Positions 1 through 64,000 of a stretch of DNA of 64,000 bases are shown piece after piece; positions within the stretch are counted from its first letter, which is position 1, and each line of letters opens with the position of its first letter. The position numbers and the translations under genes were made by a program. The notes beneath the pieces are model-generated. The model was not told where the DNA came from. It saw only the letters and a program-made list of their open reading frames with translations, and searched no databases. Source of the DNA: Rhizobium sp. GN54 (GTDB taxonomy: Bacteria; Pseudomonadota; Alphaproteobacteria; Rhizobiales; Rhizobiaceae); contig NZ_JAJNCZ010000001.1 in assembly GCF_021026345.1 (NCBI RefSeq), forward strand, positions 558,001 through 622,000. Reading direction: 5' to 3'.

Positions 1-606
1 TGCGAGCAGATGCTGGCGCTGCAGGCGCGCCAGAAAGGCGTGAAGCTGTCGAGCCGCGTGCCCTGCGACGTCGGTGAGGCGATCGCCGACCAGCGCGCGC
101 TCCAGCAGATCCTGATCAATCTCGTCGGCAACGCCGTCAAGTTCACCGAGAAGGGCGGCATGGTCATGATCGATGCGGCCCGCCGCGGGCGTGACCTCGT
201 CATCACCGTCAGCGACACCGGCATCGGCATCCCCGCCGAAAAGCTCGACCTGATCGGCCAGCCCTTCGTCCAGGTGGAAAACGAGTATACCCGCAAATAC
301 GAGGGCACCGGCCTCGGCCTGTCGCTGGTCAAGGGCCTCGTCGCCCTGCATGGCGGCTCCTTCACGATCCGCAGCGATGCGGGCGAGGGCACGCGCATCA
401 CCGTCTGCCTGCCCGCCGACGGCTCCGGCACGGTTGAGGCCGGCGAGTGCGTCTTCGACAATGACGGGGAATTTCCGCCGCGGCTGTTTCCCCGCGAGAG
501 AAACGATGCGATACCGGCGGCCATGACGGAGGGAGACGTCTCCAACGCCAACAAGGGCAGCAGCAGGAGCAGGGGCCATGACGGCACGCGCGCGAAAACA
601 GCCTGA
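1..606 (+). CDS. Sensor histidine kinase, C-terminal part (5' end outside window)
   Basis: The reading frame is open from base 1 and ends at 606, so only about the last 200 residues of a histidine kinase are present. The HATPase_c fold is clear: an N box (LINLVGNAVKFTEKGG), a G1 box (DTGIGIP) and a G2 box (GTGLGLSLVKGLVALHGG) lie in order. This domain binds ATP and phosphorylates the kinase's own histidine. The N-box and VQVENEYTRKYEGTGLGL region resembles DivJ/PleC-type cell-cycle kinases of Rhizobiales, but the dimerisation and sensor parts are missing, so the subfamily is an inference. A hydrophilic tail of about 60 residues follows the ATPase domain. The end overlaps the next gene by 29 bases, which suggests translational coupling. 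Confidence 0.9.
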   Translation, partial: CEQMLALQARQKGVKLSSRVPCDVGEAIADQRALQQILINLVGNAVKFTEKGGMVMIDAARRGRDLVITVSDTGIGIPAEKLDLIGQPFVQVENEYTRKYEGTGLGLSLVKGLVALHGGSFTIRSDAGEGTRITVCLPADGSGTVEAGECVFDNDGEFPPRLFPRERNDAIPAAMTEGDVSNANKGSSRSRGHDGTRAKTA

Positions 607-1522
607 CCGCGGCGCCGGCAAGGGCAGGACCGCGGCTGCGCGCAAGCGGCAGGCCTCCGGTCCGGGCCTCCTCCAGCGTTCGCTCCTTTCGCTCGGCGCC
701 TTCGCCGCGCGCCATCCCTCGATCGTCGGCGGCGGCGCTGCCTTTGCCGTCGTCTTCTCCTTCGTCGCCGCCAATGCGCTGTGGTATCAGCCGGGCGGCC
801 ATCCCTCGCCGATCCTCAAGACGCGCTCCGGCCAGAACACGCTGGGCTTTTCCGCCCTGCGCGAGGAACCCTCGGACGTCACCACCTTCGTGATCCGGCG
901 CGAGGGCGAGGAACAGGCCGAGGGCGGCGGCGTTCAGGACGCCGGCCAGCCGAACGAACTCGTCCTCGACATCCAGACCGAACTCGCCCGCCAGGGCTTC
1001 TATGCCGGCGACCCGGACGGTCGGCTGGAGGAGGAGACGGTCTCGGCGATCCGAAGGTTCCAGCAGGAGCGGGGGCTTTCACTCACCGGCACGCCGGACG
1101 CGGGATTGCTGGCCGCACTGCTTGCGGACGCTCCGCAGCAGGTGGCGGTGCTGCCGACCGAGCGGCCGCTCGATACCGGCGGGGCGAGCAATGCGGGCAC
1201 GGAGATCGATCCGGTCGCAGCCGCGATCCGCGCCGCCGAGGCCGATACCGTGGCCGCGCCGGCGCCGGCGCCCGCGGCGGCAGCGTCCGCGGCGCCCGCA
1301 CCGGCACCCGCGCCTGCAGGCCCCGGGCCGTCGAGCGCGCTGGTGATGAAGATCCAGAAGGGGCTGAGCAACATCGCCTATGCCGACATCACCGTCGACG
1401 GTGTCGCCGGCTCCAGGACCCGCGAGGCCATCCGCGCCTTCGAGAAGCACTACCGGCTGCCCGCCACCGGCGAGCCGAACGAGCTGGTGCTGAACAAGCT
1501 CAAGGAGATCGGCGCGCTCTGA
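578..1522 (+). CDS. Membrane-anchored peptidoglycan-binding (PG_binding_1) protein
   Basis: A 314-residue protein starting within the end of the kinase gene, with a purine-rich ribosome site (AGCAGGAGCAGGGG) before the ATG. A basic N terminus is followed by one hydrophobic segment (about residues 45-70). Two peptidoglycan-binding domains of the PG_binding_1 type follow: one near 125-185 (VLDIQTELARQGFYAGDPDG, then AIRRFQQERGL) and one at the C terminus (KIQKGLSNIAYADITVDGVAG, then AIRAFEKHYRLP). They are separated by an Ala/Pro-rich linker. The layout fits an inner-membrane protein with a periplasmic arm that touches the cell wall. No catalytic domain is visible. The overlap with the kinase gene hints at a shared role in envelope or cell-cycle control, which is an inference. 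Confidence 0.85.
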   Translation: MTARARKQPDRGAGKGRTAAARKRQASGPGLLQRSLLSLGAFAARHPSIVGGGAAFAVVFSFVAANALWYQPGGHPSPILKTRSGQNTLGFSALREEPSDVTTFVIRREGEEQAEGGGVQDAGQPNELVLDIQTELARQGFYAGDPDGRLEEETVSAIRRFQQERGLSLTGTPDAGLLAALLADAPQQVAVLPTERPLDTGGASNAGTEIDPVAAAIRAAEADTVAAPAPAPAAAASAAPAPAPAPAGPGPSSALVMKIQKGLSNIAYADITVDGVAGSRTREAIRAFEKHYRLPATGEPNELVLNKLKEIGAL

Positions 1523-1747
1523 GCCGCCACACCTACCCCTTTTTCGGGGGCGTACCTCCTTTTTCGGAAATGAAATCTGCGCGTGAAACGTTAGAGTGCC
1601 GGAAGGCCGGCATCCGCCGGCATCGGGCGCGCGTCGCAACCGCGGCGCGCGGGATCAGCCTGTCTAGGGCGAGGGCGCTGTCGGCCGCACGGCGGGATAT
1701 CTCCCGCGGGTGCCGCCTATCGGCATCTGCAACACGGGGATTTTCGC

Positions 1748-2632
1748 ATGGCCAAGGGCAAATGGTACGCTTCTCTGGGCGATTACGGCCTCTTCGAGGA
1801 CAAGTGGTTCGGCGAATTGCGGGCACACAGCCACACCTCCACCAAGGTGACGCTGGTGGCCTCGAACGGCCTCAAGATGAGCGTCGTCGGCACCGGGCTG
1901 AAGGTGAACAGCGATGGTGAGCCGATCTCGGGCACCATCAAGACGATCACCTTCTCCACCCGCTCCGGCGACAAGCTGAACGAGTTCACCGGCCTGAACG
2001 TCAAGGCCGCCGAGATGCACAAGTCGACCGTCAATTTCGGCTGGGAAGGCATGCGCATGCTCGTCCTCAAGGGTGACGACACGCTCACCGGCTCCTCCAA
2101 GTCCGACACGCTCTATGGCTATGGCGGCAACGACACCCTCAAGGCCGGCAAGGGCGACGACCGGGTCTACGGCTATGACGGCAAGGACAAGCTCTACGGC
2201 GACGCCGGCGACGACTGGCTGCTCGGCATGAACGGCAACGATACGCTCAAGGGCGGCTCGGGCAACGACATGCTGAACGGCGGCATGGGTCGCGACACCC
2301 TCGCCGGCGGCTCGGGCGCCGACCTGTTCCTGTTCGTCGTGCCGGAAGAAACCAAGGTTACCAAGTCCGGCCGCGACGTCATCACCGACTTCAGCCGCAG
2401 CCAGCGCGACAAGATCCAGCTCGACGTGATGGACGCGGATGTGAAGAAGAGCGGCGACCAGGACTTCACCTTCATCGGCACCAAGGCCTTCACCGCCGCC
2501 GGCCAGATCCGCTACGAGAAGAGCGGCGGCGACACCATCGTCTTCGGCAACATCGACAGCGACAAGACACCCGAATTCGCCTTCGCCCTCGACCTGTCGA
2601 TCAGCCTCAAGGCCTCCGACTTCATCCTCTGA
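1748..2632 (+). CDS. RTX-type calcium-binding protein
   Basis: A 294-residue acidic protein with no N-terminal signal peptide. Residues about 112-195 hold nonapeptide RTX repeats of the GGxGxDx type (GYGGNDTLKAGKGDDRVYGY, then GDAGDDWLLGMNGNDTLKGG, then GSGNDMLNGGMGRDTLAGGSG). Such repeats form a calcium-loaded beta roll after export. A hemolysin-type C-terminal region (DVITDFSRSQRDKIQLD) follows, as in substrates of type I secretion. The first 110 residues match no domain I recognise. No HlyB/HlyD/TolC genes lie nearby, so the exporter must be encoded elsewhere if this is secreted. Calcium binding is a family inference; the function is unknown. Confidence 0.85.
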   Translation: MAKGKWYASLGDYGLFEDKWFGELRAHSHTSTKVTLVASNGLKMSVVGTGLKVNSDGEPISGTIKTITFSTRSGDKLNEFTGLNVKAAEMHKSTVNFGWEGMRMLVLKGDDTLTGSSKSDTLYGYGGNDTLKAGKGDDRVYGYDGKDKLYGDAGDDWLLGMNGNDTLKGGSGNDMLNGGMGRDTLAGGSGADLFLFVVPEETKVTKSGRDVITDFSRSQRDKIQLDVMDADVKKSGDQDFTFIGTKAFTAAGQIRYEKSGGDTIVFGNIDSDKTPEFAFALDLSISLKASDFIL

Positions 2633-2659
2633 GGGCGGGATCGGCGCCCGGGGACAAGC

Positions 2660-3000
2660 CTATGGCGGCAAGTCCCCCTCTGGCCTGCCGGCCATCTCCC
2701 CCACAAGGGGGGAGAAAATCCAGCGGATGCCCTTCTGCCCGATAGGAACCCCGGCAGTGCGGCCGGGTCAAGCTCTCCCTCTTGTGGGGATCCCGGTCTC
2801 CGACTCCATCCTCTGAGGGCCTGGTCGGGCGCCGGGGGGGCAATCGTATGGCAGCAAGTCCCCCTCTGGCCTGCCGGCCATCTCCCCCACAAGGGGGGAG
2901 AAGACGCGCCGCACCCGTCTGCCCAATGTGGAACGACAATGGAGCGGCTAGGTTAAGCCCTCCCCCTTGTGGGGAGGGTTGGGGAGGGGCCTTCTTGGGG
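2660..3000. repeat. Intergenic palindromic repeats (type A), two copies plus a half element
   Basis: The 499-base gap after the RTX gene is mostly repeats. Two copies of a GC-rich unit (AGTCCCCCTCTGGCCTGCCG, then CCATCTCCCCCACAAGGGGG) lie at 2671-2715 and 2857-2905. Each contains nested inverted repeats (CCTGCCGG/CCGGCAGG-type and CCCCC-ACAA-GGGGG). A related short element (CCTCCCCCTTGTGGGGAGGG) is at about 2958-2980. The same units recur in reverse orientation near 36.97-37.29 kb. No gene is seen in the gap. Confidence 0.8.
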
Positions 3001-3131
3001 ATGGGAGGGGCCTTCTTGCGGTTGGCGAGAGCCTTCTGGGGTTAGGGAGAGGCCTTCCTTCCATGCGATTACCCTGCGACCGCCGCAGCCCCCCGGTTGC
3101 CACAGCGGGCAGGGGCCGCTATTGAGCGCTG

Positions 3132-3521
3132 ATGCGCCTGAAAACCGAGATCTTCGCCGCAGCCCTGGTCCGCAACGTCTTCGCCCGCGGCGACTTTGCC
3201 GCGATCGAGCGCAAGGGGGCGGCCGAAGGCGGGGCGCTGTTCATCCGCCAGTCCTGGCGCGACGGCACCGAGACGCTCTATGCACCTGCGCCGCAGAGCT
3301 TCTTCGACGAGGACGACAGCGGCAGCCGCCTGTTCGAGCGCCGGCTGGGCCGCCAGCCGCGCGAGGCCGTCTCCGACGCGCTTTCCCGCGAGATCCGCTT
3401 TGATCCCGACCTCTGGATCGTGGCGCTGGAGACCGAGGCGATCGACGGCCTCCTCGAGATCGCGACGGACGACCGCGGGGAAAGCCGCGGGGACGACGGC
3501 CACCCCCTGTTCCGCCGGTAA
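3132..3521 (+). CDS. DUF1491 family protein
   Basis: A 129-residue cytosolic protein of the conserved alphaproteobacterial DUF1491 family. It begins MRLKTEIFAAALVRNVF and carries the family's GGALFIRQ segment and a late RFDPDLWIVALETEAIDGL block. Length is normal for the family. No catalytic motif or membrane segment is visible and the function is unknown. It stands alone, downstream of a repeat-filled gap and just upstream of a tiny membrane-protein gene. Confidence 0.85.
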   Translation: MRLKTEIFAAALVRNVFARGDFAAIERKGAAEGGALFIRQSWRDGTETLYAPAPQSFFDEDDSGSRLFERRLGRQPREAVSDALSREIRFDPDLWIVALETEAIDGLLEIATDDRGESRGDDGHPLFRR

Positions 3522-3596
3522 CAGCGCTGCACCTCGACCTGTGCGAGAAGTAAGGTGTGGGAAATTTCTCCCGGCACGCACTTCAGGAGGTCCGTG

Positions 3597-3716
3597 ATGT
3601 CTGCAGTTCTGCCAGCTTTCGTCGCTTTCGTCGCCTTCATGTATGTGGCCACCATGATTGCAGCGATCCGCGCCGAGCGGCGCGAGCGGGTCCGGGCGCA
3701 GAACCGGCTCTTCTGA
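3597..3716 (+). CDS. 39-residue single-span membrane protein candidate
   Basis: A short reading frame with a perfect AGGAGG ribosome site at 3583-3588, eight bases before the ATG. The peptide starts MSAVLPAFVAFVAFMYVATM and ends with a strongly basic tail (AAIRAERRERVRAQNRLF). A hydrophobic stretch of about 20 residues followed by positive charges is the pattern of a small inner-membrane protein with its C terminus in the cytoplasm. I do not recognise a family. The strong ribosome site and clean transmembrane pattern make a real gene likely, but conservation has not been tested. Confidence 0.6.
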   Translation: MSAVLPAFVAFVAFMYVATMIAAIRAERRERVRAQNRLF

Positions 3717-3778
3717 TGTCCGCCCTGTCGCGAGAAGGCCCGCATGCGCCCGGCCTGTCGCACTCCCTTTGCCTGCCG

Positions 3779-4789
3779 CTATCCCTGCGCGGCCCGTCGC
3801 CGGTTTTCGCCGTCCCGGTTGCCCGCGCCGTCGATGTCGGCCTGGCGCCGGTCGGAGCCCCTGTCCGAATTGGCCGGCGCCGGCGGCTGGCCGGCATAGG
3901 TATAGGCGTCGGCGCGCCGCCAGCTTTCCACCCGTTCGATGCAGGCCGCCCGTCCGAGATCGGCAACAAGCGCTGCGGCGCGATTTCCGCCCCGGGCCGC
4001 TTCCGCCGCCTCGGCAAGATGGGGGTAGAGCCGCGCAAGCATCATGGCGCTGTCTTCGGCCGGCGCGTCGAGCGCCACCAGCGTCGTTGCCAGCTGCAGC
4101 CCGGAAACGTCCAGCAGGATGCGTTCGCTGAGCCACTGGCTGCTGCCCAGCGCGTCGGCAAGCGTCACGCAGAACATGCCGGTCTCGCCGGCGCGGGCGA
4201 AGCGAACGATGAGGGCGAGATGAACCTCGCCGATCGCGGCGAGCCCGGTTGGGCCGGTTTCCGCCGGGGCCTGCGCCCGCACCAGCGCCTTGAGTTCCTC
4301 GCGCAGGTCCTCCTCGCGGGCGAGACGCCGGGCCTCCGTCGCCGCCGGCTCGACCGTGACCGGGCCGCGGCTGCGATGCTCGCGATGCAGGTCGACGAGG
4401 CGCTCGATCGTCTGCGGCGAGAGGTCGTCGCGGCATTCGATGGCGCGGGCATGCGCGGGCGAGGCGGTGTGCAGGATCTCCATCAGCAGCCGCGGGGAGA
4501 GCGCTGCCGAGCGGGTGAGGAAGATCGCGGCGATCCCGATCGGCTCGCGGGCGATGAACAGCGCCGTCGCCTCGGGCACGGCTGCGCATTGCGACAGGGC
4601 TGCGACCGCCTGGCGGCGCGCCTCGTCGCTGGAGGCGAGATAGGTGGGCACGAACAGTTCGTGGAATTGCCGTTGGTCGGATCGGGAAGGATGGGCGAGG
4701 CTCTCGAAGCTGGAGACCGTCGCCATCAGGACGATGTCCTTCTGCCGCCCCGGCTGCGGTCTCTCCAGCGCTCGAAAACTGTCCCCCAC
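3779..4789 (-). CDS. DUF2336 domain-containing protein
   Basis: A 336-residue leftward protein resembling the DUF2336 family of Rhizobiales. It is helical and Ala/Leu-rich, with conserved-looking segments such as FHELFVPTYLASSDEARRQA, LSPRLLMEILHTASPAHARA and LSPQTIERLVDLHREHRS. There is no signal peptide or membrane span. The start is uncertain: an internal ATG at 4726 (MATVSSFESLAHPSRSDQ) would remove 21 atypical residues and may be the true start. The C-terminal 45 residues are polar and low in complexity. Function is unknown. Confidence 0.7.
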   Translation of the reverse strand: MGDSFRALERPQPGRQKDIVLMATVSSFESLAHPSRSDQRQFHELFVPTYLASSDEARRQAVAALSQCAAVPEATALFIAREPIGIAAIFLTRSAALSPRLLMEILHTASPAHARAIECRDDLSPQTIERLVDLHREHRSRGPVTVEPAATEARRLAREEDLREELKALVRAQAPAETGPTGLAAIGEVHLALIVRFARAGETGMFCVTLADALGSSQWLSERILLDVSGLQLATTLVALDAPAEDSAMMLARLYPHLAEAAEAARGGNRAAALVADLGRAACIERVESWRRADAYTYAGQPPAPANSDRGSDRRQADIDGAGNRDGENRRRAAQG

Positions 4790-5391
4790 GACGCACCACT
4801 CTTACGCAAAGACAGCCATTTCCCGGTGCATTCCCCGCCGATCCCTACCGCTTTGGGATGGCGTGGCCTGCGGCGGGTCAGCGGTTCGAACCGAACCGCA
4901 AAGCCGCGTGAAATCCTTGATCGCCAACAATTAGACGAAAAGAATTAGCAAGATGTTAACCGTATTGACGCAACTTCTCGGACATAGGGATGGGCAGTGT
5001 CGGGGGCGTCCCCGTGCTATTCTTCCCTTCAAGCGCGAGCGTTGCGTCGCAGCCGATGCAACGACGTTTCGAAGGCAAGGTGCGATGCACCGGATCCCTT
5101 CGCCGCAGGCCCCTGTTCGGGGATGGTGCCGGACAGGCGCGGATGCGGAGATAAGGGAAGTCGCGTCGGCGATGCAGATGATTGCACTCCGCGCAGGACG
5201 GCAGCTGGAAGAACTTTTCCCCGATCGGGAAACCTTTGCAGCGCCTTTGCCGTTCAAGGTCCGGTTGTGGTGTTATGGTTCAGCGTGTGAAGCCGCAGCC
5301 CCGGACGGATCCGGTGGCACTGGCCCGTCAGGCGGGCAGGATGAGATTTGTGCAGTACTTCATCCGTCTCGGTTCTTGTAAGGAGGCGAGA
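4790..5391. other. 602-base gap with an AT-rich candidate promoter region
   Basis: No gene can be supported here. Bases about 4910-4985 are clearly AT-richer than the surroundings (CAACAATTAGACGAAAAGAA, then TTAGCAAGATGTTAACCG) and lie upstream of both the leftward DUF2336 gene and the rightward small gene at 5392, so a promoter is plausible. An open frame at 4953-5381 exists but has no recognisable domain and no ribosome site. Confidence 0.4.
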
Positions 5392-5586
5392 ATGGCAGAC
5401 GTGGTACGAATTCAGGAACGCATGGCCCGCAGGCCGCAGCGCGCGAAGGTATGGCACGAGGCCCCGGCCGCCGTGCTGTTCTTCACCGGCGTCCGCTACG
5501 AGCGGCTGACCCCGGCGCTCGTTGCCGCAGAAGCGCGCGCGAGCCGGCGTCGGCCGACGAAGCCGGGCAAGGACGCCTGCCGCTGA
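5392..5586 (+). CDS. Small conserved-type hypothetical protein (64 aa)
   Basis: A 64-residue basic protein (MADVVRIQERMARRPQRAKV and onward). The start is set by a strong ribosome site (TAAGGAGGCGAG) directly before the ATG; a longer upstream extension of the frame lacks such a site. The middle (APAAVLFFTGVRYERL) is mildly hydrophobic and the ends are Arg/Lys-rich. I do not recognise a family with a known role. The ribosome site and compact size support a real gene. Confidence 0.65.
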   Translation: MADVVRIQERMARRPQRAKVWHEAPAAVLFFTGVRYERLTPALVAAEARASRRRPTKPGKDACR

Positions 5587-5773
5587 GGCGAGGCCGGCCC
5601 TGCCGCACGGCGAACCTGCCGTGGCGAGCCAGCGTCGTCTTGCGGGCATCGCGCGGGCTCACGCGTCCCGGCGATGCGGGCAGGCGCGTCCGTTCGGCGA
5701 TCCCGGTCGCCGCCTTGCGTGCGCGATACTGAAAATCCACAATATTCCAGGAACTGGCCGCCGGCGGCACGAT

Positions 5774-6334
5774 CTATTCGATCGTGCTCTCGTCGATCGC
5801 CTCGCAGCCGGCATCGCCGAGGAAGGCGCGGGCCGCCTCGTCCATCGTCGCGGTCGGCACGAAGGTGCGCAGCACCGCATAGCCCTCGTCGACGGGCATC
5901 TCCACCAGGATCGACTGGGCAAGGGCTGCCGGCAGCGCCTTGCGGATGGCGTTGAGCTGGATCGGCGTGGCGACGACGACGTCGAGCGCGCCGGCCACCG
6001 CCGTCCGGTCGTTCATGCTGAACACCTCGTTGGCCGAGCTGTCGAACACGCCCACCGACCAGAACGGCACGCCGGCCGGCGCATAGAGCCGCACCGGCGC
6101 GTCGGCGACCGAAAACGCGCACGCCGCGACCCGCAGGCCCGGATCGTCGTTGACCAGTCCGCCGCGGCTCGCAGCCCCGTTCGGCAGCGGATAGAAGCGC
6201 AGCGGTTCGCCGAGGTCGCCGATCCGGGTATAGGCGTCGTTGCCGGTGAAATAGGGCACGGCGAGGATGATCAGGATGTGCAGCCCGGCCGCGCCCACCA
6301 CCCCGACGAGGATCGCAAACAGGATGCTACGCAT
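5774..6334 (-). CDS. DUF1254 domain-containing membrane protein
   Basis: A 186-residue protein with one N-terminal transmembrane segment (SILFAILVGVVGAAGLHILI) and a periplasmic domain beginning NDAYTRIGDLGEPLRFYPLP. This is the short rhizobial form of the DUF1254 family, which normally sits beside a DUF1214 protein. Its first codons overlap the end of that partner gene by 8 bases, so the two are probably translated together. The role is unknown. The pair are expected to work as a periplasm-facing complex, by inference from their constant neighbourhood. Confidence 0.75.
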   Translation of the reverse strand: MRSILFAILVGVVGAAGLHILIILAVPYFTGNDAYTRIGDLGEPLRFYPLPNGAASRGGLVNDDPGLRVAACAFSVADAPVRLYAPAGVPFWSVGVFDSSANEVFSMNDRTAVAGALDVVVATPIQLNAIRKALPAALAQSILVEMPVDEGYAVLRTFVPTATMDEAARAFLGDAGCEAIDESTIE

Positions 6335-6914
6335 CGGCGCATCCCGTCCGCTCGATCGACGGCATCGACAGGTCGATGACGCCGGAACTGCCGGCCGTCG
6401 GCGTGTCGAGCAGCGTCATCACCAGCCGGAAGGGCCGGCCCGGCGCGACCGAGAGCCAGTTGCCCGGCTGCGCTGTGGGCGCGACATGCACGACGATCCT
6501 GCCGTCGGCCTCGCGCAGCGTCGTCCACGAGTTCAGCCCGGCCGGCATGCCGGGCGCCAGCGCCATCGGCCGGCCGTCGGGCGTGCTCGCATGCAGCGTC
6601 CACAGCCGGGCAGGGGGCGTCAGCCCGACGATGTCGTAGGCGCAGCGGCCGGAAAGCGCATGGCCGCCGCTGTCCTGGGTGGCGCGGAAGATCAGCCCCT
6701 CGGCGCTGCCGAACAGGAGCGCGCCGTCGCGGGCGCGATGGGCCTTGGCATAGGGATCGGCGCCGGCCGTCTGGGCATCGGGAAAGGCATGCCAGGGGCC
6801 GAGCGCGATCGACCCGAACCCGATCGTCGCCTTCAGCGCCCAGACGGCCGATGCCGTGCCGAGGCCGAAGGTGATGGCGAGCGCAAGGGCGACGAGAAGC
6901 GGAATACGGAACAA
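6327..6914 (-). CDS. DUF1214 domain-containing exported protein
   Basis: A 195-residue protein with an N-terminal signal or anchor (PLLVALALAITFGLGTASAV). Its DUF1214-type domain shows the typical features DPYAKAHRARDGALLFGSAEG, GLTPPARLWTLHASTPDG and a final WLSVAPGRPFRLVMTLLDTP block. It is the first gene of a two-gene leftward unit with the DUF1254 gene. The family's function is not established in bacteria of this kind; the fused long form of DUF1254/DUF1214 is better known. Length and motif order fit the short two-gene form. Confidence 0.8.
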   Translation of the reverse strand: MFRIPLLVALALAITFGLGTASAVWALKATIGFGSIALGPWHAFPDAQTAGADPYAKAHRARDGALLFGSAEGLIFRATQDSGGHALSGRCAYDIVGLTPPARLWTLHASTPDGRPMALAPGMPAGLNSWTTLREADGRIVVHVAPTAQPGNWLSVAPGRPFRLVMTLLDTPTAGSSGVIDLSMPSIERTGCADA

Positions 6915-7059
6915 ATCGGCCTACCGGTTGGACACGCGAGAACCGATCGCCACGAAGGGGCCGCGGCGCGGGCTCCGGCAGCGAGCATTGCATGATTCCG
7001 TTGCGAAAATCGATGACAAAGGCAAGGCCCGTGGGGAAGTGCGCCCTTACGCCCCGTTC

Positions 7060-7295
7060 GCATAAGCCCCTCATCCGCCCTGCCGGGCACCTTCTCCCCG
7101 CAGGCGGGGAGAAGGACGGACACCCGAAACGCCGTGACCTTGGGAACGAGGACGCCCGGATAAAGCAGGCGCCACCCTTCGCGGTCGGAAAGCCGGCCAG
7201 GTCCCCTCTCCCCGCTTGCGGGGAGAGGGTTAGGGTGAGGGGCAGCCAGGGCGAACAGGGTGAGGGGCAGCCGGGGAGAACAGGGTAAGGGGCAG
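7060..7295. repeat. Intergenic palindromic repeats (type B)
   Basis: The roughly 400-base gap between the DUF1214 gene and the penicillin-binding protein gene holds copies of a second repeat family. At 7066-7115 is CCCCTCATCCGCCCTGCCGG followed by CACCTTCTCCCCGCAGGCGG. At 7200-7240 is CCCCTCTCCCCGCTTGCGGG with GGTTAGGGTGAGGGGCAG. The core is a hairpin of the CTTCTCCCCGC/GCGGGGAGAAG type. A short sub-unit (GTGAGGGGCAGCC) is repeated again at 7250-7290. No gene is seen in the gap. Confidence 0.75.
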
Positions 7296-7314
7296 CGCCG
7301 CGCTTGCCACCGCC

Positions 7315-9489
7315 CTACAGCGCCGCCACGCGCCCGTCGGCCGAAAGCGGCTTGGCCTCGTTGAGGTCCTTTGCGATCGAGCGCAGGAGCCTCGTCACGC
7401 CGACCGAGAGCGAGCGCGGGCGCACCAGGGCCGGAAGCGCGTTGTCGGGCTGCTGTTCGGCGGCGGCGGTGGCTGCGCCGGGCGCCTGCGGGCCGGGCAG
7501 CGGGTTCTCTATGCCGGGGATCGCGCGCAGTTCGATGCCCTGGTGGGCATAGTCCATCAGCCGCTTGAAGGTCATCGCCGGCAGCGAGCCGCCGGTCATG
7601 TTGTTGGTCGAGGTGTAGTCGTCGTTGCCGAACCAGACGGCGGTCGTGTAGTTGCCGGTGTAGCCGACGAACCAGGCGTCCCGATAGGCCTGCGTCGTCC
7701 CGGTCTTGCCGCCGGTGACGATGCCGCCGTTGAGCGCCGCCTTGCGGGCGGTGCCGTTGACCGGGATGTTGACGAGCATGCGGTTCATGTCGGCGCTGGC
7801 CCGCTCGGAGAGCACGCGCCCGGCCGGCGGCGCGTCGCGCGCGAAGTCGTAGAGGATGTCGCCGTCATAGTTCAGGATCTGGGTGATGCCGTGCCGGCGT
7901 GACTGCACCCCGCCCGCCGGAAAGACCGCATAGGCGGTCGCCTGGTCGAGCACGGTGACCTCGGAGGTGCCGAGCGGCATCGTCTTGTCGGTGCGGATCG
8001 GCGTCTCCACCCCCATCGCCTTCGCCATGTCGGCGATCGCCTCGGTGCCGAGATAGTCCTTGGCGAGCCGCACCGGGACGGTGTTGATCGAGCGGGCGAT
8101 CGCCGTCATCATCGTCACCCGGCCGGCATAGCTGCGGCCGTAGTTCTGCGGCGACCAGCCTCGCCAGGTGATCGGCGCGTCGACGATGGTGTCCTCCGGC
8201 GTCTTGCCCTTCTCCATCGCCGCCGCATAGGTATAGACCTTGAAGGACGAGCCCGGCTGGCGCAGCGCCTTGGTGGCGCGGTTGAACTGGCTTTCACCGT
8301 AGTCGCGCCCGCCGACCATGGCGCGCACCGCCCCGCCGTTCTCGACCATGACAAGCGCCCCCTGCTTGACGTGGAAGCTCTCGCCATATTGCCGCAAGCC
8401 GGTCTCGACCGATTCCTCGGCCGCCGCCTGCAGGCCGGGATCGATCGTGGTGCGCACGATCAGCGAATGCTGGGCGAAGGGGCGGGCGATGCGCTGGACC
8501 TCCTCGAAGGCCCAGTCGAGGAAGAAGTCGGGCGCGGTCCGCTCCTGCCGGTCGATGACGCTCGCCGGATTCCGCCGCGCGGCGATCACCTGGCCCTCCG
8601 ACATCAGCCGGCCCTGCACGAGGTTGGTCAGGACCTCGTTGGCGCGCGCGCGCGCCGCCGGCAGGTTGACGTGCGGCGCATAGCGGGCAGGAGCCTTGAA
8701 CAGCCCGGCCAGCATGGCGCTTTCGGCGAGATCGACATCGGTGATGTCCTTGCCGAAATAGAACTGCGAGGCCGCCGCCACGCCGAAAGTGCCGCCGCCC
8801 ATGTAGGCGCGGTCGAGATAGAGCCGGAGGATCTCCTTCTTCGACAGGTTCGCCTCCAGCCACAGCGCCAGGAAGGCCTCCTTGATCTTGCGCTCGATCG
8901 TCCGCTCGTTGGTGAGGAACAGGTTCTTGGCGAGCTGCTGCGTCAGGGTCGAGCCGCCCTGCACGACGCCGCCGGCGCGCGCGTTCTCGGTCATGGCGCG
9001 GGCAAGCCCGAGGAAATCGATGCCGAAATGGTCGAAGAAGCGGCGGTCCTCGGTCGCCAGCACCGCCTTGATCAGGTGGTCCGGCAACTGGTCGACCGGC
9101 ACGGAATCCTCGTGGATGATGCCGCGATGGCCGATCTCGTTGCCGTAGCGGTCGAGGAAGGTGACGGCGAAGTCGCTCTGGTTGCGCCAGTTGCCCTTGG
9201 TCTCCTCGAAGGCCGGAAGTGCCAGCGCGAGCAAAAGCACGAAGCCGGCGGTGCCCAGGTTCATGCCTTCGCCGAGGATCTCGAACATCGCCCGCTTCCA
9301 GCCCTTCGTCTGGAAGCGGCGGAAGAAGATGGTGATCTCCTCCCACAGTTCGGCCAGCCGGAAGCCGGCGTTCCAGATGGTGCTGTCGATCCAGCTGTCG
9401 ATCCGCAGGAGGATGTGCCGCCGGCGGCGGCGCGGCTTCTGCTCGGGCCCCGGGGCGTCCAGACGGTCGTCCATATGGTCGTCCTGCAC
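7315..9489 (-). CDS. Class A penicillin-binding protein (PBP1A-type transglycosylase/transpeptidase)
   Basis: A 724-residue bifunctional cell-wall synthase. A basic cytoplasmic N terminus is followed by one membrane anchor (about 78-93, GTAGFVLLLALALPAF). The GT51 glycosyltransferase domain has its catalytic Glu in ATEDRRFFDHFGID (E147) and the GGSTLTQQLAKNLF motif. The transpeptidase domain has SxxK at 414-417 (PGSSFK), SxN at 467-469 (SIN) and KTGT at 595-598. All catalytic motifs are intact. It polymerises lipid II and cross-links peptide stems at the periplasmic face. The C-terminal tail of about 60 residues is Pro/Ala-rich. It is transcribed alone. Confidence 0.95.
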   Translation of the reverse strand: MQDDHMDDRLDAPGPEQKPRRRRRHILLRIDSWIDSTIWNAGFRLAELWEEITIFFRRFQTKGWKRAMFEILGEGMNLGTAGFVLLLALALPAFEETKGNWRNQSDFAVTFLDRYGNEIGHRGIIHEDSVPVDQLPDHLIKAVLATEDRRFFDHFGIDFLGLARAMTENARAGGVVQGGSTLTQQLAKNLFLTNERTIERKIKEAFLALWLEANLSKKEILRLYLDRAYMGGGTFGVAAASQFYFGKDITDVDLAESAMLAGLFKAPARYAPHVNLPAARARANEVLTNLVQGRLMSEGQVIAARRNPASVIDRQERTAPDFFLDWAFEEVQRIARPFAQHSLIVRTTIDPGLQAAAEESVETGLRQYGESFHVKQGALVMVENGGAVRAMVGGRDYGESQFNRATKALRQPGSSFKVYTYAAAMEKGKTPEDTIVDAPITWRGWSPQNYGRSYAGRVTMMTAIARSINTVPVRLAKDYLGTEAIADMAKAMGVETPIRTDKTMPLGTSEVTVLDQATAYAVFPAGGVQSRRHGITQILNYDGDILYDFARDAPPAGRVLSERASADMNRMLVNIPVNGTARKAALNGGIVTGGKTGTTQAYRDAWFVGYTGNYTTAVWFGNDDYTSTNNMTGGSLPAMTFKRLMDYAHQGIELRAIPGIENPLPGPQAPGAATAAAEQQPDNALPALVRPRSLSVGVTRLLRSIAKDLNEAKPLSADGRVAAL

Positions 9490-9748
9490 GGCGGTTCATC
9501 CTCATGCGCGCGCGCCCGGGGCGCGCGATCTCTTGGAAAAGATATCAGGCTATCGCCACCGATAAAACAACAGGGTTTCCGATCCGTTGCGGCCGCGTTC
9601 ACGTTGTCGCGAAGGCTTGCGCGCAGGACACAGTGGGGTGGACAGTGGCGTGGAGCGGTAGGGCCGGAAAGCCGGTTCCGCAGGCCCGTTCTCGCCCGTG
9701 CGGGCGCTTTTGCTTGACCTTTTCGCCCGCGGGGTCCAGTGGACGGGA

Positions 9749-10264
9749 ATGAGCGCGAAGAACGAGGTGAAGAAGGCCCCCGTTGCCGACGGTTCCGGCG
9801 ACGATGCGCCCTTCTGGCGGACCAAGACGCTGTCCGAGATGTCGGACGGCGAATGGGAGAGCCTGTGCGACGGCTGCGGGCTCTGTTGCCTCAACAAGCT
9901 CGAGGACTGGGACACCGGCGAGGTCGTCTGGACCTCGATCCGCTGTCAGTTGCTCGACGAGCACAGCTGTCGCTGCAAGGACTACGAAAACCGCCAGGCG
10001 ACCGTGCCCGACTGCATCCGCCTGACGGTGAAGTCGGTGGCCGAGATCTCCTGGCTGCCGCCCACCTGCGGCTATCGCCTCGTCCGCGACGGCCACGACC
10101 TCTACTGGTGGCATCCGCTCGTCTCCGGCGATCCCGAGACGGTGCACCAGGCCGGTATCTCCGCCCGCGGCCGCACCGTGGATGAAGTGGGCATCGACGT
10201 CGAGGACTACGAGGACTATCTCGTCACCTGGCCGCTGGAGGTGGGCAAGGCGGCCAAGCGCTAG
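9749..10264 (+). CDS. YcgN/UPF0260 family cysteine-cluster protein
   Basis: A 171-residue soluble protein. The N-terminal half carries a dense cysteine cluster ([11 protein letters not shown], about residues 40-50), followed by [18 protein letters not shown] and the late CIRLT and PPTCGYRL cysteines. This is the pattern of the YkgJ/YcgN zinc- or iron-binding family. The ATG at 9749 ([11 protein letters not shown]) was chosen over an upstream in-frame ATG at 9698, whose extra residues are atypical. Length agrees with UPF0260 members. The cellular role is unknown. Confidence 0.9.
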
Positions 10265-10444
10265 CCGCGGCAGTCTCCGTCGTCCCGCGCCGCCTGCCAG
10301 CCGCAGTTGCGGTCCTCCCGCAATGCCCGCGGCGATCACGCAAAAGTCATCGCGTCCATGCCATTCGTCATCTTCGAGCCCTAGAGCGGTCACGGGCGGC
10401 TCCTATCTTTCTCCCCGTAGGGACGAATGCCAAGGAGAAACAGA

Positions 10445-11224
10445 ATGATAACCGATATTCATCAGACCCGTTCCGGAGGATTGCGCAAGGCGCTGGTGCT
10501 GGCGCTCGCCCTGCCGCTGGCGCTGCCCATGGCCGGTGCCGGCGCGCTGCCGGCGCTGGCGCAGGACGCAAGCCCGCCGCCGGCCGTCTCCGGCGAGCGC
10601 GGACAGGACATGTCGAAACGGGAAGCCCGCATGGATCGCGGCCACGGCGACCGCGGCATGGACCACGACCGTCGCGGCTACCGGCACGGCGGCGACCGGG
10701 ACCGCGACCGGGCCCGCGCCCATCGCTGGCACCACCAGTGGTCGGGCGAGCGGCTGGCGACGCGCCTTGCCGCAGCCGAGGTCGCAGCCGGCATCAAGAC
10801 GTCCCAGCTCGACGCCTGGCGCAGTTTCACCGCGGTTCTCGTCGATTTCGCAACCCCCATGCCGCATCGCGGCCGCCCCGGCGGACCGGGCGATCCCGGC
10901 GAGGGGATGCCGATGGAAGACCGGATGGACGACACGAGCGCCGGCGACACGCCGGCCGTCGGCCAGCAGGCGGCACCGGGCGATGCGCCGGCAGCCGGCA
11001 CGGGCGAACAGGTCACCCGTCCCGATAGCCCCCGCCTCGGCCGCAGCCGGCCCTCCGGCTTCGATTTCCTCGACCGGGTGATCCTGCGCGTGGAGGACCG
11101 GGCGGCGAAGGCCGAGCGGTTGAAGACGGCCAAGAGCGAGCTCGAAGCCGTACTGGAACCGGGCCAGCGCGAGATCATCGAGCGCTACCTGACCCCGAAG
11201 CGCGGCCACGGCAAAAAGCGCTAG
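10445..11224 (+). CDS. Exported Spy/LTXXQ-like hypothetical protein
   Basis: A 259-residue protein with a clear signal peptide (KALVLALALPLALPMAGAGA, cleavage near ALAQDA). The mature part starts with a His/Arg/Asp-rich low-complexity stretch. Two helical blocks follow: TRLAAAEVAAGIKTSQLDAW, and KTAKSELEAVLEPGQREIIE near the end. Paired helices around a Leu-x-x-x-Gln-type motif resemble periplasmic Spy/CpxP-like proteins of Rhizobiales, but the similarity is weak. The ATG has a good ribosome site (CCAAGGAGAAACAG). Possible metal binding through the His-rich region is an inference. Confidence 0.65.
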   Translation: MITDIHQTRSGGLRKALVLALALPLALPMAGAGALPALAQDASPPPAVSGERGQDMSKREARMDRGHGDRGMDHDRRGYRHGGDRDRDRARAHRWHHQWSGERLATRLAAAEVAAGIKTSQLDAWRSFTAVLVDFATPMPHRGRPGGPGDPGEGMPMEDRMDDTSAGDTPAVGQQAAPGDAPAAGTGEQVTRPDSPRLGRSRPSGFDFLDRVILRVEDRAAKAERLKTAKSELEAVLEPGQREIIERYLTPKRGHGKKR

Positions 11225-11295
11225 CCACAGGCCCGGCCGCCGGGTCACAGAGACGACGGATTGTGGCGGGGCGGCATGCACCAAGTGGGCGGCAC

Positions 11296-11430
11296 GTCCG
11301 CCCCTCATCCGCCTGCCGGCACCTTCTCCCCGTGAACGGGGAGAAGGACGATGGCCGCGACGCCTCCGTCCCCCTCTCCCCGCCTGCGGGGAGAGGGTCG
11401 GGGTGAGGGGCAGCGCGAGGTGTGAGGTGA
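11296..11430. repeat. Intergenic palindromic repeats (type B)
   Basis: Two adjacent type B units fill the middle of the 329-base gap before the nitrilase gene. At 11300-11350 is CCGCCCCTCATCCGCCTGCC followed by GGCACCTTCTCCCCGTGAAC. At about 11369-11410 is CCCCCTCTCCCCGCCTGCGG with GGTCGGGGTGAGGGGCAGCG. Both can fold into GC-rich hairpins. The gap otherwise shows nothing coding. Confidence 0.75.
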
Positions 11431-11553
11431 GGGGCGGGTGAACGTCGATCCGAAGATGGCCGCAAGCGGACAATCCGCCGTCGGCCTGCAGCGTTGTGCC
11501 TGGATGCATGGCGCTGCAGGAACTGCGGAGCCGGAGTAGCAGGTTTCGTCGCG

Positions 11554-12393
11554 TCAGAACGCGTCCCGCGCCCGGCTTCGCGGATCGTCGCTTCCGTTCT
11601 GCCGGTAGATCCCGCCCTCCCGCGCCAGCGCCCGCCAGGGGCGGGCCTTCCGCAGCACTGTCTCGTAGGCCGGGTCGTCCCTGTCGAGCACGGCGGTCGC
11701 AATCGCCGCCTCCGCCGCCTGCGGCCCATGCGCCGCCGTCTTGCCGTCCGGGCCGAGGATGCCCGCCGGGCTGCGGTCGCCGACCGTCTGCGCCGGGGTG
11801 GCGGCGCTGATCCAGAGGCAGTTCAGGGCCGCATGCGCCCGAAGCGCGATCAGGAACCGCACGGGGATGCCCCAGGAGGAAAACAGCACGGCATCGACGC
11901 CTTGCCGCTCGTAGCCGGAAAACACCTCGAAGAACTGCGCCTCGATGCAGATCGCGCAACCGAAGCGGTAGCCGTCGACCGCAAAGGTGACCGGCTCGGT
12001 CCCGGGCGTGTACCACCCCTGCAACTCGCTGTTCGAGAGATAGCGCTTGTCGTAGCGGGTGAAGAGTTCGCCGGCATCGGACAGGACGTAGAGGCTGTTG
12101 TGCGGTGGAAGACCGCCCGAGAGCCGGTGCGCGCCGCCGACGACCGCGAAGATCCGCAGCCGCCGGCAAAGGGCGGCGATCGCGCGCAGCTCGGCTTCCT
12201 GTGCCGCCCAGTCGAAGCGCGCCCAGGCCTCGGGATGGTCGATCTGGGCCTTGGCATAGCCCGACAGCGCGCCCTCGCAGAAATGGACGAGCCGTGCTCC
12301 GTCCCTGGCCGCCGCCGCGATCATGCCCCGTATGGCCTCCCCGTTGGCGGCGATGGCGGCGGAAACGGCGGTCTGGGCTGCGGCGATCTTCAA
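11554..12393 (-). CDS. Carbon-nitrogen hydrolase (nitrilase superfamily)
   Basis: A 279-residue protein of the nitrilase fold with the complete Glu-Lys-Cys triad: E40 in HFCEGALSG, K116 in YDKRYLS and C149 in CAICIEAQFF. Such enzymes hydrolyse amides or nitriles through a thioester on the cysteine. The start is a TTG at 12393 (giving MKIAAAQTAV), because the family begins at this beta strand; upstream in-frame ATG codons add more than 100 residues with no family features. The substrate cannot be told. It is convergent with the repeat-filled region and is not in an obvious operon. Confidence 0.85.
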   Translation of the reverse strand: MKIAAAQTAVSAAIAANGEAIRGMIAAAARDGARLVHFCEGALSGYAKAQIDHPEAWARFDWAAQEAELRAIAALCRRLRIFAVVGGAHRLSGGLPPHNSLYVLSDAGELFTRYDKRYLSNSELQGWYTPGTEPVTFAVDGYRFGCAICIEAQFFEVFSGYERQGVDAVLFSSWGIPVRFLIALRAHAALNCLWISAATPAQTVGDRSPAGILGPDGKTAAHGPQAAEAAIATAVLDRDDPAYETVLRKARPWRALAREGGIYRQNGSDDPRSRARDAF

Positions 12394-12676
12394 GGCGGGC
12401 GTCTCCTGTCTGCGCGAGTCGCATTGTCGATGCGAACGCTGCGACATGAAACCGGAAATCGCGCCGGCGGACGATTGAGGCCGGAATGCCGCCGGCGGCC
12501 GGGACATCCGCGTAGGAATGAAAACCACACGCGACGGCCCTGCCGCCCCACCGCCGTTGCAGGCCGGGATCGGCGCTGCCCGCCGTTGACGGCCGTCGGC
12601 GTTCCGGGCTAGCCCAATGCAGGAGCCATGCGCCGGGACCACGCGGCCGTGCATTGGGCGTTTTGGAGCAAGAGGC

Positions 12677-13639
12677 ATGACGAAACGGGACAGCTTGAAG
12701 GCGCGCCTGCGGCAGGCCGAGGCGCTGCGCGAGGAGGGGCGCTTCGAGGCGGCGCTGGAGATCCTGGAGGCGGTGGCCGCCGACCCGGAGAACGGCGCGC
12801 TCGGCCCGGCCACCGTGCTCGGCCTGCCGCGGCCGCTGCACTCGGCCTTCCTCAAGGTGGCCAAGCGCCGGGGCGACCCGGTCGCCCGCATCGGCTACCA
12901 GCACACGCTCGTTCCGCCGCCGCGCCTGCTCGCGCCGTTCGGCCGCTTCACCTCCGGGGAACGCCGCGCGATCGCCGAGGCCGGCCGTAGGCCTGTCCCG
13001 CACCTGCTGCACCAGGTCTGGATCGGCACGGCCGCCCTGCCGGCGGCGACTGCCGCCTGGGCCGACCATGCCGCGCGGCACGGCTATGAATATCGTCTCT
13101 GGCGCGAGGCCGATCTCGCCGCACTCGGCATCGACGCCCATCCGGTCTTCGCCGCGATGCTGGCGGCCGGCGACCTGCCGGGCGCGGTCGACGTCGCCCG
13201 CTACCTGATCCTTCAGCGCTTCGGCGGCATCTATCTCGACTGCGACTGGTATCCCGCCCGCCGCGATATCCCCTTCCATGCGGTCCTGCCGCTCACCGGG
13301 CTTTCGGTTCTGGCGGAGGATATTCCGCGCGACACCGGCGCGGGCAGCCTGCTTCTCGCCAACTCCTTCATCGCCGCCCCCCCGGGCCATCCCGCCATCG
13401 GCCGCATCCTCGAAGCGCTTCCGCAGGCCGCGGCCGCCCTTCCGGGTGCGCCGGCCTGGTGGTCTACCGGCCCGCTGCTCTTCACCGTTGTCTGCCGCGG
13501 CGGCGCCGTCACGATCGCCGACGCCGCCCTCGTCGCCGGCACGCTCCCCCGCGGAGCGCCGGTCGAAGACGTGCTTGCGCTGTGCGAAGAAGCCGAACGC
13601 ACCGACGGCGGCCTGCTGGTCGCCTGGAAGCCCTGGTAG
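12677..13639 (+). CDS. Glycosyltransferase family 32-like protein
   Basis: A 320-residue protein with a GT32 sugar-transferase core. The features are IPHLLHQVWIG-like LLHQVWIGT (about 110-118), VDVARYLILQRFGGIYLDCD (171-190, holding the DxD metal and nucleotide-sugar site) and a WWSTGPLLF segment. The N-terminal 100 residues are helical and resemble a short repeat or capping region. The ATG at 12677 follows a purine-rich site (GCAAGAGGC). This class adds sugars to lipid or polysaccharide acceptors. Donor and acceptor are unknown. It is a single gene. Confidence 0.85.
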   Translation: MTKRDSLKARLRQAEALREEGRFEAALEILEAVAADPENGALGPATVLGLPRPLHSAFLKVAKRRGDPVARIGYQHTLVPPPRLLAPFGRFTSGERRAIAEAGRRPVPHLLHQVWIGTAALPAATAAWADHAARHGYEYRLWREADLAALGIDAHPVFAAMLAAGDLPGAVDVARYLILQRFGGIYLDCDWYPARRDIPFHAVLPLTGLSVLAEDIPRDTGAGSLLLANSFIAAPPGHPAIGRILEALPQAAAALPGAPAWWSTGPLLFTVVCRGGAVTIADAALVAGTLPRGAPVEDVLALCEEAERTDGGLLVAWKPW

Positions 13640-13689
13640 GGGCGTCGATGCTCGTCGGTGCTGACGGGATGGATCGCGACGCTGCCGCA

Positions 13690-13815
13690 ACCGTCCTTCT
13701 CCCCGCCTGCGGGGAGAAGGTGCCGGCAGGCGGATGAGGGGCGCCCCGCTGCCACCTTACGGCACGGAAAAGAACATGCCCCTCACCCCGCAAACGGGAA
13801 GGGAGAGGGGCGAAG
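13690..13815. repeat. Palindromic repeats (type B), reverse copy and half copy
   Basis: At 13695-13742 a type B unit is present in reverse orientation (CCTTCTCCCCGCCTGCGGGG, then AAGGTGCCGGCAGGCGGATG). A second half unit (CCCCTCACCCCGCAAACGGG, then AGGGAGAGGGG) lies at about 13779-13810. They fill the space between the GT32 gene and the nucleotidyltransferase gene. Confidence 0.7.
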
Positions 13816-13860
13816 CGCCGCTATCAAGCAAGGCCATGCGGCTGATGGAGTGGAGGACGG

Positions 13861-14634
13861 ATGCAATCGGTGGGAATTTCCAGGCAGGTCCAGGATACCG
13901 TCTCGGCGCTTTCCGAACTTTTCGAAGATGCGCTTCTCGGCATCTATCTGCATGGCTCGGCAGTGCAGAGCCGGTTGCAGCCGCAAAGCGATGTCGACAT
14001 CCTCGTGGTCGTCGCAGGACCGGTGACGGAACGCCAGCGCCGCGCCCTTGTGACTGCGCTTCTGCGCCTTTCAGGGCGTCATCCCCGTCGTGAGCCGGAG
14101 CCGAGATGTCTCGAGGTCATGGTGTTCGATTTCAACGGGCAAGGCATGCATCTCTATCCGGCGCAGGCGGAAATAGTCTATGGCGAGTGGCTTCGCGATG
14201 CGTTCGAGACCGGGGAGACAGCCGGCCCGGCGAGCGACCCCGAGAACACCATCGTCCTCGCGCAGGCGCGGGAAAATGCGATACCGCTGTTCGGTCCCGA
14301 AGCCGTCGAACTGCTCCCCGAAGTGTCGGCCGGTGCGATCCGCGCGGCCATGCGCGAGGGCCTTCCCGCCCTGCTGGACGGATTGCAGGGAGACGAGCGG
14401 AACGTCTTGCTGACGCTTGCCCGGATGTGGCGGACATCCGAACACGGCGACTTCGTCTCGAAGGATGCCGCCGCCGCCTGGGCCCGCCCACGGCTTCCAG
14501 GGCGGCATGCCTTGATCCTCGACCATGCGCGAAGGGCGTATCTCGGAGAGATCGTCGATACATGGACCGACAGGCAGGCGGCTGCGAGATCGGCTGCGGA
14601 ACATATGCGCGGGCAGATCGCCCTTCTGCTTTGA
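13861..14634 (+). CDS. AadA-like aminoglycoside nucleotidyltransferase
   Basis: A 257-residue protein of the ANT(3'')/AadA type. The nucleotidyltransferase core HGSAVQSRLQPQSDVDILVV holds the GS and DxD ATP/metal site, followed by the LEVMVF strand with the likely catalytic Glu. The C-terminal DUF4111 half follows AadA closely (GDERNVLLTLARMW, then SKDAAAAWARPRLP, then ARRAYLGE). Length equals that of AadA. The expected reaction is AMP transfer to streptomycin or spectinomycin, but chromosomal homologues may act on other substrates. No integron or transposon sequence surrounds it and its GC content matches its neighbours, so it looks native. Confidence 0.85.
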   Translation: MQSVGISRQVQDTVSALSELFEDALLGIYLHGSAVQSRLQPQSDVDILVVVAGPVTERQRRALVTALLRLSGRHPRREPEPRCLEVMVFDFNGQGMHLYPAQAEIVYGEWLRDAFETGETAGPASDPENTIVLAQARENAIPLFGPEAVELLPEVSAGAIRAAMREGLPALLDGLQGDERNVLLTLARMWRTSEHGDFVSKDAAAAWARPRLPGRHALILDHARRAYLGEIVDTWTDRQAAARSAAEHMRGQIALLL

Positions 14635-14678
14635 GGCGCCCGCAGGGACGGCGGAGTGCTACCGAACTTCCACCCCGC

Positions 14679-15656
14679 TCACTGCACCAGCGCGCAGGCC
14701 GCCTCGTCGCGCAGGACGTCGATGCAGTCGGGCGAGCGGCGGAAGTCGTCGTAGTAGAGCGTCCACTGGCCGGCGCCGGCGGCGCGGTAGGGGCCGAACT
14801 TGAAGTACTGGTTCTCGCCGAGGCCGTGATCGTTGTGGCCGATGAAGCCCTTGGCGGTGACGATCCACTGGCCGTTGGCGAAGAGCTCGACGCGCCCGTC
14901 GCCGTCCGGACCGGGATGGGAATAGACGGCGAAGTCGATCCAGCCGGAATCGGGGGTCGGCAGCGGGTTTCCGTGACTGGTCAGGATCAGCTTGTCGGTG
15001 CAGCCGGGAAAGACCCCGCCGTCTTCCACGGGCCGCCATTGGTCGTCATGAGCGATGAGCGAGCGCATCTGGTTGGCCTCCGGGCGCAGCCAGACCGGCG
15101 CCTGGCCGCCCGCGCAGGTGGCGACGCCGCCCTCCGTGGTGGCCTCGGTTCCCGGCTGGTAATTGCTCTCGATCGTGGCGAACAGCCGGCCGTTGTCGAG
15201 CCGCAGCGCCAGGAACGGGCTGAAGTCGCCCTCGGCATCCGGGCCGATCTCGCGCTTCCACTGCGCGATCAGGTAGCGGTGGTCGTCCTGCGGGATCGGA
15301 TCGCCGAACTTCACCGCAAAGCCGAACCAGACGCCCTTGTCATAGGGCACCCGCAGCGCCGTCTCCTCCCAGATCTCCGCCCTCTCGCTGCAACCCTCGC
15401 TGTCGGGCTTGCACAGCGGGCGGACGCTGAGTTCCAGCGCGCCGGTGCCGACCTTCTTCTCCACGCTCTGGAAGGTCGCCGTGCCCGCCTTCTGCTCGGC
15501 ATTCTTGCGATAGTAGAGGCCGCCGGTCTCGGCAAAACCGGTGCCGTCGAAGCCGTCGTGCAGCTTGCGCGAGGCGGCGTCCTCGGCCGTCGCGGGAACG
15601 GCCGCGCCGAGAAGGACGGAAACGGCAATGAGGCGGCGGATGAGGGGCAAGGTCAT
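14679..15656 (-). CDS. Secreted polysaccharide lyase-like protein (heparin-lyase fold)
   Basis: A 325-residue protein with a signal peptide (LIRRLIAVSVLLGAAVPATA). The mature domain resembles the Polysacc_lyase family (PF14099, a jelly-roll fold of the heparin lyase I/glucuronan lyase type). It has GLYYRKNAEQ, SERAEIWEETALRVPYDKG, YLIAQWKREIG, WIDFAVYSHPGPDGDGRVEL and QYFKFGPYR. Such proteins cleave uronic-acid polysaccharides by beta elimination outside the cytoplasm. The ATG at 15656 (MTLPLIRRL) was chosen because it begins the signal peptide. A clear paralogue lies at 32527-33477. The substrate is unknown. Confidence 0.8.
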   Translation of the reverse strand: MTLPLIRRLIAVSVLLGAAVPATAEDAASRKLHDGFDGTGFAETGGLYYRKNAEQKAGTATFQSVEKKVGTGALELSVRPLCKPDSEGCSERAEIWEETALRVPYDKGVWFGFAVKFGDPIPQDDHRYLIAQWKREIGPDAEGDFSPFLALRLDNGRLFATIESNYQPGTEATTEGGVATCAGGQAPVWLRPEANQMRSLIAHDDQWRPVEDGGVFPGCTDKLILTSHGNPLPTPDSGWIDFAVYSHPGPDGDGRVELFANGQWIVTAKGFIGHNDHGLGENQYFKFGPYRAAGAGQWTLYYDDFRRSPDCIDVLRDEAACALVQ

Positions 15657-15866
15657 GGCGGGCTCTCTGTTTGGGCGCTTCGGGCGGGCTCTCTGGCGGA
15701 CTTTCTGGCGGACGCATGGCGGGCCGGACAGCACACAACTAGCGTAAAAATGGTTTTCGGCCTATCAATTTCGCGCGAGGATCGCTTCCGGATTTCAAGG
15801 CGTTAGCGCGGCTGCGGCTGTCACGGCGGCTTCCCTTCGGCGCCCGATGGCTCTAAACCGTGGGAC

Positions 15867-16961
15867 ATGAAGATCGCCTTCCATGCGCCGCTGAAATCGC
15901 CGGACCATCCCGTTCCCTCGGGGGATCGGCTGATGGCGCGGCTCCTGATCGAGGCGCTGGCACAAGCGGGCCACGAGGTGACGGTCGCCTCGCACCTGCG
16001 CAGCTTCTCCTCCGACCCGGACGGCGCGGGGAGGGCGGCCATCGAGCAGGCGGCGCGCGCGGAGGTCGCGCGGCTGACGGCGCTCTGGCAGGCTGGGGGG
16101 GCACCGGATGCCTGGTTCTGCTACCACCCCTATTACAAGGCCCCCGACCTGATCGGCCCGGAACTCGCCCGCCGCTTCGGCTTCGCCTATGTCACCGCCG
16201 AAGCCTCCTATTCGGCGCGCCGCAACCAGGGCCAGTGGGCGGAAAACCAGCGGCGGCTGGCGCAGACGATCGGTGCGGCGGCGGTCAACATCTGCCTGAC
16301 CCGCCGCGACCGCGACGGCCTCGCCGCCGCCATCCCGGACGGGCGCACGGCGCTGCTGCAGCCCTTCATCGACCCGTCGCCCTTCGTGGCCGCGGAGCCG
16401 GCCCCGCAGCCGCATGCGCTCGTCACCGTCGCGATGATGCGGCCCGGCGACAAGATGGAGAGCTACTGCATGCTGGCGGCAGCGCTCTTGCGCCTGCAGC
16501 ACGTGCCGTGGACCCTTTCGGTCGCAGGCGACGGCGCGCTGCGCGGCGAGGTCGAGGCGCTGTTTTCGGCGGTGGAAGGCGGGCGGATCGTCTGGCACGG
16601 CGAGCGCGGCACGGCCGGGATCGCGGACCTCCTGGTCACGTCCGCCGTCTATGCCTGGCCCGGCACCGGCGAGGCCTACGGGCTCGCCTATCTGGAGGCG
16701 CAGGCGGCCGGCCTGCCGGTCGTGGCCCAGGCGACAGCCGGCGTGCCGGAGGTGGTCCGCCACGGCGTCACCGGGCTGCTCACGCCGCCGGGCGACGTGG
16801 GCGCCTATGCCGCGGCGCTGGAGCGGATGCTGACGGAGGATGCGATGCGGCAGGACATGGCCCGTGCCGCCCGGCGCTTCGTCGTCGAGGAATGCTCGCT
16901 CGCGCGCGCCTCCCAGCGCCTCGACGATATCCTGCGCCGGCATGTGGGGGGACGCACATGA
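15867..16961 (+). CDS. GT4-family glycosyltransferase
   Basis: A 364-residue GT-B fold glycosyltransferase. The N-terminal domain starts MKIAFHAPLKSPDHPVPSGD with the expected acceptor-side loop. The C-terminal donor domain holds the GT4 EX7E-like motif in GTGEAYGLAYLEAQAAGLPV and the following PEVVRHGVTGLL. It transfers a sugar from a nucleotide-sugar donor at the cytoplasmic side of the membrane. Its stop codon overlaps the start of the deacetylase gene by four bases (ATGA), so the two proteins are almost certainly made together and probably act on the same glycan. Confidence 0.9.
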   Translation: MKIAFHAPLKSPDHPVPSGDRLMARLLIEALAQAGHEVTVASHLRSFSSDPDGAGRAAIEQAARAEVARLTALWQAGGAPDAWFCYHPYYKAPDLIGPELARRFGFAYVTAEASYSARRNQGQWAENQRRLAQTIGAAAVNICLTRRDRDGLAAAIPDGRTALLQPFIDPSPFVAAEPAPQPHALVTVAMMRPGDKMESYCMLAAALLRLQHVPWTLSVAGDGALRGEVEALFSAVEGGRIVWHGERGTAGIADLLVTSAVYAWPGTGEAYGLAYLEAQAAGLPVVAQATAGVPEVVRHGVTGLLTPPGDVGAYAAALERMLTEDAMRQDMARAARRFVVEECSLARASQRLDDILRRHVGGRT

Positions 16962-17737
16962 CAGATCGCATGACCGATGCAGGGATGACGGATGCCGCAT
17001 GGGCGCCGCTGGAGAGGGAACTCGACCGCTGGGCGCGCGCCGGGCGGGTCGCGCGTTTCTGGCTTCGCGACGACGACGCGGTGGAGCCGACGGCGGCGCT
17101 CGAACAGCTGCTGGCCCTGTCGGCCGGTCATGCCGTGCCGGTGGCGCTGGCGGTCATCCCCGCCTTCACCGGCGCAGCACTCGCCCGCCGACTTGCCGCA
17201 GCCCCCGATGTCGAAGTCGCCGTGCATGGCTGGTCACACGAGAATTTCGCCCCGCCGGACCAGAAGAAGCAGGAACTCGGGCCCCATCGGCCGGCCGACG
17301 TCGTGCTCGCCTCGCTGCAGCGCGGCGTCACGACCCTGGCGAACCTCTTCGGCCCCCGCTTCGTGCCGGTGCTGGTGCCGCCGTGGAACCGTATCGATCC
17401 CGCGCTCGTGCCCCGTCTCGGCGGCATCGGCTTCCGCGCGCTGTCGGTCTTCGGCCCGGAAAAAAGCCTCGGCCTGCCCGCGGTCAACACCCATGTCGAC
17501 GTGATCGACTGGCACGGCACGCGCGGCGGCCGGGACACCGGCGTTCTCGTCGGCGAAATGGTGGCGCGGCTGAAGGCGATCGAAAACGATAACGAGAACG
17601 GTGAGGGCACGCTCGGCCTTCTCACCCATCACCTTGTCCATGACGAGGCGGTCTGGCGCTTTCTGGACGGTCTGTTTGCACGGACGGCAAGGCATCCGGC
17701 CTGCCGGTGGGTCCGGCTCTCCGAGATTGTCGGATAG
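16958..17737 (+). CDS. Polysaccharide deacetylase-like protein
   Basis: A 259-residue protein of the NodB/carbohydrate esterase superfamily type. It has FWLRDDDAVEPTAALEQLLA, which holds the first Asp pair, AVHGWSHENFAPPDQKKQEL, which holds the metal-binding His residues, and VLVPPWNRIDPALVPRLGGI, the RxPW-like motif. The late LTHHLVHD supplies the final histidine. All expected metal and catalytic positions appear to be present. It has no signal peptide, so it probably acts in the cytoplasm on a lipid-linked sugar or glycan. It is translationally coupled to the preceding GT4 gene. Confidence 0.8.
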   Translation: MTDRMTDAGMTDAAWAPLERELDRWARAGRVARFWLRDDDAVEPTAALEQLLALSAGHAVPVALAVIPAFTGAALARRLAAAPDVEVAVHGWSHENFAPPDQKKQELGPHRPADVVLASLQRGVTTLANLFGPRFVPVLVPPWNRIDPALVPRLGGIGFRALSVFGPEKSLGLPAVNTHVDVIDWHGTRGGRDTGVLVGEMVARLKAIENDNENGEGTLGLLTHHLVHDEAVWRFLDGLFARTARHPACRWVRLSEIVG

Positions 17738-17769
17738 GCGCGCCCTGGTGCAAGCGTGCCGAAATCGGC

Positions 17770-18687
17770 TTACGCGTCGATTGCGACCAGTTCCAGCACC
17801 TGCCCGTCGCGGGCGGAAAAGGCGTTCGGGAATTCGGCCGCGGCCTGCCGGTCGATCTCCTGCAACTCGGCGTCGGTGCGCCAGGGGGCGTGGTGCATGA
17901 AGGCGACGGCCTTGGCGTTGGCGGCCCGGGCGAGGCGGACGGCCTGCTGCCAGGTGGAGTGGCCGTAGCCTTTGAACGTCTCCATTTCCGCATCGACATA
18001 GCAGGCGTCGTAGATGAAGAGGTCCGCGTCCCGGATCAGCTTCAGCACTTCCGCGTCGAGGACGCCGGGCTCGTGTTCGGTATCGGTGATCATCGCCACC
18101 GCGCGGCCGCCCCATTCGACCCGGTAGCCGATCGCGCCGCCCGGATGGTTCAGCTTGCCGGTCTGGACGGTGATGTCCTCGCGCGGCGCGAGCACGTCGC
18201 CGGCGTGGAAATCGCCGTAGTTCAGGTGCGCGCGGCACACCTTGGGCCCGACGGGGAACCACGGCGGGCTCATGAATTCCTGCACCATCTGGCAGGTGGA
18301 CATCTGGCCGGCAAGGTGCCCGGACCAGATCTTCACGTCACAGTCGGGGTTGTAGAGCGGCTTGAAATAGGGAAGGCCGATGATGTGGTCGTAGTGACAG
18401 TGGCTGAAGAAGAGGTCGACCTTCTTCGTCCCTTCGGCCTTCATCGCAAAGCCCGCGGGCGTGATGCCGGAGCCGGCGTCGAACAGCAGGACCTCGTCGC
18501 CGCAGCGCATCTCGATGCAGACCGTGTTGCCGCCGTAGCGGCTGAACTCTTCGCCGGAAACCGGAATGCTGCCGCGCGTGCCCCAGAACTTGACCGACAG
18601 CACGCCCTTTGCGCCGTTACTCTGCCGGAGCTGGCGGGGCCCTGCGGTCTTCTGGTTCGAATGCGGCGGCCTTCCAATCATGTTCAT
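17770..18687 (-). CDS. MBL-fold metallo-hydrolase
   Basis: A 305-residue metallo-beta-lactamase-fold protein. The metal site HCHYDH (residues 96-101) is intact, preceded by the typical FWGTRGSIPVSG and NTVCIEMRCGDEVLLFDAGS segments. Later come LNHPGGAIGYRVE, DTEHEPG and a final VAFMHHAPWRTD, which supply further metal ligands. This subgroup is close to RNase Z-like and phosphodiesterase-like hydrolases. The substrate is unknown, but a cyclic-nucleotide or phosphodiester substrate is possible given the neighbouring cyclic-nucleotide gene. It lies upstream of no obvious partner. Confidence 0.88.
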   Translation of the reverse strand: MNMIGRPPHSNQKTAGPRQLRQSNGAKGVLSVKFWGTRGSIPVSGEEFSRYGGNTVCIEMRCGDEVLLFDAGSGITPAGFAMKAEGTKKVDLFFSHCHYDHIIGLPYFKPLYNPDCDVKIWSGHLAGQMSTCQMVQEFMSPPWFPVGPKVCRAHLNYGDFHAGDVLAPREDITVQTGKLNHPGGAIGYRVEWGGRAVAMITDTEHEPGVLDAEVLKLIRDADLFIYDACYVDAEMETFKGYGHSTWQQAVRLARAANAKAVAFMHHAPWRTDAELQEIDRQAAAEFPNAFSARDGQVLELVAIDA

Positions 18688-19116
18688 GTCTGCCTGACCT
18701 CTTCCAGTTCGCCCGGCAAGGCGAAAGTCCTAGAGTGCCGGATGCTCGACCCGGCCCTTCGCGCCTCGGTCATCCCCGCGTCCGACACACATTATATGGT
18801 GCGTCGGAGCGAGGTTTTTGACCCCGCGCAAATCGGGACCGGAATATCGGGTCCATTCGAGCATTCGTCACACTAACCTTCCATAGTTTCCGGTTGTACC
18901 CGAGGTACGGTCGGTCTCCCAAGCGTAGCGAATATGAAACTGTTTTGCGAGGACGAAGTTCGCACGCGGGATTTATGCCTTTCCGGGGCCGAAACCGCGT
19001 CCCGCGCGTCCTTCTCCGGCCTCCCTCTGAAACGCACGACTTCGAAAAACGTTCCAGGCCTGCCGGAGCGCGCCTGGCGCCCGGTTCTCGCATGCGCAAC
19101 TGGGGCGGAAAATGCG
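18688..19116. other. 429-base gap without a recognisable gene
   Basis: No supported gene. The AT-richer bases at about 18785-18910 (CACATTATATGGTGCG, then TCACACTAACCTTCCATAG) are the most likely place for the promoter of the leftward MBL-fold gene. Frames open on the plus strand here lack ribosome sites and family features. Confidence 0.35.
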
Positions 19117-19578
19117 TCAGTCGGATTTCCTTGCGCGGGCCCGCTCGTCGGTGAGTTCCATCGTCGTGCGGCTCAGGCGGCTTGCCAGTTCCCGCATGAT
19201 CTCGATGGTCATCTCGGGGAAGTCGGTCAGAAGCTTGAGGAAGTGGTCCTTGCTGATACGCAGGGCTTCGAGGTTGGTGCTGGCCTTGACCGTGGCCGTT
19301 CGCGAGACGTCGCAGAGGATGGCGATCTCGCCGACGATCGAGTTGTTCTCCACCTCGGCGACCTTGATCTGCCCGCCGGGCGCTTCCACCAGGATATCGG
19401 CGCGGCCGGTGAGGATGACATAGGCCGCATCGCCGTTGTCGCCCTGCCGGAACAGCATCTCGCCGGCGGCGTAGTGCACCCTGTCCGAGGTGAAGGCGAG
19501 AAGCTTCAGCTTCGTCGGATCCACGCCCGAAAACAGCGGCACCCGCCGCAACATCTGTACCTCGTCTTTCAAAAGCAT
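19117..19578 (-). CDS. Cyclic-nucleotide-binding domain protein (no DNA-binding domain)
   Basis: A 153-residue protein that is almost entirely one cNMP-binding domain. It shows PLFSGVDPTKLKLLAFTSDR, the GEMLFRQGDNGDAAYVILTG beta roll, and the phosphate-binding-cassette equivalent NNSIVGEIAILCDVSRTATV. The GEIAIL and R-T-A-T-V residues match functional cAMP-binding cassettes. The helix-turn-helix of CRP proteins is absent, so it is not a transcription factor. It lies 50 bases downstream of the degenerate ABC protein gene in the same direction, and probably senses cAMP or cGMP for that protein (inference). Confidence 0.85.
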   Translation of the reverse strand: MLLKDEVQMLRRVPLFSGVDPTKLKLLAFTSDRVHYAAGEMLFRQGDNGDAAYVILTGRADILVEAPGGQIKVAEVENNSIVGEIAILCDVSRTATVKASTNLEALRISKDHFLKLLTDFPEMTIEIMRELASRLSRTTMELTDERARARKSD

Positions 19579-19628
19579 CGTCTTCGTCCGTCCCCTCGGT
19601 CGTCTGGCATTTTAGCCATATTATGACA

Positions 19629-22343
19629 TTATGACACCAATTCCCTGAATGTCGCGTTGTCCGCAAGTTCGGCGTGCTTGCCGTCGCCGACGAGCCGTCC
19701 CTTGTCGAAGATCAGCACCCGGTCGAACAGGTCGGTGAGGGTCGTGTTGGTCAGCACCCAGATGATCGAGACGTCCTTGTCGTTGTTGTCGCGCACCAGG
19801 GTCAGGACATTGCGGCAGATCTGCTCCTGGGTGCGCCCGTCGAGCGCCGGCAGCGGCCGGTTGAAGATGTAGTAGTCCGACCGGCGCAGCAGCGCGCGGG
19901 CGAGGTTCAGCTTCTGGCGCTGCACCTGGGTGAGCCTGCGTCCGCCGGCCCCGAGGTTGAATTCCAGGCCGATCGACAGCACCTGGTCGTAGAGGCCGGG
20001 CTCGCTGAGGAGCTCGATCACCATGGTGCGCACTCGCTCCGGCCCGTCGGCGTGGCGGTGGCTGACGCGGCCGAACAGCACGTTGTCCAACAGGCTGGCG
20101 GACGCCATGTAGCTGTGCGGATCGTAGCGGTCGATCGCGCCCTTCAGGCTCTCCGGCAGTCCTTCGTGGAAGGCGAGCCGGACCTCGACGATCGTCTTCA
20201 TCAAGTCGTCGGTCAGAAGACCGAAGCGGTGCCGCGGCTCGATATAGGCGAAGCTGAGGCGGATGATGTTGTGCTTGTCCTCGTCGGTCGTCTCGGCGAA
20301 ATCCTTGCCCTTCAGCTTCTGCAGAAGCTGCTGGTACATCGGGATGTCGTCGGGCGTCATGAAGGTCAGCTGCTGGAAGAACGGATGATCCGGCGGCAGG
20401 CCGGCGAAGAGCTCGACGGCGTTCTCGGCGATCTCGTAGCCCATCTGGTAGAGCTTGCGGTCGAGGCCGGCGCGACCCACCACCTCGCGGAAATAGGCGT
20501 TGCGGCCGATCGCCCGGCCGACCAGTTGCTCGCCGAGGGCGGTGCCGAACAGGAGGTTCTCGCCGACGGTGGCCTCGATGTTGTAGCGGTCCGGCTCGAA
20601 CGGCACGACGAGGTTGGAAAGCCCCGCCTTGTCGAGTTCCTCGCGGAAGGTGTTGCGCAGCTTGACGATATGGGTCGTCAGTTCCTCGTGGGTGTGCGGA
20701 TCGACTGCCGAGCGCAGCGCCAGCTCGAGGATGTCCTTGGTGAGGTAGACGCTGTCGAGCACGGAGACGACCGAGGGGAACAGATCTTCGGGCCCGGTGG
20801 CGCCGGCGGCCTCGTAGTCGATCCAGTCGCTCTCGATGTCGTGGTCCGGATTGCCGGCCATCCGTGCCTCGCTCACCTCCCATTTGCGGAAGTTGGCATG
20901 GGCGTCCTCGTATTCCGGCTCGCGCAGCGGCGCGTGCTTGAGGCTGTAGAGCAGGTTGTCGCGCAGCGTGCCAAAGAAGAAATAGGCGTCCGAGGAGACA
21001 TAGGTGATGCGCCGTCCGACGACGGATTCGGGCAGGCCGAACAGGTCGGCGTCGCCGATCGCGATGCGCCCGCTCTCCGGCCATACCGAGCGGCCGATCG
21101 CTTCGGCGAGCGCGTCGCCGCCCGCAGCCGCGCCGCCGATGATGGCGGCATATTCGCCGCGCGGGAATTGCACCGAGACGTGCTCGACCGTGTGCGCGCC
21201 GCTGTCGTCGGCAAGCGTCAGGTTGGCGACGGCGAGCGCGCCGGCCAGCGGCGCGGCCTTGTCGGTCGACAGTTCCTGCAGCGCGGGATCGATGAGGCTG
21301 TCGACCTTGAACTGCTCGACCACCTGATTGTACTTCACCTGCACGTCCTGGCGCGCCTGGTCCCAGTCGATCAGTTCCTTCAGCGGGCCGGGCAGGTCCT
21401 TGTAGGCGGCGATGACGGCCACGAGCTGGCCGATGTCCAGCCGGCCCTGCAGCGCGAGATAGCCACCGATCAGGTAGAACAGGAACGGCGTGACGGAGGC
21501 GAGGAAGTTGTTGATGAACTTGACCAGGAATTTCCACTGGTAGAGGTCGTAGCGGATCTTGAAGATCCGCCCGAGCCGGGCGGCGATGTCGGCGCGCTCG
21601 AAGTTCGAGGTGTCGTAGGCGTGCATCGTATTGACGCCCTCGACGATCTCGCTGACGCGACCGGCAAGCTCCCGCGCCGTCAGCTGCCGCTCGCGGCCGA
21701 GCACCAGGAGCCGCCGGCGCATGCGCGGGATCAGCACCGCCTGCACGGCGACGATGATGCCCGCGATCATGCCGAGCCAGACGTTCTGGACGAAGATGAA
21801 GAACAGCGCGGTGGCTGCCTGGCCGCCGAGCAGCGCCGGCGCCACGAAGGCGTCGCCGGTGAAGCCGCCCATCGGCTCCACTTCGTCCTTGATCATGCTG
21901 GCGATTTCGGCGCCCTTGATGCGCTTGAACTGGGAGGGCGGGAAGCGCAGCACGCGGTCGACCAGCTCGAAGCGGATGCGGCGCAGCAGCCGCTCGCCGA
22001 GGCGGCCCTTGTAGGTATTGATGTAGAGCTTGAACAGGCCGTTGACGACCACGAGCGCGAGAAACACCATGCTCAGCGCGATCAGCATCTGCAGCCGGTT
22101 CAGCTCGATGCCGGGGAAGAACACGACGTTGCCGAAGACGGGCAGGGCGAACTCGATTCGCATGAACAGCTGGCGCGCCGCCTCGCCCTCGAAGCCCTGG
22201 CCCTGGATCGGCCCGTTGACGATCTGCTTGGGCAGGTCGAACGAGAGGAAATAGGGGATCATCGAGGCGGCGACGACGAGCAGGATCCACAGCTGCTGCG
22301 GCCGCGTGTGTGTCCAGATGTAGTGGGTTAGGCCTTTTTCCAT
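19629..22343 (-). CDS. ABC-transporter-like membrane protein with degenerate ATPase domain and large insertion
   Basis: A 904-residue protein. An N-terminal six-helix ABC exporter membrane domain (about 1-330) is followed by an ATPase-like domain that has lost every catalytic residue. The Walker A site reads GGAAAGGDAL (403-412, Lys replaced by Gly). The signature is LTQVQ (804-808). Walker B reads YYIFNRPLPALD, with Asp to Asn and catalytic Glu to Arg at 828-829. The H-loop His is Asn near 866. Some 340 extra residues separate the Q-loop region from the signature. They contain two further copies of the motif after the Q loop: FGTLRDNLLYSL (457-468), EATVGENLLFG (590-600) and SASLLDNVLFG (748-758). 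The start at 22343 (MEKGLTHYIW) fits the first helix better than an ATG 69 bases upstream. Confidence 0.85.
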   Translation of the reverse strand: MEKGLTHYIWTHTRPQQLWILLVVAASMIPYFLSFDLPKQIVNGPIQGQGFEGEAARQLFMRIEFALPVFGNVVFFPGIELNRLQMLIALSMVFLALVVVNGLFKLYINTYKGRLGERLLRRIRFELVDRVLRFPPSQFKRIKGAEIASMIKDEVEPMGGFTGDAFVAPALLGGQAATALFFIFVQNVWLGMIAGIIVAVQAVLIPRMRRRLLVLGRERQLTARELAGRVSEIVEGVNTMHAYDTSNFERADIAARLGRIFKIRYDLYQWKFLVKFINNFLASVTPFLFYLIGGYLALQGRLDIGQLVAVIAAYKDLPGPLKELIDWDQARQDVQVKYNQVVEQFKVDSLIDPALQELSTDKAAPLAGALAVANLTLADDSGAHTVEHVSVQFPRGEYAAIIGGAAAGGDALAEAIGRSVWPESGRIAIGDADLFGLPESVVGRRITYVSSDAYFFFGTLRDNLLYSLKHAPLREPEYEDAHANFRKWEVSEARMAGNPDHDIESDWIDYEAAGATGPEDLFPSVVSVLDSVYLTKDILELALRSAVDPHTHEELTTHIVKLRNTFREELDKAGLSNLVVPFEPDRYNIEATVGENLLFGTALGEQLVGRAIGRNAYFREVVGRAGLDRKLYQMGYEIAENAVELFAGLPPDHPFFQQLTFMTPDDIPMYQQLLQKLKGKDFAETTDEDKHNIIRLSFAYIEPRHRFGLLTDDLMKTIVEVRLAFHEGLPESLKGAIDRYDPHSYMASASLLDNVLFGRVSHRHADGPERVRTMVIELLSEPGLYDQVLSIGLEFNLGAGGRRLTQVQRQKLNLARALLRRSDYYIFNRPLPALDGRTQEQICRNVLTLVRDNNDKDVSIIWVLTNTTLTDLFDRVLIFDKGRLVGDGKHAELADNATFRELVS

Positions 22344-22691
22344 GAACCGATCAGACCGTAGAGATAACGGGGACCCGGACGCTTCGAACCCCGTGGGGCA
22401 GGGAATTCGCATCCGTATTGAATGAGCGACGCGCCATGGCGACGTCGAACTGCGATATAGTCATTATCGGCGCTCCAGAAAAGGCCGGCCCGCCAGGCAC
22501 GGACCGGTTTCATCGCCCGAATGTTCGTTTGTTCCTCCGCCGCAGGCACGCGACGCGATTGTTGCCTCGATGATGCAGTGAAGATCGTTTTGGCATTGAT
22601 TGCAAGGCCGTAGGCGGAGATTGCAACGTCAGGGGCACAGAAATCACAGGTGGCATCGGCTGCCGTATTCGCCGCAGACCCGGCGGCGGCG
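22344..22691. other. 348-base gap between glycosyltransferase and ABC-like genes
   Basis: No gene is supported. The stretch holds the upstream region of the leftward ABC-like gene. An AT-richer segment at about 22445-22460 (CTGCGATATAGTCATTATCG) is a candidate promoter. A sequence resembling a tRNA T-arm (GGGGTTCGAAG on the minus strand near 22385) does not extend into a cloverleaf. Confidence 0.35.
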
Positions 22692-23882
22692 TCAGAGCGC
22701 GGCGCTGTCCTGGGCGAGCCTTGAGACCGCGGCGCCGGCGACGAGACGGCGCAGCAGCGCCACCGTCCTGGCCGCCCCGTCGAGATCGAGCGGCGGCATC
22801 GGCTGCGCCGGGCTGTCGAGCGCCGCCCCGATTGCCTCGGTCAGGCTCTGAGGCGTCAGCGCCCGCTCTGCCACGACGCGCGCGAGTCCGCGCTTTTCCA
22901 GCCGCATCGCCCTTGCCGTCTGCTCGGTCTCGCCGCCGGCCGTGAACGGCACGAAGACGGCGCGGCAGCCGGCCCGCAGGATGTCGCAGACGGTGTTGTA
23001 GCCCGCCTGCGAGACCGACAGGCGCGCCGCCGTCAGGAGGCTCGGGAAATCGGTGCGGAAGCGCACGACGGAGACGTTATCCGGTGCTGCCTCCACAGCG
23101 GCGTCGAAGGCCGCCTGCGGCAGGTTGGGCCCGGCGATGACGCACCAGCGCAGCGCCTGCGGCAGCGTGCGGGCGGCGGCGATGGCCGCCTCGTTCAGCG
23201 CCGCGCCGACGGCGCCGCCGCCGGCCGAGACGAGGATGTCGAAGCGCTCGGCCGCAGGCTGCGGCGGCGGGGCGGCGACGAGCCCGGTATAGATCACCTT
23301 GTCGGCGATCTGCGCGGCCAGCGGAAAGCTGTCGTCGATGCGGGCGAAACCCGGATCGCCATGGACGAGGACGGCGTCGAAGCGGTCGCGGACCAGCGCC
23401 ACGCTCTCCTCGTCGCGGCCGGGCTTGGCGCGCTCCTGCAGGATGTCGCGCAGCGAGGAGAGCACGATCGGCCTTTTCTCCATCGCGGCAATCTCGTCCA
23501 GCAGCGGGATCAGTTCGAAGCGGACCTGGCGGCGGCCGAAGGGGAAGGCCTCGATGACGACGACATCGGGCTTTGCCGCGCGGAAGGCTGCAAGCAGCAT
23601 CTCCCGCCGCCTCTCCTTGAAGGCGTCATCGACCGGGTTGCCGTCGAGGTCGGCGAGGCCGGAAAAGCCGGCGTCGCCCGCAACCACCGCCGGCAGTTCG
23701 ACATGGCGGATGCCGGGGCCGGGAAAGCTGGCGACCGGCGTGCCGCCGGTGACCATGGTGACGTCGAATCCGTCCCCGGCAAGGGCCTGCGAGATCCGGC
23801 TGGCGCGGGCGAGGTGGCCGATGCCGAGCAGATGCTGGACATAGAAGAAGACGCGCGGCGCCCTGCCTTCTTTCCCCTCCAT
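22692..23882 (-). CDS. MurG-like glycosyltransferase
   Basis: A 396-residue GT-B protein related to MurG/GT28. It starts with RVFFYVQHLLGIGHLARASR, which holds the glycine-rich GIGH loop, and has a C-terminal donor domain with VSAGGGAVGAALNEAAIAAA and SQAGYNTVCDILRAGCRAVF followed by FVPFTAGGETEQTARA. The start at 23882 overlaps the stop codon of the preceding gene as ATGA; an ATG 15 bases upstream is also possible. It is the last of three leftward glycosyltransferase genes and is likely to act in the same glycan pathway. Donor and acceptor are unknown. Confidence 0.85.
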   Translation of the reverse strand: MEGKEGRAPRVFFYVQHLLGIGHLARASRISQALAGDGFDVTMVTGGTPVASFPGPGIRHVELPAVVAGDAGFSGLADLDGNPVDDAFKERRREMLLAAFRAAKPDVVVIEAFPFGRRQVRFELIPLLDEIAAMEKRPIVLSSLRDILQERAKPGRDEESVALVRDRFDAVLVHGDPGFARIDDSFPLAAQIADKVIYTGLVAAPPPQPAAERFDILVSAGGGAVGAALNEAAIAAARTLPQALRWCVIAGPNLPQAAFDAAVEAAPDNVSVVRFRTDFPSLLTAARLSVSQAGYNTVCDILRAGCRAVFVPFTAGGETEQTARAMRLEKRGLARVVAERALTPQSLTEAIGAALDSPAQPMPPLDLDGAARTVALLRRLVAGAAVSRLAQDSAAL

Positions 23883-25126
23883 CAGGCGGCCCGCCATTCG
23901 TTCTCGAACAGGTCCTTCAGCTGGCGGATGCTGACGTGATGGTCGAATTCGGAGCGCACGCGCCGCTCGGCGGCCTCGCCGAGCCTTTGCCGGAGCGCCG
24001 GGTCGCGGACCAGCCGTTCGATCGCGGCCGCCAGCGCCTGCGGGTCCTCCGGCGGAACGACCAGGCCGTTCACCCCGTCCTGCAGCAGTTCGGGAATGCC
24101 GGAGATATTGGTGGAGACGCAGACGAGCCGCTGGCTCGACGCCTCCACCAGAACGTTCGGCAGCCCGTCGCGGTCGCCGTCGGCGGTGATGCGGCAGGCG
24201 AGTGCGAACAGGTCCGCCTGGCGGTAGAGCTCCAGCACGTCCTTCTGGTCCGTCGCGCCCTGCCAGGTGATGCGGTCGGCGATGCCGAGCTTCTGCGAAA
24301 GCGCCTTCAGCTGCGGCAGGTTCGCACCGCCGCCGATATGGACGAAGCGCCAGGAAAGATCGGCCGGCAGCAGCGTCAGCGCCTTGAGCAGGATGTCGTA
24401 GCCCTTCTTGTCCACCGCGCGGCCGACGCTGATGATCTTCACCGGGTCGCCGGGATCGGAGCCGTCGCGCGCCGAATGGCTGCCGGCAAAGGGGCCGAAG
24501 CGGTCGAGGTCGAGCCCGTGATAGGACAGGTGCACGTGGTTCCTGCCGTTGGCGAGCCCGCGCAGCCGGTCGAAGCCGGTCTGGTTGCAGGTCACCGTCC
24601 AGCGCGTGTCCGAGAGCTTGCCGGCCAGTTCCCAGTCCGGCGAGGTCCAGATGTCCTTGGCATGCGCCGAGCAGGTCCAGGGAATGCCGTTCATCAGGCT
24701 CGCATAGCGCGCGACCGATGCGGGCGTGTGGATGAAATGCGCGTGCAGCCAGTCCGCTCCGTCAGGCCATTCGGCGCAGAGCACGGCGGCCTGGCCGAAC
24801 CGGCGGATCCGGTTGGGCGTCGGGTCGCGGCGGAGGTCCCTGAGGAAGGCGCGCAGCGCCGCGCCGAATCCGGGAAGCCGGCGGCACGCCGACAGCCCGC
24901 GCAGGACCCGCAGCGGCTCCTGGTAGAGATATTCGGGAAGGTAATGCACCGGCGCCCTGATCTCGTCATGGACCGGATGGCGCTTGGCATCGGTCGGATG
25001 GCGCATCGAGATCAGCGTCAGGTCGAAGCCGGCGCGCTCCAGGCCCAAAAGTTCCTGTGCGATGAAAGTCTCCGAAAGGCGCGGGTAGCCCTTCAGGACG
25101 ACGACGATTTTCTTGTTCGGTGTCAA
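23882..25126 (-). CDS. GT4-family glycosyltransferase
   Basis: A 414-residue GT-B glycosyltransferase. The N terminus (VVVLKGYPRLSETFIAQELL) is typical of colanic-acid/exopolysaccharide GT4 enzymes. The donor domain carries ISVGRAVDKKGYDILLKAL and DGDRDGLPNVLVEASSQRLV (EX7E region), then SGIPELLQDGVNGLVVPPED. It is the middle gene of a three-gene leftward unit: eight bases separate it from the upstream gene, and it overlaps the downstream one by an ATGA. The likely role is addition of a sugar during assembly of a surface polysaccharide. Confidence 0.9.
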   Translation of the reverse strand: MTPNKKIVVVLKGYPRLSETFIAQELLGLERAGFDLTLISMRHPTDAKRHPVHDEIRAPVHYLPEYLYQEPLRVLRGLSACRRLPGFGAALRAFLRDLRRDPTPNRIRRFGQAAVLCAEWPDGADWLHAHFIHTPASVARYASLMNGIPWTCSAHAKDIWTSPDWELAGKLSDTRWTVTCNQTGFDRLRGLANGRNHVHLSYHGLDLDRFGPFAGSHSARDGSDPGDPVKIISVGRAVDKKGYDILLKALTLLPADLSWRFVHIGGGANLPQLKALSQKLGIADRITWQGATDQKDVLELYRQADLFALACRITADGDRDGLPNVLVEASSQRLVCVSTNISGIPELLQDGVNGLVVPPEDPQALAAAIERLVRDPALRQRLGEAAERRVRSEFDHHVSIRQLKDLFENEWRAA

Positions 25127-25133
25127 TGCGATG

Positions 25134-26339
25134 TCAGCCTTTTACGACGGTCAGCTGCGCGCCGGTCTCCTCCAGCAGATCGCTGACGATCTGGGAGATG
25201 TTGCGCAGGCCCTCAAGCCTCAGCGCCTGCGAGGTCTGCGACGGCGGCGGCCGGTGGACCAGTTCCCTCAGTGCCTTCGCCATCACCGGCGGCAGGCAGG
25301 ATTCCTCCGACGACAGCATGCTGACCAGCCCCAGTTCGGCGGCGCGGGTGGCGCGGATCAGCTGTTCCTCGCGCGGGTTGACGCGCGGCACGATCAGCGC
25401 CGGCTTGTCGAAGGAGAGGATCTCGCAATAGGTGTTGTAGCCGCCCATCGCCACCACGGCCTTGGCGCCGGCGATCAGCTCTTCCATCCGGTTGTCGAAC
25501 TCGATCACCTCGACATAGGGGATCTTCGCGCCCTTCTTCAGGAGCTTCTGGCGCTGCTCGCCGGGCATGTAGGGGCCGAGCACGATCAGCGCCCTGTGCG
25601 TCAGGTCAGGGTCTTCCTTGTAGGCGTGCAGCACGTCGTGGATCAGCGAGGCGCCGTCGCCGCCGCCGCCCGTCGTCACCAGGATGTAGTCGCCCTTGGG
25701 CCGGTGCTCCGGCCCGGGCTCGTGCGAGACGCTGCGCTGCAGGAAGCCGACGAAATCCATGCGCCCGCGTACCTGCGAGGGCACGTCGAGCCCGATCAGC
25801 GGATCGTAGAAATCCGGTGGCCCGTAGACCCAGACACGGTCGTAGTAGCGGCCGATCTTGCGCATCACGTCGTGGCGCTTCCACTCGGCGTCGAGCAGGT
25901 GCGGCGCGTCCATGACGTCGCGCAGGCCGAGCACCAGCGTCGTGCCGCAGGCCTTCAGATAGGCGAGCGTGTCCTCGACCTCGCCGCGCAGGCCCATCGG
26001 CTCCTTGTCGACGATGAAGATGTCCGGCTGGAAGCTTTCGGCGGTGTGGCGGATGATCGCCTGCCGCATCTTCAGCGTTTCCTGCAGGTCGATGTGCTGC
26101 TCCATCGACGTGTACTCGCCGTTGCGCAGCTTGATGACGCTGGGGATCTTCACGAAATCCACGCGGGCGCGATAGTCGAAGGCGCCGGCGATCGGCGATC
26201 CGGAGATGATGAGGATGTTCAGCCCGCGGAAATCCTCGACCAGCGAATGGGCGATCGCACGGCAACGCCGAAGGTGGCCAAGACCGAACGTGTCATGGCT
26301 GTACATCAGAATTCGGGCGTCTTCCAGCCGTCGCGTCAT
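25134..26339 (-). CDS. MurG-like glycosyltransferase
   Basis: A 401-residue GT-B protein. The N-terminal loop MYSHDTFGLGHLRRCRAIAH and the C-terminal VTTGGGGDGASLIHDVLHAY and MGGYNTYCEILSFDKPALIV blocks are of the GT28/MurG type. The start at 26339 (MTRRLEDARILMYSHD) was chosen because the preceding 45 residues of the open frame are atypical. It shares overall design with the product of 22692-23882, so the operon has two related GT28-like enzymes around one GT4 enzyme. It is the first gene of the three. Confidence 0.88.
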   Translation of the reverse strand: MTRRLEDARILMYSHDTFGLGHLRRCRAIAHSLVEDFRGLNILIISGSPIAGAFDYRARVDFVKIPSVIKLRNGEYTSMEQHIDLQETLKMRQAIIRHTAESFQPDIFIVDKEPMGLRGEVEDTLAYLKACGTTLVLGLRDVMDAPHLLDAEWKRHDVMRKIGRYYDRVWVYGPPDFYDPLIGLDVPSQVRGRMDFVGFLQRSVSHEPGPEHRPKGDYILVTTGGGGDGASLIHDVLHAYKEDPDLTHRALIVLGPYMPGEQRQKLLKKGAKIPYVEVIEFDNRMEELIAGAKAVVAMGGYNTYCEILSFDKPALIVPRVNPREEQLIRATRAAELGLVSMLSSEESCLPPVMAKALRELVHRPPPSQTSQALRLEGLRNISQIVSDLLEETGAQLTVVKG

Positions 26340-26409
26340 CGCGCAGTGCTCATCGTACGGGTCAAGCGACCGAACTCTCCAATCCCGATATCCATGGCAT
26401 ATTTTCTCG

Positions 26410-27585
26410 TCACTTGTAAGGGTCGGCAGCGTCGCGCAACCCGTCCCCGAGGAAGTTGAAGGCGAGGATGACAAGTATGACGGGTATCATCGGATACAAG
26501 AGCCAGGGATAAAAAGCGATCACGCTGACGCTTCGCGCTTCCGTGAGCAGGATGCCCCAGCTCGTGATCGGGGGCCTGAGACCAAGCCCCAGGAAGCTCA
26601 GCGCGGTCTCGCCGAGGATCATCCCGGGGATGGAAATCGTGGCGCTGGCGATCAGGTGCGACATGAAGCCGGGGACGAGATGGCGGCCGATGATGCGGCT
26701 GCTCTTCGCCCCCATCAGCTGCGCGGCCAGCACGTAGTCCTCCTCGCGCAGCGCCAGAAGCTTCGAGCGGACGGCGCGCGCGAGCCCCGTCCAGTCGAGC
26801 AGGCCGAGAATGACTGTGATGCCGAGATAGACCAGGATCGGACTCCAGCTCACCGGCATGATCGCCGCGAGCGCCATCCACAGCGGAATGCTGGGTATTG
26901 ATTGCAATACCTCGATGACGCGCTGCACCATGAGGTCGAGATAGCCGCCGTGATAACCGGCGAGGCCGCCGATGACAATGCCGAGCGTGAAGCTGACAGC
27001 GATGCCGATCAGGCCGATGGTCAGCGAGATCCGCGCGCCGTAGATGATGCGCGAAAGCACGTCGCGGCCGAGCCGGTCGGTGCCGAGCGCGAAGAACTGG
27101 CCGTCCTTGGCCGGGCAGACGAGGTGGAAGCTCGCCTCCCACAGCCCCCAGAATTTATAGGGGTCGCCGGAGCAGAAGAAGCGCAGCCGCTGCACGTCGG
27201 CGGTGTTGTCGCTGTAGACCCGGCGCAGCGTCTCCATGTCGAGCTGCATGGTCCGGCCATAGACGAACGGGCCGACCAGCTGGCCGTCGTGGAACAGCCG
27301 CACCCGCTGCGGCGGCGAATGGATGAAATCCATGTTGCGCGTATGCAGGTTGTAGGGTGCCAGGAATTCCGCGACGACGATCGCAAGGTACAGTGCCAGC
27401 AGGAAGATGCCGGAGACCAGCGCGATCCTGTGCTTCTTGAACTTCCACCACATCAGCCTGAGTTGCGAGGCCTGGTAGATCTTCGCCTGGCCGGCGGTCA
27501 TCGCCTCCACCGAATAGGGATCGAAGGGGGCGGTGGAGACGTAGTGGGGAAGCGGCGCGCCGGGCGGGGGAAGGGGGGCCGTCAT
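26410..27585 (-). CDS. Peptide-type ABC transporter permease (DppC/OppC class)
   Basis: A 391-residue inner-membrane permease. The first transmembrane helix (HRIALVSGIFLLALYLAIVV) is followed by a long periplasmic insert of about 110 residues, then the BPD_transp_1 domain. The EAA loop is recognisable (AVRSKLLALREEDYVLAAQL, then GETALSFLGLGLRPPITSWG). The large insert is typical of a subgroup of OppC proteins that handle bulky substrates. The start overlaps the stop of the partner permease by four bases. It is the last gene of the four-gene importer operon. Confidence 0.92.
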   Translation of the reverse strand: MTAPLPPPGAPLPHYVSTAPFDPYSVEAMTAGQAKIYQASQLRLMWWKFKKHRIALVSGIFLLALYLAIVVAEFLAPYNLHTRNMDFIHSPPQRVRLFHDGQLVGPFVYGRTMQLDMETLRRVYSDNTADVQRLRFFCSGDPYKFWGLWEASFHLVCPAKDGQFFALGTDRLGRDVLSRIIYGARISLTIGLIGIAVSFTLGIVIGGLAGYHGGYLDLMVQRVIEVLQSIPSIPLWMALAAIMPVSWSPILVYLGITVILGLLDWTGLARAVRSKLLALREEDYVLAAQLMGAKSSRIIGRHLVPGFMSHLIASATISIPGMILGETALSFLGLGLRPPITSWGILLTEARSVSVIAFYPWLLYPMIPVILVILAFNFLGDGLRDAADPYK

Positions 27586-28580
27586 TTGGTGCTCCCGCCC
27601 TGCAGCCGGATGCGCGGATCGAGGAAGGCGAGCGCGATGTCGGACACGAGCACGCCGATGACGGTGAGGAAGGCGAGGAACATCAGGAACGAGCCGGCGA
27701 GATACATGTCCTGGCTCTGCAGCGCCTTGATCAGCATCGGCCCGGTGGTCTCGAGCGACAGCACGATGGCGGTGATCTCGGCGCCGGAGATGATCTGCGG
27801 CAGGATCGAGCCGATGTCGGAGATGAAGAAATTGAGCGACATGCGCAGCGGGTATTTGACGAGCGCGCGGAACGGGTTCATGCCCTTGGCGCGCGCCGTC
27901 ACCACATACTGTTTCTGCAGCTCGTCCAGAAGGTTGGCCCTGAGCCGCCGCACCATGCCGGCCGTGCCCGCCGTGCCGATGATGATGACGGGGATCCACA
28001 GGTGTTCGAGGATCGACTTGGCCTTGGCCCAGCTCATCGGCTCGTTCAGGTATTTCTGGTCCATCAGGTGGCCAATCGAGGTGCCGAACCAGATGTTGGC
28101 GAAATACATCAGGATCAGCGCCAGGATGAAGTTCGGCACCGCGAGCCCGAGCAGCCCGAGGAAGGTCAGCCCGTAGTCGCCCCAGCTATACTGGTGGGTG
28201 GCCGAGTAGATGCCGATCGGAAAGGCGATGATCCAGGTGACGAGGATCGTCACGAAGGAGACGAGCACCGTCAGCCATAATCGGTCCCCGACCACGTCGG
28301 ACACGGGCAGCTGGTATTCGAACGAGTAGCCGAAATCGCCGTGCAGCATGCCGCCGACCCAGTGCAGGTAGCGGATCGGCGCCGGCTGGTCGAAACCGTA
28401 GCGCTCGCGCAGCGCCTCGATCTCCTCCATGTCGGCGGCCTCGCCCATGGCGCGCAGCTCGGCGACGTAGCTCTCGAAGTAGTCGCCGGGCGGCAGCTCG
28501 ATGATGGTGAAGACGAGCATCGAGATCAGAAGCAGCGTCGGCACCATGACGGCGATGCGCCAGAAGATGTATCTCAGCAT
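27582..28580 (-). CDS. Peptide-type ABC transporter permease (DppB/OppB class)
   Basis: A 332-residue inner-membrane permease with the usual OppB design. Helix one lies at MLRYIFWRIAVMVPTLLLIS, a periplasmic region follows, then the BPD_transp_1 domain with an EAA loop (LDELQKQYVVTARAKGMNPF). It pairs with the downstream DppC-class permease to form the membrane channel. It lies 3 bases downstream of the substrate-binding protein gene and overlaps the next gene by four bases. The substrate is not evident; related systems carry peptides, opines or sugars. Confidence 0.93.
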   Translation of the reverse strand: MLRYIFWRIAVMVPTLLLISMLVFTIIELPPGDYFESYVAELRAMGEAADMEEIEALRERYGFDQPAPIRYLHWVGGMLHGDFGYSFEYQLPVSDVVGDRLWLTVLVSFVTILVTWIIAFPIGIYSATHQYSWGDYGLTFLGLLGLAVPNFILALILMYFANIWFGTSIGHLMDQKYLNEPMSWAKAKSILEHLWIPVIIIGTAGTAGMVRRLRANLLDELQKQYVVTARAKGMNPFRALVKYPLRMSLNFFISDIGSILPQIISGAEITAIVLSLETTGPMLIKALQSQDMYLAGSFLMFLAFLTVIGVLVSDIALAFLDPRIRLQGGSTK

Positions 28581-28583
28581 CGA

Positions 28584-30506
28584 TCAGGCGCTCCTGTCGA
28601 ACCAGAAGGTGTCGGGCAGGTAGACGCCCAGGAAGGCGGTGGGATCGAAGCCATAGAGCCCTTCCTTGGGAACGTTCTGCATCTTCCTGGAGTGGACGAC
28701 GGGCTGCAGCGTGCCGTTGACGATGCCGATGGAGAAGACCTGCTGGGTGTAGATCGACAGCATCTCGGTCCAGATGCCGGTCCGCTCCTCAGTCGAGGTC
28801 GAGCGCTTCCACTGCCGCATCAGCTTCACGAGTTCTGCCGCCTCCGGCAGGTCGGGCGCCTCGCCCTTCTGCTGGGCCGAAAGGTAGTGCAGGCCCCAGA
28901 CCGGCCACTGCAACTGCTCGTCGCCGGTCGGCGCCAGGGCCGAAGGCGACATGTCGGCGGTCGGAATGCCGTTGTCGATGCCCTGCTGCACCGAGATCAT
29001 GATCTCGCCGCCCAGCGCCCGGCTCCTGAAGACGTCGCGCTGCGAGGTGCGCACGTGCAGCGCCAGCCCCACCTGACGCCAGTGGTCGGTGACCAGTTCC
29101 AGCACGTCGGTCTCCAGCGTGCTCTCGCCGGCGGACTCGACGATGAGGCTGGCGGGCCGTCCGTCCGGCAGAAGCCGCACGCCGTCGCTCTTGCGCTCGG
29201 TCAGGCCGGCCTCGTCGAGCAGCTTGTCGGCGAGGTCCGGATCGAACTGCGCCCAGGCGTGCTGGTACTCGGGCTTGAACAGCGGGCTCTGCGGCAGGAT
29301 CGTGTCGGCGCTTTCGCGGGCGAGCCCGAAGAAGCTCGCCTTGTTGATCTCCTCGCGGTCGATCGCCACCGACAGCGCCCGGCGGAAGCGCACGTCGCGG
29401 AACAGCCCGCGCCAGACCTTGTCGCCGCAATTGAGATTGGGCAGGAGCGCGACGCGCGAGCCCTGCGTCCGCTCCCAGAGGTTGACCGTGACCGGATAGC
29501 GATGCTCGGCGTCCTTGAGGAAGGTATAGTCGGCAAAATCGAGGCCGACGGACTGCAGGTCGGTCTCGCCGGCGCCGGCCTTGGCGGGGATGATGCCCGA
29601 GGCCGAGACGTTGAGGACGACCTTGTCCATGTAGGGCAGCTGCTGGCCGGTCTCGTCGACCCGGTGGAAGAACGGGTTGCGCTCGAAGATGAACTGCTCG
29701 GCCGGCGGCGCGATCAGGTTGCGCCACGGATCGAGCGTCGGAAGATCGGGGTTCTCCGGCCGGTAGGTGCGCGAGCGGTTGATGTGCACGCTCGTCCAGT
29801 CGTCCTCGCCTTCCTTCTCGATGATCTTCTTCAGCGCATCGGCGTCGGCATATTTCGGATGGAACTGCTTCATGTAGTGCGCCGGCAGCGCCAGCGTCAG
29901 CGGCTGCGGCGAGGCGAGCTTCAGCAGGAATTCCGGGTTGGGATTGTCCCACTCGTAGCGCACCGTCAGGGGATCGACCACCGTGAAGCGCGGCGGCTTC
30001 AGGTACGACAGGAGATCGAGCGGCAGCCCGCGCGGCCGCATCTCCTTGTTGTTGAGCACGTCCTCCCAGTAATAGGCGAAATCGTCGACCGTGAACGGGT
30101 GGCCGTCCGACCAGCGGTGGCCCTCGCGCAGCTTGAAGGTGTAGATGCGGTTGTCGACCTGCTCGAAGCTTTCCAGGATGTCCGGCTGCAGCACGAGATG
30201 CTCGTCGAAGCCGACGAGCCGCGCATAGCCGTTGATGGTCATCAGGCGGATGTCCTTCTGGCCGCCGATGATCGTCCGCGCCGTCCCGCCATACTGGCCG
30301 GGCTTGCGGCCCATGGCGGCGAGATTGACGACGCGCGGCACCTTGGGCAGCCGCTCGGCCATCGCCGGCAGGGTGCCGTCGGCGAGCTTTTCTTTCAGGA
30401 ACTCCGGTTCCTGAAGGGCGAGCGTCGCCCGGGCCCGCGAGGGGGCCAGTGCGGCGGGAAGGCAGGTGGCGGCAAGCATGCCGAGGGCGGTTCGACGCGT
30501 GATCAC
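28584..30506 (-). CDS. Substrate-binding protein of peptide-type ABC transporter (SBP_bac_5)
   Basis: A 640-residue periplasmic binding protein with a Tat-like signal ([20 protein letters not shown], twin Arg at 4-5). Cluster C hallmarks are visible: YTFKLREGHRWSDGHPFTVD, DDFAYYWEDVLN, and RFRRALSVAIDREEINKASF. Length is at the large end for the family, as in the YejA and opine-binding subgroups. Its start overlaps the end of the upstream ATPase gene by four bases. It captures substrate for the two permeases downstream. The ligand cannot be told from sequence. Confidence 0.92.
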   Translation of the reverse strand: MITRRTALGMLAATCLPAALAPSRARATLALQEPEFLKEKLADGTLPAMAERLPKVPRVVNLAAMGRKPGQYGGTARTIIGGQKDIRLMTINGYARLVGFDEHLVLQPDILESFEQVDNRIYTFKLREGHRWSDGHPFTVDDFAYYWEDVLNNKEMRPRGLPLDLLSYLKPPRFTVVDPLTVRYEWDNPNPEFLLKLASPQPLTLALPAHYMKQFHPKYADADALKKIIEKEGEDDWTSVHINRSRTYRPENPDLPTLDPWRNLIAPPAEQFIFERNPFFHRVDETGQQLPYMDKVVLNVSASGIIPAKAGAGETDLQSVGLDFADYTFLKDAEHRYPVTVNLWERTQGSRVALLPNLNCGDKVWRGLFRDVRFRRALSVAIDREEINKASFFGLARESADTILPQSPLFKPEYQHAWAQFDPDLADKLLDEAGLTERKSDGVRLLPDGRPASLIVESAGESTLETDVLELVTDHWRQVGLALHVRTSQRDVFRSRALGGEIMISVQQGIDNGIPTADMSPSALAPTGDEQLQWPVWGLHYLSAQQKGEAPDLPEAAELVKLMRQWKRSTSTEERTGIWTEMLSIYTQQVFSIGIVNGTLQPVVHSRKMQNVPKEGLYGFDPTAFLGVYLPDTFWFDRSA

Positions 30507-32395
30507 GGGCGTAGCTCTCTCACATCCGCGTTGCTACGGGCGAGCACGAGATGGCCTTCGCCGAGATCGGCGGTTGCCAGGCCGTGTCCGTCGTCGTCCT
30601 GGCGGAACGGAGCGGACCAGTTCCGCATGTCGCTGGCGTTCGCCGTCTTGAGCGTCGAAAAGTCCAGCGGCCGGTCGAGGTCCGGGAAGGGCACGGCGGC
30701 CAGGAGCGATTTCGTATAGGGGTGAACGGGCGCCCGCATGAGGATTTCACGCGGTGCGAGTTCGACGATCCGTCCTGCGCACATGACCGCGATCCGGTCG
30801 GCCATATAATCGACGACCGCCAGATTGTGCGAAATGAACAGGTAGGTCAAGCCGAGGTCCTTCTGCAGGTCCTTCAGCAGGTTGAGGATCTGCGCCTGTA
30901 CCGAGACGTCGAGCGCGGAGACCGGTTCGTCGCAGATCAGAAGCTCCGGCCCGAGCGCCAGCGCCCTAGCGATCCCGATCCTCTGGCGCTGGCCGCCGGA
31001 GAAGGAATGCGGATAGCGGTTGAGGTAGCGCCGGTTCAGCCCGATCACCTCCATCAGCGCGCTCACCGTCTCCAGCCGCGACTTCGGCGTGCCGCGCTTG
31101 TGGATCTCCAGCGGCTCGGAGAGGATGTTCTGCACCGTCATGCGCGGCGACAGCGAGGAGACCGGATCCTGGAACACCATCTGGATCTTGCCGCGCAGTT
31201 TCTGCAACGCGTCCCCTTCGGCGCCGAGCACGTCCACCGGCCCGTTGCGGTCGTGGAAGATGATCGAGCCGGAATCCGGCGTCACCGCCCGCATCAGCAT
31301 CTTGCTGACGGTGGTCTTGCCGCAGCCGCTCTCGCCGACGAGCCCCAGGCATTCGCCGCGGCGGATGTCGAAGCTGACGCCGTCGACCGCGCGCACCGGC
31401 GCCTCGTCCGGGCGGCGGAACAACCCGGTCTTGCGGATCTTGTAGGACTTGGTGACGTCGCGCACGGAGAGCAGGATCTCCGGTCCCGGCTCCTTGCCCC
31501 GGTCCTCCGAGACGCCGAGCAGATGCGAGGCATTGACCGGCACCTCGCGCAGCGCCTTCAGCCGTTCGCCGGGCTTCATGTCGAAATGCGGCACGGCCGC
31601 CATCAGGCCCTTGAGGTAGGGGTGGCCGGGACGGCGGAAGATGTCCTCCACCGGGCCGGCCTCCATGATCTCGCCGTGGTAGATCACCACCACCTCGTCG
31701 GCGACGTTGGCGACGACGCCGAGATCGTGGGTGATCAGGAGCATCGCCATGTTGAATTCCTGCTGCAGGTCCTTCAGCAGCCGCAGGATCTGTGCCTGGA
31801 TCGTGACGTCGAGCGCGGTCGTCGGCTCGTCGGCGATCAAAAGTGCCGGCCGGCAGATCAGCGCCAGCGCGATCATCGCGCGCTGGCGCATGCCGCCCGA
31901 AAGCTCGAAGGGATACATCTTGAAGGCGCGCTCGGGGCGGGTGAAGCCGACCATGCGCAGCATCTCAATCGTGCGCTCCTGGCGCTCGTCCCTCGACATG
32001 TCCTCGTGGATGGTGAGCACCTCGCTCACCTGGTCGCCGATCGTGTGCAGCGGCGACAGCGAGGTCATCGGCTCCTGGAAGATCTTGCCGATGCGCCGGC
32101 CGCGGATGGCGCGAATGTCCGGCCCGTCCGGCGACAGCTGCAGCATGTCGGTCTCGGTGCCGGTCAGCGGATCGTTGAACAGGATCCGGCCGCTGGCCGA
32201 GGCCGCTTTCGGCAGGATGCGCATGATCGACTGGCTGATGACGGACTTGCCCGAGCCGCTTTCGCCGACGAGCGCCGTCACCCTGCCGGGCAACACCCGC
32301 AGGTTGGCCTTCTTCACGGCGTCGATCTGGCCCCCGAGCATTGCAAACGAGATGCTGAGATCTTCTATCCGTAACAGATCCGCCCCTGAGATCAT
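30503..32395 (-). CDS. Dual ABC ATPase of peptide-type importer (DppD-DppF fusion)
   Basis: A 630-residue protein with two complete ATPase domains. Domain one has Walker A GESGSGKS, signature LSGGMRQR and Walker [13 protein letters not shown]. Domain two has [16 protein letters not shown] and [12 protein letters not shown]. The oligopeptide C-terminal extension ([28 protein letters not shown]) follows each. This is the fused form in which one polypeptide powers the importer. It is the first gene of the leftward operon ATPase, binding protein, permease, permease. The last 60 residues are an unusual polar tail. Confidence 0.95.
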
Positions 32396-32526
32396 GTCCG
32401 GAGTTTCCTTTGGTTACTAAATGTGCCTGTCCCGATCGCAGGCACACTAGCGGAGCGCCCGCAGCCTGTCCATGGGATTTGGAAACGCCGTGCCAGTGCC
32501 GTCGCGGGACAGAAACGTATTCAAAA

Positions 32527-33477
32527 TCAGATGGTTGCGGGCCGGCCCGGAGCGCCCGCGGCGCTGTAGGCGGCAAGCGTCCGGGGTTCCAGTACATCTT
32601 TTGCGCGCATCGAGCGCCGGAAGTTGTCGAAATAGAGCGTCCATTCGCCGGCGGCGGCGGAGCGGTAGGGACCGAACTTGAAATACTGGTGGGCGCCGAG
32701 CCCGGCATCGTCATGGCCGATGTCGCCGCGGACGGTCACCACCCAGCGGCCGTTGGCGAAAAGTTCGATCTGGCCGCTGCCGTCAAGTCCCGGCCGCGTC
32801 ATCACGGCGAAGTCGATCCAGCCGCTGTCGGGCGCGGGCAGGCGGTTGCCGCGGTCGGTCACGACGATGCGGCCGGTGCGGGCGGAAAACAGCGACCCGT
32901 CGCCATCGCCCCAGCCGTCGTCGGTTGCGACCAGCGCCCGCATCTGGCCGGCGTCCCGGCGCAGCCAGGCGGGTGTCGCGGCAGGTCTGTCGGGGGTGGC
33001 GAGGTCGGCGGGGTGCAGCGTCGTCTCCACCGTGGCGAACAGGCGGCCGCGCACGAGGCGGAGCGCCAGGAACGGGCTGTAGTCGCCGCGCGCGGACGGG
33101 CCGATCTCGCGCTTCCACTGCGCGATCAGGTGGCGATGGTCGGCCTGCGGTATCGGCTCGCCGAACCGCACGGAGAAGCCGTACCAGACGGCGCGCTCGT
33201 AGGGGACGCGGAGAGCGGTGCGCTCCCAGACCTCCGCCCGCTCGCTGCCGTGGCGCCCGGGAACTGCGGCCGGGCGCACGCCAAGCTTCAGCGCGCCGGG
33301 GCTGCCGCGGGTCACCTCGCGCTGGAACTCGTAGAAGCCGGCCCGTTGCTCGGCGTTGCGGCGATAGTAGAGGCCACCTGCGGGAGAGAAGTCGTCGCCC
33401 TCGAAGCCATCGGCCAGCGCCGCCTCGAAGGCGGGTTTCGGGCCGGCCCCGCGGCCTCGCGCAGAGCCGTCGGCCAT
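32527..33477 (-). CDS. Polysaccharide lyase-like protein, paralogue without signal peptide
   Basis: A 316-residue protein clearly related to the product of 14679-15656. It shares GLYYRRNAEQ, SERAEVWERTALRVPYERA, HLIAQWKREIG, APDSGWIDFAVMTRPG and QYFKFGPYR. It fits the Polysacc_lyase (PF14099) heparin-lyase fold. Unlike its paralogue, it starts with a polar N terminus (MADGSARGRGAGPKPAFEAA) and no signal peptide is seen. Its start lies one base after the adenylate cyclase stop codon, so the two are probably one transcript. Whether it is exported is unclear. An uronic-acid polymer substrate is inferred from the family. Confidence 0.75.
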   Translation of the reverse strand: MADGSARGRGAGPKPAFEAALADGFEGDDFSPAGGLYYRRNAEQRAGFYEFQREVTRGSPGALKLGVRPAAVPGRHGSERAEVWERTALRVPYERAVWYGFSVRFGEPIPQADHRHLIAQWKREIGPSARGDYSPFLALRLVRGRLFATVETTLHPADLATPDRPAATPAWLRRDAGQMRALVATDDGWGDGDGSLFSARTGRIVVTDRGNRLPAPDSGWIDFAVMTRPGLDGSGQIELFANGRWVVTVRGDIGHDDAGLGAHQYFKFGPYRSAAAGEWTLYFDNFRRSMRAKDVLEPRTLAAYSAAGAPGRPATI

Positions 33478-33478
33478 G

Positions 33479-34837
33479 TCAGTTGAGCCCGCGCGACAGG
33501 AGCGGGATGCGCGGCCGGTGGTCCGGATTGGAGCGCGCGTCGCGATAGAGCAGCATGACCTGCTCGGCCTCCGAGCGCGCGTCGCGGCCCTCGCCGTCGA
33601 GCGCCTCGGCCTGGTCGAGCTGCAGGTTGGTCTGGCCGGGCAGGAGCACCGTCAGCTTCTGGCGAACGCCGCGCAGCTTCTCCTCGCCGAGCGTGACCCA
33701 TTCGCCGCCGGAATAGGTGGCAAACGTCTGGCTGGCGACGATCGGCTTGGAGTATTTCTTCGTCAGTCCCTGCAGCCGCTGGACCTCGTTGACCGCCGAG
33801 CCGAAGGCGGAGAAGGTCAGGCGGTCCCGCAGGCCGACATTGCCGAACATGACGTTGCCGACGTGCAGGCCGATGCCGTAGCGGATATCGGCCAGCCCCT
33901 GCTTGTTGCGGCGGGCGTTGAGCTCGTTCATCCGCATGGTGGCATGGCGGACGGCGGTCATGGCGTTCTGGGCGGCGACCTGCGAGGGCTCGCGGTGCCG
34001 GCCGCAGGGGTAGACGGCCAGGAAGCCGTCGCCGATGAAGGAGAGGATCTCGCCGCCGTTGCGGTTGAAGGGCGTGGCGATCGCGTCGAAGAAATCGTTG
34101 AGCGTGTCGATATAGGCCTGCCGGCCCTCCTTCTCCGCCAGCACGGTCGACTGGCGCATGTCGGCCATGACGAGGGCGGCGCGGATGGTCTCGCCGTCGC
34201 CGCGCCGGATCTGGCCCGACAGCACCCGCCTGCCGGCATTGCCGCCGAGATAGGTCAAAAGCATGTTGTCGGCGAGCTTGCCGAGCACGGCCATCTTGGC
34301 GGCGACCGCAAGGCTGTTCTGCACCTTCAGCAGCGCCTCGACCACGGTGTCGCTGAAGCCGCCGGGGGCATCGGTCGACCACGAGCCGACCATGCCCTGG
34401 CCGGGCGATTCCCCGAAGGACTGGACGAAGGCCAGATAGTCGGTGGCGCCGATCTTCTTCAGGTCGTCGAAGATCGGAAATTCCGACGGGGTCTTCGGAT
34501 CGATGCGGCGGCGCAGGTGATCGAGGCTGTTGTTGAGCAGGTAGTAATAGGGGCTGAGCAGGAAGCGCGAGGGCTCTTCGTTCTCGCCGTCCGCCCGGAA
34601 GCCCTCGACCGTCACGCCCTGTCCGCGCATCCAGGTGAAACCGAGCGCATCGTAGAGCGGGTGCAGCATCGAAAAGCTCAGGTGGACCCGCACCAGCGGC
34701 AGGCCGGCGGCGGCAAGCCGCTCGCAGAAGCCGGAGACGATGTATTCCAGGCTCTCGCCCCCGAGCGCCGCCGTCTTCAGCCAGGACGAGACGCGATCGA
34801 GGAGGATATTGGATACGTCGGCAGGGCGCGTGTTCAT
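33479..34837 (-). CDS. Class III adenylate/guanylate cyclase, soluble
   Basis: A 452-residue protein. The C-terminal cyclase homology domain (about 215-390) has the first metal Asp in VMADMRQSTVLAEKEGR, the second in EILSFIGDGFLAVYP, and the late SAFGSAVNEVQRLQGL region with the transition-state Arg. The N-terminal 200 residues form a helical sensor-like region found in rhizobial cyclases (LPLVRVHLSFSMLHPLYDAL). There is no membrane span. The start at 34837 follows an AAGGA site. It makes cAMP or cGMP from a nucleoside triphosphate. It precedes the polysaccharide lyase gene in one leftward unit. Confidence 0.88.
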   Translation of the reverse strand: MNTRPADVSNILLDRVSSWLKTAALGGESLEYIVSGFCERLAAAGLPLVRVHLSFSMLHPLYDALGFTWMRGQGVTVEGFRADGENEEPSRFLLSPYYYLLNNSLDHLRRRIDPKTPSEFPIFDDLKKIGATDYLAFVQSFGESPGQGMVGSWSTDAPGGFSDTVVEALLKVQNSLAVAAKMAVLGKLADNMLLTYLGGNAGRRVLSGQIRRGDGETIRAALVMADMRQSTVLAEKEGRQAYIDTLNDFFDAIATPFNRNGGEILSFIGDGFLAVYPCGRHREPSQVAAQNAMTAVRHATMRMNELNARRNKQGLADIRYGIGLHVGNVMFGNVGLRDRLTFSAFGSAVNEVQRLQGLTKKYSKPIVASQTFATYSGGEWVTLGEEKLRGVRQKLTVLLPGQTNLQLDQAEALDGEGRDARSEAEQVMLLYRDARSNPDHRPRIPLLSRGLN

Positions 34838-35075
34838 CTTTTGTCCTTGTCGATTTGAAGCCGCGGGCTTCGCTCGGCGGGCGTCGTGCGGCCGAACCGG
34901 CGAACGCGGCCCGGAGCGCCAGATATAGGCAAGCGATCGTGGCAAAACCAGAAGTCGCGGCGAAGATTTGTGCCGGCCGGGCGGGAGATGGACTGCGTCG
35001 GCGGCTCCGGCTCGCCTTGACGCCGCGCCGATTTGCGCCCAATTGTCCCAGTCTCGACCGAAAGGGTACAACGCA

Positions 35076-36419
35076 TTGACCTTGCTTTCTTCTTCCGCCG
35101 AAAGCCTGATGGCGGCGATTGCCGAACGGCGCGCGCGCACCGGCGTCATCGGGCTCGGCTATGTCGGCCTGCCGCTGGCGATCACGATTGCGCGAAACGG
35201 ATTTGACGTCACCGGCTTCGACATCGACCCGGCGAAGATCACCGCCCTCGACGCGCACCGTTCCTATATCGACGCGGTGCCGGACGCCGCCCTGAAGGCC
35301 GAAAGCGAGGCCGGCCGGTTCCGCTCGACCACCGATTTTTCCGCGCTCGCCTCCTGCGACGTGATCGTGATCTGCGTGCCGACGCCGCTGACGAAGCAGC
35401 GCGAGCCGGACATGTCCTACGTGACGCGGACCGCCGAGGCGGTGGCGCAGACGCTGCGGCCGGGCCAGCTGGTGGTGCTGGAATCGACCACCTGGCCGGG
35501 GACGACGGACGAGCTGGTGCGGCCGATCCTCGAGCGCGGCGGGCTGCGCTCGGGCGAGGATTTCTTCTTAGGGTTCTCGCCGGAGCGGGAGGACCCCGGC
35601 AACCGCGATTTCGAGACCGCGACCATTCCGAAGGTCGTGGCGGGCGCGGGCGAGGCGGCCTCGGCGCTGATGCAGGCCTTCTACGGTGCCGTGGTCAAGG
35701 CGGTCGTGCCGGTTTCCTCCAATGCCACGGCGGAGGCGGTGAAGCTGACGGAAAACGTCTTCCGCGCCGTCAACATCGCCCTCGTCAACGAGCTGAAGGT
35801 GCTCTACGACGCGATGGGCATCGACATCTGGGAGGTGGTCGAGGCGGCGAAGACGAAGCCGTTCGGCTACATGCCCTTCTATCCGGGGCCCGGCCTCGGC
35901 GGCCACTGCATCCCGATCGATCCCTTCTACCTGACCTGGAAATCGCGCGAGTTCGAACTGCCGACCCGCTTCATCGAGCTTGCCGGCGAGATCAACTCGG
36001 CGATGCCGCGCCATGTGGTCGGCAGGCTTGCCGAAGCGCTCGACATGCGGCTCGGCAAGGCCCTGAGCCGGGCGCGCGTGCTGGTGGTCGGGCTCGCCTA
36101 CAAGAAGAACGTGCCCGACATCCGCGAGAGCCCGTCGCTGAAGCTGATCGAACTGATCCTGGAGCGCAAGGGGACGGTGGACTACCACGATCCCCACGTC
36201 GCCGAGGTGCCGCGCACCCGCGAATACATGGCGCTCATGGGCCGCCGCTCGGTGCCGCTCGACGAGGAAACCGTGCGCGGCTACGACGCGGTGCTGATCT
36301 CGACGGACCACGACGCGGTCGACTATGCAGCGCTCGCCCGCTGGGCACCGCTGGTGGTCGACACCCGCAACGCCTTTGCCCGCCGAGGCATCGACGGCGA
36401 CACCATCGTCAAGGCATAG
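35076..36419 (+). CDS. Nucleotide-sugar dehydrogenase (UDP-GlcNAc/UDP-sugar 6-dehydrogenase type)
   Basis: A 447-residue three-domain NAD-dependent dehydrogenase. The Rossmann loop is TGVIGLGYVGLPLAITIARN, the catalytic Cys lies in GLGGHCIPIDPFYLTWK, and the C-terminal domain has VVGLAYKKNVPDIRESPSLK. It resembles WbpA/WbpO-type enzymes rather than RkpK, so a UDP-N-acetyl-hexosamine substrate is more likely. The start is taken as the TTG at 35076 (MTLLSSSAESLMAAIAERRA) behind an AAAGGG site; an ATG at 35109 is an alternative. A methyltransferase gene follows 25 bases on. Confidence 0.88.
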   Translation: MTLLSSSAESLMAAIAERRARTGVIGLGYVGLPLAITIARNGFDVTGFDIDPAKITALDAHRSYIDAVPDAALKAESEAGRFRSTTDFSALASCDVIVICVPTPLTKQREPDMSYVTRTAEAVAQTLRPGQLVVLESTTWPGTTDELVRPILERGGLRSGEDFFLGFSPEREDPGNRDFETATIPKVVAGAGEAASALMQAFYGAVVKAVVPVSSNATAEAVKLTENVFRAVNIALVNELKVLYDAMGIDIWEVVEAAKTKPFGYMPFYPGPGLGGHCIPIDPFYLTWKSREFELPTRFIELAGEINSAMPRHVVGRLAEALDMRLGKALSRARVLVVGLAYKKNVPDIRESPSLKLIELILERKGTVDYHDPHVAEVPRTREYMALMGRRSVPLDEETVRGYDAVLISTDHDAVDYAALARWAPLVVDTRNAFARRGIDGDTIVKA

Positions 36420-36444
36420 AGTTAGTGAAAGACAAGGGAAGACC

Positions 36445-36927
36445 ATGAGCCGTCTCGACAGCTTCATCCGCCGCCTGACGGCCCAGCGGGACATTCTCAA
36501 CCACATCGGCGACCGGCTGGACCTGCCGGCGGACGGCCCGGTCATGGAGATCGGGCTCGGCAACGGCCGCACCTTCGACCACCTGCGCGAACGCTTCGCC
36601 GGCCGCCGCATCGTTGCCTTCGACCGGGCCATGGGCGCGCATGCCTCCTCCGTTCCCGATGCGGCCGACCTGGTGCTGGGCGAGATCGTCGAAACCGGCA
36701 GGGCCTACCAGACCGGGACCGCGGCCCTGGTGCATGCCGACATCGGCACCGGCTATCCGGAAAAGGACGAGGTCACGCTGACCTGGCTGCCGCAGATGGT
36801 CTCCGGCATGCTCGCCAAAGGCGGCATCGCCGTCAGCGGCCTGCCGCTGGACGAGCCGACGCTGCAGCCGCTGGACGTCCCCGACAGCGTGCCGAAGGAC
36901 CGGTATTTCCTCTATCGCAAGGTGTGA
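36445..36927 (+). CDS. Class I SAM-dependent methyltransferase-like protein
   Basis: A 160-residue protein with a short Rossmann-like methyltransferase core. Motif I is PVMEIGLGNGRTFDHLRERF, with the acidic end of strand two in RIVAFDRAMGAH and motif IV-like ALVHADIGTGYPEKDEV. It is small for the superfamily and has no evident substrate-binding extension. The ATG at 36445 is preceded by a purine-rich site (AAGACAAGGGAAGACC). It is 25 bases downstream of the nucleotide-sugar dehydrogenase and may be in its operon. Substrate unknown. Confidence 0.75.
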   Translation: MSRLDSFIRRLTAQRDILNHIGDRLDLPADGPVMEIGLGNGRTFDHLRERFAGRRIVAFDRAMGAHASSVPDAADLVLGEIVETGRAYQTGTAALVHADIGTGYPEKDEVTLTWLPQMVSGMLAKGGIAVSGLPLDEPTLQPLDVPDSVPKDRYFLYRKV

Positions 36928-36959
36928 GGAACGGGACGCACAGGCGTCGAAAACGCTCC

Positions 36960-37292
36960 CCGAACTTCCCGGAAAACCCCTCCCCAACCCTCCCCACAAG
37001 GGGGAGGGCTTAACCCGGCCGCGCCGCCGAGGCTCGCTTCGGGCAGACGGCCGCTTCCGGTTTTCTCCCCCCTTGTGGGGGAGATGGCCGGCAGGCCAGA
37101 GGGGGCTTGCCACAGGCAGTTCGCGGCAGGCGGAGGAGGGACTCCCACAAGTGGGGGGCTTAACCCGGCCGCGCCCGCCGAAGCTCGCCGCTCTGCCGAG
37201 GCTCGCTTCGGGCAGACGGGCGCCCCCGGGTTTTCTCCCCCCTTGTGGGGGAGATGGCCGGCAGGCCAGAGGGGGGACTTGCTCTGGGCGAT
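36960..37292. repeat. Palindromic repeats (type A), duplicated block
   Basis: The 418-base gap before the lipoprotein gene holds two imperfect copies of a block of roughly 130 bases, at about 37000-37115 and 37155-37290. Each has a GCTTAACCCGGCCGCG-type segment, CCGAGGCTCGCTTCGGGCAG and a type A palindrome (TTTTCTCCCCCCTTGTGGGG, then AGATGGCCGGCAGGCCAGAG). These are reverse-orientation relatives of the repeats at 2660-3000. A short CCTCCCCACAAGGGGGAGGG element is at about 36988-37008. No gene is seen. Confidence 0.8.
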
Positions 37293-37345
37293 TCGCCGGC
37301 AGTCCGGAGGGGCGTTCCATGAACGACCTGCCCCGGCGGCTCGCC

Positions 37346-37852
37346 CTATCGGCAGCTGTTGTCGCGATCGCAGGCGCGCTGGGACGGGCGGTTGTTGCGG
37401 TCGGAGTCGCGTGAGGACTGCGGCCGGCGATCGGGCTGCGCGGTATCGCGTCCCGGACGCCCGCGGTCGGTCTGCTGGCGGTCGCGATCCCTGTCACGGC
37501 TATCGTTGCGGTCCCTGTCACGATCCCTGTCGCGGCTGTTGTCCTTGTTCCGATCCCGATCCCGATCCCGGTCCCGATCTCTGTCCCGGTCCCGCTCGCG
37601 ATCCCGGTTCCTTTCGCGGTCGGAAATCCGCTGGTCGTAGCGGCTGTCGCCGCGGTCGTATCGGCCGTCCCAGGAACGGTTGCGGTCGTAGCGCGGCTCC
37701 ACCACGCGGTAGCGCGTGCGGTCTCGCTCGTAATAGCTGCCGCCGTAGTAGCCCTCGGAATAGCCGCCGGAATAGCCGGACGTCTCGCAGCCGGAAAGCG
37801 ACAGGCCGAGCAGTCCGACCATCGGAAGAAGAAGCATTTTCGAGCGAATCAT
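37346..37852 (-). CDS. Lipoprotein with Arg-Asp repeat tract
   Basis: A 168-residue protein with a lipoprotein signal (MLLLPMVGLLGLSLSGCETS, lipobox LSGC). After a Tyr/Gly-rich stretch, about residues 75-150 are almost only Arg and Asp with some Asn, Ser and Gln, in RD dipeptide runs. The DNA under the tract is a degenerate hexamer repeat (variants of GACCGG/GATCGG). The mature protein should be an outer-membrane-anchored, highly charged, disordered polyampholyte. I know of no function. Similar RD/RN-rich lipoproteins occur in Rhizobiales. Confidence 0.7.
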   Translation of the reverse strand: MIRSKMLLLPMVGLLGLSLSGCETSGYSGGYSEGYYGGSYYERDRTRYRVVEPRYDRNRSWDGRYDRGDSRYDQRISDRERNRDRERDRDRDRDRDRDRDRNKDNSRDRDRDRDRNDSRDRDRDRQQTDRGRPGRDTAQPDRRPQSSRDSDRNNRPSQRACDRDNSCR

Positions 37853-37989
37853 GCAGGTACCTCATCATCGACATCGATCGGCACAGATCACAGAACTGTG
37901 GCCTGGTACAGGCAAGGCGCGCCGGCAAATGAAATCTTCGGGAGGCGCCGCCGGCCGGGCCGCTTTCGCCTGCCGGCCGATACGGGGCC

Positions 37990-39678
37990 TCACGCCTTGT
38001 CCGTCTCCATCGCGAAGCGGCGGCTCTCGACGTCGGTGACCAGGAAGACGCGGAGCGGCGCGGTGCGGCCGCGGATCGAAACCTCGCTGTGGCGCAGGCC
38101 ATCGGTCCGATGACCGGACTGGGCGAGCGCGCGCTCGGAGACGGCGATGGCGACGTCGTGCTCCTTGGCGGTCGTCTCCAGCCGGCTTGCGACGTTGACG
38201 GTGTCGCCGACGGCGGTCAGGCTCTTCGTGGTGCCGTAGCCCATCACGCCGACGACGCTGGGGCCGGCATGGACGCCGACGGCGATCCTGAGGCGGACGG
38301 AGAACTCGTCCCCGAGCTCGGTGTTCAGGCGGGCGATGTCGCGCACGATCGCGGCCGCGGCGGCGAGCGCCTGGCGGGCAGCCCGGTCGCGGTCGGCCCC
38401 GACCCCGAACAGCGCCATGGCGCCGTCGCCGATGAACTTGTCGAGCCGCCCGCCGGCCTGCTCGACCGCCTGGCCGACGATGGCGAAGTAGCGGTTGAGC
38501 AGGAACACCACGTCGTAGGGCAGGCGGGCCTCCGACAGGTCGGTGAAGTTGCGCAGGTCGCAGAAGAGAACGGCGATCTCCTCCTCGCGGCCGGGCCGGA
38601 CGGGCTCGGTGGCGACGGGAAGGCTCGCAGCCGGATGGGGCGCCATCAGCAGCGCGACGCTGACATCGCCTTCAGGATGCAGCTGGCAGCCGAGCCGGAC
38701 GTGTTCGTCGGCATGGACGCGGGCGAGCGTCGCGGCCTCGATCGAGCCCGGCGGGGGCAGCGGCGCGGCGCTGTCGAGGATGCGCACGCGACAGGTCGAG
38801 CAGCGGCCCTTGCCGCCGCAGACCGAATAGTGCGGCACGTCGCCGAGGCGGCTGGCCTCGAGCAGGCTGAGGCCGCGGGGAGCGCGGACGACGACGCCGT
38901 TGGCATGGCGGATGGTGATCTGGGAGGCCCGCTCGGCCAGCATGCGCAGGCGACGGAGCCAGAAGACCAGCGCAATCGCGCCGACGAAGAGAAGGTAGAA
39001 GGCGAGCTTGATGCGGCCGAGCCCCTCGGCCGCAGCCACTTGTGCCGGGGTCAACTGCGGGGCGGTCGCGGCCCCTTGCGCGAGCATGCGCCCGGTATCG
39101 GCAAAACCCAGAAGCGCCAGCACCGGGATGAGGATGGCGGCGGCGAGCAGATAGGGCGAGGCGCTCGCATACCAGCTGCGGAAGCGCAGCCAGAAATAGA
39201 GGCCGATGCAGCCGTGCGTCCAGATGACGAGAAGGGCCAGCGTCTGTCGCAGGCCGGAGAGCGGATCGAAGATCCAGAGGCTGCGCACGACCATGCGATA
39301 GTCGACGATGATGCCGTAGAGGGGCTGCGACAGGCGCACGGTGACCACGTGCTCGATGATCAGGAAGGGGATGAGCAGGCCGAAGGCCATCTGTACGGCC
39401 TCGCGTGCCGGCATGCGCAACGTGCGGCGCCGGTATATCGACCGCAGCACCAGCAGGACATGAACGAGGAGGGCGCCGTAAAGGACCAGCGTTCCCGCCG
39501 GATTGCGCCAGACGAGGGAGAGAAGCCAGCCGACGCGATCGGCGGTCTGGAGCGAGACGAGCAGCAGCGCATGGTTGATCAGGTGCAGCGCCACGAAGGA
39601 CAGCATGACGAGGCCGGCGCCGAGCCGGAGCTTCTGCAGGAACCGTTCGGAAGAGAGCGCCGCGATGGCCTTGTGCAT
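37990..39678 (-). CDS. cyaC: Membrane adenylate cyclase with diheme-type anchor and 2Fe-2S ferredoxin domain (CyaC-like)
   Basis: A 562-residue protein in three parts. Residues 1-245 hold about six transmembrane helices with histidines at 32, 36, 73, 110 and 155. This recalls the tetra-His diheme-b anchor of succinate:quinone oxidoreductases, reported for the redox-controlled CyaC of S. meliloti. Residues about 253-345 are a plant-type ferredoxin domain with C287, C293, C296 and C331 (CGGKGRCSTC, then LGCQL). Residues 365-540 are a class III cyclase with metal Asp in FCDLRNFTDLSE and FIGDGAMALFG. The start at 39678 follows an AGGA site. Quinone-redox control of cAMP synthesis is expected from the family. 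Confidence 0.85.
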   Translation of the reverse strand: MHKAIAALSSERFLQKLRLGAGLVMLSFVALHLINHALLLVSLQTADRVGWLLSLVWRNPAGTLVLYGALLVHVLLVLRSIYRRRTLRMPAREAVQMAFGLLIPFLIIEHVVTVRLSQPLYGIIVDYRMVVRSLWIFDPLSGLRQTLALLVIWTHGCIGLYFWLRFRSWYASASPYLLAAAILIPVLALLGFADTGRMLAQGAATAPQLTPAQVAAAEGLGRIKLAFYLLFVGAIALVFWLRRLRMLAERASQITIRHANGVVVRAPRGLSLLEASRLGDVPHYSVCGGKGRCSTCRVRILDSAAPLPPPGSIEAATLARVHADEHVRLGCQLHPEGDVSVALLMAPHPAASLPVATEPVRPGREEEIAVLFCDLRNFTDLSEARLPYDVVFLLNRYFAIVGQAVEQAGGRLDKFIGDGAMALFGVGADRDRAARQALAAAAAIVRDIARLNTELGDEFSVRLRIAVGVHAGPSVVGVMGYGTTKSLTAVGDTVNVASRLETTAKEHDVAIAVSERALAQSGHRTDGLRHSEVSIRGRTAPLRVFLVTDVESRRFAMETDKA

Positions 39679-40017
39679 GGGTCGGTCCTGAGGGGTTCCC
39701 GGTTCTGTCCCGGCGTTCGGTGGCGAGATGACGTGAAGCGGCAATTGGTACCGCAGTAAAGCGATAGCAATCCGCGCGGCCGCGCGAAAGGGTGCATATT
39801 GTTAACGCTGGGTTGCCGATACGCGGTCGGCGCTATTTGCGGACGTGGCCGGCGGTGTCGGCAGCCAGCGTCGCCTCTGGTGACGCGCCGCCAAGACGGA
39901 ACAGGACTTGGATAGCAAAGGCCTTCCGCGGCCACGCATGATTTCAACAGGCCGGGAATGGCGCCCTGGGGCTTGCGCTTTCGGTATCCAGTGCGCGACG
40001 CCTTCCGCGGACGTCCG
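39679..40017. other. 339-base gap, likely promoter region of the CyaC-like gene
   Basis: No gene is supported. The AT-richer segment at about 39745-39810 (GCAATTGGTACCGCAGTAAA, then GCATATTGTTAACGCTGGG) lies upstream of the leftward cyclase gene and is the best promoter candidate. The remainder looks like ordinary high-GC spacer between two leftward genes. Confidence 0.4.
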
Positions 40018-41049
40018 TCAGGAGCGCGCGGCGCGGGTGCCGGGGCGATAGAAATCGCCGTACCAGTCGACGAAGTCCTTCACCCCTGCGGCAAGCGGGG
40101 TCGAGGGCTTGTAGCCGGTCAGTGCGACGAGGAGGTCGGGGCTGGCGAAGGTGCGCGGCGCTTCACCCGGCTGCATCGGCAGCAGCTTCGTCTTGGCCTT
40201 CCTGCCGAGCGCGTTCTCGAGCGTGGAGACGAAATCGGTGAGCCCGACCGGATTGCCGCCGCCGATGTTGACGACGCGGAACGGTGCCTGGGGGGAGAGG
40301 GTGTCGAGGCCGGCGGGCGTCACCACCCGGTTGTCCTCCGAGGGGGCGACGGACGACAGCTTCAGCATGGCCTCGACGAGATCTTCGACATAGGTGAAGT
40401 CGCGGCTCATCCGGCCTTCGCCGTAGAGCTCGATCTCGCGGCCCTCGAGGATGGCGCTGGTGAACTTGAACAGCGCCATGTCCGGCCGGCCCCAGGAGCC
40501 GTAGACGGTGAAGAAGCGGAAGGTGGTGGTCGGCAGGCCGTAGAGATGGGCATAGCTGTGCGCCATCACCTCCATCGCCTTCTTGCTGGCGCCGTAGATC
40601 GTCAGGGGCTCGTCGGTGCGGTCACCCTCGCGGAAGGGGATGGTGTCGCTGGCGCCGTAGACGGACGACGAGGAGGCGAGCATGAGGTGGCGGGGCTTGA
40701 CCGACCGCGCCGCCTCCAGCAGGTTCCAGGTGCCGAGGATGTTGGACTCGACATAGGACTTCGGCTCCTCGAGGCTGTAGCGCACGCCGGCCTGGGCGGC
40801 GAGGTGCACGATGACGTCGGGCGCGGCACTTTCCAGCGCGCGGCGGACGCCGGCCTGGTCCTCCAGCATCACCTTGTGGAAGCGGTAGGCCGGGAACTGG
40901 ATCAGCCCGGCATTGCGCGCTTCCTTCAGGGCGACGTCGTAATAGGGGGTCATCCCGTCAAGGCCGACGACTTCGTGACCTTCCTCCAGCAGGCGCCGGG
41001 CAAGGTGGAAGCCGATGAAGCCGGCCGCGCCGGTGATGAAATATCTCAT
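40018..41049 (-). CDS. lpsL: UDP-glucuronate 4-epimerase (LpsL)
   Basis: A 343-residue extended short-chain dehydrogenase/epimerase. The NAD loop is [20 protein letters not shown], with [20 protein letters not shown], a catalytic Ser region SSSSVYGAS and the Y-x-x-x-K pair in [11 protein letters not shown]. It interconverts UDP-glucuronate and UDP-galacturonate, supplying galacturonate for lipopolysaccharide and capsule. It lies 2 bases downstream of the UDP-glucose dehydrogenase gene that makes its substrate, the arrangement known as rkpK-lpsL in Sinorhizobium. The start at 41049 begins the Rossmann fold directly. Confidence 0.92.
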
Positions 41050-41051
41050 TC

Positions 41052-42368
41052 TCAGGTCCTGTCGTCGGCCCGTCCGATGCCGACATATTCGAAGCCGTAG
41101 CGGCGCACTTCCTGCGGCGGGTAGACGTTGCGCAGGTCGATCAGGTTGGGCGACTTCATGGCGGCGTGCAGCTTGCGGAAGTCGAGCGCGCGGAACTCGT
41201 CCCACTCGGTGACGAGCACGATCGCCTCGGCATCGGCCGCGATCGCATAGGGATCGGCGCCGAACTCGACGTCGGAGAGCAGCGCGCGGGCGCCGTCCAT
41301 GCCCTCGGGATCGAAGGCGGAAATCTGCGCGCCGTGGTCCTGCAGGGCCTGGATGATGGTCAGCGCCGGGGCGTCGCGCAGGTCGTCGGTGTTGGGCTTG
41401 AAGGTCAGGCCGAGCACGGCGATCTTCTTGCCGCGCACCGAGCCGCCGCAGGCGGCGACGACCTTACGGGCCATGGCGCGCTTGCGGTTGTCGTTGATGG
41501 CGACGGTGGTCTCGATCAGCCGCATCGGGCTGTCGGCGTCGGACGCGGTCTTGACCAGCGCCAGCGTGTCCTTGGGGAAGCACGAGCCGCCGTAGCCGGG
41601 GCCGGCATGCAGGAACTTGTCGCCGATGCGCTTGTCGTAGCCGATGCCCTTGGCCACCTTCTGCACGTCGGCGCCGAGGCGCTCGCAGAGATCGGCGATC
41701 TCGTTGATGAAGGTGATCTTCATGGCGAGGAAGGCGTTGGCGGCGTACTTGATCAGCTCCGAGGTGCGGCGCTCGCAGAAGAACAGCGGGCCCTCGTTCA
41801 GGTGCAGCGGGCGGTAGACCTCGCTCATCACCTCGATGGCGCGCGGCTCGTCGGTGCCGACGACGATGCGGTCGGGACGCTTGAAGTCGCCGATGGCCGC
41901 GCCCTCGCGCAAAAATTCCGGGTTGGAGACGACCGAGAAATCGGCGTCCGGATTGGCCTCGCGGATGATCTGCTCGACCTCGTCGCCGGTGCCGACCGGA
42001 ACCGTCGACTTGGTGACGACGACGGTGTAGCCGTCGATTGCCTTGGCGATCTGGCGCGCGGCGGCATAGACATAGGTGAGGTCGGCATGGCCGTCGCCGC
42101 GGCGCGACGGCGTGCCGACGGCGATGAACACGACGTCGGCCCAGGCGACCGCCTGCTCGAGATCGGTGGTGAAGTTCAGCCGGCCGGCCTCGACATTCGA
42201 CTTGACGAGCTCCTGCAGGCCCGGCTCGTAGATCGGGATGTCGCCCTTGCGCAGTGCCTCGATCTTCTCGGCCACGTTGTCGACGCACACGACGTCATGG
42301 CCGAAGTCCGCAAAGCAAACACCCGAAACAAGGCCGACATAGCCGGCGCCAATCATCACTATCCGCAT
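41052..42368 (-). CDS. rkpK: UDP-glucose 6-dehydrogenase (RkpK)
   Basis: A 438-residue dehydrogenase that oxidises UDP-glucose to UDP-glucuronate with two NAD. The NAD loop is [20 protein letters not shown], the catalytic Cys is C263 in [16 protein letters not shown], and the linker helix ([20 protein letters not shown]) and C-terminal [12 protein letters not shown] are typical. Length is normal. It is the first gene of a tight leftward pair with lpsL. Together they provide glucuronate and galacturonate for surface polysaccharides, which in rhizobia are needed for normal nodule invasion. Confidence 0.95.
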
Positions 42369-42557
42369 GTGAGTTCCATCGTCTGGTCTGGTTCCGCAAG
42401 CAGCGGTCGAAAGGAAATGCCGGCGATCCGGCGGTTCGGATCGAACTTCTATTCATCCGGCGGCAGAAAGAAAGTCATTTTTTGAGGAGGCGGGCGGTTG
42501 TGCCCCAAACCTTGCAGGGCCCGGTTGCGGCGGCGGGCCTGCGGCAATGCGGCATTT

Positions 42558-42920
42558 TCAATGCGTCGTGTCTTTCCCCCGCCGGGCCGCGCCGGTTCCT
42601 GTTCCGGGATCCTGCCGGGGCGCGACGTTGCCCCAGGCGATCTCGACCATGTGGTGGACCGTGTCGGCCTCGGCTGCGGCGAAATAGACGGAGGTCCAGC
42701 CCTTGTGGCCCCAGCCGCCGGGCACGGCGGCGCAGAGGCCGGGCTCGGTTTCCGTCAGCATCGCCTGCTGGCCGCGCGTCAGCTTGATAACGGCGCGCCC
42801 GGGTTCCGGCAAGGCGAGGAAGATACGCCCGCCCACCCGGAAGTCGCGCTTGCCGAAATGGGCACTTTCCTCCGCGCCGGGCATGGCCAGCGCCATCTGG
42901 ACGAGATCTTCTGATGTCAT
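42558..42920 (-). CDS. MmcQ/YjbR family DNA-binding-like protein
   Basis: A 120-residue protein of the MmcQ/YjbR family. It starts MTSEDLVQMALAMPGAEESA and has the family's HFGKRDFRVGGRIFLALPE, VIKLTRGQQAML and GHKGWTSVYFAA blocks. The fold resembles a double-wing DNA-binding domain, but the function is unproven. The ATG at 42920 was taken because the very long upstream extension of this frame runs antisense through phage-type genes. It is the last host gene before the GTA-type cluster. Confidence 0.88.
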   Translation of the reverse strand: MTSEDLVQMALAMPGAEESAHFGKRDFRVGGRIFLALPEPGRAVIKLTRGQQAMLTETEPGLCAAVPGGWGHKGWTSVYFAAAEADTVHHMVEIAWGNVAPRQDPGTGTGAARRGKDTTH

Positions 42921-43396
42921 GATGGAAGGTAGCACGGATCGGGCCCCGCAGAAAGCAGGCGGCGCGGGGCGAGCGGGTGGAGAATTCGCATCAAATAGGA
43001 AAATAATCCTTGACGGCGTGACGGTGGTTTGGTAGGGTCTTGCTACGGTCGGAAAAGTGCGGGCGGAGAGATCCCCCAAAAGTCCGGTTGGTGCGGCCAG
43101 TCCCGGCGGAAGCGAGATCGACGCCGGGAGACGCGCAGGCAAGAAACGTTCGCGTGACACGGACGATTTCACTGTAAAGCAGTGGGATTGCCGGTGCGGA
43201 CGGTGCCGGACCCCTCGAGCGGCGATATCCGCCCGCCGGCCGATCGGCAGCGGTTTTGGCCCGTGTCCCGGGCCTGGTGGCCGGCGAGAGACCGGACACA
43301 GAGACCAAAAGAGAGATCCAATAGAGATCGAAATGACGAGATGCAGGGCGCCCGTCCGGTTCGGACCGCGGCGCCTTTTTTCGTGCGGAGCTTCCC
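42921..43396. other. 476-base leader region of the GTA-type cluster
   Basis: No gene is supported. An AT-rich stretch at about 42990-43040 (GCATCAAATAGGAAAATAAT, then CTTGACGGCGTGACGGTGGT) contains a TTGACG-like -35 element and is a possible cluster promoter. The leader ends in a terminator-like hairpin 15 bases before the first structural gene. Confidence 0.4.
43347..43381 (+). terminator. Terminator-like hairpin in the leader of the GTA-type cluster
   Basis: GGCGCC at 43347-43352 pairs with GGCGCC at 43370-43375, and GTCCG at 43354-43358 pairs with CGGAC at 43362-43366. Six T residues follow at 43376-43381. This is the form of an intrinsic terminator. It lies only 15 bases before the first gene of the cluster and not after any rightward gene, so it could act as an attenuator. 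Function is inferred. Confidence 0.5.
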
Positions 43397-43984
43397 ATGG
43401 ATGAATTCGACGAGGTCGACCTGCGGCTGTTCGGGGCGGCGGAGCCTGCCTGCGATGGACTGGCCGCGGCCGGTTTGGCCGACGGAGCAGAGACGGCGAC
43501 CCTCGTGCTCGACCTGAAGGCGGAGCCCGGCGGCGATCCGCTCGACGACATGCAGGCGATGCTGTCCCAGATGACGAAGGAGCTGCGCGAGCGCTTCCAG
43601 CGCTTCCAGAGCCAGCGCCGCACTGCCGAGCAGATGGCGGCGGAGGCCGACGACGAGGCCGGGCGCAAGCTCGGCCAGGCCGACGCCAAGGCCGCGATTG
43701 AGGCGGTGTCGCTGATCGTGCGTACGCTGGAGAAGATCGACAGCCTTCAGCGCACGATCCTGAGCGAGCGGCGCGACGCGGTCGAACTGGCCTGCGAGGC
43801 CGCGGACTTCGACGCGGTGGTTGCCGAGTTCGACCGGCGGGTGGAGGAGAAGGCAAACGCCTATCTCGAGCGATGGAAGGCGGACTATGAAGAGAGCGCG
43901 CGGCGGGCGGCCGACGGCGGGACCGTGGATGGCGGGGGAACGGGCGCCGCGGGGCCCGGCGGCGACGGCGAGAACGGCCCGTAG
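43397..43984 (+). CDS. Coiled-coil protein at small-terminase position of GTA-type cluster (gp1-like candidate)
   Basis: A 195-residue acidic protein (MDEFDEVDLRLFGAAEP and onward). A long helical, heptad-like region covers about 50-165 (LSQMTKELRERFQRFQSQRR, AIEAVSLIVRTLEKIDSLQR, FDRRVEEKANAYLERWKADY). The tail is Gly-rich. It has a GGAG ribosome site seven bases before the ATG. It lies directly upstream of the large terminase, where RcGTA encodes its small terminase gp1, a helical protein without a classical DNA-binding domain. I see no direct sequence motif, so the assignment rests on position and helical character. Confidence 0.6.
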   Translation: MDEFDEVDLRLFGAAEPACDGLAAAGLADGAETATLVLDLKAEPGGDPLDDMQAMLSQMTKELRERFQRFQSQRRTAEQMAAEADDEAGRKLGQADAKAAIEAVSLIVRTLEKIDSLQRTILSERRDAVELACEAADFDAVVAEFDRRVEEKANAYLERWKADYEESARRAADGGTVDGGGTGAAGPGGDGENGP

Positions 43985-45812
43985 CCGGCGGCGGCTGGAA
44001 GACAGGATCGAGCGCGGATTGCAGAAGGCGACCGACCGGATGGCGAGAGACGCGGACCGGAGCCGTGCACGGCGTGAGGCGACCGTTGCGGATGCGCTGG
44101 GGTGCCTGGATGCGCTGGAACGGCAGATCGGGCGGCACAAGGCGGGCGCGGTGCGGGACGAGGCGGGCGGCGAGGGCCGGCCGGCGGCGATCGCGACCGG
44201 TGCGGCCGGAGATCGTGACGGGCAGGCCGGGTACGTGTCCGCTGTCGACGGTTCGGCGGCTGCGGCCTTCGGTGCGCCGTCGTCTCCTGGCGAGGGGGCG
44301 GCTGCCCCTCATCCGCCTGCCGGCACCTTCTCCCCGCAGGCGGGGAGAAGGGAGACTGACGCGACGGCGGTGTCTGGTGCTTCCGGTCCTTCCGGTGGCG
44401 GTGGCGGTGCGGTCGAGCGGCACGATGCGGGTGAAGCGGGGGCGGGCGGAGAGGCCCGGCTGGCGGTCGCGGCGGACGGGCCGGAACGCGATGGCGACGT
44501 CGCTGACCTCGACGGGAATCCCGCCGCCATGTTCGGCGGGCGGCCGATCAGCGGCGAACGGCTCGGCCGGTCGTTCCGGCTCTGGGCGCTGGAGCGCCAT
44601 CCCGCCCAGGAGGCGCCGAAGGGCGACTGGCGGGTGTGGCTGCTGATGGGCGGGCGCGGATCGGGAAAGACCAGGGCCGGCGCCGAATGGGTGCACGAGG
44701 TGGCGCGCCGGACGGCGAAGCTGCGGATCGCGCTGGTGGCCGAGACGCTGGGCGACGCGCGCGAGGTGATGATCGACGGCGTTTCCGGCATCTGCCGGAT
44801 CGCCCGCAGGGACCGGCCGGAATTCGAGGCCTCGCGGCGCCGGCTCGTCTGGCCGAACGGGACGATCGCGCAGATCTTCTCGTCGGAAGACCCCGAGAGC
44901 CTGCGCGGGCCGCAGTTCCATCTTGCCTGGTGCGACGAGCTCGGCAAGTGGCGGCATGCGCAGGAGACCTGGGACATGCTGCAGTTCGGGCTGCGGCTCG
45001 GCGACAGGCCGCGCGCGCTGGTGACGACGACGCCGCGGGCAATCCCGCTCCTGCGGACGCTCGCCATCGACCGGAGGACGGCGCTCGAGCGCATCCGGAC
45101 GGCCGACAACGCGAAAAATCTCGCGGCCGGCTTCATCGAGGCGCTGAACGAGCGCTATGGCGGCACGCGGCTCGGGCGGCAGGAACTGGACGGCGAACTG
45201 ATCACCGACCGCGAGGACGCGCTCTGGACCCGCGAACGGCTGGAGGCGGTGCGCCAGCGACCTGCAGGCCCCCATTCCAGGGCCCATGCCGGGCCCCATG
45301 CCGGCCCTCTGTCGCGCATCGTCGTGGCGGTCGATCCGCCGGCGACGGCCTCTGCGCAATCCTGCTGCGGCATCGTCGTGGCGGGGCTGGACACGGCGGG
45401 GCGGGCGGTGGTGCTCGCCGATCGCTCGGTCACCGGCGCCAGCCCGGCGGGATGGGCGGGCGCGGTGGTGCAGGCCTTCCGGCGCTTCGATGCCGACCGC
45501 ATCGTCGCCGAGGTGAACCAGGGCGGCGACATGGTGACGGCTATGCTGCGGAGCATCGACGCCGACCTGCCGGTGACGACGGTGCGAGCGACGCGGGGCA
45601 AGTTCCTGCGCGCCGAGCCGGTGGCGGCGCTCTACGAGCAGGGCCGGGTGCTGCATGCCACGGCCTTTGCCGAGCTCGAGGACCAGATGTGCGACTTCGG
45701 CCCGGACGGACTGTCCTCCGGCCGCTCGCCGGACCGGCTCGACGCGCTCGTCTGGGCGCTGACGGCGCTGGTGCTCGAACGGCATGGCGAACCGCGGGTG
45801 AGAGGGATCTGA
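43929..45812 (+). CDS. Large terminase / DNA-packaging ATPase (gp2-like)
   Basis: The conserved enzyme covers roughly 44529-45812 (427 residues from the ATG MFGGRPISGERL). It has Walker A GGRGSGKT, Walker B HLAWCDELGKWR and a C-terminal nuclease with Asp residues in VVAVDPPATA, the EVNQGGD segment and SPDRLDALVWALT. It packages DNA into capsids. The frame is open back to an ATG at 43929, giving 627 residues; that extension is low in complexity and includes a translated type B palindrome at 44304-44350. The real start may be 44529 (weak ribosome site) or an earlier codon. All catalytic motifs look intact. Confidence 0.88.
   Translation: MAGERAPRGPAATARTARSRRRLEDRIERGLQKATDRMARDADRSRARREATVADALGCLDALERQIGRHKAGAVRDEAGGEGRPAAIATGAAGDRDGQAGYVSAVDGSAAAAFGAPSSPGEGAAAPHPPAGTFSPQAGRRETDATAVSGASGPSGGGGGAVERHDAGEAGAGGEARLAVAADGPERDGDVADLDGNPAAMFGGRPISGERLGRSFRLWALERHPAQEAPKGDWRVWLLMGGRGSGKTRAGAEWVHEVARRTAKLRIALVAETLGDAREVMIDGVSGICRIARRDRPEFEASRRRLVWPNGTIAQIFSSEDPESLRGPQFHLAWCDELGKWRHAQETWDMLQFGLRLGDRPRALVTTTPRAIPLLRTLAIDRRTALERIRTADNAKNLAAGFIEALNERYGGTRLGRQELDGELITDREDALWTRERLEAVRQRPAGPHSRAHAGPHAGPLSRIVVAVDPPATASAQSCCGIVVAGLDTAGRAVVLADRSVTGASPAGWAGAVVQAFRRFDADRIVAEVNQGGDMVTAMLRSIDADLPVTTVRATRGKFLRAEPVAALYEQGRVLHATAFAELEDQMCDFGPDGLSSGRSPDRLDALVWALTALVLERHGEPRVRGI
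44304..44350. repeat. Type B palindromic repeat inside the terminase open frame
   Basis: GCCCCTCATCCGCCTGCCGG followed by CACCTTCTCCCCGCAGGCGG and GGAGAAG is a full copy of the intergenic type B unit. Here it is read in frame as PHPPAGTFSPQAGRR within the long form of the terminase gene. It either sits in the leader of a shorter gene or is a coding insertion. Confidence 0.85.
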
Positions 45813-45837
45813 ACGGGATCCGCCACGGGACGCGTCA

Positions 45838-45900
45838 AGGGCGCAAGAGGCGCCATCTGCAGTTTTATGGTGTGTATATTAGTCTTGACTGATATAGTGA
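45838..45900 (+). promoter_or_regulatory. Hairpin and AT-rich island upstream of lysin gene
   Basis: After the terminase, GGCGC-AAGAG-GCGCC forms a short hairpin at 45839-45853. It is followed by an AT-rich stretch (GTTTTATGGTGTGTATATTA, then GTCTTGACTGATATAGTGAG) in otherwise high-GC DNA. It contains TATATT and TTGACT elements and may be a separate promoter for the lysin gene 140 bases on. The exact promoter cannot be fixed. Confidence 0.4.
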
Positions 45901-46037
45901 GGCTGCGTCGGGCGGCGCGGCCAGGGACGCTGCGAAGGCGCGGGTTTCGTGCGACCGGTGCGACGGACGCAATGAGCGTGCCCATGCCGGCGTTCGTGCG
46001 GACGCAGGCCTTTCGGGCCGGGCGGATGGAGGGGAGA

Positions 46038-46658
46038 ATGGCCATCAACAGAACATCGTTCTTCGACTACGTGCGTGGCCATCTCTTCGACGGCTCGCTG
46101 AAGCAGGCCCAGGTCGACGGGCTGACGGCGATCCTTGACAAGTGGGAAAAGGAGATGCCGGGCGCCGACGACCGCTGGCTCGCCTACATGCTGGCGACCG
46201 CGCATCACGAGACGGGCCGGACGATGCAGCCGGTGCGCGAGACCTTTGCCAAAAGCGACGACCGGGCGATCGCGCTCCTCGAGCGGGCCTTCCGGGCCGG
46301 CAGGCTGCCCTGGGTGAGCCGGCCTTACTGGCGCAGGGACGCCGACGGCAAGAGCTGGCTGGGGCGCGGCCTCGTCCAGCTCACCCACAAGGCGAACTAC
46401 GAGAAGATGGCCGAAGCGACCGGGCTCGACCTCACCGGCAGGCCGGACCGGGCGATGGAGCTGAAGACCGCGGTCGACATCCTCTTCTACGGCATGATCC
46501 ACGGCTCCTTCACCGGCAGGAAGCTCGCCGACTATTTCGCCGGGCGCAAGCAGCAATGGGACAACGCCCGCCGCATCATCAACGGCGAGGACAAGATGAT
46601 GCTGGTGGCGAGCTACGCCCGGGAATACTACGCCGCGATCAGCTACACGACCGCGTGA
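46038..46658 (+). CDS. GH19/chitinase-like endolysin
   Basis: A 206-residue protein resembling phage GH19-type lysozymes. Its core has YMLATAHHETGRTMQPVRET, with a likely catalytic Glu at 58, GRGLVQLTHKANYEKMAEAT, and DRAMELKTAVDILFYGMIHG. Such enzymes cut the glycan strands of peptidoglycan. There is no signal peptide, so release would need a holin. The ATG at 46038 has a GGAGGGGA site. It lies between terminase and portal, a position where the R. capsulatus GTA has no lysis gene. A holin-like gene closes the cluster at 61848. Confidence 0.85.
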   Translation: MAINRTSFFDYVRGHLFDGSLKQAQVDGLTAILDKWEKEMPGADDRWLAYMLATAHHETGRTMQPVRETFAKSDDRAIALLERAFRAGRLPWVSRPYWRRDADGKSWLGRGLVQLTHKANYEKMAEATGLDLTGRPDRAMELKTAVDILFYGMIHGSFTGRKLADYFAGRKQQWDNARRIINGEDKMMLVASYAREYYAAISYTTA

Positions 46659-46730
46659 GGGGTCAAGGCAGGGGGATAGGACGTGCGGGGGCAGGAGGGC
46701 GGCAACGGGGGAGACTGGCTCGCACCTCCG

Positions 46731-47489
46731 TCATGCCGGCCCCCGAGCCGGTATTCGACCCGCGCAAGTCGTTGCGCGAAAAGAGCATTTTTCGCGCCGC
46801 GGACGCGGCGCTGCTGGACCCCGGATCGGGTCCGGGGTGACGGGGGTATGGGTGGTGCGCCTTGCTTCAAGGGCGGCGCTGGTAGGTGGGCCGATTGCTT
46901 CGGCCGGGGATGACGCGGACGGCGGGGCAGGCTCTTTCCTCTCCGTCATACCGGCCCCCGAGTCGGTATCCAGCCCGCGCAAGTCGTTGCGCGAAAAGAG
47001 CATTTCCCGCGCCGCGGACGCGGCGCTACTGGACCCCGGATCGGGTCCGGGGTGACGGGGTTATGGGTGGTGCGCCTTGCTTCAAGGGCGGTGCTGGCAG
47101 GTGGGGCGGTTGCGTCGGTTCGGCATGACGCGGACGGCGGGGCAGGCTCTTTCCTCTTCGTCATACCGGCCCCCGAGTCTGTACCCAGCCCGCGCAAGTC
47201 GTTGCGCGAAAGGAGCATTTTCCGCGCCGCGGACGCGGCGCTGCTGGACCCCGGATCGGGTCCGGGGTGACGGGGGTATGGGTGGTGCGCCTTGCTTGAA
47301 GGGCGGTGTTGGCAGGCGGGTCGGTTGCTTTGGGCGCGGCATGACGCGGTGGCGGGGTAGCCCTTGCTCCTGTCATGCCGGCCCGCGGGCCGGTATCCTT
47401 CACGCGCAAACCCCTTGTGCGGATGAGCCTTTTCCGTGCCGCGGACGCGGCGCTGCCGGGTCCCGGATCGGGGCCGGGGTGACGGAGGC
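46731..47489. repeat. Four-copy tandem repeat, unit about 215 bp
   Basis: Near-identical units begin at 46731, 46946, 47161 and, shorter and more diverged, 47373. Each starts TCAT(A/G)CCGGCCC-CGAG and runs through CGCGCAAGTCGTTGCGCGAA, CGCGCCGCGGACGCGGCGCT and CCCGGATCGGGTCCGGGGTG. The first three then have GGGTGGTGCGCCTTGCTT. Each unit contains several hairpins (TTGCGCGAA-type, GCCGCG-GACGCGGC and CCCGGATCGGGTCCGGGG). It fills the 892-base gap between lysin and portal; no gene is seen there. Confidence 0.9.
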
Positions 47490-47550
47490 GTGAGTTGTGG
47501 GCGTCGCGTCAGGGGCGGCGTCGGGTTGGATCGAACAGGGACGAACCTTC

Positions 47551-48732
47551 ATGAGATTTCAGTTTCTTCAGGCCTGGCGGCGCGCCGGGGCGAATGCGGC
47601 TGCGGTGCCCGAGACCAAGGCGGGCGGCTTCGTGACGCTGACGGCCGAGGCGCGGGCGCGCTGGACGAGCCGCAGCTACGCCGCTTTGGCCCGCGAGGGC
47701 TTCATGCGCAATCCGGTGGCGCACCGGGCGGTCCGGATGATCGCCGAGGCGGCCGCCTCGGTTCCCTGGCTGGTCTACGCGGGCGAGGACGAGCTTGCCG
47801 ACGATCCCGCGGCAGGACTGTTGTCCCGGCCGAACGGGCGGATGGGCGGCAACGAATTCTTCGAGGCGCTCTACGGCCACCTGCAGATCTCCGGCAACGC
47901 CTTCGTCGAGGGCGTGCGGATCGGCGGGGACCTGCGCGAACTGCACCTGCTTCGCCCCGACCGGGTACGGGTGATCGAGGGCCGCGACGGCTGGCCCGAG
48001 GCCTATGAATACCGGGCGGGCGCCCATGTCCGCCGCTATCCGGCCGCCGAGAGCGGGGCAGGCGGGGCGCCGACGGGGGGCGCATCGGTGCTGCATCTGC
48101 GGCTGTTCCATCCGCTTGACGACCATCTGGGCTTTGCGCCGCTGGAGGCGGCCTCGGTGGCGCTGGACCTCTCCAATGCGGCTGCGCACTGGAACAAGGC
48201 GCTGCTCGACAATTCGGCGCGACCGTCCGGCGCGCTGGTCTACCAGCCGAAGGACGGCGGCAATCTTTCGCCCGACCAGTACGACAGGCTGAAGGCGGAG
48301 CTCGAGGAGGGCTATTCGGGACCCGCACGGGCCGGCCGGCCGATGCTGCTGGAGGGCGGGCTCGACTGGAAGGCGATGGGGCTGAGCCCCCGCGAGATGG
48401 ACTTCGTCCAGGCGAAGAACGGGGCGGCGCGCGACATCGCGCTCGCCTTCGGCGTGCCGCCGATGCTGATCGGCATTCCCGGCGACGCCACCTATGCCAA
48501 CTACCAGGAGGCCAACCGCGCCTTCTGGCGGCTGACCGTGCTGCCCTTGATCTTCCGCACCGCCTCGGCCCTGTCGGGCTGGCTGTCCGAGGGGCGGGCG
48601 ACCCCGCTCCGGCTGACACCGGACCTCGACCAGGTGGCCGGGCTCTCCGCCGAGCGCGGCGAACTCTGGGCGCGCGTGGGCGCGGCAGGGTTCCTGAGCG
48701 ACGAGGAGAAGCGGCGGGCGGTGGGGTATTGA
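47551..48732 (+). CDS. Phage/GTA portal protein (gp3-like)
   Basis: A 393-residue HK97-type portal protein. It has YAALAREGFMRNPVAHRAVR near the start, HLQISGNAFVEGVRIGGDLR, PLDDHLGFAPLEAASVALDL, and GVPPMLIGIPGDATYANYQE with a following WRLTVLPLI helix. Twelve copies form the ring through which DNA enters the head and to which the tail attaches. Length is typical. The ATG at 47551 (MRFQFLQAWR) is chosen because the upstream frame lies in repeat sequence. It is preceded by the tandem array. Confidence 0.93.
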   Translation: MRFQFLQAWRRAGANAAAVPETKAGGFVTLTAEARARWTSRSYAALAREGFMRNPVAHRAVRMIAEAAASVPWLVYAGEDELADDPAAGLLSRPNGRMGGNEFFEALYGHLQISGNAFVEGVRIGGDLRELHLLRPDRVRVIEGRDGWPEAYEYRAGAHVRRYPAAESGAGGAPTGGASVLHLRLFHPLDDHLGFAPLEAASVALDLSNAAAHWNKALLDNSARPSGALVYQPKDGGNLSPDQYDRLKAELEEGYSGPARAGRPMLLEGGLDWKAMGLSPREMDFVQAKNGAARDIALAFGVPPMLIGIPGDATYANYQEANRAFWRLTVLPLIFRTASALSGWLSEGRATPLRLTPDLDQVAGLSAERGELWARVGAAGFLSDEEKRRAVGY

Positions 48733-48759
48733 GGGGCAGGTAGAGGGATAGGCAGTGGG

Positions 48760-48946
48760 CAGTGGGCAGTAGGGATGGGCGGATAGGGAATAGGGAATAG
48801 GGAATAGGGAATAGGGAATAGGGAATAGGGAATGCGGGAAAAGCCACGCCCCGGAGGGGCCGGTAGCGAACGGGTCGCAACCGTTGTCTCGGCTTCCGAT
48901 CCCTACTTCCCACTGACTATTCCCTATTCGCTATTCGCCCTTCCCT
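48760..48946. repeat. Heptanucleotide array with inverted partner
   Basis: Seven perfect tandem copies of TAGGGAA occupy 48784-48832, preceded by GGCAGTGGGCAGTAGGGAT. An inverted, imperfect partner (CACTGACTATTCCCTATTCG, then CTATTCGCCC) lies at about 48911-48940. The two could fold into a long stem with a loop of roughly 80 bases between the portal gene and the DUF6107 gene. Confidence 0.88.
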
Positions 48947-48977
48947 CCTGCGTGTTCCCAAACCAAGAGGACCTTCC

Positions 48978-49310
48978 ATGGCTGATTTCGGAAACGACGC
49001 GCCGCTTTGGGCGGCGCGGTGGGTGGGGTCTGCGGCGGGGGCTGCGGTGTCGCTCGTCTACATGCTGCCGAAGGGGCGCCGCGAGGCGGCGTCGCGCTTC
49101 GTCACCGGGTTGACCTGCGGGATGATCTTCGGCGGGCCGGTCGGGATCTGGCTCGCCACCCGGCTGGAGATCGCAGCCTTCGTCTCCCGCTACGAGACCA
49201 CGCTCGCCGGCTCCGCCGCCGCCAGCCTGACGGCCTGGTGGGGCCTCGGCGTGCTGATGCGCGCGGCGGAAAGGATGAGCGGGGGCGGGGACGGGGGCGG
49301 GGGGCGGTAG
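48978..49310 (+). CDS. DUF6107 family membrane protein of GTA-type cluster
   Basis: A 110-residue protein of the DUF6107 family found beside portal genes in rhizobial GTA-type clusters. Hydrophobic stretches lie at about 15-30 (RWVGSAAGAAVSLVYML), 42-60 (LTCGMIFGGPVGIWLATRLE) and 75-95, so it is probably a small integral membrane protein. The C terminus is Gly-rich. It occupies the slot between portal and protease. Its role is unknown. It is bracketed on both sides by heptamer-type repeats. Confidence 0.82.
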   Translation: MADFGNDAPLWAARWVGSAAGAAVSLVYMLPKGRREAASRFVTGLTCGMIFGGPVGIWLATRLEIAAFVSRYETTLAGSAAASLTAWWGLGVLMRAAERMSGGGDGGGGR

Positions 49311-49556
49311 CGAATAGCGAGTGGCGAGTAGGGAATAGGGAATAGGCAGTGGGCAGTAGCGAGTGGAGGTGGCGGACGGAACGGCGTCCGGGCACTCCAG
49401 AATCTGCCGGCTGCGGCATTCGTTGCAGCCTGTGCCCAATGCCTGTTGCCTGCTCCTTGCTCGCTTTGCGCGGTTCGCTGCTGCGTGCCGGCTATCCGCA
49501 CCCCGCCACTCGCTATTCGCTACTGCCCACTGCCTACTGCCTACTGCCCACCCCCC
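49308..49556. repeat. Second heptamer-type inverted repeat pair
   Basis: GCGAATAGCGAGTGGCGAGT and AGGGAATAGGGAATAGGCAG lie at 49311-49360. The partner on the other side, CGCCACTCGCTATTCGCTAC followed by TGCCCACTGCCTACTGCCTA, is at about 49503-49548. The halves are imperfect inverted copies with about 150 bases between them, just before the protease gene. They are the same family as the array at 48784-48832. Confidence 0.8.
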
Positions 49557-49575
49557 CCAACATCGGAGAACGACC

Positions 49576-50133
49576 ATGACCTCTGACAGGCTGCCTGTCT
49601 GGCGGACGAAGAAATATGCGGATCTGACGCTGGCCGGGGTATCTGGCGACGGGGTGTTTTCGGGCTATGCCAGCCTGTTCGGCGAGGTCGACCTCGGCAA
49701 GGACGCGCTGGCGCCCGGGGCCTTTGCCGGGTCGCTGGCCAAGCGCGGGGCGGCGGGCGTGCGGATGCTCTATCAGCACGATCCGGCAGAGCCGCTGGGG
49801 CGCTGGCGGACGATCCGCGAGGACGAGCGCGGCCTTTATGTCGAGGGCGTACTCTCGCCGGGCGTGGCCCGGGCCCGCGAGGTGCACCAGCTGATGAAAT
49901 CGGGCGCGCTCGACGGGCTCTCGATCGGCTTCCAGACGGTGCGGTCGAGAACCGACCGGCAGACCGGCGTGCGCCGGATCCTCGAGGCCGACCTCTGGGA
50001 GATCTCGATCGTGACCTTTCCGATGCTGCCGCAGGCTCGCGTCTCGAACGTGAAGAACGCGCGCTGGTTCCGCGACCGAGAGACCGAGCTGGTCCGCAGC
50101 CTGCGGCGCGCTGCGCGGATGCTGAAATCCTGA
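49576..50133 (+). CDS. HK97-family prohead protease (gp4-like)
   Basis: A 185-residue S78-type serine protease that trims capsid proteins during head assembly. It has FSGYASLFGEVDLGKDALAP, the catalytic His in MLYQHDPAEPLGRW, and the catalytic Ser in MKSGALDGLSIGFQT, followed by LWEISIVTFPML. The ATG at 49576 follows a GGAGAACG site. The position just before the capsid gene is canonical. All catalytic residues are intact. Confidence 0.93.
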   Translation: MTSDRLPVWRTKKYADLTLAGVSGDGVFSGYASLFGEVDLGKDALAPGAFAGSLAKRGAAGVRMLYQHDPAEPLGRWRTIREDERGLYVEGVLSPGVARAREVHQLMKSGALDGLSIGFQTVRSRTDRQTGVRRILEADLWEISIVTFPMLPQARVSNVKNARWFRDRETELVRSLRRAARMLKS

Positions 50134-50233
50134 GCCCTGCCGCGCACTGCAGGCTTTCCCGAATTCCCCCCACGCATGCCTCTTTCGATCCGGCTCGTGC
50201 CATCGACGGACATGCCCAGCCAAGGAAGACGCA

Positions 50234-51493
50234 ATGGAGATCGAACCCATGGACACCCTGACCGCCGCGCCCGAGACCAAGACGGTGCCGGAGACGATGA
50301 CCGCCGCCTTCGACGACTTCATGGAAGCCTTCGAGGCCTTCAAGGAGACGAACGACCGCAGGTTCGGCGAGATCGAGCAGAAACTGACGGCCGACGTCGT
50401 CACCCGCGACAAGCTGGAGCGGATCAACAAGGCGATGGACGAGCACAAGCGCACGCTCGACCACCTGGCGCTGAAGAAGGCGCGGCCGGCGCTGTCTCGC
50501 GGGGCCGACAGCCTCGAGGCGGCCGAGCACAAGCAGGCGTTTTCCGCCTATATCCGCCGCGGCGACGAGGCGGGGCTGCGCGAGCTCGAGGGCAAGGCGA
50601 TGTCGGTCGGCTCGGCCGCCGACGGCGGCTACCTCGTGCCTGACGAGACGGATGCCGAGATCGGCCGCAGGCTTTCGATCGCCTCGCCGATCCGGGCGCT
50701 TGCGACCGTGCGGCAGGTTTCGGCGGCGGTCCTGAAGAAGCCGTTCTCGACGAGCGGCATGGCGGCGGGCTGGGTGGCCGAGACGGCGGCGCGGCCGCAG
50801 ACCGGCAACGTGCAACTCGCCGAGCTGTCGTTTCCGACCATGGAGCTCTACGCCATGCCGGCGGCGACGGCTTCGCTGCTCGACGACGCGGCGGTCGACG
50901 TCGAGAGCTGGATCGCCTCGGAGGTGGACATCGTCTTCTCCGAGCAGGAGGGCACGGCCTTCGTCTCCGGCGACGGCATCAACAAGCCGAAGGGCTTGCT
51001 GAGCTATACCGCGGTCGCCGACGGCACCTGGAGCTGGGGCAATATCGGCTACATCGCCACCGGTGCTGCCGGCGCCTTCAAGGCGGCCGGGCCCTCCGAC
51101 ACGCTGATCGACGCGATCTACGCGCTGAAGGCGGGACACCGCCAGAACGCATCCTTCGTGATGAACCGCAAGACGCAGGGCGAGATCCGCAAGTTCAAGG
51201 ATGCCGACGGCAACTATCTCTGGCGGCCGCCGGCCGGCCCCGGCCAGCAGGCGCAACTGATGGGCTTTCCGCTCGTGGAAGCCGAGGACATGCCGGACGT
51301 CGCCGCCAACAGCCTGTCGATCGCCTTCGGCGACTTCCGTGCCGGCTACCTGGTCGTCGACCGGACCGGCGTGCGGGTGTTGCGCGATCCCTACTCCGCC
51401 AAGCCCTACGTGCTGTTCTACACGACCAAGCGCGTCGGCGGCGGGGTGCAGAACTTCGAGGCGATCAAGCTGGTGCGCTTCGCGGCGAGCTGA
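50234..51493 (+). CDS. HK97-fold major capsid protein (gp5-like)
   Basis: A 419-residue major capsid protein. The first 120 or so residues are helical and charged (AFDDFMEAFEAFKETNDRRF, DKLERINKAMDEHKRTLDHL) and act as a scaffolding delta domain removed by the protease. The HK97 fold follows (VGSAADGGYLVPDETDAEIG, then SGDGINKPKGLLSY, then FGDFRAGYLVVDRTGVRVLR). The ATG at 50234 has an AAGGAAGACGC site; an internal ATG (MDTLTAAPET) is also possible. Length matches GTA and lambdoid capsids. Confidence 0.95.
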   Translation: MEIEPMDTLTAAPETKTVPETMTAAFDDFMEAFEAFKETNDRRFGEIEQKLTADVVTRDKLERINKAMDEHKRTLDHLALKKARPALSRGADSLEAAEHKQAFSAYIRRGDEAGLRELEGKAMSVGSAADGGYLVPDETDAEIGRRLSIASPIRALATVRQVSAAVLKKPFSTSGMAAGWVAETAARPQTGNVQLAELSFPTMELYAMPAATASLLDDAAVDVESWIASEVDIVFSEQEGTAFVSGDGINKPKGLLSYTAVADGTWSWGNIGYIATGAAGAFKAAGPSDTLIDAIYALKAGHRQNASFVMNRKTQGEIRKFKDADGNYLWRPPAGPGQQAQLMGFPLVEAEDMPDVAANSLSIAFGDFRAGYLVVDRTGVRVLRDPYSAKPYVLFYTTKRVGGGVQNFEAIKLVRFAAS

Positions 51494-51590
51494 GCGAGGC
51501 AAGATGGCGGGCGGGCGCAACAAACGGCGGCCGGCTGCGTTGTCATCGAAAGTTTCGTGCCGGGGGACAATCCTCCTCTGCCGGTGCGAA

Positions 51591-51625
51591 GGGTGGATGC
51601 GGCTCGCCTCCCGCCGCATCCACCC
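51591..51625. promoter_or_regulatory. Perfect 12-bp inverted repeat between capsid and connector genes
   Basis: GGGTGGATGCGG at 51591-51602 and CCGCATCCACCC at 51614-51625 form a perfect 12-bp stem with an 11-base loop. It lies in the 195-base gap after the capsid gene and has no T tract. It could be an mRNA stabiliser or processing site that keeps capsid protein abundant relative to the downstream genes. That role is an inference. Confidence 0.6.
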
Positions 51626-51688
51626 GCCTTCCCAAGGTTGAGCCGATCGCCGGCCGCCCCCGATTCCTTCCCAGATGCGAGAGCTGTC

Positions 51689-52267
51689 ATGACCATTGCC
51701 GAACTGGCGCCGCCCGGCGCCGAGCCGATCACGCTTGCCGAGACGAAGGCGCATCTGCGCATCGACGGCGCCGCCGAGGACGACCTGCTGGCGGCGCTGA
51801 TCCGGGCGGCGCGCGAGCACCTGGAGCGCGAGGCGGGGCTGGCGCTGATCGTCCGCAGCTTCCGCCTCTATCTCGATGCCTGGCCGGAAAGCCGGGTGAT
51901 TCCGATTGTCAGGGGGCCGGTGCAAGCGATTGAAGCCGTTACCGTTTATGACGATACGGGTGCGCCGGTCGAGCTCGACCTTGCCGGTGCCGTGCTGGAC
52001 GGCGCGGCGCGGCCGGCGCGGCTGTTGCTGCCTGCAGTGCCGGGGCTGCCCGGTCCCGGCCGGGCGCTGAACGGCATCGAGATCGATTTTACCGCCGGCT
52101 TCGGCGAGGCCGGCACCGACGTGCCCGACACGCTGAAGCGGGCGATGCTCACCCATGTGGCGGCCATGTACGAATTGCGCGGGGTGCTGGCGCCGGCCGA
52201 ACAGCCGGGTGCGCTGCCGGCCGGCTACGACCGGCTGGTCGCGCCGTTCAGGATGCGGAGGCTGTGA
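51689..52267 (+). CDS. Head-tail connector protein (gp6-like)
   Basis: A 192-residue protein of the phage gp6-like head-tail connector family. It starts MTIAELAPPGAEPITLAETK and has AHLRIDGAAEDDLLAALIRA, REHLEREAGLAL and the late LKRAMLTHVAAMYELRG helix. It forms the adaptor ring below the portal. The ATG at 51689 was chosen because the upstream frame is repeat sequence. Its stop codon overlaps the next start. Confidence 0.9.
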   Translation: MTIAELAPPGAEPITLAETKAHLRIDGAAEDDLLAALIRAAREHLEREAGLALIVRSFRLYLDAWPESRVIPIVRGPVQAIEAVTVYDDTGAPVELDLAGAVLDGAARPARLLLPAVPGLPGPGRALNGIEIDFTAGFGEAGTDVPDTLKRAMLTHVAAMYELRGVLAPAEQPGALPAGYDRLVAPFRMRRL

Positions 52268-52602
52268 TGGCGAGGCTGCCGTTCGATCCCGGCGCGTTCA
52301 CCGCGCGGCTGACGCTGGAGCGCAGGATGGAGACGCCCGACGGGCAGGGCGGTGCGGACGTCGCCCATGTCGCCTTCGACGCGGTGTGGGCGCGGATAGA
52401 ACCGGTGTCTGCGGCCCGGCGCGCCGTGGCCGGGGACGAGCCGATGACGATCACCCACCGGATCTGGCTGCGCCACCGCGCCGACCTCGAAAGCGGCATG
52501 CGGCTGCGCAAGGGCGCTCGCGTGTTCGAACTCCGCACGTTCCGCGACCCCGACGAGGCCGGGCGCTACCTGCTTTGCGACTGCGAGGAGACGGAGCGAT
52601 GA
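52267..52602 (+). CDS. Head-tail adaptor / stopper protein (gp7-like)
   Basis: A 111-residue beta-rich protein of the phage head-tail joining family (SPP1 gp16/HK97 gp10-like). It has RLTLERRMETPDGQGGADVA, VWARIEPVSAARR, MTITHRIWLRHR and FELRTFRDPDEAGRYLLCDC. It closes the portal after packaging and links to the tail. Its start overlaps the connector's stop by one base, and its stop overlaps the next gene's start by four bases. Confidence 0.9.
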   Translation: MARLPFDPGAFTARLTLERRMETPDGQGGADVAHVAFDAVWARIEPVSAARRAVAGDEPMTITHRIWLRHRADLESGMRLRKGARVFELRTFRDPDEAGRYLLCDCEETER

Positions 52603-52997
52603 GTGCGGCCGCGGCCCTGCAGAGGGCGATCTTCGAACGGCTGGCGGGTGACGCGGCGCTGACGCTGCTTGTCGGGCCTGACGGCATATCCGACCGCCTG
52701 GTAGACCGGCAGCGCCTGCCGAAAGTGGTGATTGCCGCGATCGACAGCCGCGACATGTCGACGGCGACGGAGACGGGCGAGGAACACGTCGTGACGCTGC
52801 AGGCCTGGTCCGGGGCGAGCGGGCATGCCGAGGTGCAGGCGATCGCGGCAAGGGTGCGCGCGCTGCTGCACGACGCCGGCCTGGCGCTCGACGGCTTCGC
52901 CCTCGTCGGCCTGCTGCATCGCTCGACGCGGATCGCCCGCGACGCCGCGCGACCGCATCACCGGGCGGAGATGCGGTTCCGGGCGGTGACGGAGTAA
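52599..52997 (+). CDS. DUF3168 tail terminator protein (gp8-like)
   Basis: A 132-residue protein of the DUF3168 family, which are tail-completion proteins of siphophage tails. It starts MSAAAALQRAIFERLAGDAA and has LVDRQRLPKVVIAAIDSRDM, EEHVVTLQAWSGASGHAEVQ and the final RAEMRFRAVTE strand. It caps the tail tube and joins it to the head adaptor. It is translationally coupled to the adaptor gene. Confidence 0.9.
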   Translation: MSAAAALQRAIFERLAGDAALTLLVGPDGISDRLVDRQRLPKVVIAAIDSRDMSTATETGEEHVVTLQAWSGASGHAEVQAIAARVRALLHDAGLALDGFALVGLLHRSTRIARDAARPHHRAEMRFRAVTE

Positions 52998-53601
52998 TAC
53001 CAACCGGCACTGATATTGACCGATTGCGTGGGACCGCCTGCGGTCATCCGGAGGGCCGGACGCTTTGGCCTGCGGACGGCGCCAAAATCCTCGTCGGACC
53101 GACAGGCGGCCGCAGAGGTTTGACGGCCATGCGTGGCCGTGCAGATGACGGCCGGTAGCGCACCTTGGTCGATGTCTCGTGGCCGTCATGTCGGAATCGA
53201 TCCGGCAGCAGACGCGCTCAAGTCTTTGAGCACAAAAGATTCTTTCGCGCCGCCGACGCGGCACCGCCGGGCCCCGGATCAGGTCCGGGGTGACGGAGGG
53301 AGGTGCTACTAGGCGACGGCCAGCAAACTGCGGGCGTCTTTCGGTCCGGACGGCCGCAAGGCCCTGTTCCGGGAACGGGCGGGTCCCCAAGGGGGACGTC
53401 ATGCCGGAATCGATCCGGCAGCCGGTGCGATCATGCCTTTGAATAAAAATGGTTTTTATCGCCGCAGACGCGGCGCCGCTGGATGCCGGCTCGGGGGGCG
53501 GCATGACGGAGGAAGGAGAAGGCTTCCCGGCGAGGACGGGTTTCGATGCACCGCGGGCGTCTTCCGGCGCCGGTTTTCAATTTCGAGAAAGGAGCGAGCG
53601 G
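52998..53601. repeat. Repeat-filled gap with two single units related to the 215-bp family
   Basis: At about 53185-53306 and 53399-53512 are two single elements of the same design as the tandem array. Each has TCATGCCGGAATCGATCCGG or a variant, a central CGCCGCAGACGCGGCGCCGC-type hairpin, and in the first case CCCCGGATCAGGTCCGGGGT. The second lacks the final hairpin. The 604-base gap has no supported gene. Confidence 0.75.
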
Positions 53602-54009
53602 ATGGTGGCGCAGAAGGGGCGGGACCTGCTGTTGAAGGTCGAGGACGGGGGGAGTTTCGTGACGGTCGCGGGTTTGCGGACGAAGCGGCTTTCCTTCAAC
53701 GCGCAGGCCGTCGACGTGACGGATGCGCAGTCGGCGGGGCGCTGGCGGGAGCTTCTGGGCGGGGCCGGCGTGCAGCGCGCGTCGGTCTCCGGCGGCGGCA
53801 TCTTCAGGGACCAGGCCTCGGACGCACTGGTGCGGGCGGCGTTCTTTGCCGGCGACATCCTGTCGTTTCAGCTGGCGATCCCAGACTTCGGCACGGTGAG
53901 CGGCCCGTTCCAGATCACCGCGCTCGAATATTCCGGCAATCACGACGGCGAGGTGCTGTTCGAGATCGCGCTGGAATCGGCCGGTGCGCTCTCCTTCGGG
54001 GCGCTCTGA
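53602..54009 (+). CDS. Major tail tube protein, TP901-1 family (gp9-like)
   Basis: A 135-residue tail tube protein. It has VAQKGRDLLLKVEDGGSFVT, LRTKRLSFNAQAVDVTDAQS, a WRELLGGAGVQRASVSGGG block and the late FQITALEYSGNHDGEVLFEI strands typical of TP901-1/GTA tail proteins. The ATG at 53602 has a clear AAAGGAG site. It builds the tail tube. Its stop codon overlaps the next start (TGATG). Confidence 0.92.
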   Translation: MVAQKGRDLLLKVEDGGSFVTVAGLRTKRLSFNAQAVDVTDAQSAGRWRELLGGAGVQRASVSGGGIFRDQASDALVRAAFFAGDILSFQLAIPDFGTVSGPFQITALEYSGNHDGEVLFEIALESAGALSFGAL

Positions 54010-54482
54010 TGCGGGCGCTTGCGACGACAGGGCGGGCAGGACGGGCCAACCGCCGGCGCGGCGAGATCGAGGCGGTGCTCGACGGCGAGCGCCGCATCCT
54101 CTGTTTGACGCTGGGCGCACTGGCGGAGCTGGAGACGGCCTTTGCGATCGACAACCTCAACGAACTCGCCGCCCGCTTTTCGCGCGGCGGCCTCAGCGCC
54201 CGCGACATCATCCGCATCCTCGGCGCCGGCCTTCGCGGCGGCGGCAACCTTTTCAGCGACGAGGACGTGGCCGGCATGACCGCCGACGGCGGGCTGGAGG
54301 CCGCGGCCCGGGCGGTGGCGGAGCTGCTGCTCGCGACGTTCGGCCCGGGTGACAGGAGTGGCGGCGGGGTCGGCGACGGGCCTGCGGACGCGGGGAGCGG
54401 CGCCGGTTTCGGACAAAGCCCGGTATCGCACGGAACGGAGGGGGACGATGCAAACCCTCCGGTGCCGCATCCGGCGCGGTAA
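54009..54482 (+). CDS. GTA gp10-like tail assembly chaperone
   Basis: A 157-residue protein of the GTA gp10 family. The conserved part (about 15-115) has GEIEAVLDGERRILCLTLGA, LAELETAFAIDNLNELAARF and RGGLSARDIIRILGAGLRGG. The last 40 residues are a Gly/Asp/Pro-rich tail. Tail assembly chaperones in siphophages are often made in two forms by -1 frameshifting. Here the tail overlaps a second conserved reading frame and contains a slippery heptamer at 54452-54458. Confidence 0.85.
   Translation: MRALATTGRAGRANRRRGEIEAVLDGERRILCLTLGALAELETAFAIDNLNELAARFSRGGLSARDIIRILGAGLRGGGNLFSDEDVAGMTADGGLEAAARAVAELLLATFGPGDRSGGGVGDGPADAGSGAGFGQSPVSHGTEGDDANPPVPHPAR
54452..54458 (+). other. Candidate -1 programmed frameshift site in tail chaperone overlap
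   Basis: In the reading frame of the upstream gene the sequence reads GCA AAC CCT, giving the heptamer A AAC CCT, which fits the X XXY YYZ pattern. Slipping back one base would place ribosomes in the frame that encodes the rcc01693-like protein. That frame is open from 54353 but has no ATG, GTG or TTG before 54539. Function is inferred. Confidence 0.5.
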
Positions 54483-54538
54483 CCTCCGCCCCGGCGCCCT
54501 TTCCCTGGAAGGCGGCGCTGCAGGCGGGGCTCTGCCGG

Positions 54539-54733
54539 ATGCGGCTCGATCCGAAGACCTTCTGGACGATGACGCCGCTCGAGCTTGCGATCGCGACGGG
54601 GATGCACCGCGACGCCGGCACGGGCGCGCCGGGACGAGGGGCGCTCGAGGCGCTGATGCTGCGCTTTCCCGACCGCGCCTTCGGGCACGGCAATGCCGAC
54701 GATGACGGTGGCCCTGTGAAGCCGGCTGAGTGA
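54539..54733 (+). CDS. rcc01693-like tail assembly protein (second chaperone frame)
   Basis: From the first ATG this gives 64 residues (MRLDPKTFWTMTPLELAIAT and onward) resembling the rcc01693 family, which follows gp10 in GTA clusters. The family's conserved start, PFPW followed by a helix, is encoded upstream in the same frame at 54497-54538 (PFPWKAALQAGLCR) but is not preceded by any normal start codon. The protein may therefore be made as a -1 frameshift fusion to gp10, or from the internal ATG as a shortened form. The frame also contains the family's ALEALMLRFPD segment. Confidence 0.65.
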   Translation: MRLDPKTFWTMTPLELAIATGMHRDAGTGAPGRGALEALMLRFPDRAFGHGNADDDGGPVKPAE

Positions 54734-54966
54734 CGGCTGGCCACCAATGGATGTGACAGTGGGCACGGCGGTCGACAGGCATGGCGAGCGGGCTTGCCAT
54801 CAGGCACTGCCGCCGCCGGCGACTTGCGGCTGAGGGCTTGATCGACTGCTCGCCGCGACCTGCGGACGGTCTACGCGGGCGGAAGCGCCGGGGCGGATGA
54901 GGCGCGGTCGGGCGGATGCGGCCGGGCGGTGGCGGGAATGGTTTGCCGAAACGACGGAGTTTCACC

Positions 54967-55512
54967 ATGGCGGAAACGGATGACCGGCTGCTGGCCGGGA
55001 CGATGGAGAGCGCAGAGGCGCTGGGTTCGGTATTCGACGACCTCGAGGCGCGCTCGCGCTCCTTCGGCGCCGCGCTGACGGGCGCGCTGCGATCGGCGAC
55101 GGTCGACGGGCGCGGGCTGGAGGACGTGCTGAAGGGACTGGCGCTGCGCATCAGCGACATCGGGCTCTCGGTGGGGCTGAAGCCGCTCGAGGGGCTGCTG
55201 TCCTCCGGCATCGCCGGGCTTGCCGCCGGCGTGACGCCCTTTGCCAAGGGCGGCGTGGTGGCGGCGCCGACCTATTTTTCGGCCGCAGGCGGCCTCGGCC
55301 TGATGGGCGAGGCCGGCGCGGAGGCGATCCTGCCGCTGCAGCGCGGGCCGGACGGGGCGCTGGGCGTCGCAGCCGGCACGGGCGGCACAAGCGGGGGCGC
55401 GAACATCGTCTTCAACGTGACGGCGAGCGATGCCGCGAGCTTCATGCGCTCGCAGGGGCAGATCGCCGCCATGCTGACCCGGGCCGTCGGGCGCGGGCAG
55501 CGCGGACTTTGA
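54967..55512 (+). CDS. Short tail tape measure protein (gp11-like)
   Basis: A 181-residue protein resembling GTA tape measure proteins. It has DDRLLAGTMESAEALGSVFD, LRSATVDGRGLEDVLKGLAL, RISDIGLSVGLKPLEGLLSS and the family's GGVVAAPTYFSAAGGLGLMG and GEAGAEAILPLQRG. It sets tail length. At 181 residues it is very short, as in GTAs, so a short tail is expected. The ATG at 54967 was chosen over an ATG at 54916 because the family begins near this point. The preceding 233-base gap shows no gene. Confidence 0.88.
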   Translation: MAETDDRLLAGTMESAEALGSVFDDLEARSRSFGAALTGALRSATVDGRGLEDVLKGLALRISDIGLSVGLKPLEGLLSSGIAGLAAGVTPFAKGGVVAAPTYFSAAGGLGLMGEAGAEAILPLQRGPDGALGVAAGTGGTSGGANIVFNVTASDAASFMRSQGQIAAMLTRAVGRGQRGL

Positions 55513-55522
55513 GGGAGAGGCC

Positions 55523-56161
55523 ATGAGCGGATTTCACGAGGTGCGCTTTCCCTTGCGGATCGCGCTCGGGACCAGCGGCGGGCCGGTGCGGCGCACCGAC
55601 ATCGTCTCCCTGTCGAACGGACGCGAGAACCGGAACCGGCGCTGGCACGACGCGCGGCGGCACTACGACGCCGGCTCGGGCGTGCGCTCGGTCGACGATC
55701 TCTATGCCGTGCTGTCCTTCTTCGAGGCGCGGGCGGGGCAACTGCACGGATTCCGCTTCCGCGATCCGCTCGATTTCAAGTCCTGCGGACCGAACGAATT
55801 ACCTCAGGCAGGAGACCAGCGGATCGGCACCGGCGACGGGGCTACGCTGACGTTCCAGCTCGTCAAGACCTACCGGGATGCCGGCGGGTCCACGCAGCGC
55901 ACGATCGCAAAGCCGGTCGACGGCAGCGTCGCGGTCGCGGTGGTGGGGACCCCGGTTGCGGCCGGGGACTGGTCGGCGGATCCGGCGACGGGGATCGTGA
56001 CCTTTCTTCCCGGTGCCGTTCCCGGCCCCGGCGCCGCCGTCACGGCCGGATACGAATTCGACGTGCCGGTGCGCTTCGATACCGACCGGATCGACACCGA
56101 CCTGGCGCAGTTCAACGCCGGGCGCATCCCGACCATCCCTCTGGTGGAGATCAGGCCATGA
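55523..56161 (+). CDS. DUF2460 distal tail protein (gp12-like)
   Basis: A 212-residue protein of the DUF2460 family. It has SGFHEVRFPLRIALGTSGGP, RRTDIVSLSNGRENRNRRWH, AVLSFFEARAGQLHGFRFRD and the final FDVPVRFDTDRIDTDLAQFN. This family forms the distal tail ring in GTAs. The ATG at 55523 has a GAGGGAGAGG site. Its stop overlaps the next start by four bases. Confidence 0.92.
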   Translation: MSGFHEVRFPLRIALGTSGGPVRRTDIVSLSNGRENRNRRWHDARRHYDAGSGVRSVDDLYAVLSFFEARAGQLHGFRFRDPLDFKSCGPNELPQAGDQRIGTGDGATLTFQLVKTYRDAGGSTQRTIAKPVDGSVAVAVVGTPVAAGDWSADPATGIVTFLPGAVPGPGAAVTAGYEFDVPVRFDTDRIDTDLAQFNAGRIPTIPLVEIRP

Positions 56162-57045
56162 GACAGATCCCCGACGACCTGGCGGCGCGGCTCGACGACG
56201 AGGCGACGACGCTCTGCCGCTGCTGGCGGGTGACGCGCCGGGACGGCACGGTGCTGGGCCTGACCGAGCACGATCGCGATCTCGCCTTTGCCGGCCTGAT
56301 CTTTCACGCCGCGAGCGGCTTTGCGGCGAGCGACGCCGAGGCGGGTGCTGGGCTTGCCGCCGAGGCGAGCGAGATCGCGGGCGGCTTCTCGTCGGCTGCG
56401 ATCAGCGAGGCGGATCTTGCTGCCGGGCGCTATGACGCCGCCCGGGTCGAGGTCTTCCTCGTCGACTGGCGCGACCCGGCGCGGCGGATGATCCTGCGCG
56501 TCGGCGAGATCGGCGAGGTGACGCGGGCGGGTGGGGCATTTCGCGCCGAACTGCGCCGGCTGACGCATCCGCTGGACCAGACCAAGGGCCGCATCTATGC
56601 CCATCGCTGCGACGCGGCGCTGGGCGACGGACGCTGCGGCGTCGACCTGGCCGGCGGCCTGACCGCCGAGGGCACGGTGACGGCGGTGCTGGACGAACGG
56701 CGGCTGCGCGTCTCGGGCCTTGGCGCATTCTCCGCGCGCTTCTTCCGCTACGGCGTCCTGACCTTCCTCGACGGCGGCAATGCCGGGACGGCGGCCGATC
56801 TCGAGGACCACCGCCGCGAGGGGGACGCGGTGGAACTGACGCTGTGGCTGCCGATGCCGGTGGCGGTGGCGGCGGGCGACCGGTTCTCAGCGGTTGCCGG
56901 CTGCGACAAGAGCTTTGCGACCTGCCGGGAGAAATTCGACAACCACCTGAATTTCAGGGGCTTTCCGCACATGCCGGGCAGCGACTTCGCCTATGGCTAT
57001 GCCGACGGCGATACCGTGCACGACGGCAGGCCACTCTATGAGTGA
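56158..57045 (+). CDS. DUF2163 tail hub protein (gp13-like)
   Basis: A 295-residue protein of the DUF2163/phage_BR0599 family. It has TTLCRCWRVTRRDGTVLGLT, EHDRDLAFAGLIFHAASGFA, KGRIYAHRCDAALGDGRCGV and a C-terminal AGCDKSFATCREKFDNHLNF, which holds conserved cysteines. These cysteines are reported to hold an iron-sulfur site in RcGTA-related tail hubs. It lies between the distal tail and the peptidase, as in all GTA clusters, and overlaps both neighbours. Confidence 0.92.
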   Translation: MRQIPDDLAARLDDEATTLCRCWRVTRRDGTVLGLTEHDRDLAFAGLIFHAASGFAASDAEAGAGLAAEASEIAGGFSSAAISEADLAAGRYDAARVEVFLVDWRDPARRMILRVGEIGEVTRAGGAFRAELRRLTHPLDQTKGRIYAHRCDAALGDGRCGVDLAGGLTAEGTVTAVLDERRLRVSGLGAFSARFFRYGVLTFLDGGNAGTAADLEDHRREGDAVELTLWLPMPVAVAAGDRFSAVAGCDKSFATCREKFDNHLNFRGFPHMPGSDFAYGYADGDTVHDGRPLYE

Positions 57046-57496
57046 GGCGCGGCTTGCGGAAGCTGTGGTCGCGGCCGCGCGCGGCTGGATCGGCACGCCC
57101 TACCGGCACCAGGCGAGCCGCAGGGGCGTCGGCTGCGACTGCCTCGGGCTGGTGCGCGGGGTGTGGCGCGAGATCTACGGTCGCGAGCCGGAGCGGCCGG
57201 GGCCCTACCAGCCGGACTGGGCCGAGCGGGCGGGCGAGGACCGGCTGCTGGCCGCAGCGCTGCGGCATTTCGGGGCGGCGGTGCCGGAGGGCGGAATGCG
57301 GGCCGGCGACGTCCTGCTGTTTCGCTGGCAGCCGGCCTGCGCGGCCAAGCATCTCGGCATCCTGAGCGGCCCCGACCGCTTCATCCATGCCTACGAGCAG
57401 GCGGCGGTGATCGAATCCGCGCTGGTGCCCGCCTGGCGGCGGCGGATCTGCGCGGTGTTCCGGTTTCCGGAGGGGCAGGACGGTTCGTCAACCTGA
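57038..57496 (+). CDS. NlpC/P60-type tail peptidase (gp14-like)
   Basis: A 152-residue cysteine peptidase. The catalytic Cys is in GCDCLGLVRGVWREIYGREP (C35), and the likely His is in AAKHLGILSGPDRFIHAYEQ. The start at 57038 overlaps the preceding gene by eight bases. In GTAs this enzyme sits on the tail tip and cuts peptidoglycan peptides of the recipient's wall during DNA entry. Length is typical. The end is followed by a repeat-filled gap. Confidence 0.92.
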   Translation: MSEARLAEAVVAAARGWIGTPYRHQASRRGVGCDCLGLVRGVWREIYGREPERPGPYQPDWAERAGEDRLLAAALRHFGAAVPEGGMRAGDVLLFRWQPACAAKHLGILSGPDRFIHAYEQAAVIESALVPAWRRRICAVFRFPEGQDGSST

Positions 57497-57981
57497 ATCG
57501 GAATGGCAACGATCGGAATCGAAACGGCAGGGAAAAGCTGCAAGTTTTTGTGGCGACAGTGCATTTCCCCGTCGTTGTTCCTCTGGGTGCCCCTCATCCG
57601 CCTGCCGGCACCTTCTCCCCGCGGGCGGGGAGAAGGGCGGTGACCGCAGCCTCTCCGTCTCCCTCTCCGCGCCTGCGGGGAGAGGGCCAGGATGAGAGCA
57701 GGCTTCCTCGGCCAAGGAGATCGGATCGCCGGCGGCGGCCGCACCCTCCCTCTTCTCCCCGCCGGGGAGAAGTGCCGAGTGCAGCGAGGCGATGAGGGGG
57801 GCGGCGGACGCGGCGGCCCTGCTGGGAAAGCCCCCTCATCCGGCCCTTCGGGCCACCTTCTCCCCGAGGGGGAGAAGAGGGAATGGCGGCGGATCCGTTC
57901 TCTCTCCCGCTTGCGTGGAGGGGGTGAGGGGGTCGAGATGCCGCCGCGGGCGGTAAATGGACCGAAAGCTGGAGAGGCTTC
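57497..57981. repeat. Cluster of type B palindromic repeats
   Basis: The 485-base gap before the tail-tip gene holds at least four type B units. They are at 57591-57640 (CCCCTCATCCGCCTGCCGGC, CTTCTCCCCGCGGGCGGGGA), 57655-57695 (CCGTCTCCCTCTCCGCGCCT), 57750-57800, and 57823-57880 (CCCCCTCATCCGGCCCTTCG). A further AGGGGGTGAGGGGG fragment is near 57917. No gene is supported. Confidence 0.8.
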
Positions 57982-60900
57982 ATGGCGACAATCCTTTTTC
58001 AGGCGGCGGGCGCTGCGCTTGGCGGCGTCTTCGGGCCGATCGGGGCGATCGCGGGGCGGGCGGTCGGTGCGCTGGCGGGTTCGGCGGTGGACCGTGCGCT
58101 GATCGGCGGATCCTCGACCGTCACCGGGGCGAGGCTGCAGGACGGACGCATTCCCGGCGCCGACGAGGGGGCGGGGATCGTCCGCGTCTACGGCACGGCC
58201 CGCGTCGGCGGCACGCTGATCTGGGCCACGCGCTTCGAGGAGGAGGTGACCTCCGAGCGCGCCGGCGGCAAGGCGACCGGGCCGCGCGTCGAGACCTACA
58301 GCTATTTCGGCAACTTCGCCGTCGGCATCTGCGAGGGACCGATCGCGGGCATCCGCCAGGTCTGGGCGGACGGGCGCGAACTGGACCTGACGGAGCTGCC
58401 GATGCGCCTCTACCGGGGCGATGAGGACCAGTTGCCCGATCCGCTGATCGAGGCCAGGCAGGGGGCGGGTAACGCGCCGGCCTATCGCGGGCTCGCCTAT
58501 GCGGTGTTCGAGCGGCTGCCGCTGGACAGTTTCGGCAACCGCATTCCGATCCTGCAATTCGAGGTGCTGCGGCCGACGGGCACGCTGGAGAACAGGATCC
58601 GGGCGGTGACGATCATCCCCGGCTCCAGCGAGCACGGCTACGATCCGCGGCTCGTGACCGAGCGGCTCGGCGCCGGCGAGGGGCGCAACATCAACCGCAA
58701 CAACAGGATCGCCGCGACCGACTGGACGGCCTCGATCGACGAATTGCAGGCGCTCTGCCCCAACCTCGAGCGGGTGGCGCTCGTGGTCGCCTGGTTCGGC
58801 ACCGACCTTCGGGCCGGCCATTGCCGGATCGTGCCGGGGGTGGAGGTGGCCGCGCGCAGCGAGGAGAGCCGGCCCTGGGCGGTGAGCGGGATCGGCCGCG
58901 GGCAGGCGCATGTCGTCAGCGAGAGCGGCGGCGGCCCGGCCTATGGCGGCACCCCCTCGGACGAAAGCGTCGTGGCCGCGATCGCCGACCTCAGGCGCCG
59001 CGGGCTGAAGGTCTATCTCTATCCGTTCATGCTGATGGACGTGGCGGCGGGCAACGACCTGCCCGACCCCTATGGCGCAACGGGGCAGGCGGCCTATCCC
59101 TGGCGCGGGCGCATCACCTGCCATCCGGCGACCGGCCAGCCCGCAAGCGCCGACCGGACGGCTGCGGCGCGTGCGCAGGTCGAGGCCTTCTGCGGCGAGG
59201 CGGCGACGGACGATTTTACCGTTTCGGGGACAACGGTCGTCTCGGGCGCGGGCGACGAGGGCTACCGCCGGATGGTGCTGCACTATGCGCTGCTGGCCGA
59301 GGCCGCGGGCGGCGTCGACGGCTTCATCATCGGCTCGGAACTGCGGGGGCTGACGCAGGTGCGCGACGAGACGGGCGCATTTCCTTTCGTCGAGGTGCTG
59401 TGCGACCTCGCCGCCGACGTGCGCGCGATCGTCGGGCCGCAGACGAAGCTCACCTATGGCGCCGACTGGAGCGAGTATTTCGGCTACCATCCGGCCGACG
59501 GCAGCGGCGAGGTGCACTTCAACCTCGACCCGCTCTGGGCGTCCGCGGCGATCGACGCGATCGGCATCGACAACTACATGCCGCTCTCCGATTGGCGCGA
59601 CGGCGATGCGGTCGCCGGCAATCCGGACGGCTTTCGCCTCGCCGACGACGCGGCGGCCATGCGCGGCCAGATCGCTGCCGGGGAGGGCTACGACTGGTAC
59701 TATGCGAGCCCGGCCGACCGGCAGGCACGGCTGCGCTCGCCGATCACCGACGGCATGGCCGGACGGGACTGGCTCTATCGCTACAAGGATCTTGAGGGCT
59801 GGTGGACCAACCCTCACCGTGAACGCGCGGGCGGGGCGGAACTGCCGGAGCCGACGTCCTGGCAGCCGCGCTCCAAGCCGATCTGGTTCACCGAACTCGG
59901 CTGCCCGGCGGTCGACAAGGGGGCGAACCAGCCGAACGTCTTCACCGACCCGAAGAGCGCGGAGAACGCGTTGCCCTATTTTTCCGCCGGCGGCCGCGCG
60001 GACGCGATGCAGCGGCGGTTTCTGGACGCCCATCTCGGCTGGTGGCGCGGAGAGGGGCCGGAGCCCGGCATGGTCGATCCGGACCACATCTTCCTCTGGA
60101 CCTGGGACGCGCGGCCCTATCCGGCCTTTCCCGAGAACGACGCGCTCTGGGCCGACGGCCACAACTGGCAGCTCGGCCATTGGCTGAACGGGCGGCTGGG
60201 GGCGACGACGGTTGCCGACGCGATCGCGGCGATCCTGAGCGACCACGGCTTTTCGGACTTCGACGTCTCCAGGGTGGGCGGCGATCTCGTGGGGCTGGTG
60301 CAGGCCGAACCGGGCTCGGCGCGCAGCCTGCTGGAGCCGCTAATGGCGGCCTTCCAGATCGACGCGGTGGAGGAGGGCGCGACGCTCGTCTTCCGCTCGC
60401 GGCTGCGGGCGGCGCTGCCGGCGATCGAAATCGACGTTCTGGCCGAACGCCCGGACGAGACCGCATTCGAGGAGGTGCGCGGCCACGGCAGCGAATTCGC
60501 CGGCGAGGCGGTGCTGGACCATCTCTCCGACACGGCCGCCTATCAGCGGGTGACCGCACGCTCGCGCCGGACGACGGCTGAAAACGACCGGGTGCTGCGG
60601 CTGTCGCTGCCGGCGGTGCTGCATGGCGCGGCGGCGGTGGGCGCGGCGGAGGCGATGCTCAGGGACCATCGCGCCGGCATGCGGCGGCTGACCTTCCGCC
60701 TGCCGCCGAACGCGCTCTCGGTGATGCCGGGCGACGTCGTGCGGCTCGCCGACGGGCCGGACGGGCGCTTCGTCGTCACGCGCGTGACCGAGGGCGAGGT
60801 CCGCGAGATCGAGGCGCAGAGTTTCGCCGGCGGCGACATCAATGCGCCGGTGCCCTTTGCCCGCCAGTCGGCACGCTCGGCTGCGGGGCTGGAGGCGGCG

Positions 60901-61830
60901 GCCTTCCTGCCGGACGTGCAATTGCTCGACCTGCCGGCATTCGAGGCGGGGCCGGAGGAGAGCTTCGCCCGCGTCGCCGTCCTTGCCAGCCCCTGGCGGC
61001 CGGTGCTGGTCTCCTCCTCGCCGGGAGCGGACGGATACGCGCCGCGCGTGCGGCTGGAGCGGCCGGCGCGAATCGGGCGGCTTGCGGCGGACCTTTCGGC
61101 CGGCGCCTGGGGACGGTTCGACCGTGTCCAGGCGATCGAACTCGACCTGACCTTCGGCGCGCTGTCGACGAAGACGCGCAATGCCGTCCTCGGCGGTGAC
61201 AACAGGATCGCGGTCGCCGCTCCCTCGGGGCGCTGGGAGATCCTGGGCTTTCTCGAGGCGGAAGAGACGGCGCCGCGGCGCTGGCGGCTTGGCGGTCTCC
61301 TGCGCGGGCTTGCCGGCAGCGAGGACGCGATGGCCGAGGGACATCCGGCGGGCTCGGTGGCGGTGCTGCTGGACGCGGCGGTGCGGCCCCTGTCCCTGAC
61401 CGCCGACGAGGCCGGGCGGAGCTTCAATTTCATCGTCGAGGCGCGGGGTGCTGTGCAGGGGGGCGCACCGGTCGCCTTTGCCGGCGGCATGCGGGCGAGA
61501 ACGCCGCTTGCGCCGGTGCACCTGCGCGCCCGGCGGCGCGGCGACGGCGCCGTCCTCTTCTCCTGGACCCGGCGGGCGCGGCGCGATGCCGACGGCTGGG
61601 AGGGCTACGACATCCCGCTCGACGAGCCGTCCGAGGCCTACCGGCTGGAGATCCTCGCCGGCGGCGCGGTGGTGCGCTCCGTCGAGACCGACGGGCCCTT
61701 CCATACCTATGCGGCGGCCGACGAGACGCTGGACTTCGGCGCAGCACAGCCGGCGATCACCATCCGCGTGCGCCAGCTCGGGCTTTCGGTGCGCGACGGC
61801 ATGCCGGCGGAAAGAACCGTAACAACCTGA
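57982..61830 (+). CDS. GTA megatron/tail-tip host-specificity protein (gp15-like, TIM-barrel domain)
   Basis: A 1282-residue protein. Its N terminus (FQAAGAALGGVFGPIGAIAG) is followed by a tail-hub region (VYGTARVGGTLIWATRFEEE) and a GTA TIM-barrel-like domain at about 260-720 (DGFIIGSELRGLTQVRDETG, then IDAIGIDNYMPLSDWRDGDA, then PIWFTELGCPAVDKGANQPN). The C-terminal half has the phage_tail_3 type domain. This is the large baseplate protein that contacts the recipient surface and is the last structural gene in GTAs. It appears full length and unbroken, which argues against random decay of the cluster. Confidence 0.94.
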   Translation: MATILFQAAGAALGGVFGPIGAIAGRAVGALAGSAVDRALIGGSSTVTGARLQDGRIPGADEGAGIVRVYGTARVGGTLIWATRFEEEVTSERAGGKATGPRVETYSYFGNFAVGICEGPIAGIRQVWADGRELDLTELPMRLYRGDEDQLPDPLIEARQGAGNAPAYRGLAYAVFERLPLDSFGNRIPILQFEVLRPTGTLENRIRAVTIIPGSSEHGYDPRLVTERLGAGEGRNINRNNRIAATDWTASIDELQALCPNLERVALVVAWFGTDLRAGHCRIVPGVEVAARSEESRPWAVSGIGRGQAHVVSESGGGPAYGGTPSDESVVAAIADLRRRGLKVYLYPFMLMDVAAGNDLPDPYGATGQAAYPWRGRITCHPATGQPASADRTAAARAQVEAFCGEAATDDFTVSGTTVVSGAGDEGYRRMVLHYALLAEAAGGVDGFIIGSELRGLTQVRDETGAFPFVEVLCDLAADVRAIVGPQTKLTYGADWSEYFGYHPADGSGEVHFNLDPLWASAAIDAIGIDNYMPLSDWRDGDAVAGNPDGFRLADDAAAMRGQIAAGEGYDWYYASPADRQARLRSPITDGMAGRDWLYRYKDLEGWWTNPHRERAGGAELPEPTSWQPRSKPIWFTELGCPAVDKGANQPNVFTDPKSAENALPYFSAGGRADAMQRRFLDAHLGWWRGEGPEPGMVDPDHIFLWTWDARPYPAFPENDALWADGHNWQLGHWLNGRLGATTVADAIAAILSDHGFSDFDVSRVGGDLVGLVQAEPGSARSLLEPLMAAFQIDAVEEGATLVFRSRLRAALPAIEIDVLAERPDETAFEEVRGHGSEFAGEAVLDHLSDTAAYQRVTARSRRTTAENDRVLRLSLPAVLHGAAAVGAAEAMLRDHRAGMRRLTFRLPPNALSVMPGDVVRLADGPDGRFVVTRVTEGEVREIEAQSFAGGDINAPVPFARQSARSAAGLEAAAFLPDVQLLDLPAFEAGPEESFARVAVLASPWRPVLVSSSPGADGYAPRVRLERPARIGRLAADLSAGAWGRFDRVQAIELDLTFGALSTKTRNAVLGGDNRIAVAAPSGRWEILGFLEAEETAPRRWRLGGLLRGLAGSEDAMAEGHPAGSVAVLLDAAVRPLSLTADEAGRSFNFIVEARGAVQGGAPVAFAGGMRARTPLAPVHLRARRRGDGAVLFSWTRRARRDADGWEGYDIPLDEPSEAYRLEILAGGAVVRSVETDGPFHTYAAADETLDFGAAQPAITIRVRQLGLSVRDGMPAERTVTT

Positions 61831-61847
61831 GATGAAAGGGAAATTCC

Positions 61848-62057
61848 ATGGAGACGGAGACCAAGGTCTGGTATTTGTCGCGAACGGTCTGGGGCGGCAT
61901 ACTGGCGATCGCAGCCTCGGTGCTCAATCTGGCCGGAACAGAGATCAGCGGGGCCGACCAGGCCGAGCTGGCGGACAAAATGACGGCGCTGATGGCGGCT
62001 GCGGGCGGGATCGTCGCGGTTGCAGGACGGCTTGCCGCCAGCAGGCGGTTGCGCTGA
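61848..62057 (+). CDS. Holin-like small membrane protein
   Basis: A 69-residue protein starting METETKVWYLSRTVWGGILA. It has two hydrophobic helices (about 14-30 and 48-62) joined by a polar loop (GTEISGADQAELADKM) and a basic C terminus (GRLAASRRLR). This is the build of small prophage holins. The ATG has a GAAAGGGAAATT site. It follows the tip-protein gene by 17 bases. With the lysin at 46038 it would make a complete lysis pair, although no biochemical proof exists. Confidence 0.7.
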   Translation: METETKVWYLSRTVWGGILAIAASVLNLAGTEISGADQAELADKMTALMAAAGGIVAVAGRLAASRRLR

Positions 62058-62132
62058 GGGGCGGCCGGTCGCGGGGAAATCATCGACACATTCATTTGCC
62101 ATTCAGCGTCGTTGCGTTAATTCTGACGCCAC

Positions 62133-62168
62133 GTTGTAAGTGTCATCGAAGTTGTTAGTGCCATCGAA
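62133..62168 (+). promoter_or_regulatory. 18-bp tandem direct repeat upstream of feuN
   Basis: GTTGTAAGTGTCATCGAA (62133-62150) is followed at once by GTTGTTAGTGCCATCGAA (62151-62168), matching at 16 of 18 positions. It ends nine bases before the ATG at 62178 (three before the alternative GTG at 62172). Two head-to-tail half sites are the usual target form of OmpR-family regulators such as FeuP, though their spacing is commonly 10-11 bp, so the 18-bp period is unusual. An operator role is inferred. Confidence 0.55.
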
Positions 62169-62177
62169 AGTGTGTCC

Positions 62178-62423
62178 ATGACCTCGCCCATCATCATCGC
62201 TGCGACAGCGGCCAGCATGGCGTTCCTCGCGCCGCCGGCCGGGGACCGCATGCAGACGGTTGCCGCCGATTGCAGCGACGCGGCGCGCCAGGTCATGGCC
62301 GAAACGGGCGGCGAACTGCTGTCGGCGCAGCCGCGCAACGGCGTCTGCGTGGTCACCGTGCTGGTGCCGGGCAAGGGCAATGCGCGGCCGCGCAAGATCA
62401 CCGTACGCGTGCCGATGGAGTAG
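62178..62423 (+). CDS. feuN: FeuN-like periplasmic modulator of FeuPQ
   Basis: An 81-residue small exported protein (83 from an in-frame GTG at 62172). A signal-like segment (SPIIIAATAASMAFLAPPAG) is followed by a compact domain with two cysteines (VAADCSDAARQVMAETGGEL, NGVCVVTVLVPG) and a basic end (PRKITVRVPME). Position directly upstream of feuPQ and size agree with S. meliloti FeuN, a periplasmic inhibitor of FeuQ signalling that is essential there. The two cysteines may form a disulfide. No other function is evident. Confidence 0.8.
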   Translation: MTSPIIIAATAASMAFLAPPAGDRMQTVAADCSDAARQVMAETGGELLSAQPRNGVCVVTVLVPGKGNARPRKITVRVPME

Positions 62424-62576
62424 CCGGACGGCCGGCGGATCCGAAGAAATGCGGCCGCAAAAGCATCTGGCTGTTTGCGCCCGCGACGTGCGACAATAGA
62501 AGAACGCAAGGCGCGCAGGGCGATTCCCCGGGGTTGGCGGCGCGCTTGAAGGGGTGAAGGGAAGGGAAGCCGACAG

Positions 62577-63248
62577 ATGCGCATTCTCGTTGTCGAGGAC
62601 GACGAAAACCTCAACCGGCAGCTTGCCGAGGCGCTGAAGGAGGCCGGCTATGTGGTCGACCAGGCCCATGACGGCGAGGAGGGGCACTATCTCGGCGATG
62701 CCGAACCCTATGATGCGGTGATCCTCGATATCGGCCTGCCGGAGATGGACGGCATCACCGTCCTTGAGAAATGGCGGGCGGACGGCAAGCGCATGCCGGT
62801 GCTGCTCTTGACGGCACGCGACCGCTGGAGCGACAAGGTCGCCGGCATCGACGCGGGCGCCGACGACTACGTGGCCAAGCCCTTCCATGTCGAGGAAGTA
62901 CTGGCGCGGATCCGCGCACTGATCCGGCGCGCCGCCGGCCATGCGAGCTCCGAGATCGTCTGCGGTCCGGTCCGGCTCGATACCAAGGGCTCGAAGGCGA
63001 CGGTCAACGGCGTGGCGCTCAAGCTGACCTCGCACGAGTACCGCCTGCTTTCCTACCTCATGCACCATATGGGCCAGGTGGTCTCGCGCACGGAACTGGT
63101 GGAGCACATGTACGACCAGGATTTCGACCGCGACAGCAACACCATCGAAGTTTTTGTCGGCCGGCTTCGCAAGAAGATCGGCGTCGACCTGATCGAGACC
63201 GTGCGCGGCCTCGGCTACCGCATGCAAGCGCCCGGCGATGGCCGCTAG
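62577..63248 (+). CDS. feuP: OmpR-family response regulator FeuP
   Basis: A 223-residue response regulator. The receiver domain (MRILVVEDDENLNRQLAEAL) has its phospho-Asp at D51 (VILDIGLPEMDG), the Thr in LLLTARD and the Lys in VAKPFH. The winged-helix DNA-binding domain ends with EVFVGRLRKKIGVDLIETVR and GLGYRMQAP. Its stop overlaps the kinase start (63238). In S. meliloti FeuP activates genes for cyclic beta-1,2-glucan export, including ndvA, and is needed for symbiosis. FeuN is encoded just upstream. Confidence 0.9.
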   Translation: MRILVVEDDENLNRQLAEALKEAGYVVDQAHDGEEGHYLGDAEPYDAVILDIGLPEMDGITVLEKWRADGKRMPVLLLTARDRWSDKVAGIDAGADDYVAKPFHVEEVLARIRALIRRAAGHASSEIVCGPVRLDTKGSKATVNGVALKLTSHEYRLLSYLMHHMGQVVSRTELVEHMYDQDFDRDSNTIEVFVGRLRKKIGVDLIETVRGLGYRMQAPGDGR

Positions 63249-64000
63249 AGCGCAGGCGGGCGCGCGGTCGCTCACCTTCCGCGTGCTCCTGCTCGCCTCG
63301 CTGTGGTCGGCGGTGGCGCTGGTGGTGATCGCGCTTGTGATCTCGACGCTCTACCGGCGCAGCGCCGAGGGCGCCTTCCGCGACCTCCTGCGCGCCCAGC
63401 TCTACAACGTCATCAACTCCGTCTCCACCGACGAGAGCTTCCAGCTGACCGGCAGCCCGCAGCTCGGCGACCTGCGCTTTTCGCAGCCGCAGACGGGCTG
63501 GTACTGGATCGTCGAGCCGATCGGCGACAACTTCCCCTCCGAGCCGATGTCCTCGACCTCGCTCGGCTACGGCAGCATCCCGATCCCCGACACCGAGACC
63601 ATCCCCTTCGATACGCGCTACGAGCGCTACTATACGACCGAGGACACCTTCGGAAACCGGGTCGAGGTGGTCGAGACCGAGGTGGTGCTCGACCAGGACG
63701 GGCGCACGGCGCGCTTTCGCATCGCCGGCAACCGCAACGTGCTGGAAGACGACATCCGGGCCTTTTCCCGCAATCTCTACCTGGCGCTGGCCGGCTTCGG
63801 TTTCGGCAGCCTTTGCCTGAACGCGATCGCCATCCTGATCGGCCTGAAGCCGCTCGACCACGTGCGCAAGGCGCTGGAGCAGATCCGCGCCGGCCAGGCC
63901 GAGCAGCTGAGCGGCGCCTTCCCGCGGGAGATCCAGCCGCTGGCCAGCGAGGTCAACGCGCTGATCGACAGCAACCGCCGCATCATCGAGCGGGCGCGCA
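63238..64000 (+). CDS. feuQ: Sensor histidine kinase FeuQ, N-terminal part (continues beyond window)
   Basis: The frame is open from the ATG at 63238 to the end of the window, giving 254 residues. It overlaps feuP by eleven bases. It has a first transmembrane helix (LTFRVLLLASLWSAVALVVI), a periplasmic domain of about 140 residues (STDESFQLTGSPQLGDLRFS, ETEVVLDQDGRTARFRIAGN), a second transmembrane helix (LALAGFGFGSLCLNAIAILI) and the start of the HAMP and dimerisation region (IGLKPLDHVRKALEQIRAGQ). The catalytic domain lies outside the window. It senses a periplasmic signal, probably osmolarity-linked, and is held inactive by FeuN. Confidence 0.88.
   Translation, partial: MAARAQAGARSLTFRVLLLASLWSAVALVVIALVISTLYRRSAEGAFRDLLRAQLYNVINSVSTDESFQLTGSPQLGDLRFSQPQTGWYWIVEPIGDNFPSEPMSSTSLGYGSIPIPDTETIPFDTRYERYYTTEDTFGNRVEVVETEVVLDQDGRTARFRIAGNRNVLEDDIRAFSRNLYLALAGFGFGSLCLNAIAILIGLKPLDHVRKALEQIRAGQAEQLSGAFPREIQPLASEVNALIDSNRRIIERAR

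Follow-up and report, generated by a model that had tools for sequence, protein, structure and literature searches.

Sequence comparison supports a candidate programmed -1 frameshift joining two tail-chaperone genes in gene transfer agent clusters of Alphaproteobacteria

Introduction

Phage lambda slips at GGGAAAG. The -1 frameshift of E. coli dnaX takes place at A AAA AAG, a heptamer preceded at about 10 nt by a Shine-Dalgarno (SD)-like element and followed by a hairpin. The frameshift of lambda-type tail chaperones is reportedly covered by work of Xu, Hendrix and Duda from 2004. Passages of PMC5009743 describe lambda gpG and gpGT as tail assembly chaperones made via a -1 frameshift. Similar excerpts are available for phage Adele and the Vandenendeviridae, where a -1 frameshift of the tail chaperone was inferred by alignment at a GTTTTT site (PMC12846349), and for Caulobacter phage phiCbK, where the pre-tape-measure chaperone undergoes a -1 frameshift at AAAAAAC or GGGAAAC (PMC3556154). 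A section of PMC8601537 notes that most of the R. capsulatus phages it covers have tail-chaperone frameshifts. As to gene transfer agents (GTAs), a part of PMC10299305 proposes a +1 frameshift in a hydrolase gene of the putative Wolbachia GTA WOStri, and RcGTA g10 and g10.5 are listed as tail chaperones 1 and 2 in a paper whose main text, in the parts consulted, does not use the word "frameshift" (PMC11409702). PMC7296036 names neither rcc01692 nor rcc01693, and in the searched text of three papers that treat phage chaperone frameshifts (PMC3711429, PMC5009743 and PMC10885494) the term "gene transfer agent" does not occur. Within the open-licence PMC literature we found no report of a -1 frameshift for GTA g10/g10.1.

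Here we analyze a stretch of 64,000 nt from Rhizobium sp. GN54 (GCF_021026345.1, contig NZ_JAJNCZ010000001.1, forward strand, 558,001-622,000), which we call the window and number from its first letter. We propose, with a probability of roughly 86%, that g10 and the frame behind it that encodes a PFPW motif (g10.1) are a single alphaproteobacterial GTA gene for a tail assembly chaperone, recoded via a -1 slip on AAACCCT. As in lambda, two ORFs lie ahead of the tape measure gene, a -1 shift towards the end of the first would give access to the second, and the site is of the XXXYYYZ type; unlike lambda, the system belongs to a domesticated particle and to families PF11836 and PF09550, and the site is A AAC CCY, which often directly abuts the stop, with an SD-like element upstream and no downstream structure found. 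The upstream element is shared with dnaX, which differs by its downstream hairpin and its A AAA AAG site. Adele resembles the locus in a -1 chaperone shift deduced from alignment, and phiCbK in a -1 shift within a pre-tape-measure chaperone, but both differ in their sites and are phages, whereas WOStri is GTA-like but its proposed shift is +1 and concerns a hydrolase, not a tail chaperone. The gene pair occupies the same position as in RcGTA and shares pfam11836 and the rcc01693 family model with it.

Materials and methods

Loci were sampled over family, order and class, chiefly as best-scoring TIGR02216 matches. The 253 loci comprise 130 from 267 hit genomes, 5 from a genus search, 92 order-level loci from 174 hit genomes (3 of them fetched with the class set) and 26 class-level loci from 31; the duplicates L001, L037-L039 and L067 stand outside this count. 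Removal of L006 and L095, which lack g10, and of L098, which lacks g10.1, left 250 loci; removal of L085, where g10 was wrongly assigned, left 249, and the tree holds 248. A second set from IMG/VR comprises 196 loci, 195 with both genes and 175 with distinct junctions; in one part of it 80 of 142 were kept, and the IMG/VR loci may share organisms with the genome set.

A start was defined as ATG, GTG or TTG between 30 nt ahead of the g10 stop and PFPW (249 loci), and a heptamer as an XXXYYYZ motif that lies in the g10 phase within the final 48 nt of that gene. The codon background was taken from the g10 and g10.1 codons of the same loci. For the SD test, 7-mers beginning 11-18 nt ahead of the heptamer were scored, and the ten upstream codons were permuted 300 times.

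Results and discussion

Gene layout and predicted products in the window

Profile searches of the window identified head and tail genes of GTA type arranged as an ordered cluster. The products portal, prohead protease, capsid, connector, head closure, TIGR02217, TIGR02218, TIGR02219 (NlpC/P60) and GTA_megatron (1683 bits) all scored over their NCBIfam cut-offs, and Pfam assigned a tail completion protein to g8 and a tail tube protein to g9. The tail tube gene g9 (53602-54009, forward strand; Phage_tail_2 PF06199, 1.1e-43; TIGR02126, 112 bits against a cut-off of 37) ends in a TGA that overlaps the ATG of g10 at 54009. g10 (gp10, Rcc01692-like; 54009-54482, forward strand; Phage_TAC_11 PF11836, 1.2e-25) predicts a short tail-chaperone product of 157 aa and closes with a TAA at 54480-54482. 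It is followed by the PFPW/rcc01693 domain of g10.1 (54497-54673, forward strand; Phage_TAC_6, 1.7e-15; TIGR02216, 68.9 bits against a cut-off of 56.1), with the PFPW residues themselves encoded at 54497-54508. These two ORFs sit between the tail tube gene and the gene for a short tape measure protein, g11 (54967-55512, forward strand), which has PHROG tape-measure matches and reached 134 of the 220 bits of the RcGTA tape measure equivalog cut-off (RcGTA_tape NF058675). By this score, the cluster is RcGTA-like and not of the strict RcGTA type. A gap of 233 nt (54734-54966) separates g10.1 from the tape measure ATG.

A sequence-only reading of this DNA had stated that the PFPW frame has no ATG, GTG or TTG ahead of PFPW, is open back to 54353 and is the -1 frame relative to gp10, and that an in-phase A AAC CCT lies in the overlap; all of this was confirmed. 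The frame extends from behind a TGA at 54350-54352 to its terminal TGA at 54731-54733, an ATC at 54425 is the sole other table-11 start in the stretch from 54353 to PFPW, and AAACCCT occupies 54452-54458 (forward strand) in the phase of g10. Strict in-phase XXXYYYZ sites are rare in the cluster: the 13 genes of the window GTA cluster hold 3 in 3868 codons, GGGTTTG at 53670 (g9), CCCGGGT at 54344 (g10) and AAACCCT at 54452 (g10). Seven nt upstream of the latter is an SD-like sequence, GGAGGGGG (54437-54444, forward strand), a putative frameshift stimulator. The element also precedes an ATG at 54448, which lies in the third frame and opens a frame that runs to 54705; this ATG is probably a chance occurrence.

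We propose that most ribosomes would end gp10 at the TAA at 54480, and that a minority would be held by pairing of the upstream GGAGGGGG with 16S rRNA and shift back by one base at A AAC CCT, the Asn and Pro tRNAs re-pairing on AAA CCC. Ribosomes that slipped would bypass the g10 stop and translate the -1 portion of the predicted fusion (54458-54733, forward strand; 91 codons plus TGA), giving a 241-aa gp10-PFPW protein. The products computed from the sequence are this fusion of about 24.4 kDa and the 157-aa gp10 of about 15.8 kDa; the junction peptide of the fusion would end ...DDANPSGAASGAVTSAPAPFPWK, and its unshifted gp10 counterpart ...DDANPPVPHPAR. By analogy with lambda gpG/gpGT, both products would serve to load the short tape measure protein and to initiate assembly of the tail tube. 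The sequences themselves show how the genes are laid out, the lack of a start and the presence of the heptamer, and that heptamer, frame and SD-like element are conserved; slippage, how often it happens and a role as chaperones are what we infer.

Both products match tail-chaperone families (PF11836; PF09550/TIGR02216, "rcc01693 family"), names that are annotation, and the description of PF11836 also mentions a tail tube protein. Structure models of gp10 and g10.1 had pLDDT values of 81.8 and 83.3. The gp10 model had no match under E 1 in the PDB, and weak to moderate matches in BFVD, the best at 5.6e-4 (unnamed) and named tail assembly chaperones from 2.1e-3; some of the BFVD matches are named tail tube protein. 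The structure search with the g10.1 model returned nothing significant, and sequence homologues in the PDB were limited to chance-like matches. Fold comparison aside, the gene pair has, at the level of sequence, each of the lambda-type features tested.

Heptamers at junctions that lack a start codon

Aligned junctions of relatives, the check proposed in the sequence-only reading, carried the heptamer in phase across Rhizobiaceae and beyond, and the pattern was repeated in IMG/VR; this comparison supports the candidate frameshift between gp10 and the rcc01693-like protein. As in the window, g10.1 lies in the -1 frame in 228 of the 250 loci with both genes, a relation that alone proves little because an ATGA-type overlap yields the same frame. 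More informative counts came from loci without a start whose g10 stop lies ahead of PFPW, where an in-phase heptamer was present in 45/68 and each other phase had 1/68. AAACCC accounts for 30 of the 45, followed by GGGAAA (7), CCCTTT (6) and GGGCCC (2). A count of 73/104 includes loci with TTTCCCT in PFPW, and 45/68 is the figure to use. Loci in frame 0 or +1 had no heptamer (0/21). The difference between no-start loci and those with an ordinary start or another frame (45/68 versus 8/65; Fisher p 1.6e-10) is uncorrected for relatedness, as is the corresponding IMG/VR comparison (12/18 versus 12/74; p 5.5e-5), in which one of 6 frame-0/+1 loci, L278, had a heptamer. Tree-corrected independent pairs (treekit) were not significant, with 6 pairs on supported branches and about 2 informative; the tree of 248 loci is short and weak, and its change counts of 41 (heptamer) and 70 (start type) were left unused.

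The whole frame is free of ATG, GTG and TTG in 53 of the 68 no-start loci and in 25 of the 36 where g10 ends past PFPW. A strict heptamer is lacking in 23/68; in a wider cut that includes overlap loci, the looser N NNC CCY was found in phase in 24 of the 31 without a strict heptamer, and the two remaining phases gave 11 and 5. TTTCCCT within PFPW was considered as independent evidence and downgraded, those codons being common at PFPW in every class. Loci with the stop beyond PFPW use CCC in 29/32 and those elsewhere in 142/183 (p 0.10), and the same comparison in IMG/VR gave 13/14 versus 92/159 (p 0.0095). Sites of the TTTCCCT/CCCTTTC type on PFPW codons are weak evidence, largely explained by the usual PFPW codons.

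Nucleotide constraint and an upstream SD-like element

At 50 loci from 24 genera, g10 ends in Asn-Pro-stop. The Asn codon is AAC in 50/50 (background: AAC 122, AAT 71), and the Pro codon is CCT in 42, CCC in 8 and CCG or CCA in none, whereas in the background CCG leads among Pro codons (238/473) and CCT makes up 38/473. An A precedes AAC in 49/50, against 7.2% of background codons ending in A. The 76 corresponding IMG/VR loci replicate this pattern (AAC 76/76, CCT 66, CCC 10, preceding A 74/76). Selection at the protein level alone would not give this bias for AAC, CCY and the preceding A. From the heptamer to PFPW, the -1 frame is open in 81/81 A AAC CCY loci, whereas 59.7 were expected from shuffled spacers.

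The duplex of GGAGGGGG with the anti-SD is about -10 kcal/mol in the window, where the element taken alone is not significant (12/300 codon permutations were equally strong). Across 80 A AAC CCY loci, however, the SD-like element was stronger than in permuted sequences, with z -6.3 and 0/300 permutations as strong. It was also seen at 12 CCCTTT loci (z -2.8), and the test was not significant at 9 GGGAAA and 20 TTTCCC loci. The peak lies at -15 when the stop touches the heptamer and at -14 when the stop is one codon on; at 23 A AAC CCY loci with the stop at least 13 nt away it is broader and strongest at -24. RNA structure downstream of the heptamer showed no excess: its mean z was -0.35 and -0.43 for the two sets of A AAC CCY loci, no stronger than the -0.44 and -0.60 of an upstream control, and such structure was not supported as a stimulator. 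Transcriptional slippage was set aside since the site has no long homopolymer.

The same data bear on a variant compatible with the main reading, in which a single Pro tRNA slips at C CCY, aided by a stop at the next position. We regard it as a real but rather unlikely possibility. It would fit 35 loci with NNC CCY-stop and no strict heptamer (G GAC CCT, C CGC CCT, T TCC CCC and similar), which share the SD-like element (z -6.0). Yet in the window and at other loci the stop lies several codons past the heptamer, so its proximity cannot be essential there, and the A AA part of the site is itself strongly conserved.

Ordinary start codons at the junction

A more conventional explanation is that g10 and g10.1 are ordinary overlapping genes, g10.1 being translated by termination-reinitiation at a TTG, ATG or GTG that overlaps the end of g10; in the window a rare start such as the ATC at 54425 would serve instead. 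Among the 249 loci, ATG or GTG stands at the overlap in 44, and 62 have a TTG without either somewhere from 30 nt ahead of the g10 stop to PFPW. Many relatives have a TTG overlapping the g10 stop (CCTTGA), a feature that the sequence-only reading had not described. An in-phase heptamer was found at 35 of the 62 TTG-only loci, at 11 of 18 with an ATG or GTG only further downstream, and at 8 of the 44 with one at the overlap; these 8 indicate that frameshifting and an ordinary start may coexist.

For the TTG, the family consensus A AAC CCT TGA places it inside CCTTGA, and where CCT has changed to CCC or TGA to TAA or TAG, the TTG is lost and the heptamer and frame are retained. On this pattern the TTG is best read as a by-product of CCTTGA. 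The spacing of the SD-like element agrees: 52 ATG/GTG-start loci have an SD peak at initiation distance (7-mers beginning 11-13 nt ahead of the start), but 65 CCT-TGA loci have no peak at 11-13 nt from the TTG and have one 20-25 nt ahead of it, which is 14-19 nt ahead of the heptamer. By position, the element is spaced to the heptamer and not to the frequent TTG that follows. A start site would also leave A AAC CCY unexplained and is absent from the window frame ahead of PFPW as ATG, GTG or TTG, and we regard ordinary overlap as improbable for this gene pair.

Separate starts are clearly used in other lineages. In family f74, represented by the best-scoring 30 of 90 hit genomes, the second gene differs from that of the window in having an ordinary start in 29/30 loci (ATG 28, GTG 1, unclassed 1) and no heptamer (0/30). 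We infer that f74 is Rhodobacteraceae from the RcGTA tape match of its member G927, the only genome of 289 at class level to exceed the cut-off of the RcGTA tape model. Both genes are present at 27 loci of family f61: at 21 of them g10.1 has an ATG/GTG start and the heptamer is missing, and the other 6 are startless with g10 running beyond PFPW. The ordinary starts of the RcGTA-side lineage may be why the well-studied RcGTA did not reveal a frameshift.

Genus-mates and deposited records

A g10.1 was present in 5/7 genomes of the genus, that of the window included. The in-phase heptamer is found in the window and in L003, L004 and L005, out of four genus-mates with a g10.1 match; L003, the sole genus-mate with an ATG at the g10 stop, retains it nonetheless. 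The junctions of L003-L005 are those of L037-L039, from a Rhizobiales isolate, Rhizobium rhizolycopersici and R. subbaraonis. In the fourth genus-mate (L006, genome G004) g10 is gone and a g10.1 remnant is fused to portal-gene sequence, an internal deletion of the GTA cluster. The case named beforehand as speaking against a frameshift, close relatives in which a normal start stands without the heptamer, was absent from the genus, where 3/3 g10-bearing genus-mates carry the heptamer; junctions of that kind do occur in more distant lineages (the f74 and f61 loci above). That g10.1 of the window is a decayed or mis-sequenced gene that lost its start codon is very hard to credit: the remnant in L006 and the ATG of L003 would fit it, but the PFPW domain scores over its curated cut-off and the startless layout is repeated in independent genomes, and a base-call error, also raised beforehand, is unlikely because L004, L005 and Shinella sp. 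PSBB067 (A AAC CCT, startless) share heptamer, frame and the lack of a start.

Two deposited phage contigs, L261 (MW091529.1) and L262 (MW462191.1), have an A AAC CCT TGA junction, and their annotated g10.1 CDS begins inside the conserved domain after PFPW and thus omits PFPW. A recoded gene, if confirmed, would explain such possible mis-calling of the conserved PFPW gene. In Methylobacterium bullatum the junction reads G GAC CCT TGA and contains its TTG.

ORFs after A AAC CCY junctions have a median length of 182.5 aa in the genome set (20 complete of 21) and 182 aa in IMG/VR (67 of 69), with 181 in the window, and the medians after other junctions are 193 and 195 aa. These similar lengths indicate that the short ORF marks GTA-like tails and not frameshifting.

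Retention and replacement of recoding among GTAs

From this distribution, many alphaproteobacterial GTAs seem to have retained lambda-type chaperone frameshifting, and others to have replaced it. A broader reading, to which we give even odds, is that GTAs keep a phage-type recoded chaperone whose slip on NNC CCY (best A AAC CCY), a site frequently adjacent to the stop, is driven by the SD-like element, and that recoding was swapped more than once for overlapping starts. Under this reading, swaps to overlapping start codons during domestication, as in the RcGTA family, would mean that chaperone stoichiometry is set differently among GTAs. If the frameshift is real, a regulatory device of phages has survived in a domesticated element, one and the same short tail can be compared in nature with and without frameshifting, and the junction is a well-replicated instance of -1 slippage at a Pro codon, stimulated by an SD-like element and lacking detectable structure downstream.

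Two repeats were also found. The IMG/VR locus L278 (IMGVR_UViG_2788499834_000002) carries the frameshift module in tandem triplicate, with AAACCC at 969, 1064 and 1159; the repeat unit is 95 nt (3n-1), and each -1 slip would enter the g10 frame of the next copy, making the triplication a possible natural test case. In the window, upstream of the portal gene, neighbouring ORFs about 215 nt apart (46837-47270) have near-identical translations, which suggests an intergenic repeat.
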